DNA of 64,000 nucleotides from Trebonia kvetii (lineage in GTDB: Bacteria; Actinomycetota; Actinomycetes; Streptosporangiales; Streptosporangiaceae): the NCBI RefSeq assembly GCF_007827045.1, contig NZ_RPFW01000004.1, positions 186,001 to 250,000 of the forward strand. The letters run 5' to 3'. The notes under the pieces were generated by a model. The model did no database searches. It saw only the letters and a list, made by a program, of their open reading frames with translations, and was not told the DNA's origin. Below, one piece after another: positions 1 to 64,000 of this stretch. The first letter of the stretch is position 1. Every line of letters begins with the position of its first letter. The translations under genes and the position numbers were made by a program.

Positions 1-544
1 CGTACTCCTGGCCGGCGAGGTCGATGGTCAGGTGCTCGAGGCCACGCGGGTCGGGCACGACCTGTCCGTGTACCCGGAACCTGGCGATCCCGCCGTCGGG
101 GTACGCGGACAGCCGGACGTGCGTGAACCGCCGCTGGTCGGACACCGTGAACACGTTGTGGCTGTCGCCGGCCAGCGGCGATCGCGGCACGATCGTCTCC
201 CATGGCATGCCCGCGAGCTCGGCCGGGCTCGGGTAGCCCTCGCAGCCGCACGCCTCGACGCTCACCGACTGCGGGTAATTACCGGTAAAGAAGCTGGTGT
301 CGACGTCCACCGAGGTGACGATGCCGGCCGCGCCGAGTCGGACGATGGCCCAGTCGTGGCCAGGCTCACGGCGACGCCTGGTTTCCCAGCCGTCCACGAT
401 CTCACCCCGGTTGCCGTAGTGACCGGGCTCAAATGCGGCCGGGGTCGGCGTCAGCAGGTTCTCCTTCTCGCCGAACGACTCGTCGCTCGCGGCGAGGACG
501 CTGGCACCGAGCCAGCGCGAAGCCAGATCGCCTTCAGCGGTCAT
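1..544 (-). CDS. alc: Allantoicase, partial (3' end beyond window)
   Basis: Hydrolyses allantoate to ureidoglycolate and urea in purine catabolism. The visible 181 codons begin MTAEGDLASRWLGASV and carry the allantoicase-type segments EKENLL, GEIVDGWETRRRR, DWAIVRLG and DVDTSFFTGNYP, followed by FTHVRLSAYPDGG. The family normally has two such jelly-roll repeats and about 320-350 residues, so roughly half lies beyond position 1. The ATG at 544 overlaps the stop of the upstream racemase gene (ATGA), which fixes the start and implies translational coupling. It is the last visible gene of the leftward ureide operon. Confidence 0.9.
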   Translation of the reverse strand, partial: MTAEGDLASRWLGASVLAASDESFGEKENLLTPTPAAFEPGHYGNRGEIVDGWETRRRREPGHDWAIVRLGAAGIVTSVDVDTSFFTGNYPQSVSVEACGCEGYPSPAELAGMPWETIVPRSPLAGDSHNVFTVSDQRRFTHVRLSAYPDGGIARFRVHGQVVPDPRGLEHLTIDLAGQEY

Positions 545-1293
545 CCCGCACCGTTCCTCAGCCGCGTGTTCTTGGGTGTGAGCGGCCAGCCGGTGATGAC
601 CTTTGGATCTGGGGCGGCGTACGTGGAAACCTTGCTGGTCTTCAGTCCAAGGCCGACAACGGCCTCGGCGAGGCGGACTGCCGCGCCGATCCCGTCGATC
701 ACCGGCACGCCAAGCTCGGACGTGATCGCCTCCTCAAGCCCGGCCATTCCCGCGCAGCCAAGGCAGATCGCCTCGGCGTGATCTTGGGTCACCGCGATTC
801 TCGCCTCTTCGACGATGCCACGGATCGCGCCCCGCGGATCGGCGTCGAGCTCAAGCGTGCTCATCCCGCTGGCGCGGACCGACGCGCAACGGTCGGACAC
901 GCCGGCCAGCTTCAGCCGGTCCTCAATCGCGGGGACGGATCGCTGCAGCGTCGTGACCACGGAGTAGCTGCGCGCGACGAGCATCGCTGCGTACGCCGAG
1001 GCCTCGCAGATCTCGATGACCGGCTGCTCGATCAGCTCCTGCAGGCCGTCGCGCCCGTGCTCGCCGAAGCCGGCCAGCACGACGGCGTCGTACGGCTCGT
1101 CGTAGGCAAGAACCCGGTCCATCACGCCAACCGCAGAAAGGTAGCTCTCGAAGTTGCAGTCGACCGCCTCCGGGCCGAAGAACGGGCGAAGCGCGACCGT
1201 CTCCGTGCCAGGAGAGGCGTACTTCCTCGCGCCCGCTGCGATCACCTCAGTCATCGACTCACTGGTGTTGACGTTCACCAGGATGATCTTCAC
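541..1293 (-). CDS. Asp/Glu/hydantoin racemase family protein (allantoin racemase-like)
   Basis: A 250-residue PF01177-type protein starting MKIILVNVNTSESMTEVI. Its place between allantoinase and allantoicase suggests it interconverts allantoin enantiomers (inference). The second catalytic region is present as ICLGCAGMAGL near residue 175. At the first position, where hydantoin racemases usually have ACFGDPG, this protein reads AGFGEHGRDG, so the first catalytic Cys is replaced by Gly. It may therefore act as a decarboxylase- or isomerase-like relative, or with an altered mechanism. Its start is 4 bp from the allantoinase stop, and its stop overlaps the allantoicase start. Confidence 0.8.
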   Translation of the reverse strand: MKIILVNVNTSESMTEVIAAGARKYASPGTETVALRPFFGPEAVDCNFESYLSAVGVMDRVLAYDEPYDAVVLAGFGEHGRDGLQELIEQPVIEICEASAYAAMLVARSYSVVTTLQRSVPAIEDRLKLAGVSDRCASVRASGMSTLELDADPRGAIRGIVEEARIAVTQDHAEAICLGCAGMAGLEEAITSELGVPVIDGIGAAVRLAEAVVGLGLKTSKVSTYAAPDPKVITGWPLTPKNTRLRNGAG

Positions 1294-1296
1294 GAA

Positions 1297-2670
1297 CTAC
1301 TCCTGTCCTTGATGCTCAGGCGACCTGCTCAGCAGCCGTCCCGCCGGCCGCTTCGCGTCAACCCGCTTGCCGCGCAGAATCGTCGTGCCGACCACGCCGT
1401 AAAGTTCCCGCCCTGCATACGGGGTTGTACCCGGATGCTTGTGGTGCAGTTGGTCCGGGTGGACGACAAACGATTCCTCGGGTGCAACCACGCAGAAGTC
1501 AGCGTCGTATCCGGCGGCGATCTGGCCCTTGCCGGTCAGCCCCGCGAGCCGTGCGGGACCCGCCGACATCCATACTGCGACCTGCTCAAGGCCGATGCCG
1601 CGGGCACGCGCCTGGGTCCAGATCAGCGGCAGGCCGAGCTGCAGTGAGGAGATACCGCCCCAGGCCGGGCCGAAGTAACCGGTATCAAGCGCCTTCATCT
1701 CGGCGGTGCAGGGGGAGTGGTCGGAAACGATGTAGCCGAGCGTCCCTGCCGCGAGGCCGGCCCACAGCCGCTCCTGGTTCGCAGCCTCGCGTATCGGCGG
1801 GCAGCACTTGGCCGCGGTGTGGCCGTCGTGGATCTCCTCGGCCGCAAGCGTCAGGTAGTGCGGGCAGGTCTCTGCGGTAACGCGCACGCCCTCGCGCTGC
1901 GCGGACGCGATCATCTCGATTGCATCAGAACTGGACAGGTGCACCACGTGGGCGTGCCCGCCTGTCACCCGCGCCGCCTCGATGACCTGTGCGACTGCCA
2001 CGTTCTCCACGTGGCGCGGATTCGCCGCGAGATGGCCGGCGTAGCTGCGGCTACCCTCGGTTGCCACCTGCGGCAGCGCCGCCGCGGCTGCTGCGCTTTC
2101 CGCGTGCACAAGCAGCGGGCGGTCGAGCGCGGCGAGGATGGTGAGTGCCTCGGTCAGTTGCGCCGGCGTCACCGGCGGGAAGTCATCCGAGCCGGATTCG
2201 GAGAGGAAGCACTTGAACCCGGTAACGCCCGCCTCGGCCATCGGTGCGAGTTCGGCGGCATTGCCTGGTATGACGCCGCCCCAGAAGCCGACGTCAACCA
2301 GGCACTGACCCGACGCGGCCGCCCGCTTGACCGCCAGCGCCTGCGTGCTGACCGTGGTCGGTACGCTGTCGAGCGGCATGTCGACCAGGGTGGTGATGCC
2401 GCCAGCGGCCGCTGCCTTCGTCGCGCTTGCGAAGCCCTCCCACTCGGTGTTGCCAGGCTCGCACACGTGCACGTGCGAATCGACGAGTCCCGGCATGAGC
2501 ACGACGTCGGCGCCGAGGTCCAGGAACTCGCGGCCGGCCAGGGTCAAGCCGTCGAGTGGCTCAACCCGCGTGATCCGGCCGCCCGCGACCGCGATGGCCA
2601 GCGGTCGCGGACGTGCGCCCGCTTCGCCGGTCACGACGCGGGCGGCCCTGATAACAAGATCCGCTGTCAT
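1297..2670 (-). CDS. allB: Allantoinase
   Basis: A cyclic amidohydrolase (about 457 residues) that opens the allantoin ring to allantoate. Visible motifs are the metal-binding DSHVHVCEPGNTEWEGF, the DMPLDS loop, a GFKCFLSESG segment with the Lys that is carbamylated in this family, HAES, and the late VSDHSPC Asp/His motif. A longer reading to 2808 exists, but the ATG at 2670 starts the conserved MTADLVIRAARVVTG sequence and shares one base with the upstream stop (TGATG), so 2670 is preferred. It is part of the TetR-chimera-allB-racemase-allantoicase operon. Confidence 0.93.
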   Translation of the reverse strand: MTADLVIRAARVVTGEAGARPRPLAIAVAGGRITRVEPLDGLTLAGREFLDLGADVVLMPGLVDSHVHVCEPGNTEWEGFASATKAAAAGGITTLVDMPLDSVPTTVSTQALAVKRAAASGQCLVDVGFWGGVIPGNAAELAPMAEAGVTGFKCFLSESGSDDFPPVTPAQLTEALTILAALDRPLLVHAESAAAAAALPQVATEGSRSYAGHLAANPRHVENVAVAQVIEAARVTGGHAHVVHLSSSDAIEMIASAQREGVRVTAETCPHYLTLAAEEIHDGHTAAKCCPPIREAANQERLWAGLAAGTLGYIVSDHSPCTAEMKALDTGYFGPAWGGISSLQLGLPLIWTQARARGIGLEQVAVWMSAGPARLAGLTGKGQIAAGYDADFCVVAPEESFVVHPDQLHHKHPGTTPYAGRELYGVVGTTILRGKRVDAKRPAGRLLSRSPEHQGQE

Positions 2671-3359
2671 CAGTTCGCGGCCGAGAGACTCGGGGCCGGC
2701 TCGTCCTCGATCCTCGAGTAGCCAAGCAGCTTCGTCGCCTGCGACTTCTGGGTGGCCAGCGAGACGATCCGGACGAGGACCAGGTAAACAACCGCGCCCG
2801 TTACCCATGCCTGGAGCGGCGGGAACCCAATGTAGGTCTTGCCGAAGCCCGACGTGCCGGGCACGAGCCCGCCGGTGAACGCGCCGACGGCAGTGCCTGC
2901 GAGCAGCGCCACGACGGCAGGCCAGTTCGCGAACGCGAGCTCCTGCAAGGTCGCGACCCGGTGCAGCGGCCGGCGCAGCCCGAGCAGCCGCGGAAGGACG
3001 AAGACGTCCATCACCATGATCGTGCTCGCGACCGGCACGGTGACTGTGCCGATGCCGGTGACGATGTTAAAGGTCTTGGTCAGGCTCGGCAGGCCCCGCA
3101 CGTCGATCAGGACGGTCGGCCCGGCGAACGGCGCCGGGTCCACCTCGTCGATGCGGGCCCCGGCCGGGTCGAAGTGGTAGGTAGCGTCGCAGTTCGTCCC
3201 GCTCCGCGACCCGATGTGCAACCGCAGCAGGTTGAACCCGTCCGCCCCGATCGTCGCGGCGGTCTCGAACCGTACGACCGGATCGCCTGGGTAGACCTGC
3301 GTGTCCGGGTGGACGGCGAGCGACAGGTCCACCGCGCGGCGGACGCGCATGGGCGCCAA
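2670..3359 (-). CDS. Chimeric ORF: N-terminal cyclase fragment joined to C-terminal NCS1 permease fragment
   Basis: The 229-residue reading frame has two unrelated halves. Residues 1 to about 90 resemble the start of a cyclase/kynurenine-formamidase-type metallohydrolase (VDLSLAVHPDTQVYPGDP, then GTNCDATYHF and VLIDVRGL), but the usual HxGTHxDxP motif reads RSGTNCDAT and the catalytic C-terminal part is absent. From about residue 95 the sequence is hydrophobic and matches the last helices of NCS1 nucleobase/allantoin permeases (TVPVASTIMVMDVFVLPRL, PGTSGFGKTYIGFP). The simplest reading is an in-frame deletion that fused two adjacent genes, leaving neither complete. Expression is likely, given 1-base coupling to allB, but activity is doubtful. 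Confidence 0.7.
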   Translation of the reverse strand: MAPMRVRRAVDLSLAVHPDTQVYPGDPVVRFETAATIGADGFNLLRLHIGSRSGTNCDATYHFDPAGARIDEVDPAPFAGPTVLIDVRGLPSLTKTFNIVTGIGTVTVPVASTIMVMDVFVLPRLLGLRRPLHRVATLQELAFANWPAVVALLAGTAVGAFTGGLVPGTSGFGKTYIGFPPLQAWVTGAVVYLVLVRIVSLATQKSQATKLLGYSRIEDEPAPSLSAAN

Positions 3360-3365
3360 CCGGCC

Positions 3366-4055
3366 CTACGCCCGGATCTCGGGGGCGAGCGCCAGCAGGC
3401 GCTTGGCCTCGACCTCGGCGGTGGCGACGTCCTGGTCCCGGCACTCGAGCAGGCGCAAGGCGCCGGCCGCCACGGTCGCCGGCAGGGTGTTGTCGATGCG
3501 GACCCCGTTGGCGCGCAAGGTGATCACCGACTCGTCCAGCGCGAACAGCAGGGCGGAGGTGGTCTCCAGCGAGCCCACCCGGAAGATGCCCGCCTTGACG
3601 CCGGCGGCGACCCGCCTGGCGAACGCCCGCTGCAGCGCCCGGCGGTCGCGGGCGAACTCCTCGAACTCGGGCGCGCGAAGCTCCGGCAGCGAGTACAGCG
3701 CGCCGATGTTCCACTTGCCCGTGCAGAGCAGGCTGACGTCAAAGTACGTCAGGGCGTAGAGCTGCACGTTCGGCGGCTCGCCGCTGCGGGCGAGTCTGGT
3801 CGCGAAGCTCAGCGATGGCTTGACGGTGCCGGCCAGCAGCGCCGCCAGGATGTCCTGCTTGCTGCTGAAGTGGTAGTACAGCGATGCCTGTTTGACCCCC
3901 ACCACCTCGGCGATGCGCCGGGTGGACGCCGCATGGTAGCCCTGCGTCACGAACATCTCTGCGGCGGCGTCGAGGATCTGGTCCCGCGCCGAGCCCGCCT
4001 GGCGCACCACGGAGGAGAGCCTCGGCCGGCCCGCGCCCTGCCGAATACCTGTCAC
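3366..4055 (-). CDS. TetR-family transcriptional regulator
   Basis: A one-component repressor heading the leftward ureide operon. The N-terminal helix-turn-helix is clear: ARDQILDAAAEMFVTQGYH, RRIAEVVGVKQASLYYHF and SSKQDILAALL. The remaining part is the variable ligand domain. The frame is open back to an ATG at 4133, but the GTG at 4055 (VTGIRQGAGRP) puts the helix-turn-helix at residue about 22, as is usual, and frees about 140 bp of divergent promoter space. Its stop lies 6 bp before the chimera. It probably controls both this operon and the divergent transporter genes, with a purine-ring or ureide effector (inference). Confidence 0.88.
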   Translation of the reverse strand: MTGIRQGAGRPRLSSVVRQAGSARDQILDAAAEMFVTQGYHAASTRRIAEVVGVKQASLYYHFSSKQDILAALLAGTVKPSLSFATRLARSGEPPNVQLYALTYFDVSLLCTGKWNIGALYSLPELRAPEFEEFARDRRALQRAFARRVAAGVKAGIFRVGSLETTSALLFALDESVITLRANGVRIDNTLPATVAAGALRLLECRDQDVATAEVEAKRLLALAPEIRA

Positions 4056-4152
4056 ACGATGGACGTTGACACGAACCTCAGCCACTGTCACGGCCGGAAA
4101 CACAACTTTAACGGCGCGGAACCTGTGCGACATGCCCGACTCCCTACGCTTT

Positions 4153-4176
4153 GTCAGTCGATAGGTATTCCCTGAC
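4153..4176. promoter_or_regulatory. Candidate operator in divergent TetR/ABC promoter region
   Basis: The arms GTCAG and CTGAC are spaced 14 bp apart just upstream of the GTG at 4195. This is the only obvious dyad between the divergent units, so it is a possible TetR binding site. It is short, and the assignment is weak. Confidence 0.25.
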
Positions 4177-4194
4177 GGAGTAAGGACGCACTAC

Positions 4195-6141
4195 GTGGAG
4201 CAGACGATCGTCGAGGCAGAGCCTGCGATCGCCGACGTCCGGAACCTCGCGGTGACCTTCACCCGCGGTGGCCGCGACGTCTACGCGTTGCAGGACGTGA
4301 GCCTGAGCATCCGGCCAGGGGAGATCCTCGGCCTGGTCGGCGAGTCGGGGTCGGGCAAGAGCGTCCTTGGCCTGACCCTGCTCGGCCTGCACGGCACCCG
4401 GACCACGATCAGCGGCACGGTAACGGTTGCGGGCGCGGACATGGCGCACAGCCCCGACGCCGTCCGCCGTGGGGTCCGCCGAGAGCACCTGGGCGCCGTG
4501 TTCCAGGACCCGATGACATCGCTGAACCCCACCATGAAGATCGGGCGCCAGGTCGCCGAGGCGGCGGGGAGCGAACAGGAGGCCGAGCGCTTGCTCAGCC
4601 TCGTCGGCATCCCGGACCCGAAGTCCCGCATGGGTGTCTTCCCGCACCAGCTCTCGGGCGGGCTGCGGCAGCGCGTCATGATCGCGATGGCGGTCGCCGG
4701 CGGGCCCAAGCTGATCGTCGCCGACGAGCCGACCACGGCACTGGACGTGACCGTGCAGGCGCAGGTGCTCAAGCTGCTCCGCAGCCTGCGCGAAGAGGTC
4801 GGCTGCAGCGTCCTGATGATCACCCACGACCTCGGCGTCGCCGCCCAGGTCGCCGACCGCGTCGCCGTCGTGTACGCCGGGCGCCTCGCCGAGATCGGGA
4901 CGACCGCCGAGGTCCTGCAGTCGCCCGCCCACCCGTACACCCGCGGCCTGCTGCGCTCCCGGCTCTCGCTGGAGTCCGACCGCACCCGCCAGCTCGTCGC
5001 GATGCTCGGCGACCTGCCCAGCCCGTCCGCCCGGCCGGCCGGCTGCGCGTTCTACTCGCGCTGCGACGTCGCCACCGACGCGTGCGCGAGCACGCGGCCC
5101 GAGCCGGCGGCCGTCGGCGCGGGGCACCTGTCCGCGTGCCTGCTCGGCCCGGCAGGCGGCACGACGAACCGCACGATCGCGCCCGAGCCGGTCGGCCAGC
5201 CGCAGCACGTGCGCAGGGACGCGCCACCAGTGCTGCGCATCGAGCATCTCGACAAGTCCTTCAAGAACGGCAACGGCAATCGGCTGCAGGCATTGCGCGG
5301 GGTCGACCTCACGATCGCACCGGGCGAATCCGTCGCGCTGGTGGGGGAATCGGGCTCCGGCAAGACGACCCTGCTCCGCGTCGCCGCCGGCCTGGAGACC
5401 CCGGACAGCGGGAAGCTCGAACTGCACAGCGAGATCCGCCCGCAGATGATCTTCCAGGACGCCGGCGCCTCGCTGACCCCGTGGCTGACCGTCGAGCAGA
5501 TCCTCGGCGAGCGGGTGCGCAGCCTTGGGCGCAGGCAGCGGGCGGGAAAGGTTGCCGACGCGCTCGCCCTGGTCGGCCTGCCGCCCGAGACCGCGAAGGC
5601 CAAGCCGCACCAGCTCTCCGGCGGGCAGCGGCAGCGCGTCGCCCTCGCCCGCGCCACGATCGTCCCGTCGAAGCTGCTGCTGTGCGACGAACCCACTTCG
5701 GCCTTGGACGTCTCGCTGGCCGCGTCCGTCATCAACCTCATCGGACGGCTGCGCCGCGAACTGGACATGTCGGTGCTGTTCGTTACCCACGACCTGTCGG
5801 TCGCCCGCATCGTCGCCGACCGCATCGCTGTCATGTATCTCGGCCGGATCGTCGAGGTCGGCGCGTCGGAGCAGATGGCCGCAGCCCCGGCCCACCCGTA
5901 CACGAAAGCGCTGATCTCGGCGGTACCGGACGTGGGGCGCGAGCCGGTCATCCTCGCCGGAGAGCCGGCCAGCCCGCTGCGCCCGCCTGCCGGATGCGCC
6001 TTTCACCCGCGCTGCCCGCAGGCCAAGGAGGTCTGCTCGGACACGGACCTTGACGTCAAGCTCGTCGGCAGCACCCGCGACGCGCTGCACTGGATCGCCT
6101 GCATGAACCCCATCGGCGCGCAGACCTCGGAGGTGGCCTGA
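4195..6141 (+). CDS. Fused dipeptide/oligopeptide-type ABC transporter ATPase (DppD-DppF-like, two NBDs)
   Basis: A 648-residue protein with two complete nucleotide-binding domains that energises import through the two permeases downstream. NBD1 has Walker A GESGSGKS at about residues 50-57, signature LSGGLRQR and Walker B VADEPTTALD. NBD2 has Walker A GESGSGKTT near residue 383, signature LSGGQRQR and CDEPTSALD. Each half ends in the Cys-containing oligopeptide-transporter C-terminal motif (GCAFYSRC, GCAFHPRC). The start is a GTG at 4195. It heads a rightward operon of permeases, hydrolase and binding protein. Position opposite the allantoin genes suggests a ureide, hydantoin or small amide/peptide substrate rather than true peptides (inference). 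Confidence 0.93.
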   Translation: MEQTIVEAEPAIADVRNLAVTFTRGGRDVYALQDVSLSIRPGEILGLVGESGSGKSVLGLTLLGLHGTRTTISGTVTVAGADMAHSPDAVRRGVRREHLGAVFQDPMTSLNPTMKIGRQVAEAAGSEQEAERLLSLVGIPDPKSRMGVFPHQLSGGLRQRVMIAMAVAGGPKLIVADEPTTALDVTVQAQVLKLLRSLREEVGCSVLMITHDLGVAAQVADRVAVVYAGRLAEIGTTAEVLQSPAHPYTRGLLRSRLSLESDRTRQLVAMLGDLPSPSARPAGCAFYSRCDVATDACASTRPEPAAVGAGHLSACLLGPAGGTTNRTIAPEPVGQPQHVRRDAPPVLRIEHLDKSFKNGNGNRLQALRGVDLTIAPGESVALVGESGSGKTTLLRVAAGLETPDSGKLELHSEIRPQMIFQDAGASLTPWLTVEQILGERVRSLGRRQRAGKVADALALVGLPPETAKAKPHQLSGGQRQRVALARATIVPSKLLLCDEPTSALDVSLAASVINLIGRLRRELDMSVLFVTHDLSVARIVADRIAVMYLGRIVEVGASEQMAAAPAHPYTKALISAVPDVGREPVILAGEPASPLRPPAGCAFHPRCPQAKEVCSDTDLDVKLVGSTRDALHWIACMNPIGAQTSEVA

Positions 6142-6142
6142 G

Positions 6143-7024
6143 ATGGCAGTGGCCGAACCCGTCGCGGTGGCGCAGGGCCGCGGCTTCGTCGCCCGCGGAC
6201 GCGGGGTGCTGGCCCCAAGCCGCATACGCACCCGTGCCCTGTCGGTCGGCGCGGCTAGCCTATTCGGGGTCGTCACGATCGTGGCGGCGCTTGGGCATAT
6301 CATCGCCCCGCACGACCCGACGATGCCGGTCGGGATCCCGCTGTCCGAGCCGGGCGCGAACGGGTACCTGCTCGGCTCGGACGCGATCGGGCGCGACATC
6401 TTCAGCAGGCTGCTCTTCGGCATCCAGGCCAGTTGGTTCGCCGCCCTGGTCGTCATCGCCATCGGCGTGGCCGTCGGTGGCGTGATCGGCCTGGTCGCCG
6501 GCGCCACCAGCGGCTGGGTGGACAACCTGCTGATGCGCATCACCGACTTCTTCCTCGCCCTGCCCGCACCGGTGCTCGCGATCGCCGTCGTCGCCGCGGT
6601 AGGGCACGGGTTCGTGCATACCCTGATCGCCGTCTCGATCGTCTGGTGGCCGTTCTACGCCCGCATCGTCCGCGGTGAGATCACCAAGCTCGCCGCCCGG
6701 CACCACGTCGAGGCCGCCCGTCTGGCCGGCGCCGGACGGGTTCGCGTCGCCCTCAGGCACCTGCTGCCCGGCGCGATCCCGGCCATCATCGTCACTGCCA
6801 GCCTGGACGTCGGGAACCTCATCCTCACCCTGGCCGGGCTCTCGTTCCTCGGCCTGGGCCAGACCCAGCCGGCGCCCGAGCTCGGCGCAGACAGCGCGAA
6901 CGGCCTGCAGTACCTGCTGCAGCAGTGGTGGGTGCCGGTCATGCCGGGCATCGCCGTCGTCGTGCTAGCCCTCATCGCCAACACCGCGGGCGACGGCGTC
7001 CGTCACCTGCTGGACCGGGATTAA
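6143..7024 (+). CDS. ABC transporter permease (DppC-like)
   Basis: A 293-residue inner-membrane permease of the BPD_transp_1 family. The N-terminal helix precedes a DPT...G.PLSEP segment and LGSDAIGRDIFSRLLFG, the typical DppC/OppC signature. The cytoplasmic EAA loop is HVEAARLAGAGRVRVALRH. Six helices are predicted by eye. It starts one base after the ATPase stop and its TAA overlaps the start of the next permease, so the genes are co-translated. Confidence 0.93.
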   Translation: MAVAEPVAVAQGRGFVARGRGVLAPSRIRTRALSVGAASLFGVVTIVAALGHIIAPHDPTMPVGIPLSEPGANGYLLGSDAIGRDIFSRLLFGIQASWFAALVVIAIGVAVGGVIGLVAGATSGWVDNLLMRITDFFLALPAPVLAIAVVAAVGHGFVHTLIAVSIVWWPFYARIVRGEITKLAARHHVEAARLAGAGRVRVALRHLLPGAIPAIIVTASLDVGNLILTLAGLSFLGLGQTQPAPELGADSANGLQYLLQQWWVPVMPGIAVVVLALIANTAGDGVRHLLDRD

Positions 7025-8028
7025 TGCCCATGGCAACTCTCCTTGCCAAGCGCGTCGGCGCGATGGTCGTGATCGTCGTCATGCTCGCGGCCGTCATTTT
7101 CTACTTGCAGCACATCAGCCCGGTAGACCCCGTGCACGCGATGCTGGGCGGCCAGGCGAGCGACTCGCAGGTCGGCGCGATGCGGCACACCCTCGGCCTT
7201 GACAAGCCGGTCTTCTCCCAGCTGGGTACGTACCTCGGCCACCTCGTCCAGGGCAACCTCGGGACGTCATACCGCACCCGGCATACCGTCGCCAGCGACC
7301 TGGGCCAGTACCTGCCGGCCACCCTGGAACTGGCCATTACCGGCCTCGTGATCGCGCTCGTGCTCGCGCTCCTGTTCGCCGTCGGCTCGGTGCTGCGCTG
7401 GCCGGGCGCGGGCCTGTACCGGCTGGTGCTCATGGTCGGCTCGTCCGCCCCGGTTTTCCTGCTCGGCATCGCCGGCATCCTGGTCTTCTACAAGGACCTG
7501 CACTGGCTGCCCGCGTCCGGGCGCCTCGACTCGAGCTACACGCCGCCGAGCGGCCCCACCCACCTATACACACTGGACGCGCTGCTGCAGGGTCAGTTCG
7601 GGGTGTGGTGGAACGCGGTCCTGCACCTGCTGATGCCGGCCACCTGCATCGCGCTCGGCCCGGCGGTGTCGATCGGCCGCGTGCTGCGCTCGTCGCTGGA
7701 GGGGGAACTCAACAGCGACTACGCCCGGACGGCCCGCGCGAAAGGCCTGACGGAGCCGAAGATCCTGCGCAAGCACATCGCCCGCAACGCGGTCGGTGCG
7801 GCGCTGTCCATGACCGGTCTGCAGGTCGGCCTGATGTTCGCGGGAGTCCTCCTTGTTGAACTGGTGTTCAGCTGGCCGGGGATCGGGCAGTACGTGGCCC
7901 AGTCCGTCCCGGTCGGTGACTTCCCGGCCATTGGCGGCGTCACCCTCGTCCTTGGCGTCGCCTACGTCGTGATCAACACGGTCGTCGACATCCTGCAGGC
8001 CGTGGCCGACCCCCGTATCAAGCTCTGA
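7024..8028 (+). CDS. ABC transporter permease (DppB-like)
   Basis: A 334-residue permease that pairs with the preceding DppC-like subunit. Its N-terminal helix (VGAMVVIVVMLAAVIFYLQ) is followed by the SPVDPV and LGLDKPV segments usual in DppB, and the EAA loop is YARTARAKGLTEPKILRKH. The frame is open upstream to 6925, but the ATG at 7024 shares a base with the upstream stop (TAATG). An ATG at 7030 is also possible. Confidence 0.92.
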   Translation: MPMATLLAKRVGAMVVIVVMLAAVIFYLQHISPVDPVHAMLGGQASDSQVGAMRHTLGLDKPVFSQLGTYLGHLVQGNLGTSYRTRHTVASDLGQYLPATLELAITGLVIALVLALLFAVGSVLRWPGAGLYRLVLMVGSSAPVFLLGIAGILVFYKDLHWLPASGRLDSSYTPPSGPTHLYTLDALLQGQFGVWWNAVLHLLMPATCIALGPAVSIGRVLRSSLEGELNSDYARTARAKGLTEPKILRKHIARNAVGAALSMTGLQVGLMFAGVLLVELVFSWPGIGQYVAQSVPVGDFPAIGGVTLVLGVAYVVINTVVDILQAVADPRIKL

Positions 8029-8054
8029 CGTCCCGTATCGGAAAGGGGAAGATC

Positions 8055-8720
8055 GTGCCCGAGCAACCGATAATCGTCGGTAACGCCGTGCTGGTCCTGG
8101 TCGACTACCAGAAGGGCGACGGCGAGGAACTGTCCCGCGACGAGGTCGGCATCGACATCATGCCCGGCGGACGCGAGCGCATCGCCCGTGCCGAGCAGAT
8201 CCTGGCTGCCGCCCGGGCGGCGGCGATGCCGGTCGTGTTCTTCCAGGAGGTGCACCGCCCGAGCGGCATCGACTTCGGCCGCGAACTGGACGGCAATGAG
8301 GGCGTCCACTGCGTCGACGGGCAGCGGGCGACCGAACTGGTCGACTCGCTGCGCCCAGACCCGGCAAGCGACATCGAGTTCCACATGGTCAAGCGCCGCT
8401 ACTCAGGCTTTATTGGCACCGAGTTCGAGATCGTCCTGCGCGCGCTGAAGGCGGACACCCTGATCCTCATCGGCGGCCTCACGGACGTCTGCGTCCACTA
8501 CACATTCGCCGACGCACACCAGCGCGACTTCTACGTCCGGGTCGTCGGCGACTGCGTCGGCGGATCTACCATCGCGCGCCACGCCGCGTCCCTCGATGCC
8601 ATGGAGTACCTGCAGGCTGGCGCAGTCCGCAGCACCAACGACATCCTGGCCGCCTTCGCGGAGCTCGCCGCCACCCCTAGCACTGACACCCGAATCGACT
8701 ACAACCTGGCGGAGGTCTGA
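8055..8720 (+). CDS. Isochorismatase-like cysteine hydrolase
   Basis: A 221-residue amidohydrolase fold protein with a complete catalytic triad: Asp in VLVDYQKGD, Lys in VKRRYSGF and the nucleophilic Cys in GGLTDVCVHYTFADA. Relatives hydrolyse N-carbamoyl amides, ureidoacrylate, biuret, nicotinamide or isochorismate. The setting between transporter permeases and binding protein, opposite allantoin genes, favours a ureido/carbamoyl substrate (inference). It starts with GTG behind GGAAAGGGGA. Its TGA overlaps the ATG of the binding-protein gene. Confidence 0.85.
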   Translation: MPEQPIIVGNAVLVLVDYQKGDGEELSRDEVGIDIMPGGRERIARAEQILAAARAAAMPVVFFQEVHRPSGIDFGRELDGNEGVHCVDGQRATELVDSLRPDPASDIEFHMVKRRYSGFIGTEFEIVLRALKADTLILIGGLTDVCVHYTFADAHQRDFYVRVVGDCVGGSTIARHAASLDAMEYLQAGAVRSTNDILAAFAELAATPSTDTRIDYNLAEV

Positions 8721-10294
8721 TGTCCCGAAGGTCCAAGCTCGTTGCGCTCGCCGCGGCAGGCGCCGCGGCGCTCGTGCTGAGCGCCTGCGGCGGCTCGTCC
8801 GGCGGCGGAGGCGGCGGCAGTGCCCCGGCCCCTGCGGAGAAGACGTTGCACTTGTCGTTCCTACAGGACCCGGGCCAGCCGCCGGACCCGGACATCTTCT
8901 ACGCCGGGCAGGGCCTGCTGCTCACCACCAACCTCTACGACGGCCTGCTCATGTACAAGCCGGGCACGGCCACGCCGACGCTCGAGCCGGCCCTGGCGAC
9001 CAAGTGGAGCGAGAACGCCAACCACACGGTGTTCACCTTCACCCTGCGGCGGGGGGTGAAATTCCACGACGGGACGCCGTTCACCTCCGCTGCGGTCAAG
9101 CCGTCCTTCGACCGGCGCCTGGCGGTCAACCAGGGCCCGGCCTACATGGTCGCGGACGTCAAGTCCGTCACCACCCAGGGCGCCTACAACGTCACCATCA
9201 CCCTCAACCACCCGGACGCCGCGTTCCTCGCGTACCTGGCGTGCGCGTACGGCCCCAAGATGGAGAGCCCGACGGGCCTGGCCAAGTACGCGGGCACCGA
9301 TCACGACCAGAAGTACCTCACCGGGCACGACCTGGGCACCGGTCCGTATGAGCTCACCGACGCCAAGGTCGGGTCGCACTACGCGCTGAAGGCCAACCCC
9401 GACTACTGGGGCCAGAAGCCGTACTTCACGAACGTCGACATCCCGGTGATCACCGACTCGTCCGCCCAGCAGCTGCAGTTCAACAACGGCGACCTCGCCG
9501 CCATCCTGCACGACATCCCGTCCTCGGCGGTGAAGACGTACCTGGCCAACGATAAGATCCAGAGCTTCACGCTGCCGACGATGATGTCCGAGTACATTTA
9601 CCTGAACCCGAACAACGAGATCCTCAAGGACCGGGCGACGCGGTTGGCGGTGCAGCAGGCGATCGACCTGAAGTCGATCGTCGAGGAGGCCTACTACGGC
9701 CGGGGCACGGTCGCCACGCAGGTCTACCCGGCCAACATGATGTCGGTCAACGACGCCAAGCAGGACATCAACTACGACCCGTCCGTCCTGAAGGGCATGG
9801 TCGGCAGCCTGCCGACGAAGTCAATCACGATCGGCTACGACTCGAGCCAGCCCGACAGCCAGATCGTCGCGAGCCTGATGCAGACCGAACTGGCCGCGGA
9901 CGGCCTGGATGCCAAGGTGCAGTCCTACCCGACGTCGGAGATCTTCGGCTGGGTCGGCAACCCGAAGGGGGCACCGGACATCCTGGCCACGCCGGGCTGG
10001 CCGGACGCGCCGTCGCCGTACACCTGGGCGCACATCAGCTTCGACAAGGGCGCCGGCCTGAACTACTTCGACTGCTCCGACCCGGCCACCAGCGCCGCCA
10101 TCGCCGAGGCCAAAACGACGGGTTCGGACGCCGAATTCTCCGCGGCCGCCGAGGACGCGCTGAAGACGGGCTGCTGGCTCAACGGCGTGTTCATCAAGGA
10201 CTTCATGGTCGCCCAGCCCTGGCTCAAGGGGGTCGCACAGGCGCACGTCGTCTCGGACCCGAACGACCTACTGATCAACTACCTGTCGGCCTAG
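8720..10294 (+). CDS. ABC transporter substrate-binding lipoprotein (SBP family 5)
   Basis: A 524-residue extracytoplasmic receptor. It has a lipoprotein signal peptide with lipobox LSAC and a Gly/Ser-rich linker after the Cys, followed by the family-5 pattern: YDGLLMYKPG, ATKWSENANHTVFTFTLRRG, VKFHDGTPFTSAAV, GTGPYEL and ANPDYWG. It would deliver substrate to the two permeases encoded upstream. The ATG at 8720 overlaps the preceding stop, confirming the operon. The ligand cannot be read from sequence. Confidence 0.92.
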   Translation: MSRRSKLVALAAAGAAALVLSACGGSSGGGGGGSAPAPAEKTLHLSFLQDPGQPPDPDIFYAGQGLLLTTNLYDGLLMYKPGTATPTLEPALATKWSENANHTVFTFTLRRGVKFHDGTPFTSAAVKPSFDRRLAVNQGPAYMVADVKSVTTQGAYNVTITLNHPDAAFLAYLACAYGPKMESPTGLAKYAGTDHDQKYLTGHDLGTGPYELTDAKVGSHYALKANPDYWGQKPYFTNVDIPVITDSSAQQLQFNNGDLAAILHDIPSSAVKTYLANDKIQSFTLPTMMSEYIYLNPNNEILKDRATRLAVQQAIDLKSIVEEAYYGRGTVATQVYPANMMSVNDAKQDINYDPSVLKGMVGSLPTKSITIGYDSSQPDSQIVASLMQTELAADGLDAKVQSYPTSEIFGWVGNPKGAPDILATPGWPDAPSPYTWAHISFDKGAGLNYFDCSDPATSAAIAEAKTTGSDAEFSAAAEDALKTGCWLNGVFIKDFMVAQPWLKGVAQAHVVSDPNDLLINYLSA

Positions 10295-10346
10295 CCGATG
10301 TGCACCGAGCGAAACCCGTGGAGTGAGCAGTGAGCCGGAGTGAGCA

Positions 10347-11159
10347 GTGAGCGGGGGCGTCAAGAAGATCATCCTGCTGACGCTCGGCTGGGAGGAGCTG
10401 CCGAAGTCGATCTCGGTCTTCGGCGCTCCTCCCGAGCAGCGGATGCGCGAGCCCGTCCCCGGCGTGCTGCTGGAGACCGACGGCGGCTGGCTGCTGCTGG
10501 ACACCGGCTTCAACACGGCGCTCGTCCGGGACCCCTGGCTGTACAAGCGGTACTTCCCGGCGGTCGACTACCGGCCCGTCCTGCCCGGACCGGGTGAGCC
10601 GATCGAGGAAGGGCTGGCCGCGGTTGGCGTCGACATCGACGACATCCACGGCGTCGCACTGTCGCACCTGCACCACGACCACGCCGGCGGCCTGAAGCTG
10701 TTCGCCGGGCGGGTGCCGGTGCACATGCAGCAGCGCGAGTTCGACTTCGGCATGGCGCCGGGGTACGACATGGAGAGGTACGCGCTGAACAAGGTCGACT
10801 ACGACGACCCGCGCATCGAGTGGCAGCTCACTGACGGTGAGGGCCAAATCGCGCCGGGCGTCACGGTGATCCCGACCTACGGGCACACGCCTGGGCACCA
10901 GTCGTTCCTGGTTGAGCTTGACTCCTCCGTCGGCGGCGGGGGATTCGTCTTCGCCTTCGACGCGGCCGACCTCACCGAGAACATCGAACAGGAGCTTCCG
11001 ATCGGTGGTGTCGTCGGCATCGACCCGCGGGAGACCGTGGAGCCGATCCGGCGGTTGAAGAAGCTGGCGCGCGACAAGGGGTATCCGCTCATCCCCGGCC
11101 ATGACCCGCACGTCTGGCCGGCGATGACGGAGGCCTTCGCCGACAAGTTCGGTGCTTGA
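10347..11159 (+). CDS. Metallo-beta-lactamase-fold hydrolase (AHL lactonase-like)
   Basis: A 270-residue metallohydrolase with two-zinc ligands: LSHLHHDHAGG (HxHxDH), TYGHTPGHQSF, FDAADLTENI and a late PGHDPHVWP. Architecture and spacing match N-acyl-homoserine lactonase/lactone hydrolases of the MBL superfamily. It begins with GTG 53 bp after the binding-protein stop and probably ends the rightward operon. In this context it may open a cyclic amide or lactone intermediate rather than quench quorum signals (inference). Confidence 0.85.
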   Translation: MSGGVKKIILLTLGWEELPKSISVFGAPPEQRMREPVPGVLLETDGGWLLLDTGFNTALVRDPWLYKRYFPAVDYRPVLPGPGEPIEEGLAAVGVDIDDIHGVALSHLHHDHAGGLKLFAGRVPVHMQQREFDFGMAPGYDMERYALNKVDYDDPRIEWQLTDGEGQIAPGVTVIPTYGHTPGHQSFLVELDSSVGGGGFVFAFDAADLTENIEQELPIGGVVGIDPRETVEPIRRLKKLARDKGYPLIPGHDPHVWPAMTEAFADKFGA

Positions 11160-11333
11160 CCTCCGTATCGACGCCGCCGCGGAGATGTACCGCCTGAGCG
11201 CTGCCCGCAGCCAAGCCCATAGACATATTTGCAGTTCAGGCGAATTTAGCGATGTGTCCGAGGCCCAAGGCCTACCAATCGGGCATGCTAGCGATATCGC
11301 GCTGACCAGGACTTTTGCGGTCGGTGGTGTCCG

Positions 11334-11731
11334 GTGACAACTGCTGATCGGGTCATTCGGTGGACGACCGCGGGGGCGGTGGTCGGAGTCGCGGCGGTCG
11401 CTGCGGTGGCATCCTACGAGCACGCTTATGCCCTAGTCCGGGCCCATGGCGAGGCGGGGTTGACAGGTCGGCTGCTTCCGCTGACGGTGGACGGGCTGAT
11501 CAGCGCGAGCTCGATGGTGATGCTCGACTCGGCGCGGCGCAAGGTCCCGGTTCCGCCACTGGCACGGTGCCTGCTGGGCCTGGGTATCGCGCGCAGGCTG
11601 CTGAGGAGTTCGCGGGTGAGGTGGCGGCCGGGTGAGTGCCCTCGGTGCGGGCGATCCGCGCCCGGTTGCACGTCGGGCAGGCACGTGCGCAGCGGGTCCG
11701 CGAATACCTGGCAGCGCTTGCCAACGCGTAG
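11334..11731 (+). pseudogene. Broken DUF2637 (SpdB-type plasmid-transfer) gene
   Basis: The 5' part encodes a DUF2637 protein: WTTAGAVVGVAAVAAVAS, YEHAYALVRAHGE, LLPLTVDGLISASSMVMLD and PVPPLARCLLGLGI. DUF2637 proteins accompany integrative and conjugative plasmids of actinomycetes. After about residue 82 the helices that should follow are missing. The frame then runs into unrelated Arg-rich sequence to 11780. In another frame, from about 11600, the expected C-terminal tail reappears (AQAAEEFAGEVAAG, an in-frame TGA, then VPSVRAIRARLHVG and RVREYLAALANA). So there is an internal deletion, a frameshift and a nonsense codon. The GTG at 11334 overlaps a short upstream frame (11152-11337) that may be a remnant of the preceding element gene. 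Confidence 0.7.
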
Positions 11732-11870
11732 GAAAGGCCAGCTCAGGATCAATCCAGCGACGACTGCAGCGCGCACGTAGCCGCCGATCGCGATCATTCC
11801 GGCCGGCCGTCCAGACCAGGTGGCAGCCCCGAACAACGGGCCTATGGCGCTGTCGACCAGCAATTATCGA
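11732..11870. other. Short gap in decayed element
   Basis: No intact gene is seen. On the minus strand a hydrophobic stretch (AGMIAIGGYVRAAVVAGLIL, about 11755-11815) reads like a fragment of a membrane protein, but nothing defines a start, a stop or a family. Confidence 0.3.
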
Positions 11871-12869
11871 TCAGTCCGTCCGAGCGCGGCCGCCTGAATA
11901 CGACGACAGTTCGCCCCGGCGCGACCACCAGGCCTCAGCAGCGGTCATTGCGCTCTCGGCCTCGCGGATGCCGTCCCCCACGAGTCCTGCGGTGGCAGCC
12001 CAGTGCAAGGGGATAAGGGCCAGAGCCCCGGGGAGCCAACGGTGCTCGTCGCGAGTCAGCGGTTCCGGAGCCGTGCCTTCGTAGGCGTCGAGCAGTCGTC
12101 GCGGCTCGAGCAGTCCGCCGCTCTGCGCGACGTGGTTCAGGCTGCCCGCGATGTCGTACAGCCGCTCCCTGACCCTCGCGAAATCCAGGTCGAAGGTGGC
12201 CCATGAGCCGTCTGGCAGTTCTCCCGCGTTGCCCAGTTTGTAGTCCCCGTGAATCGGAACGCATGGCAGTTCGACCTCCTTCCCGAGCTTGGAGAGCTCG
12301 CCAGTCAGCTGGCGCATCCGACGCACGACCGGCTCGCTGCCGGGTCCGAGCCTGCGGCGTGTGAAGCCGACCGAGTAACGCAGTTGCCCGAGTGTTCTGT
12401 GGTCGTCGAGGGGTTCGGGCGGACTGGGCTCCCAGACTGCTTTGAGCGCAGTGTGAACACGTCCGAGCTCCTCGAACAGGCGGAGGGAGGAGTCCTTGCC
12501 GGCCGGTGGCTGGACGTGATCGATGAACTCCTCAAGCTCAGCCCAACGATCAGCGACCCTCAGCAGGTCGCCGCCGGAAATCCGAATCGGCCGGGCGACG
12601 CGGACTTGCGTCCGCCCGAGCCGCTCCCGCAGGCGCCGCAGTCCCGCTACCCGTCCGCGGCGGACCCAGGGCCTGTGAACCCGGAGGACAAGCGGCGGCT
12701 CAGCGTCTATCCGCACGTTGAGGTTGAACTCACCGCCGATGTCTGCCCATCCGGCCCCTCGCGCGACGCGGGCGATCAAGGCCGAGATGGCCGGGTCATC
12801 TGGGCTGGCTCTGGGTCCGAACCAGCGCGGCAAGGGAGGGGGAGAGGTCGAAGCTTCGATTCCGGTCAT
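11871..12869 (-). CDS. Phosphotransferase of the APH/choline kinase-like family
   Basis: About 332 residues from the ATG at 12869 (MTGIEASTSPPPLPRW); a longer reading to 12932 is Arg-rich and less likely. The catalytic loop is IHGDYKLGN (HxDxxxxN) and the metal Asp follows as ATFDLDFARVRERLYDIA, the pattern of aminoglycoside/homoserine-type kinases. The N-lobe segment PPLVLRVHRP supplies the probable ATP-binding Lys/Arg region. The substrate is unknown, and resistance should not be assumed. It lies inside the degraded integrated element with no partner genes. Confidence 0.75.
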   Translation of the reverse strand: MTGIEASTSPPPLPRWFGPRASPDDPAISALIARVARGAGWADIGGEFNLNVRIDAEPPLVLRVHRPWVRRGRVAGLRRLRERLGRTQVRVARPIRISGGDLLRVADRWAELEEFIDHVQPPAGKDSSLRLFEELGRVHTALKAVWEPSPPEPLDDHRTLGQLRYSVGFTRRRLGPGSEPVVRRMRQLTGELSKLGKEVELPCVPIHGDYKLGNAGELPDGSWATFDLDFARVRERLYDIAGSLNHVAQSGGLLEPRRLLDAYEGTAPEPLTRDEHRWLPGALALIPLHWAATAGLVGDGIREAESAMTAAEAWWSRRGELSSYSGGRARTD

Positions 12870-13085
12870 GGCAATGGCCCACCAGCGCACACGGGGAAGG
12901 GCCGGCCGGCGAGCATGGCGCAATCTTGCCACGGCTGTGTCTGACGCACCCCGACCGAAAGCGCACTAGCCCGGGCCGTCCTGAGGTCGTTGGCGCTTCA
13001 CATCAGCTTGCTTCGATTCGGCGATCGGCGCGCCTGGGCCGATCAGTGACAAAGCTTGCGGTATCGCATCATGCCCGAATGGTTC

Positions 13086-13110
13086 GTGTCCGAGAGGAAC
13101 ACGAACTCGC
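13086..13110 (-). repeat. Degenerate tRNA-like 3' end, copy 1
   Basis: Plus-strand GTGTCCGAGAGG followed by ACACGAACTC, i.e. a minus-strand T-arm-like GAGTTCGTG and an acceptor CTCGGACAC. It parallels the copy at 13185. No 5' half is recognisable, so it looks like an attachment-site or decay remnant. Confidence 0.4.
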
Positions 13111-13184
13111 GCGCCTGTGACCTGCACATATGCGTGACCATCTGACCATGGAGATGGATAATCGCAGGTCAGAGCCATGGATTT

Positions 13185-13256
13185 GTGTCCGAGGGGGGAC
13201 TTGAACTCCCCTCTCCCACTTCGCAGGAGGCGCGCTCGGGAGTGAAGCTCCCGGAC
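13185..13256 (-). pseudogene. tRNA-like remnant, copy 2 (tRNA-Leu-like 3' half)
   Basis: On the minus strand the ends GTCCGGG and CTCGGAC pair over seven positions with one wobble, and a T-arm GGGAGTTCAAGTCCCCC follows a CTCCT/GGGAG stem with a 7-nt loop GCGAAGT. The 3' half resembles actinomycete tRNA-Leu genes. The D-arm lacks the conserved GG, position 33 is C rather than T, and the T stem has a mismatch, so it is not a functional tRNA. It may be a relic of a tRNA-targeted att site. Confidence 0.45.
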
Positions 13257-13546
13257 GCTACAAGTGCATAACTCAGTCTGCCCGGCGTGGCTCATTCTGA
13301 TCGCTCAGGCTGGTGCGCAGTCCGCGAAGGAACACTCCCAGCAACGCCCATGCGTGGTTTGACCGCGGAGCGGCACGCCATCTGGTCTCATGACGGCAAC
13401 CTCGATGGCGCCCGATAGGCGCCCAAGTCAGCCAGTCGTTGAGCATCCTGCCTGGTCAGCACACGGTTGTTTTGTTCACTGAAAAGCGGAAGGTCGGCGC
13501 TCACAACCTTATGATCAGACGCAGTCCCGACCGAAAAGTTTGAGGA

Positions 13547-14680
13547 CTAGCCAAATAGTTGATCCATTACCTCGGCGCCCTTGACCAGCACCGGCCGGAG
13601 CTCCCTCCGGTATACGACTTCTGTTGTCCGTGAACTCGAGTGACCAACCAGTCGTGCGATCTCCTCCACCGGCACGCCCGAGGCCGACAGGAGGCTGACG
13701 AAGCTTGTGCGCAGCTCGCGGGGCGCCCAGCCATCTTCAAGGCCTGCAGCCGCGCAGATGGACTTGAAGGACCGCCTGACATTCGCCGCGTCCAAAGGCG
13801 TGCCGAGCGCGGTGGCGAAGACAAGACCTTCCTCCCTCCAGAGTTCACCGGCGGCCAGCCTGTCCTCGTCTTGCCGAATGCGGTGCTCGCGCAGTGCCTC
13901 GACGACCGCCTGAGGCAGTCCAAGCGTCCGGCGAGACTTGGCAGTCTTCGTGTCGCCGCCGAGGCGCACCGACCGCCACACCGCGATGCTTCCCGCGTCC
14001 AGGTCGACGTGATCCCAGCGAAGCGCTCTGGCCTCCTCAGTCCGGACGCCGGTCAGCAAGCACAGGACGACATAGGCGCCCAGTCTGGATGTCCGGGCTG
14101 CCCGCAGGACGGCGGCTGCCTGGTCCGCAGTCAGGGCCTTGCTCGGCCTTCCCGACTGACCTTTCGGGGTGTCCACCAAAGCCGCGGCGTTATGCATAAC
14201 GTGACGGTTAGCCTCGGCATGGCGGATGGCCCGGGTCAATGCATTGTGTGCGAGCGTCACTGTGCGGCTGGAATAATCCTGCCCGAGATACGCCAGGGCG
14301 CGGCGTACGTCGTGCGCTGTCAGCTTCCGCAGTTCGACGTCCCCGATGATGGCAGTGACCAGCTTCAGGACGCCACGGTTGAGCCCGACGGTCTTCGCTG
14401 ATCGGCCGTCAAGGCCCTCGGTAAGCCAGTCGTCCGCGGCCCGCCGGACCGTGTAGGCGCGCTCGGGTTGCACGCCGGAGTCCCGTTCGGCCTGGAGTTG
14501 CTTGAGCTTCTCGACGACCTCGGCCCGCGTGCGGCCGGAGACCTTGTGCCGCCGCCACGTCTTCCCATCGGGGCCGTATCCGAGGGAAACCGCGCCGTAC
14601 CAGCGGCCCTAGGCCTCGTCCTTGTAAATGGATCCTTCGTTGCGCCCGCGACGCCGGGCACCGGAGCCGTGACCACCCAT
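13547..14680 (-). pseudogene. Tyrosine site-specific integrase, interrupted by in-frame TAG
   Basis: Catalytic domain features are all visible: box I Arg in TGVRTEEARAL, Lys in TKTAKSRRTL, the RELRTS box II variant typical of actinomycete element integrases, LVGHSSS and the tyrosine in TEVVYRREL. The full-length frame starts at ATG 14680 (MGGHGSGARRRGRNEGSIYK) and contains the arm-binding N-terminal domain (GRWYGAVSLGYGPDGKTW), but codon 24 is TAG at 14609-14611. An uninterrupted 308-codon frame runs from a GTG at 14473, so a protein lacking the N-terminal domain could be made. It sits 66 bp from the 3' end of tRNA-Ala, the classic target arrangement. No excisionase is seen next to it. Confidence 0.8.
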
Positions 14681-14745
14681 GCATCAAGGGTAAACAGTCG
14701 CTTGCTCCCGGATGGTCATGATCGGGTACCAGCAGGCCTCTGACC

Positions 14746-14821
14746 TGGTGGAGCTAAGGGGATTCGAACCCCTGACCTTCTGCATGCCATGCAGACGCGC
14801 TACCAGCTGCGCCATAGCCCC
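14746..14821 (-). tRNA. tRNA-Ala (anticodon GGC), CCA encoded
   Basis: The minus strand folds to a full cloverleaf: acceptor GGGGCTA/TAGCTCC with one G-T wobble, D-arm with GCGCAGCTGGTAGCGC, anticodon stem TCTGC/GCAGA with loop ATGGCAT (anticodon GGC), T-arm GGGGTTCGAATCCCC, discriminator A and encoded CCA. It is the probable integration target of the adjacent int-bearing element, whose integrase lies just downstream of its 3' end. Confidence 0.95.
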
Positions 14822-14942
14822 GCACGCTCACAAGACGTCCCGTTGAGGACCGCCCCGCGAGGTGGAACGTCGTTAGCATACAGGGTCCCTGGGCATGTGT
14901 CGTACTCGATCGTCACCAAGCAAGGGGCCTACCCTGAGACGA

Positions 14943-16094
14943 GTGAGCAACCAGGGACCCGAAGCAGCCGGCCGCGACCCGCACCTGAACACTCCGACGG
15001 GCAAGCCGCGCGCCCGTTCCGTCGGCCTGAAGCACCGTGGCATCCCCGGACCGCACAACGCGATCACCGACGTGCCTGGCGTCGAGGTCGGCTACCAGAC
15101 CCTCATCGAGGGCGAGAACGTCAGGACCGGGGTCACCGCCATCCACCCGCGCGGCAAGGCCAACCCGGGCGACCCGGTGGCGGCCGGCTACTTCAGCCTG
15201 AACGGCAACGGCGAGCTCACCGGCGTCTCCTGGATCGAAGAGTCGGGCACCTGCCAGGGGCCGGTAACGATAACGAATACGCACGCGGTCGGCATCGCGC
15301 ACGCCGGCGTCGTCGCCTGGATGAATCAGGACCATCCGGAACTTACCGACGTCTGGCTGCTCCCGATGGCGGGAGAGACGTGGGACGGCTACCTCAACGA
15401 CATCAACGGCCATCATGTCAACGAGGAACACGTCATCCAGGCCTTGCGAGGCGCGACCAGCGATCAGCCCGACGAGGGCAGCGTCGGCGGCGGCACCGGC
15501 ATGAACTGCTACCAGTTCAAGGGAGGCAACGGCACCGCGTCCCGCCGGGTCGGCTACGCGGACACCATCTATACCGTGGGCGTCTTCCTGCAGGCCAACT
15601 TCGGCCGCCGCGACGAGCTCACGCTCACCGGCGTTTACCTCGGCGAAGAGCTCAAGGGTGACAATCCGATGAGCGAAACAAGAGCGAGCCCGCCGCCGGG
15701 GGGCGGCTCGGTGATCGCGGTCGTCGCCACGGACGCGCCGCTGTTTCCGCACCAGTGCAAGGCTCTCGCCCGCCGGGTTTCCCTCGGCCTGGCCAGGACC
15801 GGGACTAGCAGTTCGCACTTTTCCGGCGACATCTTCCTCGCGATATCCACCGCCAATCCGGGCGCGTTTACCGACAGCGACCTTGCTCGACTGCGGCCGG
15901 GCGGGTATAACCAGCTCACCTTCATTCCGTGGGGCAACCTCGACCCGTTCTACGAGGCCGTCGTTCAGGCCACGGAAGAGGCCGTGGCCAACGCGCTCAT
16001 CGCCAACGAGGACATGACCGGCCGCGACGGCCATCGCACGCCCGCCCTGCCGCGGCGCCGGCTCGCCGAGATCTTGGCCGCGGCCAGGCGCTGA
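14943..16094 (+). CDS. P1 (S58/DmpA) family peptidase
   Basis: About 383 residues from a GTG at 14943; an ATG-led extension to 14895 is less likely. The protein belongs to the self-processing DmpA/L-aminopeptidase-D-Ala-esterase family. It has the N-terminal GIPGPHNAITDVPGVEVGY, central ITNTHAVGIAHAG and the conserved GSVGGGTGMNC then FKGGNGTASRRVGY region that contains the autocleavage site and nucleophilic Ser in relatives. Length fits the family (350-390). It is monocistronic, downstream of tRNA-Ala in the opposite direction. It cleaves small N-terminal amino acids in relatives; the substrate here is unknown. Confidence 0.88.
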   Translation: MSNQGPEAAGRDPHLNTPTGKPRARSVGLKHRGIPGPHNAITDVPGVEVGYQTLIEGENVRTGVTAIHPRGKANPGDPVAAGYFSLNGNGELTGVSWIEESGTCQGPVTITNTHAVGIAHAGVVAWMNQDHPELTDVWLLPMAGETWDGYLNDINGHHVNEEHVIQALRGATSDQPDEGSVGGGTGMNCYQFKGGNGTASRRVGYADTIYTVGVFLQANFGRRDELTLTGVYLGEELKGDNPMSETRASPPPGGGSVIAVVATDAPLFPHQCKALARRVSLGLARTGTSSSHFSGDIFLAISTANPGAFTDSDLARLRPGGYNQLTFIPWGNLDPFYEAVVQATEEAVANALIANEDMTGRDGHRTPALPRRRLAEILAAARR

Positions 16095-16192
16095 GAAATT
16101 GAAGGAGCTGACGGTCAACGTTCAGCCACCCAGGGACACCCGTTGTTCGCTATGTGTCGATATACTCGTTCGTTACCGTTAACCGTGCGTCC

Positions 16193-17083
16193 ATGTCGCA
16201 CGCGGGCGCAGGGGGAGCGAGTTCGATGGCACCTTCATCTCCGGTGTCTCGTCCCGGCTGGGTCAACGCGATGAACGCCCTGACCGGATCGGGCGGTGCG
16301 ACGCGGAAGTCGCCTGTCGAGATCTTCGCGACCGCGGCGTCGGTCGTCACCCACAGCCCCTACGGGCACGCGACAGGCATCAAGCACGGCAAGCTCGGCC
16401 GCTGGACCGATGGCGTGGAGGCGCTGCGCGTGCAGCGCGTCGAGTTCGCCGCCTCCTGGGCGGCGCACAACGATCGCGTGCTCCGCGATCGCGAACGCGC
16501 GCTCAGCAGGGGTGACCAGCCCGAGCCGCTGTGGGTCGCCCTCGGCGACTCCACCGCGCAGGGTCTCGGCGCGCCGGACCCGAACGCCGGCTACGTCGGC
16601 CAGACGCTCCGCCAACTGCGCCACACCACCGGCCAGCACTGGCGGGTGCTGAACCTGTCCGTCTCCGGTGCGCTTATCCGCGACGTGCTCGCCGACCAGC
16701 TGCCGCAACTCCAGGCCTATGACTTCAAGCCGGACCTCGTCACCTGCGGTGCGGGTGTGAACGACATCCTCTTCAGCCCGGGCAAGCTGTTCGGCGACCT
16801 GCGCACGCTGCTCGCGGAGGTCCCGGACAACACCGTCATGCTCGACCTGCCACTGCTGTCCGGCTTCTGGTGGATCGTCGGTCACATGAGCGTGCCGTAC
16901 ATCAGCCGCGTCAACCGTGTCATCCGCGAGGTCGCGACCGAGCGCAGCCTCCGCGTCGCCGAGGTCAGCAAGCACTTCACCGCCCCGTGGGTCGGCAAGT
17001 TCTCCGTCGACAACTTCCACCCCAGCCAGGACGGCTACCGCGACTGGGCCCGCGCCCTCACCGCCGCCCTCCCTGCGACGTAA
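16193..17083 (+). CDS. SGNH/GDSL-family hydrolase
   Basis: About 296 residues. The SGNH blocks are in order: block I ALGDSTAQGLG (nucleophile Ser), Gly in the NLSVSGALIRD region, block III TCGAGVNDI (Asn oxyanion) and block V VDNFHPSQDGY with Asp and His. The N-terminal about 80 residues have no recognisable domain and no signal peptide, so it is probably a cytoplasmic esterase/lipase. The ORF is open from 16154, and the internal ATG at 16193 was preferred. Relatives are common single-copy genes in actinomycetes. Confidence 0.85.
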   Translation: MSHAGAGGASSMAPSSPVSRPGWVNAMNALTGSGGATRKSPVEIFATAASVVTHSPYGHATGIKHGKLGRWTDGVEALRVQRVEFAASWAAHNDRVLRDRERALSRGDQPEPLWVALGDSTAQGLGAPDPNAGYVGQTLRQLRHTTGQHWRVLNLSVSGALIRDVLADQLPQLQAYDFKPDLVTCGAGVNDILFSPGKLFGDLRTLLAEVPDNTVMLDLPLLSGFWWIVGHMSVPYISRVNRVIREVATERSLRVAEVSKHFTAPWVGKFSVDNFHPSQDGYRDWARALTAALPAT

Positions 17084-17112
17084 CCAGCCAGAAGGCCAGC
17101 GCCAGTGCCAGG

Positions 17113-17832
17113 TCAGCCGGAAGTGCCCGACTTCATCACGCCGATCGACAGCAGGTTCACCGATGTCGACTTGCACCCGGTCGAGGAGTACGCCACGTAC
17201 ACCGGCGTCGTCTGGTTCGGCGGATAGATCTGCAGGTAGGTCGTCGGCGTGGGCGAGCACTTTGACTTCGGGTAGTTCAACGCCTGGGTGATCCGAAGCA
17301 GCGTGCTAGCCGTCTGCCCCGGTTGCAGCGTCACCAGGGTGGCCGCGGCCGCGGTCGAGCGCGTCGCCGCCGCGCCCACCTGCGTCACCGGCGTCCCCCC
17401 GGCGAGCGCGACCCCCGGGTAGCCGAACAGCGTGCACTCCGCGTTGGAGATGTTCGTGAACTCGAGGACCTGATACAGCGACCCTGCGGCGCCCTGGGAG
17501 GCCCCGGCCTTGATCGACAGGTCTCGCGTAGCGCAGCCAGGAGTGCCAGAGCCGGTGCCTGCCCCACCACCACCGCCAGTATCGCTAGCCGACGCGCCGC
17601 CCGGCGACGTCGCCGACGAAGGCGCCGACGGCGACGCGACCGCGTGCGGCGTCTGCGACGCCGCAGCCGTCGCCGGCGAAGAAGGCGCGGCGGACGACGC
17701 CGTGGACCCGGCGGTCGTCGCGGGAGTCGGAGACGATCCCGTTGACGCCGTGCAGCCCACGGCGGCCGCCACTGCGGCAACAGCGGTCACCATGCCTGCC
17801 CCCCGAAGCAGCAGTGAACCGGAACCCGTCAT
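17113..17832 (-). CDS. DUF4232-type lipoprotein
   Basis: A 239-residue exported protein. The ATG at 17832 gives a signal peptide whose lipobox ends AAVGC, followed by a long Ala/Ser/Thr/Pro-rich linker to about residue 100 and a DUF4232 domain: CATRDLSIKAG, LEFTNISNAECTLFGYPGV, LQPGQTASTLLRI and a Cys near the end (STGCKSTSV). The domain is a small extracytoplasmic beta-sandwich of unknown function. The frame is open much farther upstream, but only this start gives the signal peptide. Confidence 0.8.
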   Translation of the reverse strand: MTGSGSLLLRGAGMVTAVAAVAAAVGCTASTGSSPTPATTAGSTASSAAPSSPATAAASQTPHAVASPSAPSSATSPGGASASDTGGGGGAGTGSGTPGCATRDLSIKAGASQGAAGSLYQVLEFTNISNAECTLFGYPGVALAGGTPVTQVGAAATRSTAAAATLVTLQPGQTASTLLRITQALNYPKSKCSPTPTTYLQIYPPNQTTPVYVAYSSTGCKSTSVNLLSIGVMKSGTSG

Positions 17833-17940
17833 CGCCAACCACCCCTCATCGGTGCTCCGCCACACACTATGACGACGCTGTCCGGTTGGCAGGGGTTGGG
17901 ACACGATTATCCCAGTCTGTAAGGGGGGATGTAGCTTCCC

Positions 17941-18840
17941 ATGACGGTCCCCCTGCCTGACCTGTTCAAGAGAGTAACTCTGACCCCAGGCGGAGTCAGG
18001 ATTAACGCCCTGGCGGGCGGCAACGAACGGGGCACACCGGTCCTCCTGCTGCACGGCTACCCGCAGACCCACGTCATGTGGCATCACGTGGCCCCCGACC
18101 TGGCCAGGGACCACATGGTCGTGCTCACCGACCTGCGCGGCTACGGCGACAGCGGCAAGCCGTCCGGCGGCCCGACTCACGACGGTTACGCCAAGCGCAC
18201 CATGGCGTATGACCAGGTCCTGGCGATGCGCGCGCTCGGCTTTGAGCGGTTCGCCGTGGCCGGGCACGACAGGGGCGCGCGCGTCGCGCACCGGATGGCC
18301 CTGGACTACCCGCAGTGCGTGACCAGGATCGCGGTCCTCGACATCGTCCCCACCAGGCACGCGCTGCGCACCGCCGACAAAGACTTCGGCCAGGCGTACT
18401 GGCACTGGTTCTTCCTCGCCCAGCCCGAACCGCTCCCCGAGCACCTGATCGGTGCCGACCCGGTCGGCTGGGTGCGCGGCCGGATGAGCTCGCTGCGCCG
18501 CGGCGGCCTACCCTTCGACGCCCAGGCGGTCAGCGAGTACGTGCGCTGCTTCAGGGAGCCGGCTGCCATCCACGCCTCGTGCGAGGACTACCGCGCCGCC
18601 GTCGGCGCCGACCTCGACGACGACGACGCGGCCGCCGCCCGCGGCCAGCGGGTCACCGCACCACTGCTCGCCCTGTGGGGCGAGCACGGCTTCGTCGGCC
18701 GCCACTACGGCGACGTCACGGAAATCTGGCGCGAATACGCCAACGACGTGCGCGGCCATTCCCTGCCCTGCGGCCACTACCTCGCGGAAGAAGCCCCGCT
18801 TGAAACCACCGCGGCCCTCCGCGATTTCCTCAAGGGATGA
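17941..18840 (+). CDS. Alpha/beta hydrolase, haloacetate dehalogenase-like
   Basis: A 299-residue alpha/beta hydrolase. It has the oxyanion HGYPQTH motif, DLRGYGDSGKP, the nucleophile elbow AGHDRGARVAHR with Asp (not Ser), and a late CGHYLAEEAP with the catalytic His. The Asp nucleophile followed by Arg at +1 and +4 and the AYWHWFFLAQP segment match fluoroacetate/haloacetate dehalogenases, where Arg binds the carboxylate and His-Trp the halide. Epoxide hydrolase activity is an alternative. It is preceded by a 109 bp intergenic region shared with the divergent DUF4232 gene. Confidence 0.85.
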   Translation: MTVPLPDLFKRVTLTPGGVRINALAGGNERGTPVLLLHGYPQTHVMWHHVAPDLARDHMVVLTDLRGYGDSGKPSGGPTHDGYAKRTMAYDQVLAMRALGFERFAVAGHDRGARVAHRMALDYPQCVTRIAVLDIVPTRHALRTADKDFGQAYWHWFFLAQPEPLPEHLIGADPVGWVRGRMSSLRRGGLPFDAQAVSEYVRCFREPAAIHASCEDYRAAVGADLDDDDAAAARGQRVTAPLLALWGEHGFVGRHYGDVTEIWREYANDVRGHSLPCGHYLAEEAPLETTAALRDFLKG

Positions 18841-18857
18841 ATTCGCGTTAGCCTGCC

Positions 18858-19409
18858 GTGATGCCCGACCTGCGCACGGACCGCCTCACCCTCCGCTCGT
18901 GGCGTGAATCCGACATCAAGCCGTGGGCGGAGATGAACGCCGATCCCGAGGTCAGGCAATACCTGGGGGACGTGCTGACTCGTGAGCAGAGCGCGGCCTC
19001 GGCAGCACATTTCCAGGCCCAGCTCGACGAACGGGGCTTTGGGTTCTGGGCCGTCGAAGTGCGCGGCACCGGCGAGTTCATCGGCTTCACCGGCCTGGAC
19101 CAGGTGGACGAGGGCCTGCCTTTTACCGGGATTGAGATCGGCTGGCGGCTGGCCCGCTCGGCGTGGGGAAACGGTTACGCCACGGAGGCCGCCCTGGCCG
19201 GCCTCGCCTTCGGTTTCCAGGCCCTCGCGCTACCCGAAATCCTGGCGGTGACGACCGTCGGCAACCTTCGCTCCCAGGCGGTCATGCGCCGCATCGGCAT
19301 GACCCGCGACCCCGCCGATGACTTCGACGACCCCACCGAGCCGGACGGCCTGCTACGCAGGAACGTGCTGTACCGGATCCGCCCGCAGGCACTCATGTCA
19401 AAAGAATGA
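18858..19409 (+). CDS. GNAT family N-acetyltransferase (RimJ/RimL type)
   Basis: A 183-residue acetyltransferase. It begins LRTDRLTLRSWRESDIKPW, has the EIGWRLARSAWGNGYATEA acetyl-CoA pyrophosphate loop region and ends NLRSQAVMRRIGM, all typical of the Acetyltransf_3 subgroup that modifies protein N-termini or small amines. GTG at 18858 and ATG at 18861 are both possible starts. It follows the hydrolase by 17 bp, so the two may be co-transcribed. The 3' end overlaps the convergent monooxygenase gene by 17 bp. Confidence 0.88.
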   Translation: MMPDLRTDRLTLRSWRESDIKPWAEMNADPEVRQYLGDVLTREQSAASAAHFQAQLDERGFGFWAVEVRGTGEFIGFTGLDQVDEGLPFTGIEIGWRLARSAWGNGYATEAALAGLAFGFQALALPEILAVTTVGNLRSQAVMRRIGMTRDPADDFDDPTEPDGLLRRNVLYRIRPQALMSKE

Positions 19410-20742
19410 TCATCCCGAACGGTTGCGTGCCTCGCCCCCTCCCAACTATGACCCTCCGGGCATGGCAACCAAAAGCCGCGCTTCGCACGCCGAAGCCGCT
19501 AGCTAATCGCCCCTGCTGCGGCGCGTACAGCCAGTCGCTGGCCGCGTAGTCGTCGGGCGCCCGCCTCGCCTGCGGTGCGGACTCCCAGACCTGCCGCGCC
19601 CGCGCTACCCTGATCGCCCGCGCGGCCCGCCGCGCCTGGTACCCGGCGAGCGCGTCCTGCACCCCGCGCGGTCCAGGGCAGTCGCGCAGCACGTCGGCGA
19701 GCGCGGCGGCGTCCTCGATCGCCTGGCAGGCACCCTGGGCGAGGTAGCCGGGCATGGGGTGCACCGCGTCACCGAGCAGCGCGATCCGCCCGTTCGTCCA
19801 CGAAGCGAGCGGCGCCCTGTCGATCATCCGCAGGCAGCGCTTGCGGCGCAGCGAGCGCACCGCGGCGCGCACCGGCGCCGCGGCCAAGGAGAACGCCTCC
19901 GCGAGTTCGTCAGGCCCGCCCCACTCCTGACCGCTCCCGGTGTCCGCCCGCCCCTGGCCGGTGCCGCCCGGGGAAGCGGCGCCGGCCAGGGGACCGAGGG
20001 GGGAGGGTTGGACCAGGGGATACTGATGGCTGCGAAAGACGGCGACCTGCTCGTAAGCCTCGCCGATCCGGATTGGGTACCTGGTGAAGTGCGCGTCTGG
20101 CCCCATCCAGGCGACGACCTCGTCGCGCGCCTCATCCGGGGCGAGCGCGTCAGCGGACACCGCGCCCCGGTAAGCGGCCCAGCCCTCGCCGGACGGCGCG
20201 CCGCGGCCGACAAGACCGCGCGCCACCGAGCGCGCGCCGTCCGCCGCGAGGACCACATCGCCCGCGTAAACCCGCCCGCCGGCGCAGGAGACGACCGCGC
20301 CGCCCATCACGGACGAGGCCTGGCGGGACTGGTCCACCGCGATGGCCGCACGCCCCGGCCGCAGTTCGACGTCCGCGTCGGTGCAGCCGTCCGCGAGCAC
20401 CGACAGCAGGTCGGCGCGGCCGATCACCACGTACGGCGTCCCGTAGCGAGCAGTTAATGGGGCGCCCAGGTCAAGCTCGGCGAGTTCGGCGCCGCTGCCC
20501 AGCTCGCGCAGGAGTGCGCGGCGGGGCCGCGAGCCGAGGTCGAGCACGTGATCGAGGAGCCCGAGCAGGGACAGCACGGCGGTCGCGTTCGGTGCGAGGC
20601 GCAGCGCGGGACCCGGCTGTGCGAACCGGGCGGCACGCTCGAGCACCTGAACCCGGTGGCCGCCCTGAGCGAGCGCGAGCGCGGCGGTGAGCCCGCCGAT
20701 TCCGCCTCCGATGACGATGATCTCCACCGCGTTCACCCCCAT
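19393..20742 (-). CDS. FAD-dependent monooxygenase
   Basis: A 449-residue class A flavoprotein hydroxylase. It has the dinucleotide fold IVIGGGIGGLTAALALAQ, the VLERA strand end, VIGRADLLSVL and the FAD-ribityl motif ALLGDAVHPMPGYLAQGACQ. A Gly/Pro-rich insertion (PLAGAASPGGTGQGR region, about residue 250) is unusual. It is divergent from an IclR regulator gene whose operator-like site lies in the 78 bp between them, which suggests IclR-controlled aromatic hydroxylation (inference). The last about 30 residues have no counterpart in typical members. Confidence 0.85.
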   Translation of the reverse strand: MGVNAVEIIVIGGGIGGLTAALALAQGGHRVQVLERAARFAQPGPALRLAPNATAVLSLLGLLDHVLDLGSRPRRALLRELGSGAELAELDLGAPLTARYGTPYVVIGRADLLSVLADGCTDADVELRPGRAAIAVDQSRQASSVMGGAVVSCAGGRVYAGDVVLAADGARSVARGLVGRGAPSGEGWAAYRGAVSADALAPDEARDEVVAWMGPDAHFTRYPIRIGEAYEQVAVFRSHQYPLVQPSPLGPLAGAASPGGTGQGRADTGSGQEWGGPDELAEAFSLAAAPVRAAVRSLRRKRCLRMIDRAPLASWTNGRIALLGDAVHPMPGYLAQGACQAIEDAAALADVLRDCPGPRGVQDALAGYQARRAARAIRVARARQVWESAPQARRAPDDYAASDWLYAPQQGRLASGFGVRSAAFGCHARRVIVGRGRGTQPFGMIILLT

Positions 20743-20788
20743 CGTCGCAACTGGGAACGGCTCCGCCGGTCACAGCAATGTGTCGGAT

Positions 20789-20805
20789 GAATTCACAGTG
20801 TATTC
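20789..20805. promoter_or_regulatory. Candidate IclR operator
   Basis: A 17 bp near-perfect dyad, GAATTCACAGTGTATTC (GAATnCACnGTGnATTC), sits between the divergent monooxygenase and IclR genes, 16 bp from the IclR GTG. Size and position fit an autoregulatory IclR-family operator. Confidence 0.5.
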
Positions 20806-20820
20806 GCCTAAAATTCTGTT

Positions 20821-21470
20821 GTGAAGAACAAGCCGCCATACGCGATCGAGTCGGTTGACAATGCGTTGCGCATTCTGCAACTGCTGCGCGATTCCGGCCG
20901 GGCGCGTGTCTCGGATGTGGCGGGAGAGCTCGGCATCGCACGGTCGACGGCGCACCGGCTGCTCGCCATGCTCGTCTACCGCGACTTCGCCATCCAGGCG
21001 GAGGACCGCTCCTACCACTGCACACCGTGGAGTCCGCCCAGATCCTGCGGGTCGGCGACCGTCAGGGCACGGTGCTGCCCGCGTGGAAGACCTCCGGCGG
21101 CAAGGCGCTGCTCGCCGAGTTGCCAGCCGCCCAGCTCACCGCACTGCTCGGCGGCGGAGGAGGCCGGCCGCCCGAGGGGATGACCGCCGCCGAGCGCCGC
21201 GCCCTCGTCGGCGAGCTCCGCCTGGTCCGCGACCGCGGCTACGCGGAGAACATCGAAGAGTCGGAGTCCGGCGTCTGCGCCGTCGGCGTGTGCGTCAGGG
21301 ACCAGGCGGGCGAGCCGGTGGCAGCCCTGTCAGTCTCCGCCCCGTCCGTCCGCTACACGCAGGATCGCGCTCGCCTGTTCGTCCGCGAACTGCTCACCAC
21401 CATCGTCCGCGCCCAGGCCGACATCGCCGCCGACGCCGCCTCAAACGCTGGCATCGGCTCCGCCCGCTAA
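20821..21470 (+). pseudogene. IclR-family regulator with internal deletion and frameshift
   Basis: From the GTG at 20821 the N-terminal winged helix is intact: AIESVDNALRILQLLRDSG, DVAGELGIARSTAHRLLAML and DFAIQAEDRSYH. At about 21015 the frame departs. The effector-binding domain resumes in another frame from about 21015 to 21470 (LHTVESAQILRVGDRQGTVL, TSGGKALLAELP, GVCAVGVCVRDQAGEPVAALSVSAP). About 60 residues linking the two domains in normal IclR proteins are missing, and the join is out of frame. The first frame continues only to 21183 with Arg/Pro-rich nonsense. A truncated DNA-binding fragment could still be made and bind the operator. Confidence 0.8.
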
Positions 21471-22343
21471 CGCCAGCTCTCGCGCCAGCTCCGTCAGCGC
21501 GGCGCCGAGCGGCGCGTCAATGGTCGCGGTCGCCAGCGCGTCCCCGCGGGTCGCGCCCTGGTTCACGATTACCACCGGGATCGCGAGCGCAGCGGCGTGG
21601 CGCACGTACCGGAACCCCGACATGACCGTCAATGACGAGCCGAGCACGACGAGCGCCGATGACGCCGACACCAGCGAGAAGCACGCGTCGACCCGCGCCC
21701 GCGGCACGTTCTCACCGAAGAAGACCACGTCGGGCTTGAGCACCCCGCCGCAGGACTGGCAGTCAGCCACGGTGAACCCGGCGGTTTCCTCGAACGCGAC
21801 ATCGCCATCGGGATTGACAGCGGGCTCGGCGCGCATCTCGGCCGCCGTCCATGCCGGGTTGGCCGCCCGCAGCCGGTCGTCAAGCGCTTCGCGCGACGTC
21901 CGCTCCCAGCACGACAGGCACACCACGCGGTGCAGCGAGCCGTGCAGCTCCGTGACGGTCTCAGCACCTGCCGCCTGGTGCAACCCGTCCACGTTCTGCG
22001 TGATGATCCCGGCGACGAGGCCCGCGCGCTCGAGCGCCGCCACCGCGCGGTGCCCGGCGTTCGGCGCCGCGCCCGTCACGTGCCGCCAGCCCAGGTGCGA
22101 GCGCGCCCAGTACCGCTGCCGCGCCGAAGCGGAGCCGGTGAACTCCTGATAGGTCATCGGCTGCCCTGTCCGCCGCGCCTGGCCGCTCGGCCCCCGGTAG
22201 TCGGGAATCCCGGACTCCGTCGACAGTCCCGCGCCGCTCATCACGGCGACGTTGCCCTCGCGAAGCAGCCGGGCGAGCACACCGAACGGTTGCGCCTTAC
22301 TCCCCAGGCCCCCCGCCTCCGCCACCAGTTCAGCTTGCGTCAC
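21441..22343 (-). CDS. Sir2-family NAD-dependent protein deacylase
   Basis: About 300 residues from a GTG at 22343 (VTQAELVAEAGG); an extension to 22391 lacks conservation. Sirtuin motifs are GAGLSTESGIPDYRG, ITQNVDGLHQAAG, the catalytic ELHGSLHRVVCLSC with the first zinc Cys pair, CQSCGGVLKPDVVFFGENVP with the second pair, and GSSLTVMSG. All catalytic residues are present. It probably deacetylates acyl-CoA synthetases or chromatin-like proteins, as in relatives. Its 3' end overlaps the broken IclR gene by 30 bp. Confidence 0.9.
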   Translation of the reverse strand: MTQAELVAEAGGLGSKAQPFGVLARLLREGNVAVMSGAGLSTESGIPDYRGPSGQARRTGQPMTYQEFTGSASARQRYWARSHLGWRHVTGAAPNAGHRAVAALERAGLVAGIITQNVDGLHQAAGAETVTELHGSLHRVVCLSCWERTSREALDDRLRAANPAWTAAEMRAEPAVNPDGDVAFEETAGFTVADCQSCGGVLKPDVVFFGENVPRARVDACFSLVSASSALVVLGSSLTVMSGFRYVRHAAALAIPVVIVNQGATRGDALATATIDAPLGAALTELARELALAGGADASV

Positions 22344-22455
22344 CCCTCCATGCTGCCATGGGAGACGCGCTGTTGAATCCCGCCGCCGCACCGCCTGGCG
22401 GGTAAAGCCGCACCGGCCCGCGCCGTCGCCGCCAGGCAGGGTTCATGATGGACGG

Positions 22456-23277
22456 GTGTGCACCGTTGTCGTCAGCCTTGAGCCGGGGGAGCGGATGCCG
22501 CTTCGCCTGCTCGGCGTCCGTGACGAACTGACCGACCGCCCGTGGCGCCCGCCGGCCAGGCACTGGCCCGGCTTGCCGCTGATCGGCGGGATCGACGACC
22601 AGGCGGGCGGCACCTGGCTCGCCGTCCACCCCGGCATACCGCGAGTGGCCTGCCTGCTCAACGCCCGCGGCCAGTTCGCCGACCCGGCAGGAAGGCGCAG
22701 CAGGGGAGAGCTGCCGCTGCGCGCGGCGACCGACGGGCCAGGCGTCCTCCGCGACCTCGCGGGCGATCCGGCCGCACTCGCCGCCTATGACCCGTTCATC
22801 CTGATCTGCGCCACGACGGACGCGGTGACCGTGCTGACCTGGCCGGGCGCGGAGCACGCGGCGGCCGGCCGCGCCGCGGCAGCCGCACCGCGCGCCGTCA
22901 GGGAACTCGCTCCGGGCACGCACCTGTTCACCAACGCAGGCCATGCTTACCCGGCCGGCCCAGGCGACCCCGCGGCCGAGCCGAAGGCCGTCCACTTCGC
23001 CGAGAAGTTCGCCGCCGCCCGTCCCTCCGCCGACCCGGCGCTCCCTGTGGCGGCTGCCTGGGGCGACTGGCTCACCCTGGCGGCGGGCGACGGCCTCGAT
23101 CCCGCCGACCCCGCCGCCATCGTCGTCGGCAAGAACCTGCCCGACGGCCGGGTCTACGGCAGCACCTCGATGACCCTGATCGGCCTCGGCGACGGCGCCG
23201 TCCGCTACGACTTCCAGCCCCGCCCGGGCGGTGGGGATTCGGTCGCGGATGGTTGGTATTCGGTGGCTATGGCATAG
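22456..23277 (+). CDS. NRDE (TANGO2-type) family protein
   Basis: About 273 residues starting VCTVVVSLEPGERMPLRLLGVRDE, which carries the N-terminal Cys2 and the NRDE-like VRDE motif. WLAVHPGIPRVACLLNARG and a late SMTLIGLGDG segment also match PF05742. The family is found from bacteria to the human TANGO2 protein; the Cys2 resembles an Ntn-type nucleophile and links to haem or acyl-lipid handling have been reported. The GTG at 22456 exposes Cys2 and is therefore preferred over longer readings. It is monocistronic and divergent from the sirtuin. Confidence 0.82.
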   Translation: MCTVVVSLEPGERMPLRLLGVRDELTDRPWRPPARHWPGLPLIGGIDDQAGGTWLAVHPGIPRVACLLNARGQFADPAGRRSRGELPLRAATDGPGVLRDLAGDPAALAAYDPFILICATTDAVTVLTWPGAEHAAAGRAAAAAPRAVRELAPGTHLFTNAGHAYPAGPGDPAAEPKAVHFAEKFAAARPSADPALPVAAAWGDWLTLAAGDGLDPADPAAIVVGKNLPDGRVYGSTSMTLIGLGDGAVRYDFQPRPGGGDSVADGWYSVAMA

Positions 23278-23307
23278 CGTCCCGGTGTGTACGGCTATGG
23301 TGCTTCC

Positions 23308-24717
23308 ATGCACAAGGCCAGGACCGCAGCCCTCACCGCCGTGATCGCCGCAGCCGCCGCAGCAGCCACGATGGCGGTCCCCGCCACGCTGACCAGCGCC
23401 GCGGCGTCCGCCTCGGCCGCCGGCAGCGCCGCGTCCGCCGCCGTCAACGTGACTGTGCGCCCCGCCGCGATCAGGCTTCCAGGCGCGCCGCGGCAGGCGC
23501 CGCCCACCACGGCCCAGTGCAAGAAGCTCGACGGCATCGCCTGCTTCAACCCGAACCAGCTCCGTGCCGCGTATCACCTGCCCGCGCTGTACGCGCAGGG
23601 CGTGACGGGCAAAGGCCAGACGATCATGATCGTCGACTCCTTCGGCTCGCCGACGATCAAGGCGGACCTGGCCGCGTTCGACAAGCAGTTCGGCTACCCG
23701 GCCCCGCCGAACTTCACGGTCATCGCCCCGGTCGGCAAGATCACCAAGTTCGACCCCTCGTGGGCCGGGGAGACCACGCTCGACGTGGAGTACGCGCACG
23801 CGCTCGCCCCTGGCGCGAACATCCTGCTCGTCGAGACCCCGGTCTCCGAGACCGAGGGCGTCACCGGCTTCCCGCAGATCGTCGCCGCCGAGAAGTACGC
23901 GATGGCGCACTACAAGGTCAGCGTGATCAGCCAGTCGTTCGGCGCCACCGAGCAGACCTTCCCGAATACCAAGCTTCCTGCCGCGCTGCGCGCCGCCTAC
24001 ACCGACGCGGCAAGCCGCAAGGTCACCGTGCTCGCCGCATCCGGCGACGGCGGCGCCACCGACTACAAGTCCGACCAGGTGAGCTACTACACCAGCCGGG
24101 TCACCTCATGGCCGGACAGCGACCCGCTGGTGACCGCGATCGGCGGCACGCAGCTCAAGCAGACAGCCGCCGGCTACAAGTCGGTGGCCTGGAACGACAC
24201 CTATGACCAGGCCTGGCAGCTGTACGCGAGCGGCTCGGTCGACCCGAACCCGGTGGCGAGCGGCGGCGGCAAGTCCGCCTTCTTCGCCCGCCCGGCGTTC
24301 CAGAACAGCGTGAAGGCCGTCGCCGGCACTCGCCGCGGCGTGCCCGACATCTCGATGAGCGCCGCCTGTGACGGCGCGGTCGACACCTACAGCAGCTATG
24401 GCGGCGCGGCCGGCTGGACGCTTACCTGCGGCACGAGCGAGGCGACTCCCGAGTTCGCCGCGATCGTGGCACTCGCGGACCAGGTCGCCGGGCACCGGCT
24501 CGGCAACATCAACGCGGCCCTGTACAAGCTCTCCGCGCGGCACGTCCCCGGCATCGTGGACGTGACCTCCGGCAACAACACCGTGTCCTTCTTTCAGGGC
24601 ACAAGCGTCAACCCGGTCAAGGTCAAGGGCTACGCGGCGACGAAGGGCTACGACCTGGTGACCGGCGTCGGCACGGTCAGCGCCCCCGCCTTCGTCCACG
24701 AACTAGCCGGCAAGTAA
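23308..24717 (+). CDS. Secreted S53 (sedolisin) family peptidase
   Basis: About 469 residues. A Sec signal peptide (MHKARTAALTAVIAAAAAAA) is followed by an Ala-rich region and the catalytic domain from about residue 80 (LRAAYHLPALYAQGVTGKGQ). The sedolisin residues are visible: Glu and Asp in GETTLDVEYAHALAPG, oxyanion Asp in AASGDGGATDY, and nucleophile Ser in CGTSEATPEFAAIV. A Ca-site-like GYDLVTGVGTV closes the domain. Normal pro-domains are about 150-190 residues; only about 50 residues separate the signal peptide from the mature start, so a classical propeptide is absent. Activity would be endopeptidase at acidic pH. Confidence 0.88.
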   Translation: MHKARTAALTAVIAAAAAAATMAVPATLTSAAASASAAGSAASAAVNVTVRPAAIRLPGAPRQAPPTTAQCKKLDGIACFNPNQLRAAYHLPALYAQGVTGKGQTIMIVDSFGSPTIKADLAAFDKQFGYPAPPNFTVIAPVGKITKFDPSWAGETTLDVEYAHALAPGANILLVETPVSETEGVTGFPQIVAAEKYAMAHYKVSVISQSFGATEQTFPNTKLPAALRAAYTDAASRKVTVLAASGDGGATDYKSDQVSYYTSRVTSWPDSDPLVTAIGGTQLKQTAAGYKSVAWNDTYDQAWQLYASGSVDPNPVASGGGKSAFFARPAFQNSVKAVAGTRRGVPDISMSAACDGAVDTYSSYGGAAGWTLTCGTSEATPEFAAIVALADQVAGHRLGNINAALYKLSARHVPGIVDVTSGNNTVSFFQGTSVNPVKVKGYAATKGYDLVTGVGTVSAPAFVHELAGK

Positions 24718-24721
24718 CCGG

Positions 24722-25183
24722 CTATAGCCGGCGCAGCAGGTCCGGCAGGCCGCGCGGGTAGACGTCCTCCGTGGTGGCGTCGAGTTCTTCGAGGGTCCAC
24801 CAGCGGTGGTCGGCGATCCCGTCGCTGACGTGCATCGCGGCGACCGCGCCGAGCGGCCGTTCCTCCTCGGGCACCCGGCCGACGAAGTAGTGGTCGTGCT
24901 GCAGGCACAGCGTCGGGGTGCCGCGCAGGTTGGCCCATTGCACGTTGGACTCGGCGTGCACCTCCCGCGGCGGTACGGGCACGTCCGCCCAGCCGGTCTC
25001 CTCGAGCAGTTCGCGGCGCGCCGCGGTGTGCGAGTCCTCGCCGTCCTCGGCGCCCCCGCCCGGCGTGGACCAGTGCCGTCCCTTGGGCGGCATGTCGTCG
25101 TAGAAGAACAGCAGCACCCGGCCAGCCGGGTCGATCGCGATCACGCGCCCCGCCAGGCGCTCGGGATACTCGGGTTCGGCCAC
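24722..25183 (-). CDS. NUDIX hydrolase
   Basis: A 153-residue pyrophosphohydrolase with a complete Nudix box GGAEDGEDSHTAARRELLEETGW. The surrounding strands (GRVLLFFYDDM, HWSTPGGG) are typical of small NUDIX proteins that sanitise nucleotides or hydrolyse NDP-sugars; the substrate is not deducible. It is convergent with the S53 gene with 4 bp between stops, and a 14 bp palindrome (CCGGCTATAGCCGG) spans the junction. Confidence 0.9.
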   Translation of the reverse strand: MAEPEYPERLAGRVIAIDPAGRVLLFFYDDMPPKGRHWSTPGGGAEDGEDSHTAARRELLEETGWADVPVPPREVHAESNVQWANLRGTPTLCLQHDHYFVGRVPEEERPLGAVAAMHVSDGIADHRWWTLEELDATTEDVYPRGLPDLLRRL

Positions 25184-25236
25184 CCGACCATTGAACCTTA
25201 GGGCGGTACCCGGCCGCGGCCCGGTAGCCTGGCGCG

Positions 25237-25956
25237 GTGCTTGAACGTGTCACGGTCACCAGCTACCTGGCCCCGCTGCGGGAGGGCGGCAGCCTGCCCG
25301 GTCTCGTGGAGGCGGACAACCTCGGCACCTACGTGCTCAAGTTCCGCGGCGCGGGCCAGGGGCCACTCGCCCTGGTCGCGGAGATCATCGGCGGCGAGCT
25401 TGCCAGGCGGCTCGGCTTCCGCACTCCGGAGCTCGCCCTCGCGGACCTCGACCCGCGTATCGCCAGGAGCGAGCCGGACGAGGAGATCCAGGACCTGCTC
25501 AAGGCGAGCGCCGGAATCAACCTGGCCGTCGACTACCTGCCGGGCAGCGCCGGGTTCGACCCGCTCGGCTGGACCGCCGACGAAGACTTCGCCAGCGAGC
25601 TGCTCTGGTTCGACGCGCTGATCCAGAACGTCGACCGCACCTGGCGCAACCCCAACCTGCTTGTCTGGCACAAGAACATCTGGCTGATCGACCACGGCGC
25701 CGCGCTGTACTTTCACCATGACTGGTCCCGCGCCGCGCCTGACAAGCCGTTCGACGCGCGCCAGCACGTAGTGAAGGACCGCGCCAAGCGGCTCGCCGAG
25801 GCGCACGAGAGGCTCGCGCCGAAAATCACCGCGGAACTGCTCGCGGAGGTCACCGGCGACGTGCCGCCCGACTGGTTCGGCGAGCGCGGCGCGGACGCCT
25901 ACGCCGCACAGCTGCTCAACCGCGCACCGCTCGTCCCCGAGGTGATCAGGCTATGA
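25237..25956 (+). CDS. HipA-like kinase-fold protein (HipA_2 family)
   Basis: A 239-residue protein that begins LERVTVTSYLAPLREGGSLP and has the HipA/PI3K-like catalytic segments WFDALIQNVDRTWRNPNLL and WLIDHGAALYFH, with Asn/Asp residues where HipA kinases bind ATP-Mg. It belongs to the small HipA-like family usually encoded beside a DUF3037 protein, as here (16 bp upstream of it). The GTG at 25237 has little leader sequence, so it may be leaderless. Role is unknown; a toxin role is not established for this family. Confidence 0.8.
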   Translation: MLERVTVTSYLAPLREGGSLPGLVEADNLGTYVLKFRGAGQGPLALVAEIIGGELARRLGFRTPELALADLDPRIARSEPDEEIQDLLKASAGINLAVDYLPGSAGFDPLGWTADEDFASELLWFDALIQNVDRTWRNPNLLVWHKNIWLIDHGAALYFHHDWSRAAPDKPFDARQHVVKDRAKRLAEAHERLAPKITAELLAEVTGDVPPDWFGERGADAYAAQLLNRAPLVPEVIRL

Positions 25957-25972
25957 GCCCCGAGGTGTCCTC

Positions 25973-26344
25973 ATGAGCGAGGTCTTCGAGTACGCGCTGA
26001 TCCGCGTCGTGCCCAGGATCGAGCGCGGCGAGTCGGTCAACGCGGGCGTGATCGTCTACTCCAAGACGTTCAAGTTCCTCAAGACCAGGATCGAGCTGAA
26101 CGAGGCCCGGCTGCGGGCGCTCGACCCAGGCGCCGACCTCACGGCGATCGCGGCGGCGCTGCGCGCCTTCGAGCGCGCCTGCTCCGAGGGGCCGCTCGCT
26201 GAGCAGACCCTGGGCGAGCGCTTCCGCTGGCTCACCGCACCGCGTTCCGCGATCGTCCAGCCCGGCCCGGTGCACGCCGGCGTGACAAGCGACCCGGCCG
26301 CCGACCTCAACCGCCTCTTCGACACCCTGGTAAAAACCCGCTGA
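25973..26344 (+). CDS. DUF3037 protein
   Basis: A 123-residue protein of the DUF3037 family: FEYALIRVVPRIERGESVNA, GVIVYSKTFKFLKTRIEL, and a C-terminal RFRWLTAPRSAIVQPGPVHAG. It is normally partnered with the HipA-like gene immediately upstream, and the 16 bp gap implies co-translation. Function is unknown. Confidence 0.85.
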   Translation: MSEVFEYALIRVVPRIERGESVNAGVIVYSKTFKFLKTRIELNEARLRALDPGADLTAIAAALRAFERACSEGPLAEQTLGERFRWLTAPRSAIVQPGPVHAGVTSDPAADLNRLFDTLVKTR

Positions 26345-26394
26345 CCCCCTTTCCCGCGCCCAGCCGCCGGCTCGGGCTAAGAATGTCCCGTTGA

Positions 26395-26814
26395 GCCGCC
26401 TGGACGTGGAACGGCAGCGCGCTGACACCGGCGGCCGCGCCGTCCATGCCGTCAGGCTCCGAAGCGCAGTTCCTGTCCGCGGTCCCCTGCGCCGCGGTCA
26501 AGCGCTGCGTCGTGATCGGATCCGCGGCCAGCCCAACTGGCGACCCCCTCCAACTCGTCTGGACCTGGAACGGGAAGAGCTGGACGCGGAAGGCGGTGAA
26601 ACTGCCAGGCACGTCGGATGAGCAGCTGACCGCCGCGCACTGCTTCTCGCTCACCTCCTGCGTCATGGCCGGCATCACCGCCCCCGCCACCGGGAACACC
26701 GAGAGCCTGCTATTCGCGTCATGGAACGGCAAGGTGACCGCCCCGCTCACGGCCAACGGCAAGCCGCTGGCCGGCTACTGGAACGGCAAGGCCTGGAAGC
26801 TCAAGGCCGCATAG
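26395..26814 (+). pseudogene. Fragment of a Cys/WNGK-repeat secreted protein gene
   Basis: An open frame from the stop at 26392 reads WTWNGSALTPAAAPSMPSGS, then AVPCAAVKRCVVIG, VWTWNGKSWT, CFSLTSCVMAG and WNGKAWKLKAA, i.e. two to three degenerate units of the same repeat found in the next two genes. There is no signal peptide or start region, and the last unit is abbreviated, so it is a truncated paralogue. Translation could at most begin at ATG 26446. Confidence 0.6.
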
Positions 26815-26958
26815 CTAGACAACTCAGGGCCACACGCACAACGGGTCCCTTCCGCAGCAGCCGACGGCGGTGTCACCATTGGTGGCGCCGCCGTCGTCGC
26901 ATGGCGGGCGGTGCCGCGGCCTGGCGGCACCGCTGAACCGTCTTCCGGGGAGGACGAA

Positions 26959-28188
26959 ATGGGTCGTGGATTCGTCAGGACGCTGGCCGCGTTCGGGGTG
27001 GCGCTGGCCGCGCTGAGCGCGAGCGTCGCGGCATCGGGGGCGGCGAGTGCTGAGTCGGTCAGTGCGGAGCCGGCCAGAGCGCTGCTGCCGCCGGCTGACG
27101 ACCAGCTCGGGGGAGTCGCCTGCCCGTCGACGAGCGAGTGCATCTCTGTCGGTGCCAACTTCGCGACGGAGACACCGCTCGCCGAGACCTGGACGACGCT
27201 CGGCTGGCGGAAGATCCCCGTCAAGCTGCCCACCGGGGTGGCGCATGCCGAGCTCAACGCCGTGACCTGCCCGGCCGTCAAGTCCGGCGTGTTCTGCGTC
27301 GCGGTCGGCGACTACTTCACCACGGCAGGCGCCCCCCTCGCGCTCGCCGAGACCTGGAACGGCTCCACGTGGACCCCGGCCAAGGCGTCGGGCACCTCGG
27401 GCACCTTCCTTAACTCCGTCTCCTGCCTGTCCGCGACGAACTGCCTGGCCGTGGGCGGCCACGAGACGATCTCGGGAACCGGCGCGCCGATCGCCAACGC
27501 CTGGAACGGCAAGTCGTGGAAGCCGGTGCAGGTGACGGCCCCGGCGCACGCCATGCTCAGCGAGTTCACCGGCGTGTCCTGCGCGACCGCGACGTTCTGC
27601 GCCGCGACGGGCAACACCGCTAACTCGTCAGGTTCCATGGCGGCGCTCATCGGCCGGTGGAACGGCAAGACCTGGTCCTACCTCAAGCCGGCCGCCGCGC
27701 CGAAGGGCGTCTTCGACGTATCCCTGGCCGGCGTGTCCTGCCCGACGGCGAAGAACTGCGTCACGGCGGGCAACGGCTCGCTGGCCAAGGGCGGCACCGG
27801 CTCCTTCATCGAGGCGTGGAACGGCAAGACATGGGTGCGCTCCGCGCCGATCAGCTGGCCGAAGGGCACCAAGAACCCGTGGCTCGTGGGCATGACCTGC
27901 TATGCGGCGGGGCACTGCTTCACCAACGGCTACATCGACTGGAACCCGGACGCCAACGGCGGCAACACCGGCCGCGCCGCCGCCGCGCAGTGGAACGGCA
28001 AGGCCTGGACGTCCACCCCAGTCACCCCGCCTGGCGCCGGCAAGGCGACCCTGTTCGACGCGGTGACCTGCCGGTCCGCCTCGTTCTGCGTGGCGGTCGG
28101 ACTCGCGGGTCCGTACGGGCAGTCGGCGGGCACCGGCCTGTCCGGTTTCTGGAACGGCAAGACCTGGCGGCTCGTCGCGGCCAAGTAA
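26959..28188 (+). CDS. Secreted Cys/WNGK-repeat protein (beta-propeller-like), paralogue 1
   Basis: About 409 residues. A Sec signal peptide (MGRGFVRTLAAFGVALAALS) is followed by about seven units of about 50-55 residues with the pattern LxxVSCxSxxxCxAVG...WNGKxWxxxxxP. Each unit has a Cys pair about six residues apart and an aromatic WNGK turn (WNGKSWKPV, WNGKTWSYL, WNGKAWTST, WNGKTWRLV). Repeat length and strands suggest a beta-propeller with disulphide-stapled blades (inference). Such proteins are common, functionally uncharacterised secreted proteins of actinomycetes. A strong Shine-Dalgarno, GGGGAGG, precedes the ATG. A hairpin terminator follows at 28204. Confidence 0.8.
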   Translation: MGRGFVRTLAAFGVALAALSASVAASGAASAESVSAEPARALLPPADDQLGGVACPSTSECISVGANFATETPLAETWTTLGWRKIPVKLPTGVAHAELNAVTCPAVKSGVFCVAVGDYFTTAGAPLALAETWNGSTWTPAKASGTSGTFLNSVSCLSATNCLAVGGHETISGTGAPIANAWNGKSWKPVQVTAPAHAMLSEFTGVSCATATFCAATGNTANSSGSMAALIGRWNGKTWSYLKPAAAPKGVFDVSLAGVSCPTAKNCVTAGNGSLAKGGTGSFIEAWNGKTWVRSAPISWPKGTKNPWLVGMTCYAAGHCFTNGYIDWNPDANGGNTGRAAAAQWNGKAWTSTPVTPPGAGKATLFDAVTCRSASFCVAVGLAGPYGQSAGTGLSGFWNGKTWRLVAAK

Positions 28189-28203
28189 AAGGCCAGTCAT
28201 CCC

Positions 28204-28249
28204 GAACGGGTGCGTGGCTTCGCGTATCGCGGGAACCACGCACCCGTTC
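28204..28249 (+). terminator. Hairpin terminator after repeat paralogue 1
   Basis: A perfect 14 bp inverted repeat GAACGGGTGCGTGG / CCACGCACCCGTTC with an 18-nt loop begins 15 bp after the stop. There is no clear U-tract, as is common in high-GC actinomycetes. The same element recurs at 29748. Confidence 0.75.
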
Positions 28250-28473
28250 CAGACATGGCCGTTCCAGCGGCCGGCCAGCGGCGCGACGTGAACGCGTTCA
28301 CCTTGGCTGTCTCTCCGGCCTGTGAGCTGCCCCGACGTTCCACTCCGGTTGGCCGGATGTTCCCTTCCTCGCCACACACGGCGCGTGTCACCATGAGAAC
28401 GCCGCCGCCGGCGCGCGGCGGGACGGTGCCGCCGTTTCTGTGGCGCCGTCGAGCGTCTTCGGGGAGGACGAAA

Positions 28474-29736
28474 ATGGGTCGCACAATCGCAAGGACGCTG
28501 GCCGCGCTCGCCGTGGCGGTGGCCGGCCTGACGGCTAGCGTCGCGGCATCGGGGGCGGCATCGGCGGCTCCCGCGGGGTCTGCGCACACAGCGCCTGCGC
28601 ACACAGTGCCGGCGCACATTGCGGCGCAGCCGACTGCCAACGAGCTCGAAGGGATCTGGTGCGCCTCGATCAAGGGGTGCATCGCGGTGGGATCTGACCG
28701 CAACGGCCCGTCGCCGCTGTCGGAGACCTGGAACGGGTCGGCGTGGAAGAAGGTGGGCGTGAAGCTACCGGCCAAGCTCTCCCATGGGCGGCTCTTCGAC
28801 CTGAGCTGCCTGTCCGGCAGGGACTGCGTCGCGGTCGGCATGGCGTTCGCCAGCCCGGTTTCCGCGCATGCGCTCGCCGAGACCTGGACCGGCTCCGGCT
28901 GGAAGCCTGCCTTGCCGCCCGCGCCGGCCGGCCAGGCCACCGTGCTGACCGGGATCTCCTGCAGGTCAGCGAGGAGCTGCGTCGCGGTCGGCAGCGACAC
29001 GGTGAAACTGCCCCTCAGCGGCCCGGGTGCCGGCAGCCCGGGAGCGGCGGCGCTTTCCGATTTGCTGGTCGGCACCACCTGGGTCCGCAAGCCGGTACCG
29101 GTGCCCAAGGGGACACTGATCAGCCAACTCAACAAGGTGTCTTGCCCGGCCGCGGGATTCTGCATGGCGGTCGGCGGGATCGAGGCGGTCTCCGGGGCGG
29201 GCACTGCGCTCGTCGACGTGTGGAACGGCAAGGCCTGGTCGCTGCTTAAGCCCGCCAAGCTTCCCGCCGGGGTCACCGACGCGTCGCTGAACGCGGTGTC
29301 CTGCGCGTCGGCAACGCACTGCGTCGCGGTCGGCTTCGCCGGCGGCGGCGGCCTGAGCGCGATCAGCGAGGTGTGGAACGGCAAAACCTGGAGCTACGCG
29401 AAGGTGAGCTGGCCGAAGGGCGTCAAGAACACCCTGCTCCTCGACGTCGCCTGCCTGTCGGCGAGCCATTGCATCGCGGTCGGTTCGACCGGCAACAACC
29501 CGAACGCCGAAGGCCTGAGCGGCCGCACCGCGGCCACCCTATGGAACGGCAAGGCCTGGTCGGCGATGTCCGTCCCCGCGCCCGCCAAGGGAAGGTTCAG
29601 CCTGTTCAACGGCGTGGACTGCCACAAGGCGTTCTGCGCCGCGGCCGGCCAGACCGGCCCGCGAGGCACCACCAACGGCATCGGCCTCGCCGGATTCACC
29701 ACCGGCGGGAGCTGGAAGCTAGTCGCGGCCAAGTAA
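28474..29736 (+). CDS. Secreted Cys/WNGK-repeat protein (beta-propeller-like), paralogue 2
   Basis: About 420 residues, a tandem duplicate of the preceding gene with the same leader (GGGGAGGACGAAAATG), the same signal peptide type (MGRTIARTLAALAVAVAGLT) and the same repeat: GIWCASIKGCIAVG, LSCLSGRDCVAVG, ISCRSARSCVAVG, VSCPAAGFCMAVG, VSCASATHCVAVG, ACLSASHCIAVG and VDCHKAFCAAAG, each followed by a WNG-W or equivalent strand. Seven blades are countable, fitting a seven-bladed propeller. It ends KLVAAK, as does paralogue 1, and is followed by the same hairpin. Confidence 0.8.
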   Translation: MGRTIARTLAALAVAVAGLTASVAASGAASAAPAGSAHTAPAHTVPAHIAAQPTANELEGIWCASIKGCIAVGSDRNGPSPLSETWNGSAWKKVGVKLPAKLSHGRLFDLSCLSGRDCVAVGMAFASPVSAHALAETWTGSGWKPALPPAPAGQATVLTGISCRSARSCVAVGSDTVKLPLSGPGAGSPGAAALSDLLVGTTWVRKPVPVPKGTLISQLNKVSCPAAGFCMAVGGIEAVSGAGTALVDVWNGKAWSLLKPAKLPAGVTDASLNAVSCASATHCVAVGFAGGGGLSAISEVWNGKTWSYAKVSWPKGVKNTLLLDVACLSASHCIAVGSTGNNPNAEGLSGRTAATLWNGKAWSAMSVPAPAKGRFSLFNGVDCHKAFCAAAGQTGPRGTTNGIGLAGFTTGGSWKLVAAK

Positions 29737-29747
29737 AAGGCCCATCA

Positions 29748-29801
29748 TCCCGAACGGGTGCGTGGCTTCGCGTGTCACGGGAACCACGCACCCGTTCGGG
29801 A
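29748..29801 (+). terminator. Hairpin terminator after repeat paralogue 2
   Basis: A perfect 18 bp inverted repeat with arm TCCCGAACGGGTGCGTGG and an 18-nt loop starts 12 bp after the stop. It is nearly identical to the element at 28204, so gene and terminator were duplicated together. Confidence 0.8.
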
Positions 29802-29873
29802 GCTAAGACCCGTTCAGCCACCGATCAACCGGCAGTGGCAGGCAGCATGACCTCGGGCGGTAGCTGACATGGC

Positions 29874-30920
29874 ATGATCGCGTGCGTGTCGTCGTTGCCG
29901 TCCCGGGCCCGCAAGGCCCTGGCCGCCTATCCCGAACTCGCCGCCGTCCTCGCCGCGGCGATCGTCGGCCTGTCCGTGCAGCGCCCACTGGCCTGGCTCG
30001 CCGCGCACCACGGCATCGACGCGCTGCTCGCCCTGCTCGTCTTCGCCACCGCGCTGACGATCGACCCGGCCGCCCCGCGTCGCGTCGCCGCGGCCTGGCG
30101 GCGCGTGGCCCTCGCCGTCGCCCTCGGCGTGACCGTCCTTCCAGCCCTGTCCTGGGCGGTGTCCTGGCTCGTCCCGGCCGGCCCGCTCCGCGATGGCGTG
30201 CTGGTGACAGGACTTGCCCCGGCTGAGATCGCCTCGGTCGCCACCACGGCCCTGGCCGGGGGCGAGGCCGCCGTCGCGGCCGGCGTGCTCATCGGCTCCA
30301 CCCTGGCAACGGTGCTGCTCGCCGCCCCGATCCTGACCCTTTTCGTGGAAAGCGCGGCCTTCTCCCCGGCTGGTGTCATCAAGAACCTCGCCCTAGTCGT
30401 CGCCCTCCCGCTCGCCGCGGGCATGGCCCTGCGCGCCTGGGCCGGCGTCACTACCTCGCGCCCGCAATCGGGTCGCGCTCCGCGTGCCGGGTCGGGTGGC
30501 GCTCCGCGTGCCGGGTCGGGTGGCGCTCCGCGCGCCGTGGCTCTTCTCGCGACGCCGCGCGCCGAGCGCGTCGCGACCCGGGTCGCGCTGGCCGCCGTCG
30601 CCGCCCTGGTGGCCCTGGTGGCGTCCGAGGTCCGGTTCTCCGGGGGCTACGCCGCGGTCGCCGCGGCCCTCCTGCTGTTCCTCGCCGCCTCCGCGCTGCT
30701 CGGCGGTCTCCTGGCCGCGCGATCGCCTCGCCCGGTCGCCGCGGCCCTGCTGCTCACCACCTCGATGCGCGACTTCGCGATCGCCGCCGCCCTGGCCGCC
30801 GCCGCGTTCGGCCCGCAGGCGGCCGCCCCCCTCGGGCTCTACGGCGTCGCCGTCCTCGTCTGGGGCACCGCCTGCGCGGGTCTCCTCCGCAACCAAGCCA
30901 AGCGCGATCCTCCCGGCTGA
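29874..30920 (+). CDS. Bile acid:sodium symporter (BASS)-family-like transporter
   Basis: A 348-residue integral membrane protein with about nine to ten helices. The motif GLAPAEIASVATTALAGGEA in the middle and a long helix-rich C-half match BASS/ArsB-like secondary carriers. The natural substrate is unknown (organic anions are typical). A soluble loop at about residues 200-222 (GRAPRAGSGGAPRAG...) is generated by a 24 bp tandem DNA repeat and is unlikely to be conserved. Confidence 0.75.
   Translation: MIACVSSLPSRARKALAAYPELAAVLAAAIVGLSVQRPLAWLAAHHGIDALLALLVFATALTIDPAAPRRVAAAWRRVALAVALGVTVLPALSWAVSWLVPAGPLRDGVLVTGLAPAEIASVATTALAGGEAAVAAGVLIGSTLATVLLAAPILTLFVESAAFSPAGVIKNLALVVALPLAAGMALRAWAGVTTSRPQSGRAPRAGSGGAPRAGSGGAPRAVALLATPRAERVATRVALAAVAALVALVASEVRFSGGYAAVAAALLLFLAASALLGGLLAARSPRPVAAALLLTTSMRDFAIAAALAAAAFGPQAAAPLGLYGVAVLVWGTACAGLLRNQAKRDPPG
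30476..30532 (+). repeat. 24 bp tandem repeat inside transporter gene (about 2.4 copies)
   Basis: The unit CGCTCCGCGTGCCGGGTCGG plus GTGG occurs at 30476-30499 and 30500-30523, then partially from 30524. It keeps the frame and encodes (GG)APRAGSG repeats in a cytoplasmic or external loop, so copy-number change would be tolerated. Confidence 0.8.
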
Positions 30921-30968
30921 TTGGCAGCTATTTTGCGGAATGCCAGCTCTCCATTGAGCTGCATCGAT

Positions 30969-32894
30969 TCATCCTCCTGCGGCGACGGGTTTGCCGTAAG
31001 ACCCGGCCTTCGACATTCGGCCGGATGCTAGCTGAACAACGTGGGCTGCGTGCCCCACAAGAGCCGGCTGGTGGGTGACCAGGATGACCGTCTTGCCAGC
31101 CGTGGCGGCAAGCAACTGCGTGACGAGCAGCGACTCCGTCTCCGGGTCGAGCCCGGTCGTCGGTTCGTCGAGCAGCAGTACCGGGGTGTCGCGCAACAGC
31201 GCGCGGGCGATCGCGACCCGGCGCTGCTGTCCACCGGACAGCTGATGCCCGTGCTCGCCGACCGGGGTGTCGAAGCCGTCCGGGAGGGTGTCGGCGAACG
31301 CCGCGACCCCCGCCCGCTCTGCGGCGTCCCTGACCTGCCGTGCGGTCGCGTCGTGACGGCCGTAGCCGATGTTCTCCGCGATCGTGCCGTCGTGAAGCCA
31401 CGGCTCCTGCGGGACCAGCGTGACCAGGTCGCGGAGCCGGGGCAGCGGAAGGCGGGTGATGTCCTGGCCGTCGATGGCGATCAGGCCGGACTGCGGGTCG
31501 GCCAGCCGGATGAGCAACGACAGCAGGGTCGACTTCCCGGTACCAGACCGGCCAGTGAGCGCCGTCAGCGTCCCGGCGGGAAAGCCCATGGTCGCCATGT
31601 CGAGCACCGGCTCGCCAGCGCGGTGCGCATAGCTCACCCGGTCCAGGGTGACCTCAGGACCGCGATGCCCGGTGCGGAGCGGTGCACCGGGCACGGTGTC
31701 GCCGGCGCTGGCGGCCGCCGGGCCGAGCAGCGGGAGCGACAGCAGTTCGGCGAGCCGGTCGCGGCTCGCGGTGCCGCGGGCGATCGTCGCGCTCAGCCTG
31801 GTCAGCGACCGGACCGGGCTCGTCAGCGAGGACAAGTAGGCGAGGAAGACCAGCAGTCCGCCCAGGGTCAACCGACCCGAGGTCACTTCGACGGTACCGG
31901 TGATCAGCGCCGCCGCCAGCGCGAGGCCGGGCAACGTGTCGGTGACCGGGCCGAACCGCGCGCTGGCATTCACGGCCGCCACCTCAGCCTCGGCTGACGC
32001 GGCGCTCGCCGCGTGGTACCTGTCCGCTTCGGCGGCCGCCCGGTCGAAGACGTGCACCGCGGGTAGGCGTGCCAGCAGTCCCGTCGCGAATGTCGCGAGC
32101 TCGCCAGCCCGGTCGCGCGCCTGCCGCTGCGCGACGCGAAGGCCGTGGTTACGGACCCGCGCGGTAAGCGCGTACAGCGGGATGACCGCGACGCTGACCA
32201 CGGTGAGCCGCCAGTCAAGCGCGGCGGTGATGACGGTCATCCCGGCCAGCAGCACCGTGTCGGGCAGCAGCGTGTCCAGCGTCGCGGTCACGGTGTCCGA
32301 CACCCGCATGGTGTCCCCGCCAAGCCGGTTCGTCAGCTCGCCGAGGGGGAAGGCCGCCGCTGCCTTCGGTTCGGCGCGCAGTAGCCGGCCGGTGACGACG
32401 GCGCGCAGCCGCACGGTCATCTGCTCGCCGGCCGCGGCGGTCAGCACGGTGACCAGGTAGCCGGCTACCGCGCTCGCGGCGAGCAGCAGCAGGCCGGCGA
32501 CCGCTGCGATCACCGCGACGGACACCGGGTGCAGCCCGGCGAGCGGAGCCAGCCAGGTCGGGAAGGGCTGATGCCCGAGCGCGTAGTCGATTACCACCTT
32601 GAGCGGCCACGGCGCGGCGAGCGAGAGGACCACGTCCAGCAGGGCCAGCCAGATCGCGACGGCGACGGCGAAGCGGTCCGGCCGCAGCAGGGTGCGGGCG
32701 AGTGCGGGCCACCTCAGGGACAGTCTCGTCTCGGCGTTCCCAGTGGCAGGCATTTCTGCCAGCTGGTTTCCCGCAGGCCGGTTTCCGGTCGCCGGGTTCT
32801 GCCGCGCCGGGCGGGTGACCGTCCGGCGCGCGGCGAAGCCGAGCAGCAACGAAAGCGCGCCCATCACCGCCCCGCCTGCGAGCGCGAATACCAT
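30969..32894 (-). CDS. ABC exporter, fused membrane and ATPase domains
   Basis: About 641 residues. The ATG at 32894 has a strong GGAGGAAGCG leader. After an N-terminal hydrophobic stretch and a Pro/Asn-rich linker, six helices of a type I exporter domain run from about residue 70 to 370. The NBD has Walker A LTGRSGTGKSTLL, Q-loop TLVPQEPWL, signature LSGGQQRRVAIARALL, Walker B VLLLDEPTTGLDP and switch VTHQ, all intact. Organisation is half-transporter (homodimer expected). It is divergent from a two-component system 262 bp away, which may regulate it (inference). Confidence 0.9.
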   Translation of the reverse strand: MVFALAGGAVMGALSLLLGFAARRTVTRPARQNPATGNRPAGNQLAEMPATGNAETRLSLRWPALARTLLRPDRFAVAVAIWLALLDVVLSLAAPWPLKVVIDYALGHQPFPTWLAPLAGLHPVSVAVIAAVAGLLLLAASAVAGYLVTVLTAAAGEQMTVRLRAVVTGRLLRAEPKAAAAFPLGELTNRLGGDTMRVSDTVTATLDTLLPDTVLLAGMTVITAALDWRLTVVSVAVIPLYALTARVRNHGLRVAQRQARDRAGELATFATGLLARLPAVHVFDRAAAEADRYHAASAASAEAEVAAVNASARFGPVTDTLPGLALAAALITGTVEVTSGRLTLGGLLVFLAYLSSLTSPVRSLTRLSATIARGTASRDRLAELLSLPLLGPAAASAGDTVPGAPLRTGHRGPEVTLDRVSYAHRAGEPVLDMATMGFPAGTLTALTGRSGTGKSTLLSLLIRLADPQSGLIAIDGQDITRLPLPRLRDLVTLVPQEPWLHDGTIAENIGYGRHDATARQVRDAAERAGVAAFADTLPDGFDTPVGEHGHQLSGGQQRRVAIARALLRDTPVLLLDEPTTGLDPETESLLVTQLLAATAGKTVILVTHQPALVGHAAHVVQLASGRMSKAGSYGKPVAAGG

Positions 32895-33156
32895 CGCTTC
32901 CTCCGTCAGTTCTGGCGGCCAACCGGCACCGCAGCAGCCAGCCACCGGGCCTCAGGCTCCAGCCTCGGGCTGCCCCATGGGTCCAGGATGAGCGACGGAT
33001 GAGACGTCTCTCATCCGTCCGCGTTCGGGCAACAGCAAGAAGCGCTCAAGTCCGCTCCAGTGTCGCGGAACGCTGGCACCTGCGGGCGCGCGGCTCAGAG
33101 CCTCGGCAGAGTGCCCGCGAATGGGTGGCAGAGGTCGGCCGCGCAGTCTAGGAGCC

Positions 33157-34818
33157 GTGACACTCCGCTGGCGGCCATTCGCGTCCGTACGCAGCCGCAT
33201 CCTCGGCTGGTCGGTGCTGCTGCTCGCCGCCGCGTTCGCCGCATCCACCGTGGCGATGCACGTCTTGCTGGTTCGGCAGCTCGACGGGCGGGTGAGCGCT
33301 GAGCTGACGCACGAGATCGCCGAGTTCCGCGCGCTCGAGGCCCAGCGGGCCGCGGGCAAGGACACCGGCGGCACGGACGGCGCCGCCACCTCGATGCTCG
33401 CGCTGCTCAGGGCGAAGACCAGCCAGGCGGTCCTGGAACCGGACACGGTCCTGGTCGGACTCATGGGCGGACGGATCGTCGCGATCAGCGGCAACTCCTC
33501 GACCGCCGCGCTCGGCGTCAGCCCCGCTCAGCTGGCGAGCTGGTCAGCGCTTGCCGCCGTGCAGCCCGCGCCCCCGACCCCCACAGCTCCCCACGCGGGC
33601 AATATGCTGCTTGCCGCGGGTCCAGCGCAGTACCAGGCGGTTTCGGCCAGCGTTCCAGGAACCCCGGTCACTGGTGTGTTCGTCGCCATCGTGCTGACCG
33701 GCGGCAGACGGGCCGGGATCGCCAGGATCACCCAGCTGCAGGCCGAGGTGGGTGCCGTCGCCCTGCTGCTTGGCGCGGCGCTCGCCTGGGTCATCGCGGG
33801 CCGGCTGCTCCGCCCGCTGCGCGATACCACCGAGCTGGCCAGGCGCATCACCGACACGGACATCTCCGGCCGGATCCCCATCCGCGGCCCGGCCAGGAGC
33901 CGTCGCGCCGGGCGCCGCGTGCGTTACGGCGGCAGCGGCGGCCACCGCGGCCGCGGCGAGATCGGCGAGCTGGCGCACACGCTCAACCGGATGCTCGACC
34001 GCCTGGAGTCGGCGCTCACGACGCAGCGCAGGTTCCTCGCCGACGCCGGGCACGAACTGCGCACACCGATCACCATCATCCAGGGCAACCTCGACACGCT
34101 CACCGCGGTCACGGCTGAGGACGCGCAAACGCTCACGATCGTCTCCGACGAGCTGACCCGGATGGCCCGGCTTGTCGACGAGCTCGCCCTGCTCGCCAGG
34201 AGCGAGTGGCCCGACTTCCTGCGTCCCGAGCCCACCGACATCACCGCGCTGACCGTGGCGCTCGCGGCCAAGGCCCGCGTCCTCGACCCGGCGGACGATA
34301 CTCGGATAACGCTGACCGGCACCGCGGCGGGCGTCGCCGTCCTCGACCCGCAGCGGATCACCCAAGCCGTCATGCAGCTGGCCGCGAACGCCGTCGCGCA
34401 CACCCCGCCTGGCACGCGCATCGAGATCGGCTCGGCCATCGCGGGCGGTAGGGTCGAGTTCCGGGTCGCCGACCACGGCATCGGCATCCCACCGGAGCAG
34501 CGGGACCTGGTATTCCAGCGGTTCGCCCGGCTGGATTCACGCCGCACCGACGGGACCGGCCTTGGCCTGTCCATCGTCGCCGCGATCGCCGCCGCCCACG
34601 GCGGTAGTGTGCGGCTGGCAGAGACGTCGGCGGCCACGCCGGCGTCCGCCCCGTCACCGTCGGCACAACCATGGGGCGGGGGAGCGGCGTTCGTTCTGTC
34701 GATTCCGCTTCGCCATCCTGCCGCGTCCGGACCCTACCCCGATCCTCCTCTCGCCCCGCCCCGCGGCGTGCGTGCCGCGGCACCAGCAGCAACCATCAGC
34801 GCAGGAGCAGCACGATGA
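33157..34818 (+). CDS. Sensor histidine kinase
   Basis: About 553 residues from a GTG at 33157. Order: transmembrane helix 1 (LGWSVLLLAAAFAASTVAMH), extracytoplasmic sensor of about 150 residues, helix 2 (VALLLGAALAWVIAGRLL), HAMP, dimerisation box ADAGHELRTPITIIQGNL with the phospho-His, N box QLAANAVAHT, G1 VADHGIGIPPE, F RFARLD and G2 GTGLGLSIV. The HAMP region contains an odd Arg/Gly insertion (ARSRRAGRRVRYGGSGG). A Pro-rich C-terminal tail follows G2. Its stop overlaps the response-regulator start (ATGA). Confidence 0.92.
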   Translation: MTLRWRPFASVRSRILGWSVLLLAAAFAASTVAMHVLLVRQLDGRVSAELTHEIAEFRALEAQRAAGKDTGGTDGAATSMLALLRAKTSQAVLEPDTVLVGLMGGRIVAISGNSSTAALGVSPAQLASWSALAAVQPAPPTPTAPHAGNMLLAAGPAQYQAVSASVPGTPVTGVFVAIVLTGGRRAGIARITQLQAEVGAVALLLGAALAWVIAGRLLRPLRDTTELARRITDTDISGRIPIRGPARSRRAGRRVRYGGSGGHRGRGEIGELAHTLNRMLDRLESALTTQRRFLADAGHELRTPITIIQGNLDTLTAVTAEDAQTLTIVSDELTRMARLVDELALLARSEWPDFLRPEPTDITALTVALAAKARVLDPADDTRITLTGTAAGVAVLDPQRITQAVMQLAANAVAHTPPGTRIEIGSAIAGGRVEFRVADHGIGIPPEQRDLVFQRFARLDSRRTDGTGLGLSIVAAIAAAHGGSVRLAETSAATPASAPSPSAQPWGGGAAFVLSIPLRHPAASGPYPDPPLAPPRGVRAAAPAATISAGAAR

Positions 34819-35483
34819 CCCGGATTCTCATCGCCGAAGACGAGCCGCACATCACCCGCTTCCTGGTCAAGGGCCTGAAGGCGGAGGGCTACGCGACCAC
34901 CTCCGCCGCCGACGGCGACGAGGCCCTCTACCTGGCCCGCAGCGGTGCGTTCGACCTGATGCTGCTCGACCTCGGCCTGCCAAGGCAGGACGGGCTGCGC
35001 GTGCTCGGGGAGATCCGCCGCGCGAAGCTCCGGCTGCCGGTGATCGTGGTGACCGCCCGCGGCGCCGCCGACGACATCGTCGTCGGTCTGGACAGCGGCG
35101 CGGACGACTACCTAGCCAAGCCGTTCCGCATCGCCGAGCTGCTCGCCCGAGTCCGTGCCAGGCTCCGGCCCGTGTCCGTCCCGGAGGCGGCCAGGCTCGT
35201 CAACGGTGACCTGGTCCTGGACCTGCACACCAGGCAAGCACACGTCGGCGACCGGGTCATCGACCTGTCGGCCCGCGAGTTCGCGCTGGCCGAGACATTC
35301 TTGCGCCACCCAGGTCAGGTGCTCAGCCGTGAGCAGTTGCTGAGCCGGGTCTGGGGCTACGACTATGACCCCGGCTCCAACGTCGTCGACGTCTACGTCC
35401 GGTACCTGCGCAACAAACTCGGCCAGGACCGCATCGCGACCATCCGAGGTGCCGGCTACCGCTTGGTGCAGGCGACAGCCTAA
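34815..35483 (+). CDS. OmpR/PhoB-family response regulator
   Basis: A 222-residue regulator. The receiver has acidic pocket EDE, phospho-acceptor Asp in DLMLLDLGLP, Thr/Lys switch residues in VVTARGAADD and DDYLAKPF. The winged-helix effector has LSAREFALAETFLRHPGQVLS, EQLLSRVWGYDYDPGSNVVD and the final IRGAGYRL. The ATG at 34815 overlaps the kinase stop. A strong hairpin terminator lies 28 bp downstream. Regulon is unknown; the divergent ABC exporter is a candidate. Confidence 0.94.
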   Translation: MTRILIAEDEPHITRFLVKGLKAEGYATTSAADGDEALYLARSGAFDLMLLDLGLPRQDGLRVLGEIRRAKLRLPVIVVTARGAADDIVVGLDSGADDYLAKPFRIAELLARVRARLRPVSVPEAARLVNGDLVLDLHTRQAHVGDRVIDLSAREFALAETFLRHPGQVLSREQLLSRVWGYDYDPGSNVVDVYVRYLRNKLGQDRIATIRGAGYRLVQATA

Positions 35484-35510
35484 GCCGGAATCTCGCATCC
35501 GGCCGGGTAG

Positions 35511-35540
35511 CGGCCAGGCCCCGGGTTCGGGGCCTGGCCG
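35511..35540. terminator. Hairpin between response regulator and convergent small gene
   Basis: A perfect 13 bp inverted repeat (CGGCCAGGCCCCG, loop GGTT, CGGGGCCTGGCCG) lies between the convergent response-regulator and 41-residue genes and can serve both. Confidence 0.85.
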
Positions 35541-35563
35541 TACCCGGGGCCTGCTGTCGGGTG

Positions 35564-35689
35564 CTAGTTGTCGCCCTTGTCCTCGCCGCGGTCCTCGTGC
35601 CGGTCCCGGCTGCTGTGCTCGTGCTTCTTGGACTCCCGGTCCTCGCGCTCCCGCTCGAACCCCTTGTGTACGGTCTCCACTCGCGCCAT
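35564..35689 (-). CDS. Small, highly charged 41-residue protein
   Basis: The frame reads MARVETVHKGFEREREDRES then KKHEHSSRDRHEDRGEDKGDN: about two thirds Glu, Asp, Lys, Arg and His with no hydrophobic core, so probably disordered or RNA/metal-associated. A GAGGAG Shine-Dalgarno lies about 10 bp before the ATG at 35689, and a strong hairpin follows the stop. These support a real gene despite its size. Family unknown. Confidence 0.55.
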   Translation of the reverse strand: MARVETVHKGFEREREDRESKKHEHSSRDRHEDRGEDKGDN

Positions 35690-35977
35690 GATCTGTCATC
35701 TCCTCATCGCCCGCCTTCCGGCGGCGGCGGCCCCTTGCCGCATGCCTTTATTCTCGCCACCCGTCATGAATCCCCCATGAGCTCCAAGTGAGAGGGCTCT
35801 AACCCACCCGCACGCCGTCGCCGCGTTCGGCCCGACGACGCCCTGCCCGCCGTCGCCGGCCCGTGGCGCCTCGCCTCCGCACCGCCGTCCTGGTCCGGGT
35901 ATCGCCTGCGCTGATCTGCTCGGCAAACGGACTGTTCGCGCGTCTCCCGCCGATGCCGCCGCGACCTGGGCGGCGTA
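35690..35977. other. Intergenic region
   Basis: No gene or clear structure is seen. It presumably holds the promoter of the 41-residue gene and the 3' region of the AlkZ-like gene. Confidence 0.4.
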
Positions 35978-37012
35978 TTACGCCTCGGTCCAGCGCACGG
36001 CGATGCGCTGCGTGATGCCAGGCAGCGGCAGCGATTCTGCCTCGGCCATCACCGCGTCACGTTCCGCGGCCGATAGCCGCCGCCAGGTCTGCACGGTCAG
36101 CACCGTGTCTGCCCGCCGCCAGGTTACGGCGATCTCTCCGCCGATGAGCAGCCCGCCTGGCCAGACGCGCGGCGTCCATAGCTCCCCGCGCCGGCCGTCG
36201 TCGGGGACGACAAGTTCTCTGTCGGCCCCCTGAAGCACCAGGTAAGGGTCCCCGCTCGGCAGCAGTCGCACCGGTCCCGAGAGGCCATCCGCGTCGGCAC
36301 GGAAGGCGTCCTCGTCCTCGGCGAGAATCCACGCCTCACCGATCGGCGTGCCCACCCGCGTCAGTGACGGCCCGAGCATCTCGAACGCCGCCAAGGCGGC
36401 CCGCGGTCCAGTCCCCGACCACTGGGCGAAGGACGCCTGCGTGGCCGGGCCGTACACGTGCAGGTAGCGGCGGGCCAGTTCCAGGCGCGCCTCGACCGGA
36501 TCCACGTCGGGTGGCGGAACGGTCCAGATCACCGGCCGCCGCGCCCCCTCCCAGCGGATCAGGACGGTGCCCGTCGCCGCGGCGTACCTGAGCATGTTCG
36601 CGTTGGCCATGCCAAGCCCGCGCCCCGCCTCCTCATAGCTCATCCGCGCGCCGTCGAGGAACGCGTGCAACTGGGCAGCGGTGGTCTGCGCGCGCAGCCG
36701 CCCCCTGGCATCGTGGGGGAGCGTGCCGAGCGAGAAGACCGCGAGGTCGCGAGCGGCGACGACGAAGACGGTGAACCGCGGCCCCCACAACTGCACCAGC
36801 GAAGGGTCCTCCCACGCCGACGGCGACGTCTGCGCGACCCGCGCGTGAATCGACAGCTGCGCGGCCCGCGGCATGCTGTCCTGCAACCCCGCCCAGGCAG
36901 CCCGCCGCAGCGACTCCGCACCGGGCGGCAGCCGCTCCGTCAGCGCCCCCGCCCGCTGCCTGAACGAAAGAATCTGCTCCCGCGTCAGCTCTAGCGTGCT
37001 CCGCACCGTCAT
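35978..37012 (-). CDS. Winged-helix AlkZ-like protein (HTH_42)
   Basis: A 344-residue member of the HTH_42/AlkZ family. These are tandem winged-helix proteins; some are DNA glycosylases that excise bulky or crosslinked alkyl adducts. Visible family segments are LQDSMPRAAQLSIHARV, LVQLWGPRFTVFVV, ELARRYLHVYGPATQASFAQW and the late RLLPSGDPYLV and LWTPRVWPGGLLIGGEI. Glycosylase activity requires a catalytic Gln motif that was not resolved with certainty here. It is monocistronic. Confidence 0.8.
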   Translation of the reverse strand: MTVRSTLELTREQILSFRQRAGALTERLPPGAESLRRAAWAGLQDSMPRAAQLSIHARVAQTSPSAWEDPSLVQLWGPRFTVFVVAARDLAVFSLGTLPHDARGRLRAQTTAAQLHAFLDGARMSYEEAGRGLGMANANMLRYAAATGTVLIRWEGARRPVIWTVPPPDVDPVEARLELARRYLHVYGPATQASFAQWSGTGPRAALAAFEMLGPSLTRVGTPIGEAWILAEDEDAFRADADGLSGPVRLLPSGDPYLVLQGADRELVVPDDGRRGELWTPRVWPGGLLIGGEIAVTWRRADTVLTVQTWRRLSAAERDAVMAEAESLPLPGITQRIAVRWTEA

Positions 37013-37023
37013 GTGTCAACAGG

Positions 37024-37227
37024 CTAATCCCCGGGACCGACGGCAGGGCACCGGCCGCGGTTGCGTAACGCGTCGACCGGCTCGTCTCCGTAGAGTTCAT
37101 GCCACAGGCGACGCAGGAATGCTTCGTCACTCCCGTCGTCGTACTCGACGGCTTCCGACAGTTCGTCAGCAGGCAGTTGGCCGGGATCCCGCAGCGCCTG
37201 GCGGAGTTGGGACTTGAATACCTGCAT
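37024..37227 (-). CDS. Small acidic conserved-type hypothetical protein, 67 residues
   Basis: Frame MQVFKSQLRQALRDPGQLPA followed by DELSEAVEYDDGSDEAFLRR and LWHELYGDEP. It is amphipathic and acidic, with sensible codon third positions, unlike the competing frame over the same bases (Cys/Ser/Thr-rich nonsense). A purine-rich CGAGGAA immediately precedes the ATG. Function is unknown. Confidence 0.5.
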   Translation of the reverse strand: MQVFKSQLRQALRDPGQLPADELSEAVEYDDGSDEAFLRRLWHELYGDEPVDALRNRGRCPAVGPGD

Positions 37228-37346
37228 TTCCTCGTCGGTCTCGCGTTTGGCGAGGTGTTAAGCCCATCCACCACGATTTCGTCACCGCCGCCGCGGTTGC
37301 GCCCCTCAAGCGACCTGACACGCGTTAACGCGAGCTGGCCCCTTGA

Positions 37347-37396
37347 AATGCCCGTGTCGTTGCCGGGGCTATCACCCCGGCAACGACACGGGCATT
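37347..37396. terminator. Very long perfect hairpin downstream of the WD40 ATPase gene
   Basis: A perfect 22 bp inverted repeat (core CCCGTGTCGTTGCCGGGG) with loop CTATCA, 44 bp beyond the stop of the leftward WD40 gene. Strong bidirectional intrinsic terminator. Confidence 0.88.
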
Positions 37397-37439
37397 CGCT
37401 AAACGATCTTGACCCAGCCGCAGGACCGCAACGAAACCG

Positions 37440-40400
37440 TCAGGGGCATGCCGCCCGGTACGGCACTCCCGGCACGTAGCTGGCCCACTCCGCCTCGCTG
37501 AGCTGCTGCCCGGAATCGGCGCAGATGGTCGCCCGCGCGTCGGCAGGCCTGGTGTCCCACAGGTGGACGGTGCCCTCAAAGCTAGTCGCGGCCAGTTGAG
37601 CACCCGACGGCGAGAACGCCAGCCCGTACACGTGGTCGGCAGGCCCTGTCAGGGTGGCGATCAGCACCGGGTGCGCCGGCGAGGCCACGTTCCACAGCCA
37701 CACGCTCCCGTCAGTCACGCCCACCGCGAGCGTCTGACCCGACGGGCTGAACGCCGCCGCCCACACGTACCCGGACGGCCCGGTCAGCGCCGGGCCTAGC
37801 AGCACCGGGTGCGCGGGGTCCGCCACGTTCCACAGGTGCACCGTCTTGTCCGCGCTGCCGACCGCAAGGGTCTTGCTGTCGGGGGAGAACGCGAGCCCGA
37901 TGGCGTAGCTGGCCATGTCGCGCAGGGGCGAGCCGACAGGCGAAAGCCCGGCAGCGGAGCCCGACCCTGTCACCTGCCACAGCCGCACCGCGCGATCCAG
38001 ACCCGCCTCCGCGACCGTCTTGCCGTCAGGCGCGAACGCCACCGTGTAGACCGATTCCCCTGATGCTTGTTCTGTGACAAGCCGCCGGGGATTGGCCGGG
38101 TCGGCGACGTCATACAGCCGCACAGAACCGTCGTCCGCCCCGGTGGCGAGCAGCGTGCCGTCCGGGCTGAACGCGACCGACTCGGCGGCGTTTCCGGTTC
38201 CGGTAGTAACAGCGAACGGCGCGGAGAGTGGCGCGAGCGTGTCCGCGGACAGCAACGAGACCTTGCCGTTCGCCAGTGCCACCGCGATCACCCCGTGCCC
38301 GAAGGCCGTCGCGTTCACGTACACCTTCGGCGGCAGCGGGCTGGCCGCGAGCAGCGTGCGCTTGGTGGCGTCCCACAACTGCACGCTTGTGCCGCCGACG
38401 GCGAGCGTCTTGCCGTCCGGGCTGTAGGTGACGCTCGCCGGTGAGTTGCCGGTGGCGAGGACCGGCGACGGCAGCCTGACAAGCGTGATCGTCCCGTCCG
38501 CGTTGGAGGCGGCGATCAGGTGCGGTCCGTCCCAGGTGACCGACGTGACCGGCTGCGGCTGCGGCACCGTCGCCGTCAGCGCCCGCGTGGCGAGGTTCCA
38601 CACCAGCACGCTCGCCGCCGAGGTGCCCGCCGCGATCGACGTGCCGTCCGGGCTGAACGCGACGGTGTTCGCCCAGTTGGTCGCCCCGGTCAACGTCCCT
38701 TCCGGCGTGGCGGAACCCGACTTCTTCGACGTGCTCACCGTCCACAGCCAGACCTTGTCGTCCTGGCTCGACGCGGCGAGCGCCCGCCCGTCCGGGCTGA
38801 AGGTGACTCCGGACACGGGACCGCCCGGCCCAGTCAACGGCATATGCGGATACCGAACGGGTTCGCCGGAACCCCGTACCCGCCACAGCATCACCATGCC
38901 CGCCGCAGTCCCGGCGGCGAGCACCTGACCGCCCGCGCCGAACGTCACCGAGTTGACGGCCAGGTGGGAGCCGGGCACGGTGAGCGCCGAACCGGCGTGA
39001 CCAGGCTTGCCGACGTTCCACAGCCACACGCTCCCGTCGGCGCTGCCCGCGGCGAGCGTCTTGCCGTCCGGGCTGAACGCGACCGAGTAGATCGTGCCGC
39101 CCGGGCCGGTCATCGGCTGCTTGATGACCGCGAGCCGCGGCGCATCGGAGGTCCCAATGACCCTCCACAGCCGCACGACCTGCTCCGCGCCGGCCGCGGC
39201 GATGAGCGTACCGTCCGGGCTGAACGCCGCCGTATATAGCGGATGGTCGGAATTAACCTGCGCCAGGGTTGCGATGGGGACGGGGTGTTCGCTGTTGGTG
39301 ATGTTCCACAGCCGCAGCGTCCCGTCGGCGCCCGCCGCGAGCAGTAGGCGGCGGTCCGGGCTGAGGCTGACCCACTGCACGGGGCCTGCCGAGTCCTCGG
39401 CCCTGGTCACCTGGGGCGTACCGCTGGCCTCGAGCAGGCTCGCCGTCGCCTGCGGCGTCTGGGAGATCGAATAGGCGCTGGCGGCGAGCTGGGCGGAGAC
39501 CGCCGGGTCTTCGCCGCGCTTCTCGTCGGCGACGAAGGCGACCGCGCGCGAGTTCGCCGCCTGGCCGTCGACGATCGCCGCGTGCTCGGCGGTGACGGCC
39601 TGCTGGCGCAGCCGCGCGGTGTAGGCGGTCAGCCCGGCGACGGCGAGCACGAGCGCGGCGAGCATCGCCACGATGGCCCGCAGCCGCCGCAACCGCCGCC
39701 GCTCACGGCGCTCGCGCGTAGTGCCCGAGGCGACCGACGCGTCGACGAAGGCCAGCGCCGCGGGCGACAGCGTCGCGCGGCGGTCCCCGTCGCGCGCCCA
39801 GTCCCGCGCGATCGCGAGCTGGCTGCCGCGCCATAGCGCGGCCTCCTCCCTGTCGGCCTCCGCCCAGGCCCGCGCACCCTCGGCGATCCGCCGCCTGGCC
39901 CGCAGCGCCTCGGCGTTATCCTCGATCCAGGCACGCAGCCGTGGCCAGGCGGTCAGCAGGGCGTCGTGGGTGAACTGAGCCGAGTCCGCGCCCACGGTGA
40001 TCATCCGCTCGCGGACGAACACGTCGAGCACCGCGTCCGCGTCACCGTCTTCCTTGCCTCTTCCCCCGGTACCGCGCAGCTCGCTCAGCGGCACCGACGC
40101 CCGGCTCGGCGGCAGGTCGTCGGCCACGTGCACGAGGCGGAGCAGCAGCCGCCTGGCGAGGCGCTGCTGCTCGGGCGTCAGGCTGTCGTATGCCCGCTCG
40201 GCGGACTGCCTGACCGCGTCCTTGATCCCGCCGCTCGCCAGGTAGTCGGCCACGGTCATGGTGCCGCCGCGGCTGTGCTCCCACGCGCACCGCATGGCGT
40301 GCGACAGCAGCGGCAGCGTCCCCGGCTCGTGCGCGTGGTCGTCGGCGCCGCGGCCCGCGGCCGGCGGGGCGAGGTCGGCGAGCACCACCTCGACAAGGCC

Positions 40401-41336
40401 GTCTTCCACGTCCGTCCGTGCCAGCCTGGCGGGTTCCACGACGGCGCGGCGCAGTTGCTCCGCGCTCATCGGCGCGAGCAGCACCTGCCGCTCCTGGAGC
40501 GCGCGCAGCAGCCCGGGATGGCCGATCGCCTGTCCGTAGAAGTCGGCGCGCAGCGCGAGCACCACGAGCCTGGTCTTCGCGAGATCGCACAGCGCGGAGA
40601 TCAGCGCGCTCCGCTCGCCCTCGTCCGGGCACAGCGTGAACAGGGCCTCGAACTGGTCGACGATCAGCGCGGGACCGCCAGGCGCGCCGTCGGCATCCCA
40701 CGCGGCGGACCTGCCCCACGACCCGGAAAGCCCGGAGGACCCGGAGACCGCCTCGATGACCCGCTGAGCGAGCCCGGCCGTCCCGGTGACCGTGAGGTCG
40801 TAGATCTCGATGAGCGCGCCGCTGCCCGGCGCCGCCTCCTCGGCCGCCGCGCGCAGCCGCGGCAGCAGCCCGGCTCGCAGCAGCGACGACTTCCCGGCCC
40901 CCGACGGACCGACCAGCACCAGCGGCATGTCGGAACGCTGCTCGGCGAGGAACGCGATCAGCTCGGTGAAGTCCTCGCGGCCGAAGAACCAGCGTTCGTC
41001 GTCCGCCTCGAACCTGGCGAGCCCGCGGTACGGCGGTTCGCCGCGCCGCCCCGGCGACCTGCGCACCCGGGCGAGCGCCGCCTGCCACGCCTCGACCCGT
41101 TCGGCGCTCGTCTCCCCGCAGGCGGCGAGGATGCGCGCGAACTGCTCCCTGTCGAGCGGCAGGTGCCGCCCGGAGAAACAGTCGCCCGTGGTCGACACCG
41201 AGGTGCCAGCGGCCCTCGCGACCTCGCGGATCGTCAGTCCGGACCGCTCCCGCAGCGACTGGAGTTCACGGACGAAGTCCGTTCCGGTCGCGACCTCTCC
41301 CAGGTCCTGTGACATCTGCTCTGACGGCATACTCAA
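37440..41336 (-). CDS. nSTAND-type ATPase with N-terminal HTH, transmembrane helix and WD40 propeller
   Basis: A 1298-residue signal-transduction ATPase. Residues 20-75 form an Xre-like helix-turn-helix (LQSLRERSGLTIREVARAAG). At about 103-125 YRGLARFEADDERWFFGRE introduces the nSTAND NTPase, with Walker A LVGPSGAGKSSLL at about 142-153 and Walker B-like LIVDQFEALFTLC. A Leu-rich winged-helix/helical segment follows. A hydrophobic helix IVAMLAALVLAVAGLTAY lies near residue 570, then about 12-14 WD40 blades (repeating SPDGxxLAxGxxDGxVxLWN) to the end. Such proteins sense a ligand through the propeller and oligomerise; many work in defence or developmental control. It is monocistronic with a long terminator. 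Confidence 0.88.
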   Translation of the reverse strand: MSMPSEQMSQDLGEVATGTDFVRELQSLRERSGLTIREVARAAGTSVSTTGDCFSGRHLPLDREQFARILAACGETSAERVEAWQAALARVRRSPGRRGEPPYRGLARFEADDERWFFGREDFTELIAFLAEQRSDMPLVLVGPSGAGKSSLLRAGLLPRLRAAAEEAAPGSGALIEIYDLTVTGTAGLAQRVIEAVSGSSGLSGSWGRSAAWDADGAPGGPALIVDQFEALFTLCPDEGERSALISALCDLAKTRLVVLALRADFYGQAIGHPGLLRALQERQVLLAPMSAEQLRRAVVEPARLARTDVEDGLVEVVLADLAPPAAGRGADDHAHEPGTLPLLSHAMRCAWEHSRGGTMTVADYLASGGIKDAVRQSAERAYDSLTPEQQRLARRLLLRLVHVADDLPPSRASVPLSELRGTGGRGKEDGDADAVLDVFVRERMITVGADSAQFTHDALLTAWPRLRAWIEDNAEALRARRRIAEGARAWAEADREEAALWRGSQLAIARDWARDGDRRATLSPAALAFVDASVASGTTRERRERRRLRRLRAIVAMLAALVLAVAGLTAYTARLRQQAVTAEHAAIVDGQAANSRAVAFVADEKRGEDPAVSAQLAASAYSISQTPQATASLLEASGTPQVTRAEDSAGPVQWVSLSPDRRLLLAAGADGTLRLWNITNSEHPVPIATLAQVNSDHPLYTAAFSPDGTLIAAAGAEQVVRLWRVIGTSDAPRLAVIKQPMTGPGGTIYSVAFSPDGKTLAAGSADGSVWLWNVGKPGHAGSALTVPGSHLAVNSVTFGAGGQVLAAGTAAGMVMLWRVRGSGEPVRYPHMPLTGPGGPVSGVTFSPDGRALAASSQDDKVWLWTVSTSKKSGSATPEGTLTGATNWANTVAFSPDGTSIAAGTSAASVLVWNLATRALTATVPQPQPVTSVTWDGPHLIAASNADGTITLVRLPSPVLATGNSPASVTYSPDGKTLAVGGTSVQLWDATKRTLLAASPLPPKVYVNATAFGHGVIAVALANGKVSLLSADTLAPLSAPFAVTTGTGNAAESVAFSPDGTLLATGADDGSVRLYDVADPANPRRLVTEQASGESVYTVAFAPDGKTVAEAGLDRAVRLWQVTGSGSAAGLSPVGSPLRDMASYAIGLAFSPDSKTLAVGSADKTVHLWNVADPAHPVLLGPALTGPSGYVWAAAFSPSGQTLAVGVTDGSVWLWNVASPAHPVLIATLTGPADHVYGLAFSPSGAQLAATSFEGTVHLWDTRPADARATICADSGQQLSEAEWASYVPGVPYRAACP

Positions 41337-41538
41337 AGGACACTCAGTTCATCGACGGGGTTCACGTATTTACGGCAAACGATGCGAATTCGCTACCAAT
41401 CGATGACTCGCCGGAAGGGCAATGTCGACGGTGCGTACGCTGCGCCGCCGAGAGGCCCGGGGGCGGCCTTGTTCAAGCCGGCTGGCGCCGGCAATGCTGG
41501 GTGACGATCAGCCTCAACGGGGAGGAACGAGACACGTC

Positions 41539-43158
41539 ATGAGTGAGCTCAGCTACACGTCGACGGCGAGCGACACGCCGCTGCTCGGTGACACGATCGG
41601 CGCGAACTTCGACCGCACGGCGGCCGCCTTCCCCGACCGGCTTGCCCTCGTCGACATCCCGGCCGGCCTGCGCTACAGCTACGCGGAGTTGAAGCGGGAG
41701 GTCGACGCCCTCGCCCTCGGCCTGCTCGCGGCGGGCATCGGCAAGGGGGACCGGGTCGGCATCTGGTCGCCCAACCGCGCCGAGTGGACCGTTACCCAGT
41801 ACGCCACCGCCAAGATCGGCGCGATCCTGGTCAACATCAACCCGGCGTACCGGACCAGCGAGCTGGAGTACGTGCTCAACCAGTCGGGCTGCAAGCTGCT
41901 CGTCGCCGCCCAGCGGCTGAAGACCTCTGACTACGCCGCGATGATCGCCGAGGTGCGGCCGCGCTGCGCGGACCTGGAGCAGGTGGTCCTGCTCGAGACC
42001 CCGGAATGGCAAGCCCTGCTCGACGCCGGCCGCCAGGGCGACCCCACAACGCTCGACGCGATCGCGCTGAGCACCGACGACCCGATCAACATCCAGTACA
42101 CCTCGGGCACGACCGGCTTCCCCAAGGGCGCGACGCTCAGCCACCACAACATACTCAACAACGGCTTCTTCGTCGGCGAGCTGTGCCACTATACGGAGCA
42201 GGACAGGGTGTGCATCCCGGTGCCCTTCTACCACTGCTTCGGCATGGTGATGGGCAACCTGGCGGCCACCAGCCACGGCGCCGCGATGATCATCCCCGCT
42301 CCGGTCTTCGACCCGGTCAAGACCCTGGAAGCCGTGCAGAACGAGCGGTGCACGAGCCTGTACGGCGTGCCCACGATGTTCATCGCCGAACTCGCCGTCC
42401 CGGACATCGACCGCTACGACCTGTCCAGCCTGCGGACCGGCATCATGGCCGGCTCACCGTGCCCGGTCGAGGTGATGAAGCAGGTCATCGACCGGATGGG
42501 GATGGCCGAGGTGAGCATCTGCTACGGCATGACGGAGACGTCGCCGGTGTCCACCCAGACCCGCGTCGACGACTCGATCCAGCGCCGCGTCGCCACCGTG
42601 GGCAGGGTCGGCCCGCACATCGAGGTCAAGGTCGTCGACCCGGTGACCGGCCTCACCGTGCCGCGCAACGAACCGGGCGAGCTGTGCACCAGGGGCTACT
42701 CGGTGATGCTCGGCTACTGGCGTCAGCCGGACAAGACAAACGAGGTCATCGACGCGGCCCGCTGGATGCACACGGGCGATCTCGCGGTGATGGACGACGA
42801 CGGCTACCTGTCCATCACCGGACGCATCAAGGACATGGTGATCCGCGGCGGCGAGAACATCTACCCGCGCGAGGTCGAGGAGTTCCTCTACACCCATCCC
42901 GACATCATGGACGCCCAGGTGATCGGCGTGCCGGACGCCAAGTACGGCGAGGAGCTGATGGCCTGGATCCGGCTCCGCCCCGGCGCCACCGAAATCACTG
43001 CGGACGCACTGCGCGAATTCTGTGCCGGCAAACTCGCTCATTACAAGATTCCCCGCTACGTGCACATCACCGAGGAATTCCCGATGACCGTCACCGGCAA
43101 GGTGCGGAAGGTGGAAATGCGCGAGAAGTCGGCGGAAATCCTGGGCCTTACCCAGTAG
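41539..43158 (+). CDS. Fatty-acyl-CoA synthetase (AMP-binding, FadD-type)
   Basis: A 539-residue adenylate-forming enzyme that activates a carboxylic acid through acyl-AMP to acyl-CoA. Motifs: phosphate loop [19 protein letters not shown]5 [12 protein letters not shown]7 [13 protein letters not shown]8 [21 protein letters not shown] and the catalytic Lys in VTGKVRK. The ATG at 41539 sits behind GGGGAGGAAC; an upstream frame to 41422 is Arg-rich and was rejected. It resembles FadD35-type medium-chain synthetases. The sirtuin in this window could in principle regulate it by deacetylation (inference). Confidence 0.92.
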
Positions 43159-43251
43159 GCATCACTCACCGATCATCCATAACGGGTTCGGCTGCCTCCC
43201 GCGGCGCCCGCCAAGGCCTGCCCGCCGTCCAGACGCGGATAGGGTTGCGCC

Positions 43252-44079
43252 GTGCGGCCGGAGGGGGAGATCACCAGGGGGACCACCAATCCGAGCAGGC
43301 TGCGCCGGGTGGACCGCTGGATCACCGAGGCCCTCGCCGACGTGCTCGGCGCCGCCGCCCGCCCGCTGGTCGTCGACCTAGGTTACGGCGCCTCGCCGGT
43401 GACCACGATCGAGCTGTACCGCCGGGTGCGTTCGGTGGCACCGGACGCCGAGGTCACCGGCCTGGAGATCGATCCCGGCCGGGTAACCGCCGCCCGCGAC
43501 CGCCTTGCCGCGCTGCGCGCCGCGGGGGACGACCTGCCTGGCCTGTCCTTCGCGGTCGGCGGCTTCGAGCTGCCCGCGCCGCGCCGGCCGATGCTCGTAC
43601 GCGCGTTCAACGTGCTGCGCCAGTACCCGGAGGAACGCGTGGCCACGGCCTGGTCCCGCCTCCAGGCAGGCCTGGCGCCCGGCGGCCTGCTGGTGGAGGG
43701 CACCTGCGACGAGATCGGCCGCCGCGCCGTCTGGGTCACGCTGCCCGCCACCCCAGGCGACGGCGAGGCGCTCATCACCTTCTCCGCCCGCCTCGCCTCC
43801 CTAGACCGCCCGTCCGACCTGGCCGAACGCCTGCCCAAGGCGCTGATCCACCGCAACGTGCCAGGCGAGCCTGTCCATCAGTTCCTGCGCGACCTGGACC
43901 GAGCCTGGGACCACGCCGCCCCCTACTCCGCCTTCGGCCCCCGCCAGCGCTGGCTGACCGCGATCGCCGCCCTGTCCGCCGACTGGCCCGTGCTCCGCCA
44001 GCCACCGCGCGGCGGCCCCCGGCGCTGGCGCCTCGGCGAGCTGACCCTTCCATGGCAGGCCCTGCGCCCCGCCGACTGA
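43252..44079 (+). CDS. Class I SAM-dependent methyltransferase-like protein
   Basis: A 275-residue Rossmann protein from a GTG at 43252. The SAM-binding strand VVDLGYGASPVTTIELYRRV and acidic motif II VTGLEIDPGRV are present, followed by LVRAFNVLRQYPE and GGLLVEGTCDE. It is an actinomycete-conserved methyltransferase-like protein; substrate unknown. It follows the synthetase by 93 bp and may be read from the same promoter. Confidence 0.82.
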   Translation: MRPEGEITRGTTNPSRLRRVDRWITEALADVLGAAARPLVVDLGYGASPVTTIELYRRVRSVAPDAEVTGLEIDPGRVTAARDRLAALRAAGDDLPGLSFAVGGFELPAPRRPMLVRAFNVLRQYPEERVATAWSRLQAGLAPGGLLVEGTCDEIGRRAVWVTLPATPGDGEALITFSARLASLDRPSDLAERLPKALIHRNVPGEPVHQFLRDLDRAWDHAAPYSAFGPRQRWLTAIAALSADWPVLRQPPRGGPRRWRLGELTLPWQALRPAD

Positions 44080-44323
44080 GGGCCGGCCTTCAGCAGAGAA
44101 CGCCAATTCCCCGTCTTATCCGCTTTCGCGCGCTATCTGGCATTGCGCAAATTGTGCCACTAAGAAGAAATGCCCGAATAGTTGGCCGACAGGCCTTCGA
44201 ATGTCAGTGCCGACGAATACCATGATTCCATGGGGTGGCAGAAAACGATAACCCCGTCGGCTTTCCCGGCATCCAAGGGCGCGGAATGCGGCGGCACGTG
44301 CACGACGCGATCAGAGACCTCGG
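44080..44323. other. Intergenic region
   Basis: Lower-GC sequence (around 44100-44180) between the methyltransferase and the broken exporter. No gene or hairpin was recognised, only the run-on tail of the frameshifted exporter frame. Confidence 0.35.
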
Positions 44324-46073
44324 TCACTGGTAGGGCAGCGCCTGCAAAGAAAACAGCTCCGCGTAGATGCCGTCGGCGGCGATCAGTTCCTCGTGGGTGC
44401 CCGATTCCGCGAGGCGGCCGCCGCTGAGCACGTAGATACGGTCGGCGGACCGAACGGTGGAGAAGCGATGCGAGATGAGCAGTACGGAACGGCCGGCGAG
44501 CAGCTCGCGGATGCGCGCCGTTGATGAACGCAGGGCCGAGCAGCGTCTCATATCCCTCGGGCAGCGTGCCGATGTCCGCGTCGGCGCCAGAGCGCTCGGC
44601 GGCGCGAACGATCGAGGCGGTGTCCGCGTGCCGCTCGTGCCTGCCGAGTGCGATGTTGTCCCCGGCGGACAGCGCGTACCTGATGAAGTCCTGGAAGATG
44701 ATCGCCGACTTGCTCAGCAGCTCGCGGTTCTCGACCTCACGGGTGTCCTGCCCGTCCCAGCAGATCCGCCCCTCGCCCGGCAGGTAAAGCCCGGCGAGCA
44801 GCTTGGCGAGCGTAGTCTTGCCCGACCCGTTGGCGCCGACAAGCGCGACCACCTCGCCAGGCTCGATGCGCAGCGATACCTCGTGCAGCGCGACGCGCTC
44901 TGAGCCCGGATAGCGGAAGCTCACCCGCTCCGCGGTGATCAAGCCGAACCGGGGCGGCCGCGTCGTCGACGCCGTTGGATCGGCCGCCGCGGCTGGCAGG
45001 GGAGTGGCGGCAGGGCCGGCGAACGCGAGGAAGTCGTCGAGGAACATCGCCGACTCCTGCAGCATCCCCGCGCTCTGCCCGGCAAACGCGAGCCGCTGGC
45101 CCAGCATGACGAGCGCGGCTGCGCCCGCGCCCGCCGAGGACAGTGCCAGGTGACCGGAGACGGCGAGCCACAGGATGCCGATGATGGCGACCGCGATCGT
45201 CGCGGAGCTCGCCAGGTCGGCGGCCACGACGGTGCGCAGTTGCCTGGACGAGACCCGGCGCATCTCCGCGATGCGCTCGTCGTAGAGGCGGTCGTGCCTG
45301 GCGCGCAGAAAGCCGGCCAGGCCGAACGCGCGGACCTCCTTCGCCGCGTCGCGTCCGGTCAGCAGGCTGGCCAGGTAGCTGCGCTCGCGGTCGCGCGGGG
45401 TCATGATGGCGCCGAACACGTAGAAGGCGCGGCCGCGGCGGCCGCTGGCCAGCCAGCCGGGTATCAGCGCGAGCAGCGCCACGGGCACGAGTTCGGGCGC
45501 CACCGCGAGCAGCGCGACGGCCGCACCGATCGCGCCGGCCAGCGAGCGCCCGAGCCCTTGCAGGCCGAAGACCAGCTGCGGCACGCGCATCACGCCCATC
45601 TGGGCCCGCGCCGCGTGGTCGTGGAACTCCGGCTGATCGAATGCGGCAAGGTCGACAGCGCAGGTCACGTCGAGGATCTTGTCCTGCGCGTACCGCGAGG
45701 TCAGCTCGGTCAGCAGTCGCTGCTGCTCCCGCAGCACCGCCCCTGCCGCCCCCAGCCCGGCCGTGATGACGCCGAGAACGGCGGCGCTCGGCCACACCCC
45801 GGCCAGGCCGGCGGTCGTGTGCTGCGCCGTCAGCACCGACTCGAGCAGCCGCCTGCCCACCACCACCTCGGCCGCGACCCCGATGCCCGACAGCACCTCG
45901 AGCAGGGCGATCACGATCAGCTCGCGCCGTCCCGCGCGCCAGGTGATGGCCAGCCCCGCCGCCACCAGCCGCGGAATGTCCCTGGCAGAGCGGCCACCGC
46001 CCATGGCGTTGATCTCGAAGATCGTCGGCCCGGCGCGCTTACCTCCCGGACTCGGCCCGGAGGGGACGTACAT
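44324..46073 (-). pseudogene. ABC exporter with deleted signature/Walker B (frameshifted)
   Basis: From ATG 46073 (or 46004) a normal type I exporter domain is encoded, then an NBD with Walker A LVGANGSGKTTLAKLL and Q-loop IIFQDF, as far as LPEGYETLLGPAF. The next expected about 45 residues (signature LSGG, Walker B, D-loop) are missing. The D-loop/H-switch part continues in another frame from about 44525 (ARIRELLAGRSVLLISHRFS) to the natural end AELFSLQALPYQ at 44324. The deletion is out of frame, so the 46073 frame runs to 44160 with nonsense. The product cannot hydrolyse ATP. Confidence 0.85.
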
Positions 46074-46153
46074 ATCTCACATGATCGCGCCTATCCGGCC
46101 ATGCGACGCACCGGTTTTCGCTTGCGCGGTGCGGATGTCAGCCAGTGAGGCCG

Positions 46154-48148
46154 CTATTCCCTGTCGGTGATCAGCAGGCCGTCGTAGGCGAGGTCGTTGC
46201 GGCGGTCGACCGTGCTGCGGTCCTGGCCGTGGACTACGCGCAGCGGCGTGCCGACCCAGCGCAGCCGGGCGTCGTCGGCCGGCCCGGGGGACCCGGACGG
46301 CAGCCAGGTGCCGTAGCGGACCATGCCGTCGGCCAGATGCTGCGCCGTTGCCTGCGCAAGCACCGGAACGTCCGCGATTTCCGCCGCCAGCGGCTCGGCA
46401 GCCGCGCCCTCGACGGCGGCGTCGTCAACTTCGCCCGCGAGAACCGTGTCGCCGGCGAAGACGGCGCGGCGGAACCCTCGCAGCAGGCGTGGCACGTCGT
46501 CGGCCGCGATCCGATCGGTGCCCGCTGCCAAGAGCCAGCCGAGCGCCTCGGCGCCGAGACCGTCGAGCAGCGTGCCGGCCGCCTCGAATGGCACCTGGAG
46601 GACCGGCACCACCAGGAAGAACGACTGCCAGGCGGCTAGCCGCGCCGCCGACTGTGCATCGGTTGCCTGATCGTCGGCTGCCTGATCGGCGACGGCCGAA
46701 TTTTCCCCGGAGATAAGGTCCATGAGCGCGGCCAGGTTGGCCTCGAACACTTCCGCCCGCGCCACGATGAGCGCCTTGTGCAGTTCGATGGCGGCGATGA
46801 ACGCCTCGGTGCGCGCGTTCACGTACTCCTCGTCGGCCCACGGCGCCGACGTCTCCCGCCATTCGATGAGCGCGGGGTCTTCCGTCTCGTTCTGCGACGG
46901 CCCTACCGGCACGTGGTCGCCCCACCGTTGCCTGGCCGCGTCGACCGCCTCGGCGTGCGGCTCCATCTCAGCGGCAAGCCGGGCGACCTCGGCGATCTTC
47001 TCTTCGGCGTCGGCATGCGCCGCCGTCACGCTTGCGTGCAGTGCCTCCGCGTCGCGCAGCGCCGCCTTCCACCGCTGCTCCGCCGCCTCGCACGCGGTGC
47101 GCAGCTCGCGGCGGCCCAGCGACCAGCTGCGCCAGTTCCTGCCGCGGCGCACCCCGCCGGCCACTGCGACCGACAGCGCACCGCGCGACCGCAGCGCCTC
47201 CACCCCTTGCGGTGTCACGGTCGTCATGGCCGGCCGGCTCAGGTCATGGGCACCGAGCGCGGCGAGCGTGGTCCGGTACTCCTCCTCCGCCGCGGCCGCC
47301 CGTTCCCTGGCCGCGGGCTCACGCTTCTCCAGGTCCGCGACGCCGGCCTGCGCGGACTCGACGCGACAGGATGCCTCCTCGCAGGCCTGCTCGAGTTGAG
47401 AGAGGCGGGTGAGTGCGGTTGCGACCGCCATCCGTTCTGTGGCTAGCCTCTCGGCCTTTCCCATCGTGGAGCGGAACCACTCCACGCAGGCCGGCCAGTA
47501 GATCGTGGTGCCCTTCAGCCGCCGCAGCGCGGCGGCCATGGACTCGCCCGCGGGGAACAGCACGTCGGTGCCCCGCATCGTGCCGTGCCACCAGCGCTCG
47601 GCGAAGCCCCGGTTGGCGGGCTGGTCGGCGAGCCGGGCGGCGAGCATCGCCCACGCGCCGACCCCGTCCGACAGCCGCGCCGTGGACGCGAAGTAGTCGA
47701 CCCGCGCGGCACGGTCGCGCCAGCGCGCACCGAGCGGCGGCAGGCCGGGAGACTGGCGCAGCACCCCGGTGGCGCGCTCCGGTGACGCGAGCACGATCTC
47801 GGAGCCCACCAATTCTGGTACGGGCGCGACGACGATGTGCGAGCCCCAGGCCAGCGGCTCGCCGAACGCCGCCCCCGGGTCCGGCAATTCGGCGATGCGC
47901 CGCGCCCGTTCGGTGACGATCGCGGCGACCAGGTCGCCGTACACCTCGGACACCCCGGTTCCCGGCGGTGCGTGCACCGCGAACAGCCCGCCGTCACCAA
48001 GCTCCGCGATGGCCTCGTTCACCGCGAACTGCTCGCTGCGCACCAGCACGCCATCCGACGGCCACCGCCCGGCCGGCGTGCGCCCCGGCGCGCACCCGTC
48101 ACGCACTACAAGCGGCTCAAGCCGAACGTCGATTCTTTCACCATCCAT
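46154..48148 (-). CDS. SF1-helicase-like protein with degenerate ATPase motifs and coiled coil
   Basis: About 664 residues from ATG 48148 (MDGERIDVRLEP). The opening PAGRWPS...SEQFAVNEAIAEL and GGLFAVHAPPGTG match the core start of large actinomycete AAA_11/AAA_12 helicases, but Walker A reads PPGTGVS instead of PPGTGKT. A long Ala/Glu/Arg-rich coiled-coil insert (about 245-420) follows. The region GLGAEALGWLLAAGTDR corresponds to the Walker B GWLLIDEAGQA, with DEAGQ replaced. The end (RYGTWLP, WVGTPLRVVHGQD, NDLAYDGLL) matches the middle of the helicase core, so the C-terminal RecA domain and the usual long N-terminal part are both absent. The frame is intact over 2 kb, suggesting a maintained pseudo-ATPase rather than fresh decay. 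Confidence 0.65.
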   Translation of the reverse strand: MDGERIDVRLEPLVVRDGCAPGRTPAGRWPSDGVLVRSEQFAVNEAIAELGDGGLFAVHAPPGTGVSEVYGDLVAAIVTERARRIAELPDPGAAFGEPLAWGSHIVVAPVPELVGSEIVLASPERATGVLRQSPGLPPLGARWRDRAARVDYFASTARLSDGVGAWAMLAARLADQPANRGFAERWWHGTMRGTDVLFPAGESMAAALRRLKGTTIYWPACVEWFRSTMGKAERLATERMAVATALTRLSQLEQACEEASCRVESAQAGVADLEKREPAARERAAAAEEEYRTTLAALGAHDLSRPAMTTVTPQGVEALRSRGALSVAVAGGVRRGRNWRSWSLGRRELRTACEAAEQRWKAALRDAEALHASVTAAHADAEEKIAEVARLAAEMEPHAEAVDAARQRWGDHVPVGPSQNETEDPALIEWRETSAPWADEEYVNARTEAFIAAIELHKALIVARAEVFEANLAALMDLISGENSAVADQAADDQATDAQSAARLAAWQSFFLVVPVLQVPFEAAGTLLDGLGAEALGWLLAAGTDRIAADDVPRLLRGFRRAVFAGDTVLAGEVDDAAVEGAAAEPLAAEIADVPVLAQATAQHLADGMVRYGTWLPSGSPGPADDARLRWVGTPLRVVHGQDRSTVDRRNDLAYDGLLITDRE

Positions 48149-48246
48149 CGGCACACCTGCCCCCTCGGCATCGTGACCGCGCCCCAATTGTGATCCTCTT
48201 TAATCCTGATCGTTCTGGCCCCAAGAACCTCAGGAGGAAGGGCAGG

Positions 48247-48300
48247 ATGAAGAACCTCATCGATGCCGTGATGCAAAGATTACGGTCAGTCATGCGATAA
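48247..48300 (+). CDS. Possible 17-residue amphipathic peptide
   Basis: Frame MKNLIDAVMQRLRSVMR preceded by a perfect AGGAGG at 48232-48237 (9 bp spacing). The sequence makes a cationic amphipathic helix. It lies in the divergent region upstream of the pseudo-helicase, where no larger gene competes. It could be a leader or toxin-like peptide, or chance. Confidence 0.3.
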   Translation: MKNLIDAVMQRLRSVMR

Positions 48301-48389
48301 CGCGCGAGAGTTAGCAAATCTCCTTTCCGCAACCGAATGCGCACCCCGATATCGTTTGCGCCAGATGGACGGGACGGAAGAAATCGGGC

Positions 48390-48518
48390 ATGGCGGGCCC
48401 GGAATGGCGCAAGCATCGCCCCACCCGCCACACCCCGCTCGGCACCGACGCCACCCTCTACGTCCCCGCCGTGTCCTCCCCAGACGACCCGGAAGACGAC
48501 GAAGACGATGCCTCGTAG
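48390..48518 (+). CDS. Possible 42-residue protein with acidic tail
   Basis: Frame MAGPEWRKHRPTRHTPLGTD, then ATLYVPAVSS and an Asp/Glu-rich tail DDPEDDEDDAS. It is followed immediately by a 21 bp perfect hairpin, which supports it as a transcribed unit. Basic head and acidic tail are reminiscent of small regulatory or DNA-mimic proteins, but family and function are unknown. Confidence 0.4.
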   Translation: MAGPEWRKHRPTRHTPLGTDATLYVPAVSSPDDPEDDEDDAS

Positions 48519-48520
48519 AC

Positions 48521-48579
48521 GAGTGAGTACCGTTAGGCCGGTTCTGGCCCGGTTCTGGCCGGCCTAACGGTACTCACTC
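48521..48579 (+). terminator. Hairpin terminator, 21 bp arms
   Basis: A perfect 21 bp inverted repeat (arm begins GAGTGAGTACCGTTAGGCCG, loop 17 nt) directly after the 42-residue frame and just beyond the stop of the leftward duplicated small gene, so it can terminate both. Confidence 0.85.
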
Positions 48580-48598
48580 AACGGAAGAGACTGGCTCG

Positions 48599-48876
48599 CC
48601 GGCTCACTGGGCTTCACGTGGACGCGGTACCGCGCAATTCGCGACAGCCGGGCGGTGGTTCGCCCGCTTGGTTCCCGCGTTCCCCGTGACGGCGAGCCGG
48701 AGCGAGTGCCCGGCCCGTCCGATGGCGGCGGCCATCTGTCCGGTCGTGATGTCGGCTTCCCGCTGCTGTGCCGCGGTGAGCGGCCGTTCCGCCTGATAGA
48801 GCAGGTACGAGATGTTCATCGTTCTTACCTCCGAAATCTAAGTTAGGGAGGTGCTGTTCCCGCGGTGTTCCCGCCG
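48599..48876. repeat. Direct repeat copy A (about 280 bp) flanking hipBA
   Basis: Nearly the same sequence recurs at about 50606-50892 in the same orientation. It covers the small gene, its leader and promoter region, with many identical stretches (for example the leader around CCTCCGAAATCTAAGTTAGG). Divergence is concentrated at the gene's 3' end. Confidence 0.85.
48604..48819 (-). CDS. Duplicated small protein A (71 residues)
   Basis: Frame MNISYLLYQAERPLTAAQQR followed by EADITTGQMAAAIGRAGHSL and a variable basic C-terminus. It is almost identical to the 68-residue protein at 50629. The Shine-Dalgarno GGAGGT is 8 bp from the ATG and can pair with an upstream ACCTCC. The N-terminal LLYQAERP motif is typical of small actinomycete proteins of unknown function. 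It lies immediately downstream of hipA and upstream of a strong hairpin. Confidence 0.7.
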   Translation of the reverse strand: MNISYLLYQAERPLTAAQQREADITTGQMAAAIGRAGHSLRLAVTGNAGTKRANHRPAVANCAVPRPREAQ

Positions 48877-48918
48877 CGAGGTGGCCGTGGCTGCCTTGGC
48901 CCGACCGCGAAGACGCAC

Positions 48919-50175
48919 TCAGGCGGTGCTCAGCGACCGGGCGATGCGGCGCTGGTCAGTCTCGTAGGCGTCGGCCATCCGAACGACCTGAGCCTTGGGC
49001 AGTCCGAGATCGGCGGCGACTCGCCGCCAGCCGGCCGTGGCCCGCTCGACGTCGGTGACGATCGCGGCAGCGTCGTGCGCCGGGAGCCGGAAGTAGCCGC
49101 TCACCGACATCGCGGTCTCGATGCTCGCGGCGTCGTCATCGATGTCGATCGCTGTGGTCAGCCGGCTTGGACTGTCCGGACTGGGATTCAGGTCGTAGGC
49201 AGGTGACAGAAGCCACCCGTCACGCTCTCGCAGGAAGGCGTGGTTGCGTAGGTGATCGTCGGTGTTCGCGGTGAGGATCGAGAAGACGATCCGCCGGAAA
49301 AGCTGACGCAGGTCACCACCGGCCCGGGGGGAGTGCCGCTCGATGATCTCACCGATCTCGAGGTAGCTGCGCCGCTCGCCGTCGCCTGCCTCCAGCATGG
49401 TGAGCGCGCTGGTGAAGCCGATCCGCTGGCCATCTCGTCGGTCGAATCGTTCCACGAGCAGCACGTGCCGCCCTGCGACAGGGAGCAACTCGGACTCGGC
49501 CACCGTTACGCCAGCCCGCCGGGCGAGCCGCAGCTGCACCTCTTCCCAGGCAGGCGCATCCCACTGGTCGCTGCCGGCCCGCGGAAATTTCGCGATCGTC
49601 AGCCGCCCGGCCGCATCGGTGATCGCCGCCTTCGGGCGCGCACCGCCCAGTGAACTGCCGGCATCGATGAGGTCCGCGATGTCCCTGTCGAAGGTGCCTT
49701 CAGACTCCAGTCGCTCCGCGGCACGCATGAGCCGGGCGACTTCAATCAGTCGCGGGACCGCATGGTGATGCCGTGAGTAGTAGCTGTCACTCCCTGACTG
49801 CCGGAACCTTATGGCCCCCTGCCGGGTGTCGTCCCGGACGCCGAGCAGGAAGTCCGCCTTGCCCAACGTTCGCGGCGTGCTGGCCGACGCCCGGGCACGC
49901 TCCCGCTCTTCGCGCCGCATGAGATTCTCTCCCCAGCGGTCTGGGGCGCTGTCGGCGAAGGCGCTGAACATCGCCCGACCAGGTGGCGTGTGGAACACCC
50001 CGGCCGCCTTCGGCAGCACCGGGTCAAGTGAGTAACCACGGGAACTGGTCAGATAGGAATCTGCATAGCGGAAAGACGCGGACTGTCCGCCGCGCCCGTG
50101 CACCCAGAGCGTTCCCGCGACGACTTCGCGCCCGTCGATCTCCACGGTGACCTCGACGGGAAGGCGCTCGGCCAT
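48919..50175 (-). CDS. hipA: HipA-family serine/threonine kinase toxin
   Basis: A 418-residue HipA protein. It has the N-terminal couple domain (VEVTVEIDGREVVAGTLWVH), the phosphate-binding GSSLGGARPKA loop, ATP-site FPRAG, catalytic NTDDHLRNHAFL and metal-binding LSPAYDLNPSP. All HipA catalytic residues appear intact, so kinase activity on a tRNA synthetase-type target is plausible. Its ATG overlaps the stop of the upstream antitoxin gene by one base (TGATG). The module lies between two direct repeats. Confidence 0.92.
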   Translation of the reverse strand: MAERLPVEVTVEIDGREVVAGTLWVHGRGGQSASFRYADSYLTSSRGYSLDPVLPKAAGVFHTPPGRAMFSAFADSAPDRWGENLMRREERERARASASTPRTLGKADFLLGVRDDTRQGAIRFRQSGSDSYYSRHHHAVPRLIEVARLMRAAERLESEGTFDRDIADLIDAGSSLGGARPKAAITDAAGRLTIAKFPRAGSDQWDAPAWEEVQLRLARRAGVTVAESELLPVAGRHVLLVERFDRRDGQRIGFTSALTMLEAGDGERRSYLEIGEIIERHSPRAGGDLRQLFRRIVFSILTANTDDHLRNHAFLRERDGWLLSPAYDLNPSPDSPSRLTTAIDIDDDAASIETAMSVSGYFRLPAHDAAAIVTDVERATAGWRRVAADLGLPKAQVVRMADAYETDQRRIARSLSTA

Positions 50176-50501
50176 CAGTCGCGCACCCGCTTGGGCAGGA
50201 TCTCATCCATGCGGAGCCGGCCGACATCGGTCTCGTACGGGTCGGCCGCCTTAACCACGGCGTCCATGATGCCGATGGTCCGCAGCACACGGAACAGGTT
50301 CTCCATGCTCACGGTGCCCTTGCCCTGTTCGATCGCACGGAGGGTGTCCCGCGAGATCCCGGACCGTTCGGCCACTTGGGCCGCAGTCAGCCGGTTCAGC
50401 TTCCGCCAGTTCGACACGTGCGTGCCGAGCACGCGCAGCGAACGCGCGACAGAGAGCGGCGTGGCGAGTTGATCCCTAGCGGCTGACACATTCTTCATCA
50501 T
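50175..50501 (-). CDS. hipB: HipB-like Xre antitoxin
   Basis: A 108-residue protein with one helix-turn-helix (NRLTAAQVAERSGISRDTLR, AIEQGKGTVSMENLFRVLRT). It represses its own operon and neutralises HipA in characterised systems. The C-terminal DPYETDVGRLRMDEILPKRV tail probably contacts HipA. It is translationally coupled to hipA. Start is ATG 50501; the next codon is also ATG. Confidence 0.9.
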   Translation of the reverse strand: MMKNVSAARDQLATPLSVARSLRVLGTHVSNWRKLNRLTAAQVAERSGISRDTLRAIEQGKGTVSMENLFRVLRTIGIMDAVVKAADPYETDVGRLRMDEILPKRVRD

Positions 50502-50578
50502 AGCCGATAATGACGAATGTAGTAGGCATTAGATCGGCAGTCTCCGCCGAACCAGCCTTGCGAGACGGCAAGAGAGAA

Positions 50579-50615
50579 GTGAGCCGGTGACCCCGCCAGG
50601 TGGTCACCGGCTCAC
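50579..50615 (-). terminator. Hairpin terminator after duplicated small gene B
   Basis: A perfect 14 bp inverted repeat (GTGAGCCGGTGACC / GGTCACCGGCTCAC, loop 9 nt) just beyond the stop of the leftward small gene and upstream of hipB, which it would insulate. Confidence 0.8.
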
Positions 50616-50628
50616 TGGCTTTCTGGGC

Positions 50629-50835
50629 TTAACGCGGACGCGGCACCGCGCACGTCGCGACGACCGGTCGGCGGTGCGCCCGCTTCGTCCCCGCGAACCC
50701 CGTGACGGCGAGCCGAAGCGTGTGCCCGGCCCGTCCGATGGCGGCGGCCATCTGTCCAGTCGTGATGTCGGCTTCCCGCTGCTGTGCCGCGGTGAGCGGC
50801 CGTTCCGCCTGATAGAGCAGGTACGAGATGTTCAT
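50629..50835 (-). CDS. Duplicated small protein B (68 residues)
   Basis: Paralogue of the protein at 48604: the first 38 residues are identical (MNISYLLYQAERPLTAAQQR onward), then it diverges after AGHTLRLAVTGFAGTKRAHR. It has the same leader with the GGAGGT Shine-Dalgarno facing an ACCTCC 20 bp upstream. It is the first gene of the repeat-hipBA-repeat unit on the minus strand. Confidence 0.7.
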   Translation of the reverse strand: MNISYLLYQAERPLTAAQQREADITTGQMAAAIGRAGHTLRLAVTGFAGTKRAHRRPVVATCAVPRPR

Positions 50836-50842
50836 CGTTCTT

Positions 50843-50868
50843 ACCTCCGAAATCTAAGTTAGGGAGGT
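50843..50868 (-). promoter_or_regulatory. Possible ribosome-binding-site hairpin (also at 48827-48852)
   Basis: On the minus strand ACCTCC, a 14-nt spacer containing CTAACTTAG and GGAGGT lie just before the ATG, so the Shine-Dalgarno can base-pair with the upstream hexamer. The element is identical in both copies of the repeat. Confidence 0.35.
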
Positions 50869-51026
50869 GCTGTTCCCGCGGTGTTCCCGCCGGGCGGAGC
50901 GGCTGATGCCTTGGCGGAGCGGCGGCGGGGCGCGGGAATAAGACGTCCGGCGGGCACGGAGCGTGGGCGCGGTAGAGCAGGAAAAAGCATGTCAGGAATG
51001 TCGGTCCGCGCCGCGATAATGAATGG

Positions 51027-54000
51027 GTGGTCGCGGGAATCGCGCAGGACGCGCCTGCCGGGCAGACGGTGCGGGTCAGGCTGCTTGGCCCTTTTACCGT
51101 CACGGCGGGCGACCGGGTCGCCGGCTCGTGGACGAGGCCTAGCGCGCGGCGGCTGTGCGAGCTCCTCCTTGTTACGCCAGGCCGGCGTATGACCCGCGAT
51201 CTCGCCTGCGAGGAGCTGTTCCCGCGGCTGGCGCCGCGCGCTGCCGCCCGCTCGCTGTCCAAGGCGCTGTCCATGGCCCGCGCCGCGCTGGCCGAGCTCG
51301 GAGAGCCGGGCGCTTCGCTGCTCCGCGCGGACCTGACGCACGTCTGGCTGTCGCCCGAGCTGGAGGTCGACGCCGACCTCCAGGCGACCGCGGTGCGCGC
51401 CGGCCTTGCCCTCGGGCCGGGCCTTGAGCGGGACGACGTGCTGTCCGCGGCGCTAGCACAAGACGACGAGCTGCTATCCGACGAGCCGTACGCTGAGTGG
51501 GCCGACCGGGCGCGGGACCGGCTGGACGGGCTGCGCCAGGAGGGCCGCCTTGTGCTGGCGCGCGACCGGGCCAAGGGAGCGGGCCGCGGCGCGCCCGATG
51601 ACGTGACGGCGGCCTGGCTCGCCGTCCTCGACCACGACCCTGCCTGTGAGGAGGCCGCCGCCGCGTTGATCCGCGGCTACCTCGGCGCCGGCCGGCCCGA
51701 GCAGGCCGCCCGGGTCTTCGAGCGCAGCCGCGCGGCACTCGAAGAGCTCGGCCTGCGGATTTCCCCGTCACTCGAACGGGTCTACGCGGCGGCGGACGCC
51801 AGAAGGCTCCCCTCCCCGGCGCCGCCAGCGCCGTCCGCCGAACCCGCGCCGCCGACGTGGCCCGCCGCCGCGCAATCCGCGCACGCGACGCAAGGCGCGC
51901 AGGCGACGCAAGGCGCGCACGCCGCGCACCGGGCAGGACCGTTCGGCCCCGGTCCCGTGCCCGAGCCGCCCGGCTTCGCCGCCCCGCCCGGCCCCGCCGC
52001 AACGTACGGCTCCGCGACGAACAGTCCCGCCGCGACGAGCGGCCCCGCGACCAGCGGCGCCGCCGTGTCGAGCGGCCACCCTGCGCGTCACGAGCCGCCG
52101 CGCGTGCCCCGTGAGGAGCGCCGGCTGGTCACCATGCTGTTCGCCGAGGTGGCCGCCCCGGCCGGCCTCGCCGCACGGCTCGGCCTAGAGGCGCTACGGG
52201 ACCACGTCGGTGCGTCGCTCGCGGCGGTAATCGCCGAGGTCGAGGCGCTCGGCGGCACCGTCAGCTCGGTGTCCGGCCGCGGTTTGCAGGCCATGTTCGG
52301 CGCACCTGAGACGCATGAGGACGACCCGGAACGGGCGGTCCGCGCCGCCTACCGCGCGCTGTCGGCGACGGCGGCGAGCGTGCCCGCGCTGGCACTGGCC
52401 CCGGCGGTCGGCGGCGGTGCCGCCGACGGCTCCTGGCCGGACTCCGGCGAGGCGACGGGACCGACGCTGCGGATCGGCGTCGAGTCGGGTCCCGCCCTCG
52501 TGGGACCGATCGGCGGCGGTGCGAAGGTCGAATACGCTGCGCTTGGCGACGTCGTCAGCGTGGCGGCGGCGCTTCAATCCGCGGCACGCCCAGGCGCGGT
52601 GCTCGTCGGCCGGGCGACCAGGGCGGTGACCGCGCACCTGTTCAGCTGGGGGGAGACCGAGGAGGTGGCGGTCGCGCCTGGCGCGCCGCCGCTCGCGGCC
52701 GCCTACCTGGACGCGCCGCTTGCCAGGGCGGCGGACCGGCGGCCCAGGCTCGGCGGGCGCGCGCCGCTTATCGGCCGCCAGGCCGAGCTGCGCCTGCTCG
52801 ACAACGCGCTGCGCGAGGCTGTCGCGGGCCGCGGCCGCGTCGTGCTGCTGACCGGCGAACCGGGACTCGGCAAGACCCGCCTGGTCCAGGAGTCCCGCGG
52901 CCGGTTCATCGGCTGGGTCGGCGCGGGCACCGGCAGGCGCCCGCTGTGGCTCGAGGGCCGCGCCCCCTCCTACGCCTCCGCGACGCCGTACAGCCTGTTC
53001 CGCCACCTGATCGCGAGCTGGATCGGCATCGCACTCGACCAGCCGCCCGCGCAGATCCGTGCTGCCCTGGCCGACGCGCTGCAGCACCTGATGGGCAACA
53101 CGAACCTGCTCGCGCCGCTCAGCCACCTAATGGGCCTCCCGCCGGCCGAGCCTGGCATCGCGGCATCGCGGAACCGCGGCAGGGACGGCGGCCGGGACGG
53201 CGGCCACGTCAGCGCGGAGCAGCAGCGGGGCCAGGCGTTCGCCGCGGTCCGTGCCCTCGTGGCGAGGTTCACCGCCATGGCGCCGACGGTGCTCGTCCTT
53301 GAGGACCTGCACTGGGCGGACCCGACCTCGCTGCGCCTCGCCGTCGAGCTCGCGGACCTGGCGGTCAGCCGCCCGCTGCTGCTTCTCGCGACGAGCAGGC
53401 CGGGCGACGGCCCCGCGGCCGGCACGCTGACCGCGCTCGCCGCGCGTCCCGCGGAGCAGACCGCGACGCGGACCGGGACCCGCACCGCGCAGCGGGCCAC
53501 GCCGCCGGCGCTGGCGATCCGGCTGCGCCCGCTCGGCGAGGCGGACGCGGTGACGCTCGCCCGGTCGCTGATCGGGCAGGTCAGCGGTCCCGAGGTGCTC
53601 GCCGCCGCGCTGGCGAGCGCCGAGGGCAACCCGCTGTTCCTCGAGGAGCGGCTGGCCGAGATGCTGGAAACCGGGGCGCTCGTCAGGCAGGACGGCACCT
53701 GGGAGCTGAGCGAGTCGGCGGAGTCGCCGCTTCCGCAGGTGCTCGAACGGCTGGTGCGGTCTCGCCTTGACCGGCTCAGCCCGGCGGCGGGCGACGCGAT
53801 CCGCGCCGCCGCTGTCCTCGGCGCCGAGTTCACCACGAACTGGCTCGCGGGGACGCTCGGCACGGGGCCGGCCGCGCTCGCCGGAGTCCTCGCCGAACTG
53901 TCCGCGAGCGACCTGGTGCACCGCGAGCCGCACGATCGCCCGAGCTCGGTCTACCGGTTCCGGCACGCGCTGATCCAGGAGGCGACCTACCTGGCGCTGC

Positions 54001-55421
54001 TGCGGACCGAGCGCCGTGACCTGCATGGCAGGGCCGCCCGGGCGCTCGAGGCCGTGAAGGGGGACAGGCTCACCGAGCTCGCCGCGGTGATCGGCCGTCA
54101 CTACGCGAGCGCCGAGGATGCCGGCCGCGCCGTGCACTACCTCGAACTGGCCGGCGACCACGCCAGGGAGGCGTTCGCCAACGACGAGGCGATCGCAGCG
54201 TTCCGCGAGGCCCTGGCGGTGACGGAACGGTACGCGGCCGGGCCCCCGGCGAGAATTCCCGACGGCGCGGGGCCGCCGGACGCCGTTCGGCTGCACGCCA
54301 AGCTCGCCGCCGTGCTGTGGCGGACGGCACATCGCGACGAGGCGAGGAGCGCGTTCCAGTCGGCGCTGCGCATCGCCGACGCGGGCCCGCACCCGCTCGA
54401 CCGGCTGCTGCGGGCGCGCCTTCGGATCAGGCTCGGTCGCCTGGAACTCGCCGAGCTCAGCTACGACGCGGCCGAGGCGGAGTTCACCGCGGCCGAGGCG
54501 CTGCTCGGCGGCGATGCCATGCGGCCGGACGCCGGCCCCGAGCAGGTCGACCTGTGGCTCGAACTCATGCTTGACGGCCGCGCCGACATGTACGTGATGC
54601 GCCTCGATCCCGACCCGGCGCTCGCCGTTCTCGAGCAGGCACGGCCGCTTGTCGAGGCCAGCGGCGCCCCGCCGCGAAAGACGATCTTCTACCGGCTGTG
54701 CACGCTGCAGAAGCTGCTGCGGAACCGGCTGCGTGTCGAGGACGAGGACATCGCGAACCTGCGCGCCAGCATCGAGGCGGCCGACCACGCGGGCGAGGAC
54801 AGAGACAAGGACGTGGGCTACGCCACCCACTTCCTCGGCTGGGCGCTGTGGCTGCGCGGCGACCTGGCTGAGGCGGCCGAGCAACTGACCAGGGCGGTGC
54901 GCCTGGCGGAGCGGATCGGCGAGTCGCACCTGCGCGACTTCGCGTTGCTGTCCCTCACGCTGACCGCGCTGCGCCGCCGCGACACGCGCGCGGTGCGCAC
55001 CCTGCTGTCCAGGACCTTCAAGGCGGCGGAGGAAGTCGGCGGCGAGACCAGCCGGCTGACCGGGGGCATGGCCGTCGCGATCTGGCTCGCCTGGCAAGAC
55101 GGCCGCCCGGATGAGGTGATCAGGCGCGCCGCCGAGCTCGGGGCGGCGCGGCTGACCACGCTCGGCTCAGGTGCGATGTACCGGTGGGTGTACCTGTTCC
55201 CGCTGCTCGCCGCCCACCTCGCGGCCGGCGAGACCGCCGCGGCCGTCGCGGCCGCCAGGCAGATCACCGACCCGTCGCAGCAGTGGCTGCCCGACGACCT
55301 GACGGCCGCCCTTTCCGTCGCAGTGGAGTCCTGGGGCTCCGACGGCCCCGACGACCCGGACGAGACGGCGCGCCTGCTCGACGACGCGCTCATCCTCGCC
55401 GCCGCCCACGGCTACTTCTAG
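51027..55421 (+). CDS. BTAD/AAA giant transcriptional regulator with cyclase-like domain and TPR region
   Basis: A 1464-residue protein from a GTG at 51027. Residues about 15-100 are an OmpR-like DNA-binding domain and 110-260 a BTAD (AALIRGYLGAGRPEQAARVF). A Pro/Ala/Gln-rich linker with ATQGA/PATSG repeats leads to a class III cyclase-like domain (about 370-560). There RRLVTMLFAEVAAP and SGRGLQAMFGAP replace the FAD and GDG motifs, so the metal Asp residues are lost. The STAND ATPase follows: Walker A LLTGEPGLGKTRLV near 607 and Walker B LVLEDLHWADP near 755. The rest (about 950-1464) is TPR-like. It is an AfsR/SARP-type activator candidate for secondary metabolism or development; target unknown. 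Confidence 0.88.
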   Translation: MVAGIAQDAPAGQTVRVRLLGPFTVTAGDRVAGSWTRPSARRLCELLLVTPGRRMTRDLACEELFPRLAPRAAARSLSKALSMARAALAELGEPGASLLRADLTHVWLSPELEVDADLQATAVRAGLALGPGLERDDVLSAALAQDDELLSDEPYAEWADRARDRLDGLRQEGRLVLARDRAKGAGRGAPDDVTAAWLAVLDHDPACEEAAAALIRGYLGAGRPEQAARVFERSRAALEELGLRISPSLERVYAAADARRLPSPAPPAPSAEPAPPTWPAAAQSAHATQGAQATQGAHAAHRAGPFGPGPVPEPPGFAAPPGPAATYGSATNSPAATSGPATSGAAVSSGHPARHEPPRVPREERRLVTMLFAEVAAPAGLAARLGLEALRDHVGASLAAVIAEVEALGGTVSSVSGRGLQAMFGAPETHEDDPERAVRAAYRALSATAASVPALALAPAVGGGAADGSWPDSGEATGPTLRIGVESGPALVGPIGGGAKVEYAALGDVVSVAAALQSAARPGAVLVGRATRAVTAHLFSWGETEEVAVAPGAPPLAAAYLDAPLARAADRRPRLGGRAPLIGRQAELRLLDNALREAVAGRGRVVLLTGEPGLGKTRLVQESRGRFIGWVGAGTGRRPLWLEGRAPSYASATPYSLFRHLIASWIGIALDQPPAQIRAALADALQHLMGNTNLLAPLSHLMGLPPAEPGIAASRNRGRDGGRDGGHVSAEQQRGQAFAAVRALVARFTAMAPTVLVLEDLHWADPTSLRLAVELADLAVSRPLLLLATSRPGDGPAAGTLTALAARPAEQTATRTGTRTAQRATPPALAIRLRPLGEADAVTLARSLIGQVSGPEVLAAALASAEGNPLFLEERLAEMLETGALVRQDGTWELSESAESPLPQVLERLVRSRLDRLSPAAGDAIRAAAVLGAEFTTNWLAGTLGTGPAALAGVLAELSASDLVHREPHDRPSSVYRFRHALIQEATYLALLRTERRDLHGRAARALEAVKGDRLTELAAVIGRHYASAEDAGRAVHYLELAGDHAREAFANDEAIAAFREALAVTERYAAGPPARIPDGAGPPDAVRLHAKLAAVLWRTAHRDEARSAFQSALRIADAGPHPLDRLLRARLRIRLGRLELAELSYDAAEAEFTAAEALLGGDAMRPDAGPEQVDLWLELMLDGRADMYVMRLDPDPALAVLEQARPLVEASGAPPRKTIFYRLCTLQKLLRNRLRVEDEDIANLRASIEAADHAGEDRDKDVGYATHFLGWALWLRGDLAEAAEQLTRAVRLAERIGESHLRDFALLSLTLTALRRRDTRAVRTLLSRTFKAAEEVGGETSRLTGGMAVAIWLAWQDGRPDEVIRRAAELGAARLTTLGSGAMYRWVYLFPLLAAHLAAGETAAAVAAARQITDPSQQWLPDDLTAALSVAVESWGSDGPDDPDETARLLDDALILAAAHGYF

Positions 55422-55623
55422 TCACTGCCGGGACTTACTTCCGGCCGGCCTCGTCCGGTGCCGGAGCGGTCAAGCAAGCCGCACCGCCGCTAAATCGCAC
55501 GTTCCGTACCGGAGTGGCGACGCTTAGTGCGGCCCCTCCGGAGTCACACTCTGTAGAGTGCACACTCAGATAGCGCCCCGTGCCGGCGGTGGTTAGCCGG
55601 AAACGGAGAGGAGGCCACGCCGG

Positions 55624-56949
55624 ATGCCAAACGAAGACGTCGAGGACGCCGAGACCACAGCGGTCAACGGCGCCGCCCCCCACGGGCACGCCGTCCAGGG
55701 ACAGATCGCGCCACGAGATGTCCGGGGATACGCGGGATCGGACTACCGGCGTCTCCTCGATGCCGCCCGCAAGTCGCTCGAGCGGACGGGCGGCGACCTG
55801 ACCCGCACCGTCACGGTGAAGACGCCCGACGACAAGGAGCGCCGGGCGATCATCGGGATCACCGGCCAGTACCGGCCAGAGGGAGTCAGCGTGCTCGCCG
55901 TGCGCCTCGCCGACCTGGATCACGCCATCCGCGAAGCCTCCGGCCACGGCCTCATCGAGCTGCTCGAACGGCTCGGCCCGGCGTTGCGGGACCGCCCGGC
56001 GGAACGGCAGCGGCTGGCCGACGGACGCGAAGCCACAACCCGTTCGGTGGAAAAGTCTTTCCTCGGCGAGCGGGACTGGTTCAAGGCGTGGCTCGCCGGG
56101 CTCGCCGCCGACGGGTCGCTGACCAAGCTGGTCAACACCGGCGACGCGGCCCAGCTGCGGCAGGCGGCGCGGGTGCTCGAATGGATCGAGCAGCGCCTCG
56201 AGCTGAAGGCGGCGCCGGCGCAGCTGGCGGAGCTCGCGGCGACGATCACCGGCGACACCAAGGCGCTCGGCCAGGGCACCGCGCTCGCCACGCTGGTGCT
56301 GCGGGCGCTCGCGTTCCGCCAGGGGGCGTCGCGCCCGCGGACCACCGAGGAGCGGCGCGACCTGTGGGACCAGTGCGGCATCGTCGTGGACGACCTGGCC
56401 AGCCGGGTCCTGGTGCTGAACCTGCCGGCCGAGGGGCGCGGCCTGGGGGAGTGGCTCACCTCGGCGAGCACGTACGGCATTCCGTTCTACATCACCCTGC
56501 ACCAGCTGGTCACCATGCCGCTCGCCATCCAGGCCGGTGTGATCGTGCACGCCTGCGAGAACCCGGCCGTGCTGCGCCGCGCCGCCGGGGACCTGGGCCC
56601 CGCCGCCCGGCCGCTGATCTGCACCGAGGGACAGCCGTCGACGGCCTTTCACCGGCTGGCGGCCGCGATCACCAGTGCGGACGGCGCGCTGCGCTACCAC
56701 GGCGACTTCGACTGGCCAGGCGTCGGCATCGCCGCGAGCATCATCGACAGGCACCACGCGACGCCCTGGCGGTTCGCCGCCCCCGACTACGAGGCGGCGA
56801 TCAAGGCCGACGCCGACCACGTGCGGCTGGCGGGAAGCGGTCGGCCGACCCCGTGGGATCCAGGGCTCGAGGAGACCATGACCGTGCACGGCCGCGCAGT
56901 GTACGAGGAAGCCGTCGCCGCGACCCTTGTCGCCGACCTCAAATCATGA
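55624..56949 (+). CDS. TIGR02679/DUF2399 protein, orphan JetD-like (Wadjet) nuclease subunit
   Basis: A 441-residue protein with the N-terminal DUF3323-like part and a C-terminal DUF2399 Toprim-type domain. The key motifs VHACENPAVLRRAA (about 308), CTEGQPSTAFHRL (about 336) and YHGDFDWPGVGIA (about 358) retain the Glu and DxD residues expected of Toprim catalysis. Homologues are the fourth gene (JetD) of type II Wadjet-like clusters, where they cut plasmid DNA held by a JetABC SMC complex. No JetA (DUF2397), JetB (DUF2398) or JetC (TIGR02680) gene is present within 8 kb upstream or downstream. ATG 55624 follows GGAGAGGAGG. Confidence 0.8.
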   Translation: MPNEDVEDAETTAVNGAAPHGHAVQGQIAPRDVRGYAGSDYRRLLDAARKSLERTGGDLTRTVTVKTPDDKERRAIIGITGQYRPEGVSVLAVRLADLDHAIREASGHGLIELLERLGPALRDRPAERQRLADGREATTRSVEKSFLGERDWFKAWLAGLAADGSLTKLVNTGDAAQLRQAARVLEWIEQRLELKAAPAQLAELAATITGDTKALGQGTALATLVLRALAFRQGASRPRTTEERRDLWDQCGIVVDDLASRVLVLNLPAEGRGLGEWLTSASTYGIPFYITLHQLVTMPLAIQAGVIVHACENPAVLRRAAGDLGPAARPLICTEGQPSTAFHRLAAAITSADGALRYHGDFDWPGVGIAASIIDRHHATPWRFAAPDYEAAIKADADHVRLAGSGRPTPWDPGLEETMTVHGRAVYEEAVAATLVADLKS

Positions 56950-57000
56950 ACCCCGAATCCGGGGTGGTCGAATGCACGTGCAATCCGTAGCATCATCCGT

Positions 57001-57783
57001 GTGCACGGGGGGTTCGATCCGCACACGCCATCAAGCGCGCGGATTTATGACTATTTGCTCGGCGGCAAGGACAGCTTTGCCGTCGACCGGTCCGTCGCTG
57101 ACGAACTGATCATGATCTTCCCGGAGCTCGCGGAACTCGTCGCGGAGAACCGGCAATTCGTCGCGCGCGCGTCCGCGTGGGCGGCGCGCCGGGGCATCCG
57201 CCAGTTCCTCGACCTAGGCTGCGGCATGCCGGCCGAGCCGACCACGCACGACGTCGTGCAGGCAGTCGACGCCGCCGCCAAGGTGGTCTACGTCGACTGC
57301 GACCGGGTGACGATCTCGCACCTGAGGGCGCTGTCCGAGCACGGTCACGAGGGCGTCGTTTCCGTCGTCGAAGCCGATGTGCGCGACGTGGCAGGAGTGC
57401 TCAAGTACGTGTCGGGCAGCCTCGACCTCAGCCAGCCGGCCTGCGTGATCCTTGGCTGCCTGCTGCACCTGTTCCCCGCGGCCGAGGCACGGGCCGTGGT
57501 CGCGGGCTACATCGCAGCTCTTGTCCCCGGCAGCTACCTGATCCTGTCGCTCGGCCGCGGTGACGGCCCGCGCGCCGTCGGGTTCTTCCGCGCGTACTCG
57601 AACTGGGCCGGACCGGTGTACAACCACTCGGCCGCCGATGCCGCCAGCTTCTTCGGCTCGCTGCCGCTGATGCCACCCGGCCTGGTGGACGCCAGGGAAT
57701 GGCGGCCCGACGTCCCGCTGTCCGAGCCCGTGCCGCCGCGCGACGGCGAGACGCTGGCCGGCGTCGCCCTGGTGACCAGGTGA
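57001..57783 (+). CDS. SAM-dependent methyltransferase, SAV2177/PF04672 type (copy 1)
   Basis: A 260-residue member of the large actinomycete PF04672 family. Motifs: HTPSSARIYDYLLGGKDSF at the start, QFLDLGCGMPAEPTTHDVVQ (SAM loop), VVYVDCDRVTISHLRAL, and DLSQPACVILGCLLHLFP. GTG 57001. Family members are often adjacent to Xre regulators, as here (gene at 57802), and have no established substrate. A second copy lies at 60563. Confidence 0.9.
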   Translation: MHGGFDPHTPSSARIYDYLLGGKDSFAVDRSVADELIMIFPELAELVAENRQFVARASAWAARRGIRQFLDLGCGMPAEPTTHDVVQAVDAAAKVVYVDCDRVTISHLRALSEHGHEGVVSVVEADVRDVAGVLKYVSGSLDLSQPACVILGCLLHLFPAAEARAVVAGYIAALVPGSYLILSLGRGDGPRAVGFFRAYSNWAGPVYNHSAADAASFFGSLPLMPPGLVDAREWRPDVPLSEPVPPRDGETLAGVALVTR

Positions 57784-57801
57784 CCAGCTAGGGTCGGTGC
57801 C

Positions 57802-58386
57802 ATGCGTCCCCTGCTCCCGTCCCCGTCGAACGAGCGGCTGCGGATCGGTGCGCGGCTGCGGGCGGGGCGCCAGGCGCAGGGCATGACGATGGACCAGCTG
57901 GCCGAGGCGACCGGGCTGACCAAGGGGTTCATCAGCCGGGTCGAGCGCGACGTCACTTCGCCAAGCGTCACGACGCTTGTGAGCCTGTGCGAGGTGCTGT
58001 CTATCCCGGTGGGGTCGCTGTTCGAGAGCCCCGCGCACGAGGTTGTCACGCTGACGGCCGCACCGCTGATCAACATGGGCGGCAGCGGCGCGACCGAGCG
58101 GATGCTGACGCCGCGCTCAGAGTCCCGGCTCCAGCTGATCAGGTCACGGCTCGCGGCCGGCGCCACCGGGGGAGCGGAGCTGTACACGGTCAACGGCGAC
58201 GTGGAGGCCGTTCACGTGCTGTCCGGCGCGATCACCGTGACGTTCGAGAACGAGACGAAGGCCCTCGCCGCCGGCGACACGGTCACCTTCTCCGGCCGCG
58301 AGCCGCACACCTGGCGCAATGCCAGCGAGGGGCCGAGTGAGGTGCTCTGGGTCATCGCGCCCGCGCCGTGGAGCGGCTCGCACTAA
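57802..58386 (+). CDS. Xre-family regulator with C-terminal cupin
   Basis: A 194-residue protein. The helix-turn-helix (GMTMDQLAEATGLTKGFISR, VERDVTSPSVTTL) is joined to a cupin sensor domain (GAELYTVNGDVEAVHVLSGA, then GDTVTF and EPHTWRNASEGP with metal-type His). This is the PuuR/amine-pathway type of regulator architecture; the effector is unknown. It begins 18 bp after the methyltransferase stop and may form an operon with it. Confidence 0.88.
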   Translation: MRPLLPSPSNERLRIGARLRAGRQAQGMTMDQLAEATGLTKGFISRVERDVTSPSVTTLVSLCEVLSIPVGSLFESPAHEVVTLTAAPLINMGGSGATERMLTPRSESRLQLIRSRLAAGATGGAELYTVNGDVEAVHVLSGAITVTFENETKALAAGDTVTFSGREPHTWRNASEGPSEVLWVIAPAPWSGSH

Positions 58387-58445
58387 CCGCGCCACGCCGG
58401 TTCATAATCAGACGCTTTTTACTGCCAGCGGTGTATTTTCATCCT

Positions 58446-59315
58446 ATGGGCGAACAGCAGGAAGTGATCGCGGAACTGCGGGCGGGCGGCGTGCTGGCCG
58501 GCATCCGCTGGGCCTACGAGTCGGCCGTCCGCCGCTCGCTCGAGTCCTTCTGCGAGGACGACGGGCACGACCACGCGTGGCTTGGCATGACGCGGTTCAC
58601 CCTGTTCCGCGACCGGCTTGACCGCGTGTTCTCCTGCGAGCGGTACGCCGTGTCCATCGACGACGGCACGAGGGACGCGGACGTGCTGTACGCCGAGCTG
58701 TCTGAGCACGACCTGACGACGATGCCGCGGATCGCGCCCGGCCACGTCACCCGCACCGACCTGTACGGCAGCGCGGGCTGGACGTACGGCGACCGGCGGT
58801 TCCTGCTCGCGGCGGGCGAGTTCGGCAGGCTGCGCACCCTGCCCTGGTCCGAGCGGTCGACCACCAAGCAGATCGTCGCCATGCAGGTCAGCCCGGACCC
58901 GCATCCGCGGCAGCCGTCCCTCTTCGAAGAGGTGCCCGCGGACGGGTCAACGCCGTTCGACGAACTGCTGCGCGCCGCGCAGCGCCACCTCGACCCGGTC
59001 ACCTACATGGTCGCGCACAGCCTTGACGCGACCACGGGCGATGCCGAGCTGCTCTTCGGCCGCCCGAAGCTAAACGTCCGCGGCGACCCCGCCTGGCACT
59101 GGCACGAGGACTTGCTCGCCATCCCGCTGGCCGGCACCGGCGAACCCGGCGCTGCCGAACCCGGCTCAGCGGACTCCGGCTCAGGCGACCCAGGCACAGC
59201 CGACCTTGGCGCACCGGCCGAGGCTCGCCACCAGGACCCGGGCGCCTCGGCGGTCCCCGACGCCGCCGTCCGCCTCCGCGTGGTCAAGGGCGAACGACTC
59301 CGTGATTCCGGCTGA
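58446..59315 (+). CDS. Protein of unknown function paired with Xre-ImmA/IrrE gene
   Basis: About 289 residues from ATG 58446 (MGEQQEVIAELRAGGVLAGI). The N-terminal 200 residues look globular (WLGMTRFTLFRDRLDRVFSC, TDLYGSAGWTYGDRRFLLAA, TKQIVAMQVSPDPHPRQPSL). The last about 70 are a low-complexity GEPG/AEPG/SADSG tail. No family is recognised. It overlaps the downstream Xre-ImmA gene by 14 bp, so the products are probably stoichiometric partners, possibly toxin and antitoxin or substrate and protease. Confidence 0.7.
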   Translation: MGEQQEVIAELRAGGVLAGIRWAYESAVRRSLESFCEDDGHDHAWLGMTRFTLFRDRLDRVFSCERYAVSIDDGTRDADVLYAELSEHDLTTMPRIAPGHVTRTDLYGSAGWTYGDRRFLLAAGEFGRLRTLPWSERSTTKQIVAMQVSPDPHPRQPSLFEEVPADGSTPFDELLRAAQRHLDPVTYMVAHSLDATTGDAELLFGRPKLNVRGDPAWHWHEDLLAIPLAGTGEPGAAEPGSADSGSGDPGTADLGAPAEARHQDPGASAVPDAAVRLRVVKGERLRDSG

Positions 59316-60477
59316 TCCCCGCGGTGCCGGGCGCGCCGATCGCGCCGCGGATGCCGCCGCGTTCTTCGACGGCGCCCGCCTCACCCTCGCGCGCCACCTG
59401 GCGGGGCTGCGCAAGTCCGACCTGGCGGCCCTGGTCGGCATGACCCCCACCGCCGTCGCGGGCTGGGAGTCAGGCGGCAAGCGACCGACGCCCGCCACGG
59501 TGGCCAGGCTGGCGCTGAGCCTGCGCGTCGAGCCCGGGTTCTTCGCGATGCGGCCGAGCGATATCGCCGCGCTGTCCGGTCCGCCGCACTTCCGCTCGCT
59601 CCGCTCCACCACCCAGCTGGCCCGCGACCAGGCGTTCGGCTACGGGCAGCTGGCCGTCGACATCGCGGCGAGCCTGGAAAAGCACGTCGAGTACCCGGAG
59701 CCGGATCTCCCGCTCCTGCCCGTCACGCCCGAGACGGCGGCGGAAGGCGCGGACGACCTACCCGAGCAGGCCGCCCGCGAGGTGCGCCGGCGGTGGGCGA
59801 TGGCGCCCGGACCGGCTCCGCACCTGGTACGCCTGCTGGAAAACCACGGCGTGCTCGTCGTATTCAGCCCGCCGCAGACCGCGAACGTCGACGCGTACTC
59901 CTTCGACAGCAGGCTACGCCCGGTGGTCGTGCTCAACCCGGTCAAGCACGACTACTACCGGCAGCGGTTCGACGTCGCCCACGAGCTCGGCCACCTGGTG
60001 ATGCACGCCGACGCCGAGCCGGGCGGCCGGATGATCGAAGACCAGGCGAACCGGTTCGCGGCGGAGTTCCTCATGCCGCGGGCGGACATCCGCGAGCACC
60101 TGCCGACGGCGATGAACCGCGGTGCCTGGCAGGTCCTGGCCCGCCTCAAGGAACACTGGGGCACGAGCATCCAGGCGCTCCTGTACCGGGCACGCCGCCT
60201 CGGCACCCTGTCCGAGGTGAGCTACCGCAACGCGATGAACACCCTGACCAGCCGGGGCTGGCGACGCAGCGAGCCCGGCCTGATCACCGTGCTCGAGCAG
60301 CCGTCGATGCTGCCGCGGGCGCTGGAGCTGCTCGCCGCCGAGGGCGTCAGCGAGGATTCGCTCCTCGACCAGTGCCGGGTCCCCGCGGGCATCTTCCGCA
60401 CCGTCACGTCCCGCGCGCCGTCGCCGGCCGGCCCGCCCGCGCGAGATCATTCCCCCGTGGTGTCCCTGTTCGGCTAG
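59302..60477 (+). CDS. Xre-family regulator with ImmA/IrrE metallopeptidase domain
   Basis: About 391 residues from a GTG at 59302, inside the preceding gene. The helix-turn-helix at about 15-65 (LAGLRKSDLAALVGMTPTAV, AGWESGGKRPTPATVARLAL) is followed by a helical linker and a COG2856 zinc peptidase domain with HELGHLVMHAD (HExxH) near residue 227 and QANRFAAEFLMP supplying the third ligand region. The C-terminal part (about 290-391) is variable. Relatives cleave repressors or act as stress sensors or antitoxins; the partner is probably the overlapping upstream protein. Confidence 0.88.
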   Translation: MIPADPRGAGRADRAADAAAFFDGARLTLARHLAGLRKSDLAALVGMTPTAVAGWESGGKRPTPATVARLALSLRVEPGFFAMRPSDIAALSGPPHFRSLRSTTQLARDQAFGYGQLAVDIAASLEKHVEYPEPDLPLLPVTPETAAEGADDLPEQAAREVRRRWAMAPGPAPHLVRLLENHGVLVVFSPPQTANVDAYSFDSRLRPVVVLNPVKHDYYRQRFDVAHELGHLVMHADAEPGGRMIEDQANRFAAEFLMPRADIREHLPTAMNRGAWQVLARLKEHWGTSIQALLYRARRLGTLSEVSYRNAMNTLTSRGWRRSEPGLITVLEQPSMLPRALELLAAEGVSEDSLLDQCRVPAGIFRTVTSRAPSPAGPPARDHSPVVSLFG

Positions 60478-60562
60478 CACAAGCGACAGGATTATCCCGA
60501 ACGGGTTCGGCTGACTCTTACCGCAGCATTGGGCCCCGACAGCGTGATCAAACCGGCGTACC

Positions 60563-61348
60563 ATGCGGTTCGTGGCCGACTTTGACCCAACCACGCCCTC
60601 CATCGCCCGGGTCTATGACTACATCAACGGCGGCAAGGACAACTTCGCCGCCGACCGGGAGCTCGCGCAGCGTCTCATCGACATCTTCCCGCCGATCACG
60701 GTGACCGTCACGGAGAACAAGCGGTTCCTCGACCTCGCCGTCAGCTGGGCCGCGGGGCAGGGGATCGGCCAGTTCATCGACATCGGCTGCGGGCTGCCCA
60801 CGTCGCCCGGCACGCACGAGTCGGCGCGCATCAGCATGCCGGACGCGCGGGTGGCGTACGTCGACATCGACCCGATCGTGCTGAGCCACCTGCGCTGCCT
60901 GCCGGCCAGGCAGCAGGCCGGGCTGACCATCGTGGACGGCGACGTGCGCGACGTGGAGAAAGTGATCGACGCGGTGTCGGGGGGCCTCGACCTGTCCCAG
61001 CCCGCCTGCGTGATCATGGCCGCACTGCTGCACTTCTTCCCCGTGGAGACGGGGCAGGACCTGGTGGCGCGGTACACGGCGCGGCTCGCGCCAGGCAGCT
61101 ACGTGATACTCACCATGGGCCTGGCGGACGGGCCGGCGGCGGACAAGTTCTTCGATCTGTACAACAAGAGGGGATCGGCCCCGCTTTACAAGCATTCCGC
61201 GAATGAGTTCGCGTCGTTCTTCGGCGAGCTGCCGCTTATCCCGCCTGGCGTGGGGGACGCGCGGACCTGGCGTCCCGGCTGGCCGAAGGTCCCCGTCCCG
61301 CCGGAGCGCGAAGCGGTGATGATCGTGGGCGTGGCGCAGGTGCCCTAG
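60563..61348 (+). CDS. SAM-dependent methyltransferase, SAV2177/PF04672 type (copy 2)
   Basis: A 261-residue paralogue of the gene at 57001: TPSIARVYDYINGGKDNFAA, QFIDIGCGLPTSPGTHESAR, VAYVDIDPIVLSHLRCLP and LDLSQPACVIMAALLHFFP. It starts with ATG at 60563 and is read rightward from its own promoter region of 85 bp, which contains a copy of the CCCGAACGGGTTCGG motif. Substrate unknown. Confidence 0.9.
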   Translation: MRFVADFDPTTPSIARVYDYINGGKDNFAADRELAQRLIDIFPPITVTVTENKRFLDLAVSWAAGQGIGQFIDIGCGLPTSPGTHESARISMPDARVAYVDIDPIVLSHLRCLPARQQAGLTIVDGDVRDVEKVIDAVSGGLDLSQPACVIMAALLHFFPVETGQDLVARYTARLAPGSYVILTMGLADGPAADKFFDLYNKRGSAPLYKHSANEFASFFGELPLIPPGVGDARTWRPGWPKVPVPPEREAVMIVGVAQVP

Positions 61349-61406
61349 GCCCGGCCGCTCACCCCCCGTGGGTTTGCGTCGGGTCCCGCTGGTAAGCCTT
61401 CACCAG

Positions 61407-62237
61407 GTGACGATTGCATTCGTTCTGGGCGGCGGCGGACTCCTCGGTGCCCACGAGGTGGGCATGCTGCGCGCGCTCGCCGAGGCGGGGATCCGTCCGG
61501 ACCTGGTCGTCGGCACGTCCATCGGAGCGGTCAACGGCGCGTTCGTCGGGGCTGACCCGGAGGGGGCGGCGGAACGGCTGGCCGGCCTGTGGGCAGGGGA
61601 GTCGCTCGGCGTGGTGTTCAGCGAGACGATGTTCGGCCGCACGGTCCGGCTGGTGCGCTCGGGCACGCACCTGCACGCGATAGAACCGCTGCACCGGCTG
61701 CTCGCCGACGCGCTGCCCGCGGCCGACTTCACCGACCTGAAGCTGCCGTTCCATTGCGTGGCCGCGAGCATCGAGAACGCGACCGCCCGCTGGTTCAGCA
61801 GCGGTCCGCTCGTGCAGGCGGTGATGGCGTCGTGCGCGGTGCCCGGGCTGCTGCCCCCGGTCGAGATCGACGGAGCCCACTACTTCGATGGCGGTCTCGT
61901 CGACTCGATCCCGGTCGGCCGCGCCGTGGCGCTCGGTGCGAGTACCGTCTACGTCCTGCAGGTCGGCAGGATAGAAAGCCCGCTGCCCGTGCCCAAGCGC
62001 CCCTGGGAGGTGGGTCTCGTCGCGTTCGAGATCGCGCGGCGGCACCGGTTTCACGAGGAGATGTCCGCGCTGCCGCCAGGAGTCCGCGTGCACGTGCTGC
62101 CCACCGGCGGCGAACGTCTTCCGCCTGGTCTGCGGCAGTTCCGTTACAGAGGCAAGAATCAGGTAAGTACCAGTATCGAACGTTCATACGCGGCCTCGGC
62201 TGCCTACCTTGCCCAGGTGGCAGGGACCGCGCGCTGA
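61407..62237 (+). CDS. Patatin-like phospholipase
   Basis: About 276 residues from a GTG at 61407 (VTIAFVLGGGGLLGAHEVGM); the frame is open to 61368. It has the complete patatin catalytic set: oxyanion GGGGLLG, nucleophile elbow VGTSIGAVNG and the Asp dyad DGGLVDSIP. It is a probable cytoplasmic lipid acyl hydrolase. It is followed 19 bp later by a PlsC-like acyltransferase gene, suggesting linked phospholipid remodelling (inference). Confidence 0.9.
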   Translation: MTIAFVLGGGGLLGAHEVGMLRALAEAGIRPDLVVGTSIGAVNGAFVGADPEGAAERLAGLWAGESLGVVFSETMFGRTVRLVRSGTHLHAIEPLHRLLADALPAADFTDLKLPFHCVAASIENATARWFSSGPLVQAVMASCAVPGLLPPVEIDGAHYFDGGLVDSIPVGRAVALGASTVYVLQVGRIESPLPVPKRPWEVGLVAFEIARRHRFHEEMSALPPGVRVHVLPTGGERLPPGLRQFRYRGKNQVSTSIERSYAASAAYLAQVAGTAR

Positions 62238-62256
62238 CCGCGATCAGGAGCCGCCG

Positions 62257-63387
62257 ATGCTGCCGCCGACACCGATTCGCCGCCTGCTCCTCGTGCCACT
62301 CGTCGTCCTCATCGCCGGCGCGCTTGCCGCGCTGACCCCGCCGGTGGCCATGCTCACCGCCGCCTACAGCCTGATCAGGCGGCGGGCCGACGGGGAACGG
62401 CGCTCGCGGCTGCTGCGGGTGATCTTCTTCGGGCTCGCCTGGTCGGCAGGCGAGATCGCGGCGCTGACCGTCTTCCTCTGCCTGTGGATCGCGAGCGGGT
62501 TCGGCGGGCGACTGGACACGGAGCCCTACCAGGCCCGCCAGTACAGCGTCATGCGGCGGTTCCTCGACCAGATCTTCCGTGCGGCGCACCGCGCCTGCGG
62601 CCTGCGCGTCACGGTGACGGGCCCCCACGGCACCGGCGTCAGCGCCGGCGGTGACCGCCCGCTCATCGTACTCAGCAGGCACGCCGGCCCGGGCGACTCG
62701 CTGCTGCTCATCCACCACCTGCTCAGCGTGTGCGAGCGCCGTCCCCGCGTGGTCATGAAGGCCACGCTGCAACTCGACCCGAGTGTGGACATCCTGGCCA
62801 ACCGCCTGCCCAACGCGTTCCTGCACAAGCAGCCGAAGGTGGGCGTGCCCGCCGCGCATCACCGCACCGAGCAGATCAGGCGGCTCGCGGCGGGCCTGAG
62901 CGGCCGCGGCGCGCTCGTCATCTTCCCCGAGGGCGGCAACTGGACCCCGCTGCGCTGGCGCAGGGGTATCGACCACCTGCGCCGCCGCGGCCGCCGCGAT
63001 CTGGCGGAACGCGCGGCCGCGATGCCCAACGTGCTGCCGCCGCACGCGAGCGGCGCGCTGACCGCGATCGCCGCCTGCCCGGCCGCGGACGTGATCTTCG
63101 TGGCGCACACCGGCCTCGACCGCCTGGTCAGCGTCCGCGACGTGTGGCGCGGCCTGCTCGGCGACATGGAGGTCCGCGCCAAATGGTGGCGCGTACCCGC
63201 GGGAGGAGTCCCCCGCTCGGCCAGTCACGACACCCAGGTCAGCTGGCTGTACGACTGGTGGCAGCGCATCGACGCCTGGATCACCGAGGAGAACGCCGCG
63301 CCGCGGGACAGCGGCCCGGCGGATGCCTGCCCCGCCGTAGGAGCCAGCTCCATCGCCGTCCAGGGGGCCGATGCCAAGGATGGCTAG
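62257..63387 (+). CDS. PlsC-like 1-acylglycerol-3-phosphate acyltransferase family protein
   Basis: About 376 residues. Two N-terminal hydrophobic segments (LLLVPLVVLIAGALAALTPP; FFGLAWSAGEIAALTVFLCL) precede the acyltransferase domain with LSRHAGPGDSLLL (HxxxxD with a leading Arg) and VIFPEGGNW in place of the usual FPEGTR. These define the active site and glycerophosphate-binding motif. It transfers acyl chains to lysophosphatidate or a related lipid. ATG 62257 was chosen because it starts right before the first helix. It forms a likely operon with the patatin gene. Confidence 0.85.
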   Translation: MLPPTPIRRLLLVPLVVLIAGALAALTPPVAMLTAAYSLIRRRADGERRSRLLRVIFFGLAWSAGEIAALTVFLCLWIASGFGGRLDTEPYQARQYSVMRRFLDQIFRAAHRACGLRVTVTGPHGTGVSAGGDRPLIVLSRHAGPGDSLLLIHHLLSVCERRPRVVMKATLQLDPSVDILANRLPNAFLHKQPKVGVPAAHHRTEQIRRLAAGLSGRGALVIFPEGGNWTPLRWRRGIDHLRRRGRRDLAERAAAMPNVLPPHASGALTAIAACPAADVIFVAHTGLDRLVSVRDVWRGLLGDMEVRAKWWRVPAGGVPRSASHDTQVSWLYDWWQRIDAWITEENAAPRDSGPADACPAVGASSIAVQGADAKDG

Positions 63388-63461
63388 CCGATTTCACGCC
63401 AAGGCCAAGCATCCCATTTATCCCCGCGGATCATCCGCCAGCACCGGCGCCGAAACCAGGA

Positions 63462-63501
63462 ATGTGCAGTTGGGCCGGCCCCCGCCGGCCCAACTGCACA
63501 T
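63462..63501. terminator. Bidirectional hairpin terminator, 18 bp arms
   Basis: A perfect inverted repeat (arm ATGTGCAGTTGGGCCGGC, loop CCCC) lies between the convergent acyltransferase and MMPL genes, 75 bp after one stop and 22 bp after the other. Confidence 0.88.
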
Positions 63502-63522
63502 CCATCGGGCGCACCCGGTCTG

Positions 63523-64000
63523 TCAGGCTCCGCCCTGCCAGGAAGCCGGGACAGGGGACTTCGCGATCCCGGGCGGCATCGCCGCTGCTGCTACGGGGAC
63601 CGTCGCCGTAGCCGCGGGCTCCGCGATCCGCAGCACGCGCCCGAGCCAGCCGGGCAGCCACCAGTTCGCCCTGCCGAACAGGGCCACCATCGCCGGCACC
63701 AGCAGGCACCGCACCACCACGGCGTCGACCAGGATGCCCGCGCCGAGCCCGGTGGCGAGGATCTTCAGGTCGGTCTGCCCGGACGTCGACATCGACACGA
63801 AGCCGAGCATCAGGATGGCCGCCGCGCTCGTCACCAGCCGCCCGGTCCTGCCAAGGCCGGTGACCACCGCGCTGCGCGCGTCACGCGAGGAGTCGTAGGC
63901 CTCCCTGATCCTGCTCAGGATGAACACCTCGTAGTCCATCGACAGGCCGAACAGGAACGCGAACACCATCAGCGGTACCCACATCGTGATCGCCCCGGTG
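63523..64000 (-). CDS. MMPL/RND-family transporter, C-terminal end (5' part beyond window)
   Basis: The visible 159 codons form the last transmembrane helices of an MMPL lipid/drug exporter: FAFLFGLSMDYEVFILSRIRE, DARSAVVTGLGRTGRLVTSA, MLGFVSMSTSGQTDLKILA and GLGAGILVDAVVVRCLLVPA, followed by WWLPGWLGRV and an Ala/Pro-rich tail. The Asp-Tyr pair in SMDYE is the proton-relay motif. The 5' two thirds or more lie beyond position 64000. Confidence 0.88.
   Translation of the reverse strand, partial: TGAITMWVPLMVFAFLFGLSMDYEVFILSRIREAYDSSRDARSAVVTGLGRTGRLVTSAAAILMLGFVSMSTSGQTDLKILATGLGAGILVDAVVVRCLLVPAMVALFGRANWWLPGWLGRVLRIAEPAATATVPVAAAAMPPGIAKSPVPASWQGGA

Follow-up and report, generated by a model that had tools for sequence, protein, structure and literature searches.

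A UPF1-like helicase derivative in Trebonia kvetii that appears to be maintained without its motor motifs

We analysed a 64,000-nucleotide stretch of contig NZ_RPFW01000004.1 of the soil actinobacterium Trebonia kvetii (hereafter the window) and found on its minus strand a gene that is a derivative of a UPF1/IGHMBP2-type SF1 helicase. Probably it is the orthologue of a stand-alone bacterial helicase of this type whose ATPase function disappeared within the Trebonia lineage, while the gene itself was retained to encode a protein that acts by binding. The gene runs from an ATG at 48148 to a TAG at 46154 and encodes 664 amino acids with no internal stop, in agreement with the 2-kb open frame reported in a preliminary description of this DNA. 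Two codons further upstream, at 48154, a GTG preceded by GAGGGGG would serve just as well as start codon. GC content at the three codon positions is 0.77, 0.55 and 0.88. The following features were assigned:

46154..48148, minus strand: pseudohelicase ORF, 664 aa (ORF list, homology and codon models)
48017..48034, minus strand: EQFAVN, Q-motif-like, residues 39-44, mostly kept (alignments)
47948..47971, minus strand: Walker A remnant APPGTGVS, residues 60-67, with Lys replaced by Val66 (alignments)
47240..47497, minus strand: coiled-coil helix 1, residues 218-303, antiparallel, inserted in RecA1 (AlphaFold model)
46913..47176, minus strand: coiled-coil helix 2, residues 325-412 (AlphaFold model)
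46610..46885, minus strand: helical subdomain after the coil, ARTEAFIAAIELHKALI...LAAWQSFFLVVPV, limits approximate (model and codon analysis)
46511..46525, minus strand: motif II site, AGTDR instead of DEAGQ, residues 542-546 (alignments)
46220..46246, minus strand: motif IV remnant PLRVVHGQD instead of PLRVHRRCD, residues 635-643 (alignment)

Helicase descent and architecture of the window protein

Pfam and NCBIfam profile searches with the window protein alone matched no helicase family, because the diagnostic motifs are gone. The absence of profile similarity, which the preliminary description had named as grounds for abandoning a helicase origin, thus applies to the isolated protein but not to direct comparison with full-length relatives: used as tblastn queries, these detected the window gene with E values from 1e-143 (queries of the same genus, about 47-50% identity) to 1e-52 (intact helicases, 31% identity). 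The homology with full-length relatives covers the whole length of the window protein and excludes chance resemblance. The AlphaFold model is well folded (pLDDT 88.6, pTM 0.85) and in structure comparison aligned with IGHMBP2, UPF1, DNA2 and Aquarius, so that UPF1-like SF1 descent is borne out both by sequence homology and by the RecA1 fold. Foldseek with this model returned no match at E ≤ 0.001, its top rows being mostly coiled-coil; the fold was settled by VIA structural re-comparison and by a model of an intact relative (pLDDT 91.6), which folds like IGHMBP2, UPF1, SEN1 and DNA2. A phmmer match to a NUDIX hydrolase (E 0.0044) was weak and was set aside as chance.

Compared with the UPF1-like SF1B helicases (IGHMBP2, UPF1, SEN1/SETX, DNA2, Aquarius), the intact bacterial relative has a like fold (VIA-align Z about 20-23), and the RecA1 domain of the window protein is also alike (Z about 11) and keeps the same motif order. 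The window protein differs from them in lacking the N-terminal region, RecA2 and all catalytic residues, and in carrying a long coiled coil in RecA1, which is split by two antiparallel helices of ~86 residues (pLDDT 95-98 over most of them). It aligns to residues 261-879 of its 1059-aa relative G001; the N-terminal ~260 residues and RecA2 are absent, as the preliminary description had recognised for the N-terminal third and the second RecA domain. Homology stops before motif V, so that RecA2 and its motifs V and VI (Arg finger) are lacking, and no remnant of either missing part was found in any frame beside the gene, frameshifted ones included. The GKT/S of an active UPF1-like Walker A has become PPGTGV, with the Lys to Val change at the site first indicated. 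The DEAGQ of motif II is likewise lost; its replacement had been mapped one residue off, as AAGTD, the aligned box being AGTDR. The alignments show degeneration of motifs Ia, III and IV as well. UPF1-like helicases rely on regions beyond RecA1 to make up complete sites for nucleic acid and nucleotide. Because the N-terminal domain and RecA2 are absent, nucleotide hydrolysis should be impossible; as judged from its sequence, the window protein would neither hydrolyse ATP nor translocate. On the model, nucleic-acid binding through the canonical cleft is unlikely.

Motif loss in the Trebonia clade

A search of 100 related genomes gave matches in six other genomes of the genus and in three further genera of the same family, and a search across the genus found the gene in 7 of 8 genomes. 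Genome-collection contigs scanned with the window protein as query yielded no relatives; a rescan based on intact sequences aligned with full-length pseudo forms recovered 80 homologues (Actinobacteria, Proteobacteria and others). The scan patterns, PPGT or QQFAVN, do not need the lysine and hence did not select for an intact Walker A as such; they would miss sequences without both stretches. GKT or GKS together with a DE-type motif II is present in 78 of these 80 loci, and further family members beyond the 80 also keep both; the two exceptions, L024 (G001) and L048 (G003), are members of the clade described below. The length of the intact members is in most cases 1030-1150 aa or more; they match AAA_11/AAA_12 as well as, in PADLOC, MkoC. 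No conserved neighbour gene of the intact homologues was found beyond shared Amycolatopsis chromosomal neighbourhoods (12 loci unscored). Relatives of this family also occur in 576 plasmid records (511 from Klebsiella), with nothing beyond AAA, ATP-binding or helicase annotations among those shown.

The window gene forms one clade with those of four congeneric genomes, G001, G003, G005 and G007 (100% bootstrap); several of the relatives are fragmented metagenome assemblies. The Walker A lysine is gone in every clade member where it could be seen, replaced by Thr, Ala or Val or lost with the loop, and DEAGQ is gone in all four members with motif II sequenced. Motifs Ia-IV are eroded, and motifs V and VI are altered where RecA2 is retained. 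PPGTG is retained in G001, G003 and the window; the whole loop is missing in G005 and G007. Every motif is eroded in G001 (complete at 1059 aa) and G003 (cut at the contig end), both of which still encode RecA2. Erosion has gone further in the window, G007 and G005: RecA2 is absent in the first and nearly absent in the second, and the G005 contig ends early. The window copy, truncated at both ends, is the most reduced member.

Of two further members of the genus, G004 has an intact Walker A on a contig that stops short of motif II. In G006, GKT has become GET and DEAGQ has become VEAGQ, the other motifs in the sequenced parts are largely kept, and the frame stops before RecA2; its placement beside the clade is weak (45% bootstrap), and its motif loss could be independent. 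The simplest history would be a single loss of the motor at or before the base of the clade, with motifs eroding and domains disappearing afterwards. When the comparison was confined to columns with at least 90% conservation across 81 intact sequences, those belonging to motifs were lost more often than the others in G001 (Fisher p = 0.052), G003 (0.023), G007 (0.0025) and the window (0.05), each p being nominal and the four tests non-independent; the same test on intact relatives gave no motif bias.

The full-length paralogue that the preliminary description expected in the same genome was searched for, and neither it nor any second copy was found; the window gene is therefore the orthologue itself, inactivated and retained. 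The genome does encode two distant UPF1-like AAA_12 helicases above the family cut-off, and each congener apparently has a single copy of the gene. G001 and the window share the order and orientation of an nSTAND1-WD40 gene, an AMP-ligase and the pseudohelicase; in the window, an ORF resembling methyltransferases and a broken gene for an ABC transporter lie in between. This synteny identifies the Trebonia pseudo form as an orthologue that occupies its own locus, not a duplicate.

Several other elements surround the gene. The ABC-transporter gene directly downstream (44160-46073, minus strand) lacks the signature/Walker B stretch through an out-of-frame deletion, with the shift before RELLAGRSVLLISHRFSTV. 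Divergent from the pseudohelicase is a 17-codon ORF, MKNLIDAVMQRLRSVMR (48249-48302, plus strand), behind AGGAGG; a search of congeners for this region found nothing similar. A perfect 21-bp inverted repeat lies at 48521-48579, with similar sequences elsewhere in the genome. A direct repeat of ~310 bp (90% identity; 48590-48900 and about 50606-50915) flanks a hipA/hipB-like pair (48919-50501), which suggests a mobile or duplicated unit. At 55624-56949 (plus strand) lies a solo JetD-like (Wadjet II) gene with DUF3323 and DUF2399, near which no other jet genes were recognised; a second DUF2399 gene stands together with a TIGR02677 gene ~0.8 Mb away on the same contig.

Selection on the gene and competing explanations

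That this is a decaying fragment, its frame open owing to a genome of about 71% GC, is unlikely, but it has points in its favour: the two-sided truncation, the out-of-frame deletion in the adjacent ABC-transporter gene, and simulations in which the frame survived a late neutral phase, about a quarter of the divergence, in 9-26% of cases. Codon models argue against it. Most pairs approach saturation at synonymous sites, which makes ω a rough, order-of-magnitude measure; with this reservation, branch models gave 0.057 for intact members, 0.145 for the clade, 0.36 for its stem and 0.14 for the window branch (profile interval about 0.07-0.23), the last being the same as in the sisters. Fixing ω = 1 was rejected for the window branch (2ΔlnL 46.7) and for the clade branches (2ΔlnL 336), and when the window branch was modelled in two phases, the later of them neutral, the neutral phase received zero length. 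The dN/dS check proposed earlier accordingly lends no support to relaxed decay. Window-branch ω was below 1 in each of five segments of the protein (2ΔlnL 5.7 to 13.4) and lowest in the helices after the coiled coil; the subdomain at 46610..46885 is the most constrained part (ω about 0.02-0.05). A stem ω for sub-regions reached a parameter bound and was not used as evidence for positive selection. Motif loss is, moreover, common to the sisters G001 and G003, the least diverged pair, whose own pairwise ω is 0.127 (2ΔlnL 317 against ω = 1). Between the window and G001, pairwise ω is 0.060 for the pseudohelicase and 0.038 and 0.056 for neighbouring genes.

Two indicators independent of ω point the same way. 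All 11-12 indels relative to G001 and G003 preserve the frame, and when evolution to the observed divergence was simulated as neutral, no more than 3.5% of runs ended with an open frame, indels not yet counted; open frames have been maintained across ~50% protein divergence. Real decay in the family looks different: the recently broken, truly dead copy L132 (G173) is split between frames with PPGTGKT and DEAGQ intact. Neutral death of this gene thus takes the form of a broken frame with intact motifs, the opposite of the window gene, which on present evidence combines lost catalytic residues with maintenance, as a pseudohelicase should. The window-branch ω and the clade-wide loss of motifs give good support to the preliminary description's view of a helicase derivative that is maintained but non-catalytic.

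It seems less likely still that the protein acts as a dominant-negative inhibitor or decoy by pairing with an active helicase or with the partner of one. The RecA1 fold and helical surfaces kept in the model would allow such pairing, and the two distant UPF1-like helicases could offer targets. The genome has no full-length paralogue, however, and the pseudo form is an orthologue rather than a duplicate, with congeners that seem single-copy; with no helicase of the same family encoded, inhibition of one is disfavoured, and the inhibitor or decoy role suggested earlier is not supported as far as an active version of the protein itself is concerned.

More doubtful again is a role as accessory or sensor within a defence island, Wadjet being one system with which it might act. 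Next to the G005 copy are divergently oriented JetABC genes of Wadjet II, and next to the G003 copy is a convergent JetD; the intact relatives G035 and L028 also have Wadjet II genes nearby, the solo JetD-like gene is 7.5 kb off in the window, and intact forms score against MkoC of Mokosh II. Yet Wadjet II genes occur in every Trebonia genome searched, which makes proximity weak evidence, and the G001 and G007 copies, like most intact loci, have no adjoining Wadjet genes. As a Wadjet accessory gene it would show consistent linkage to the jet operon, and adjacency was found in G003 and G005 only. A nucleotide switch, binding ATP or another nucleotide through the PPGTG loop left in G001, G003 and the window but not hydrolysing it, is the least probable of these alternatives, the loop being gone outright in G005 and G007 and the lysine and motif II residues in all clade members where seen.

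Known systems and a possible binding role

Among defence proteins, Mokosh MkoC (PADLOC PDLC03924) scores best of the PADLOC models both with intact relatives (E 3e-60 and 2e-65) and with G001; the match ends near profile position 949 of 1136, and the window protein scores only 0.007. Mokosh type II requires an SF1 helicase and a PLD-like domain. Pfam found no PLD domain in the intact relatives tested, and the window protein has no C-terminal domain at all; neither was assigned to this system.

Closer precedents are helicases without a motor. The PriA pseudohelicase of Deinococcus radiodurans has no ATPase or unwinding activity but keeps DNA binding and contact with DnaB (PMC4504706). Like the window gene, it is an orthologue with lineage-specific loss of helicase motifs (PMC4504706); it differs in being a replication-restart protein with a known role, whereas the window protein is a UPF1-like SF1 derivative that has lost whole domains too. 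Utp25, a pseudohelicase of the SSU processome, retains the helicase fold while its motifs are dispensable (PMC9539457); it is, in contrast, a eukaryotic DEAD-box relative with both RecA domains.

From this anatomy and these precedents, action by binding, as scaffold or adaptor, would be the likeliest mechanism; the scaffolding proposed in the preliminary description thus survives as the best guess, though by inference. By sequence, the nucleotide-binding and hydrolysis motifs have disappeared throughout the clade, while purifying selection kept the frame and most of the RecA1-plus-coiled-coil fold, the window copy additionally shedding the N-terminal domain and RecA2. A partner may then be bound by the RecA1 head and the conserved helical subdomain, and the antiparallel coiled coil, an arm of ~86 residues and about 13 nm, may provide a spacer or second contact.

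In a full-text literature search for 'pseudohelicase' with bacteria, such proteins were rarely documented. We suggest tentatively that within one genus an orthologue of UPF1-like helicases has become a structural protein without enzymatic activity, in which a nucleotide-free RecA1 head sits on a coiled coil of ~13 nm, in steps from intact, through two changed catalytic residues and erosion of all motifs, to loss of domains, with the stages possibly still present in living species. The clade and its near relatives may thus show how a motor enzyme turns into a protein that works by binding. Since an intact outgroup, a dead control and a possible intermediate that has only the catalytic substitutions are all available, the order of loss becomes testable, and so does what a helicase serves for besides unwinding.
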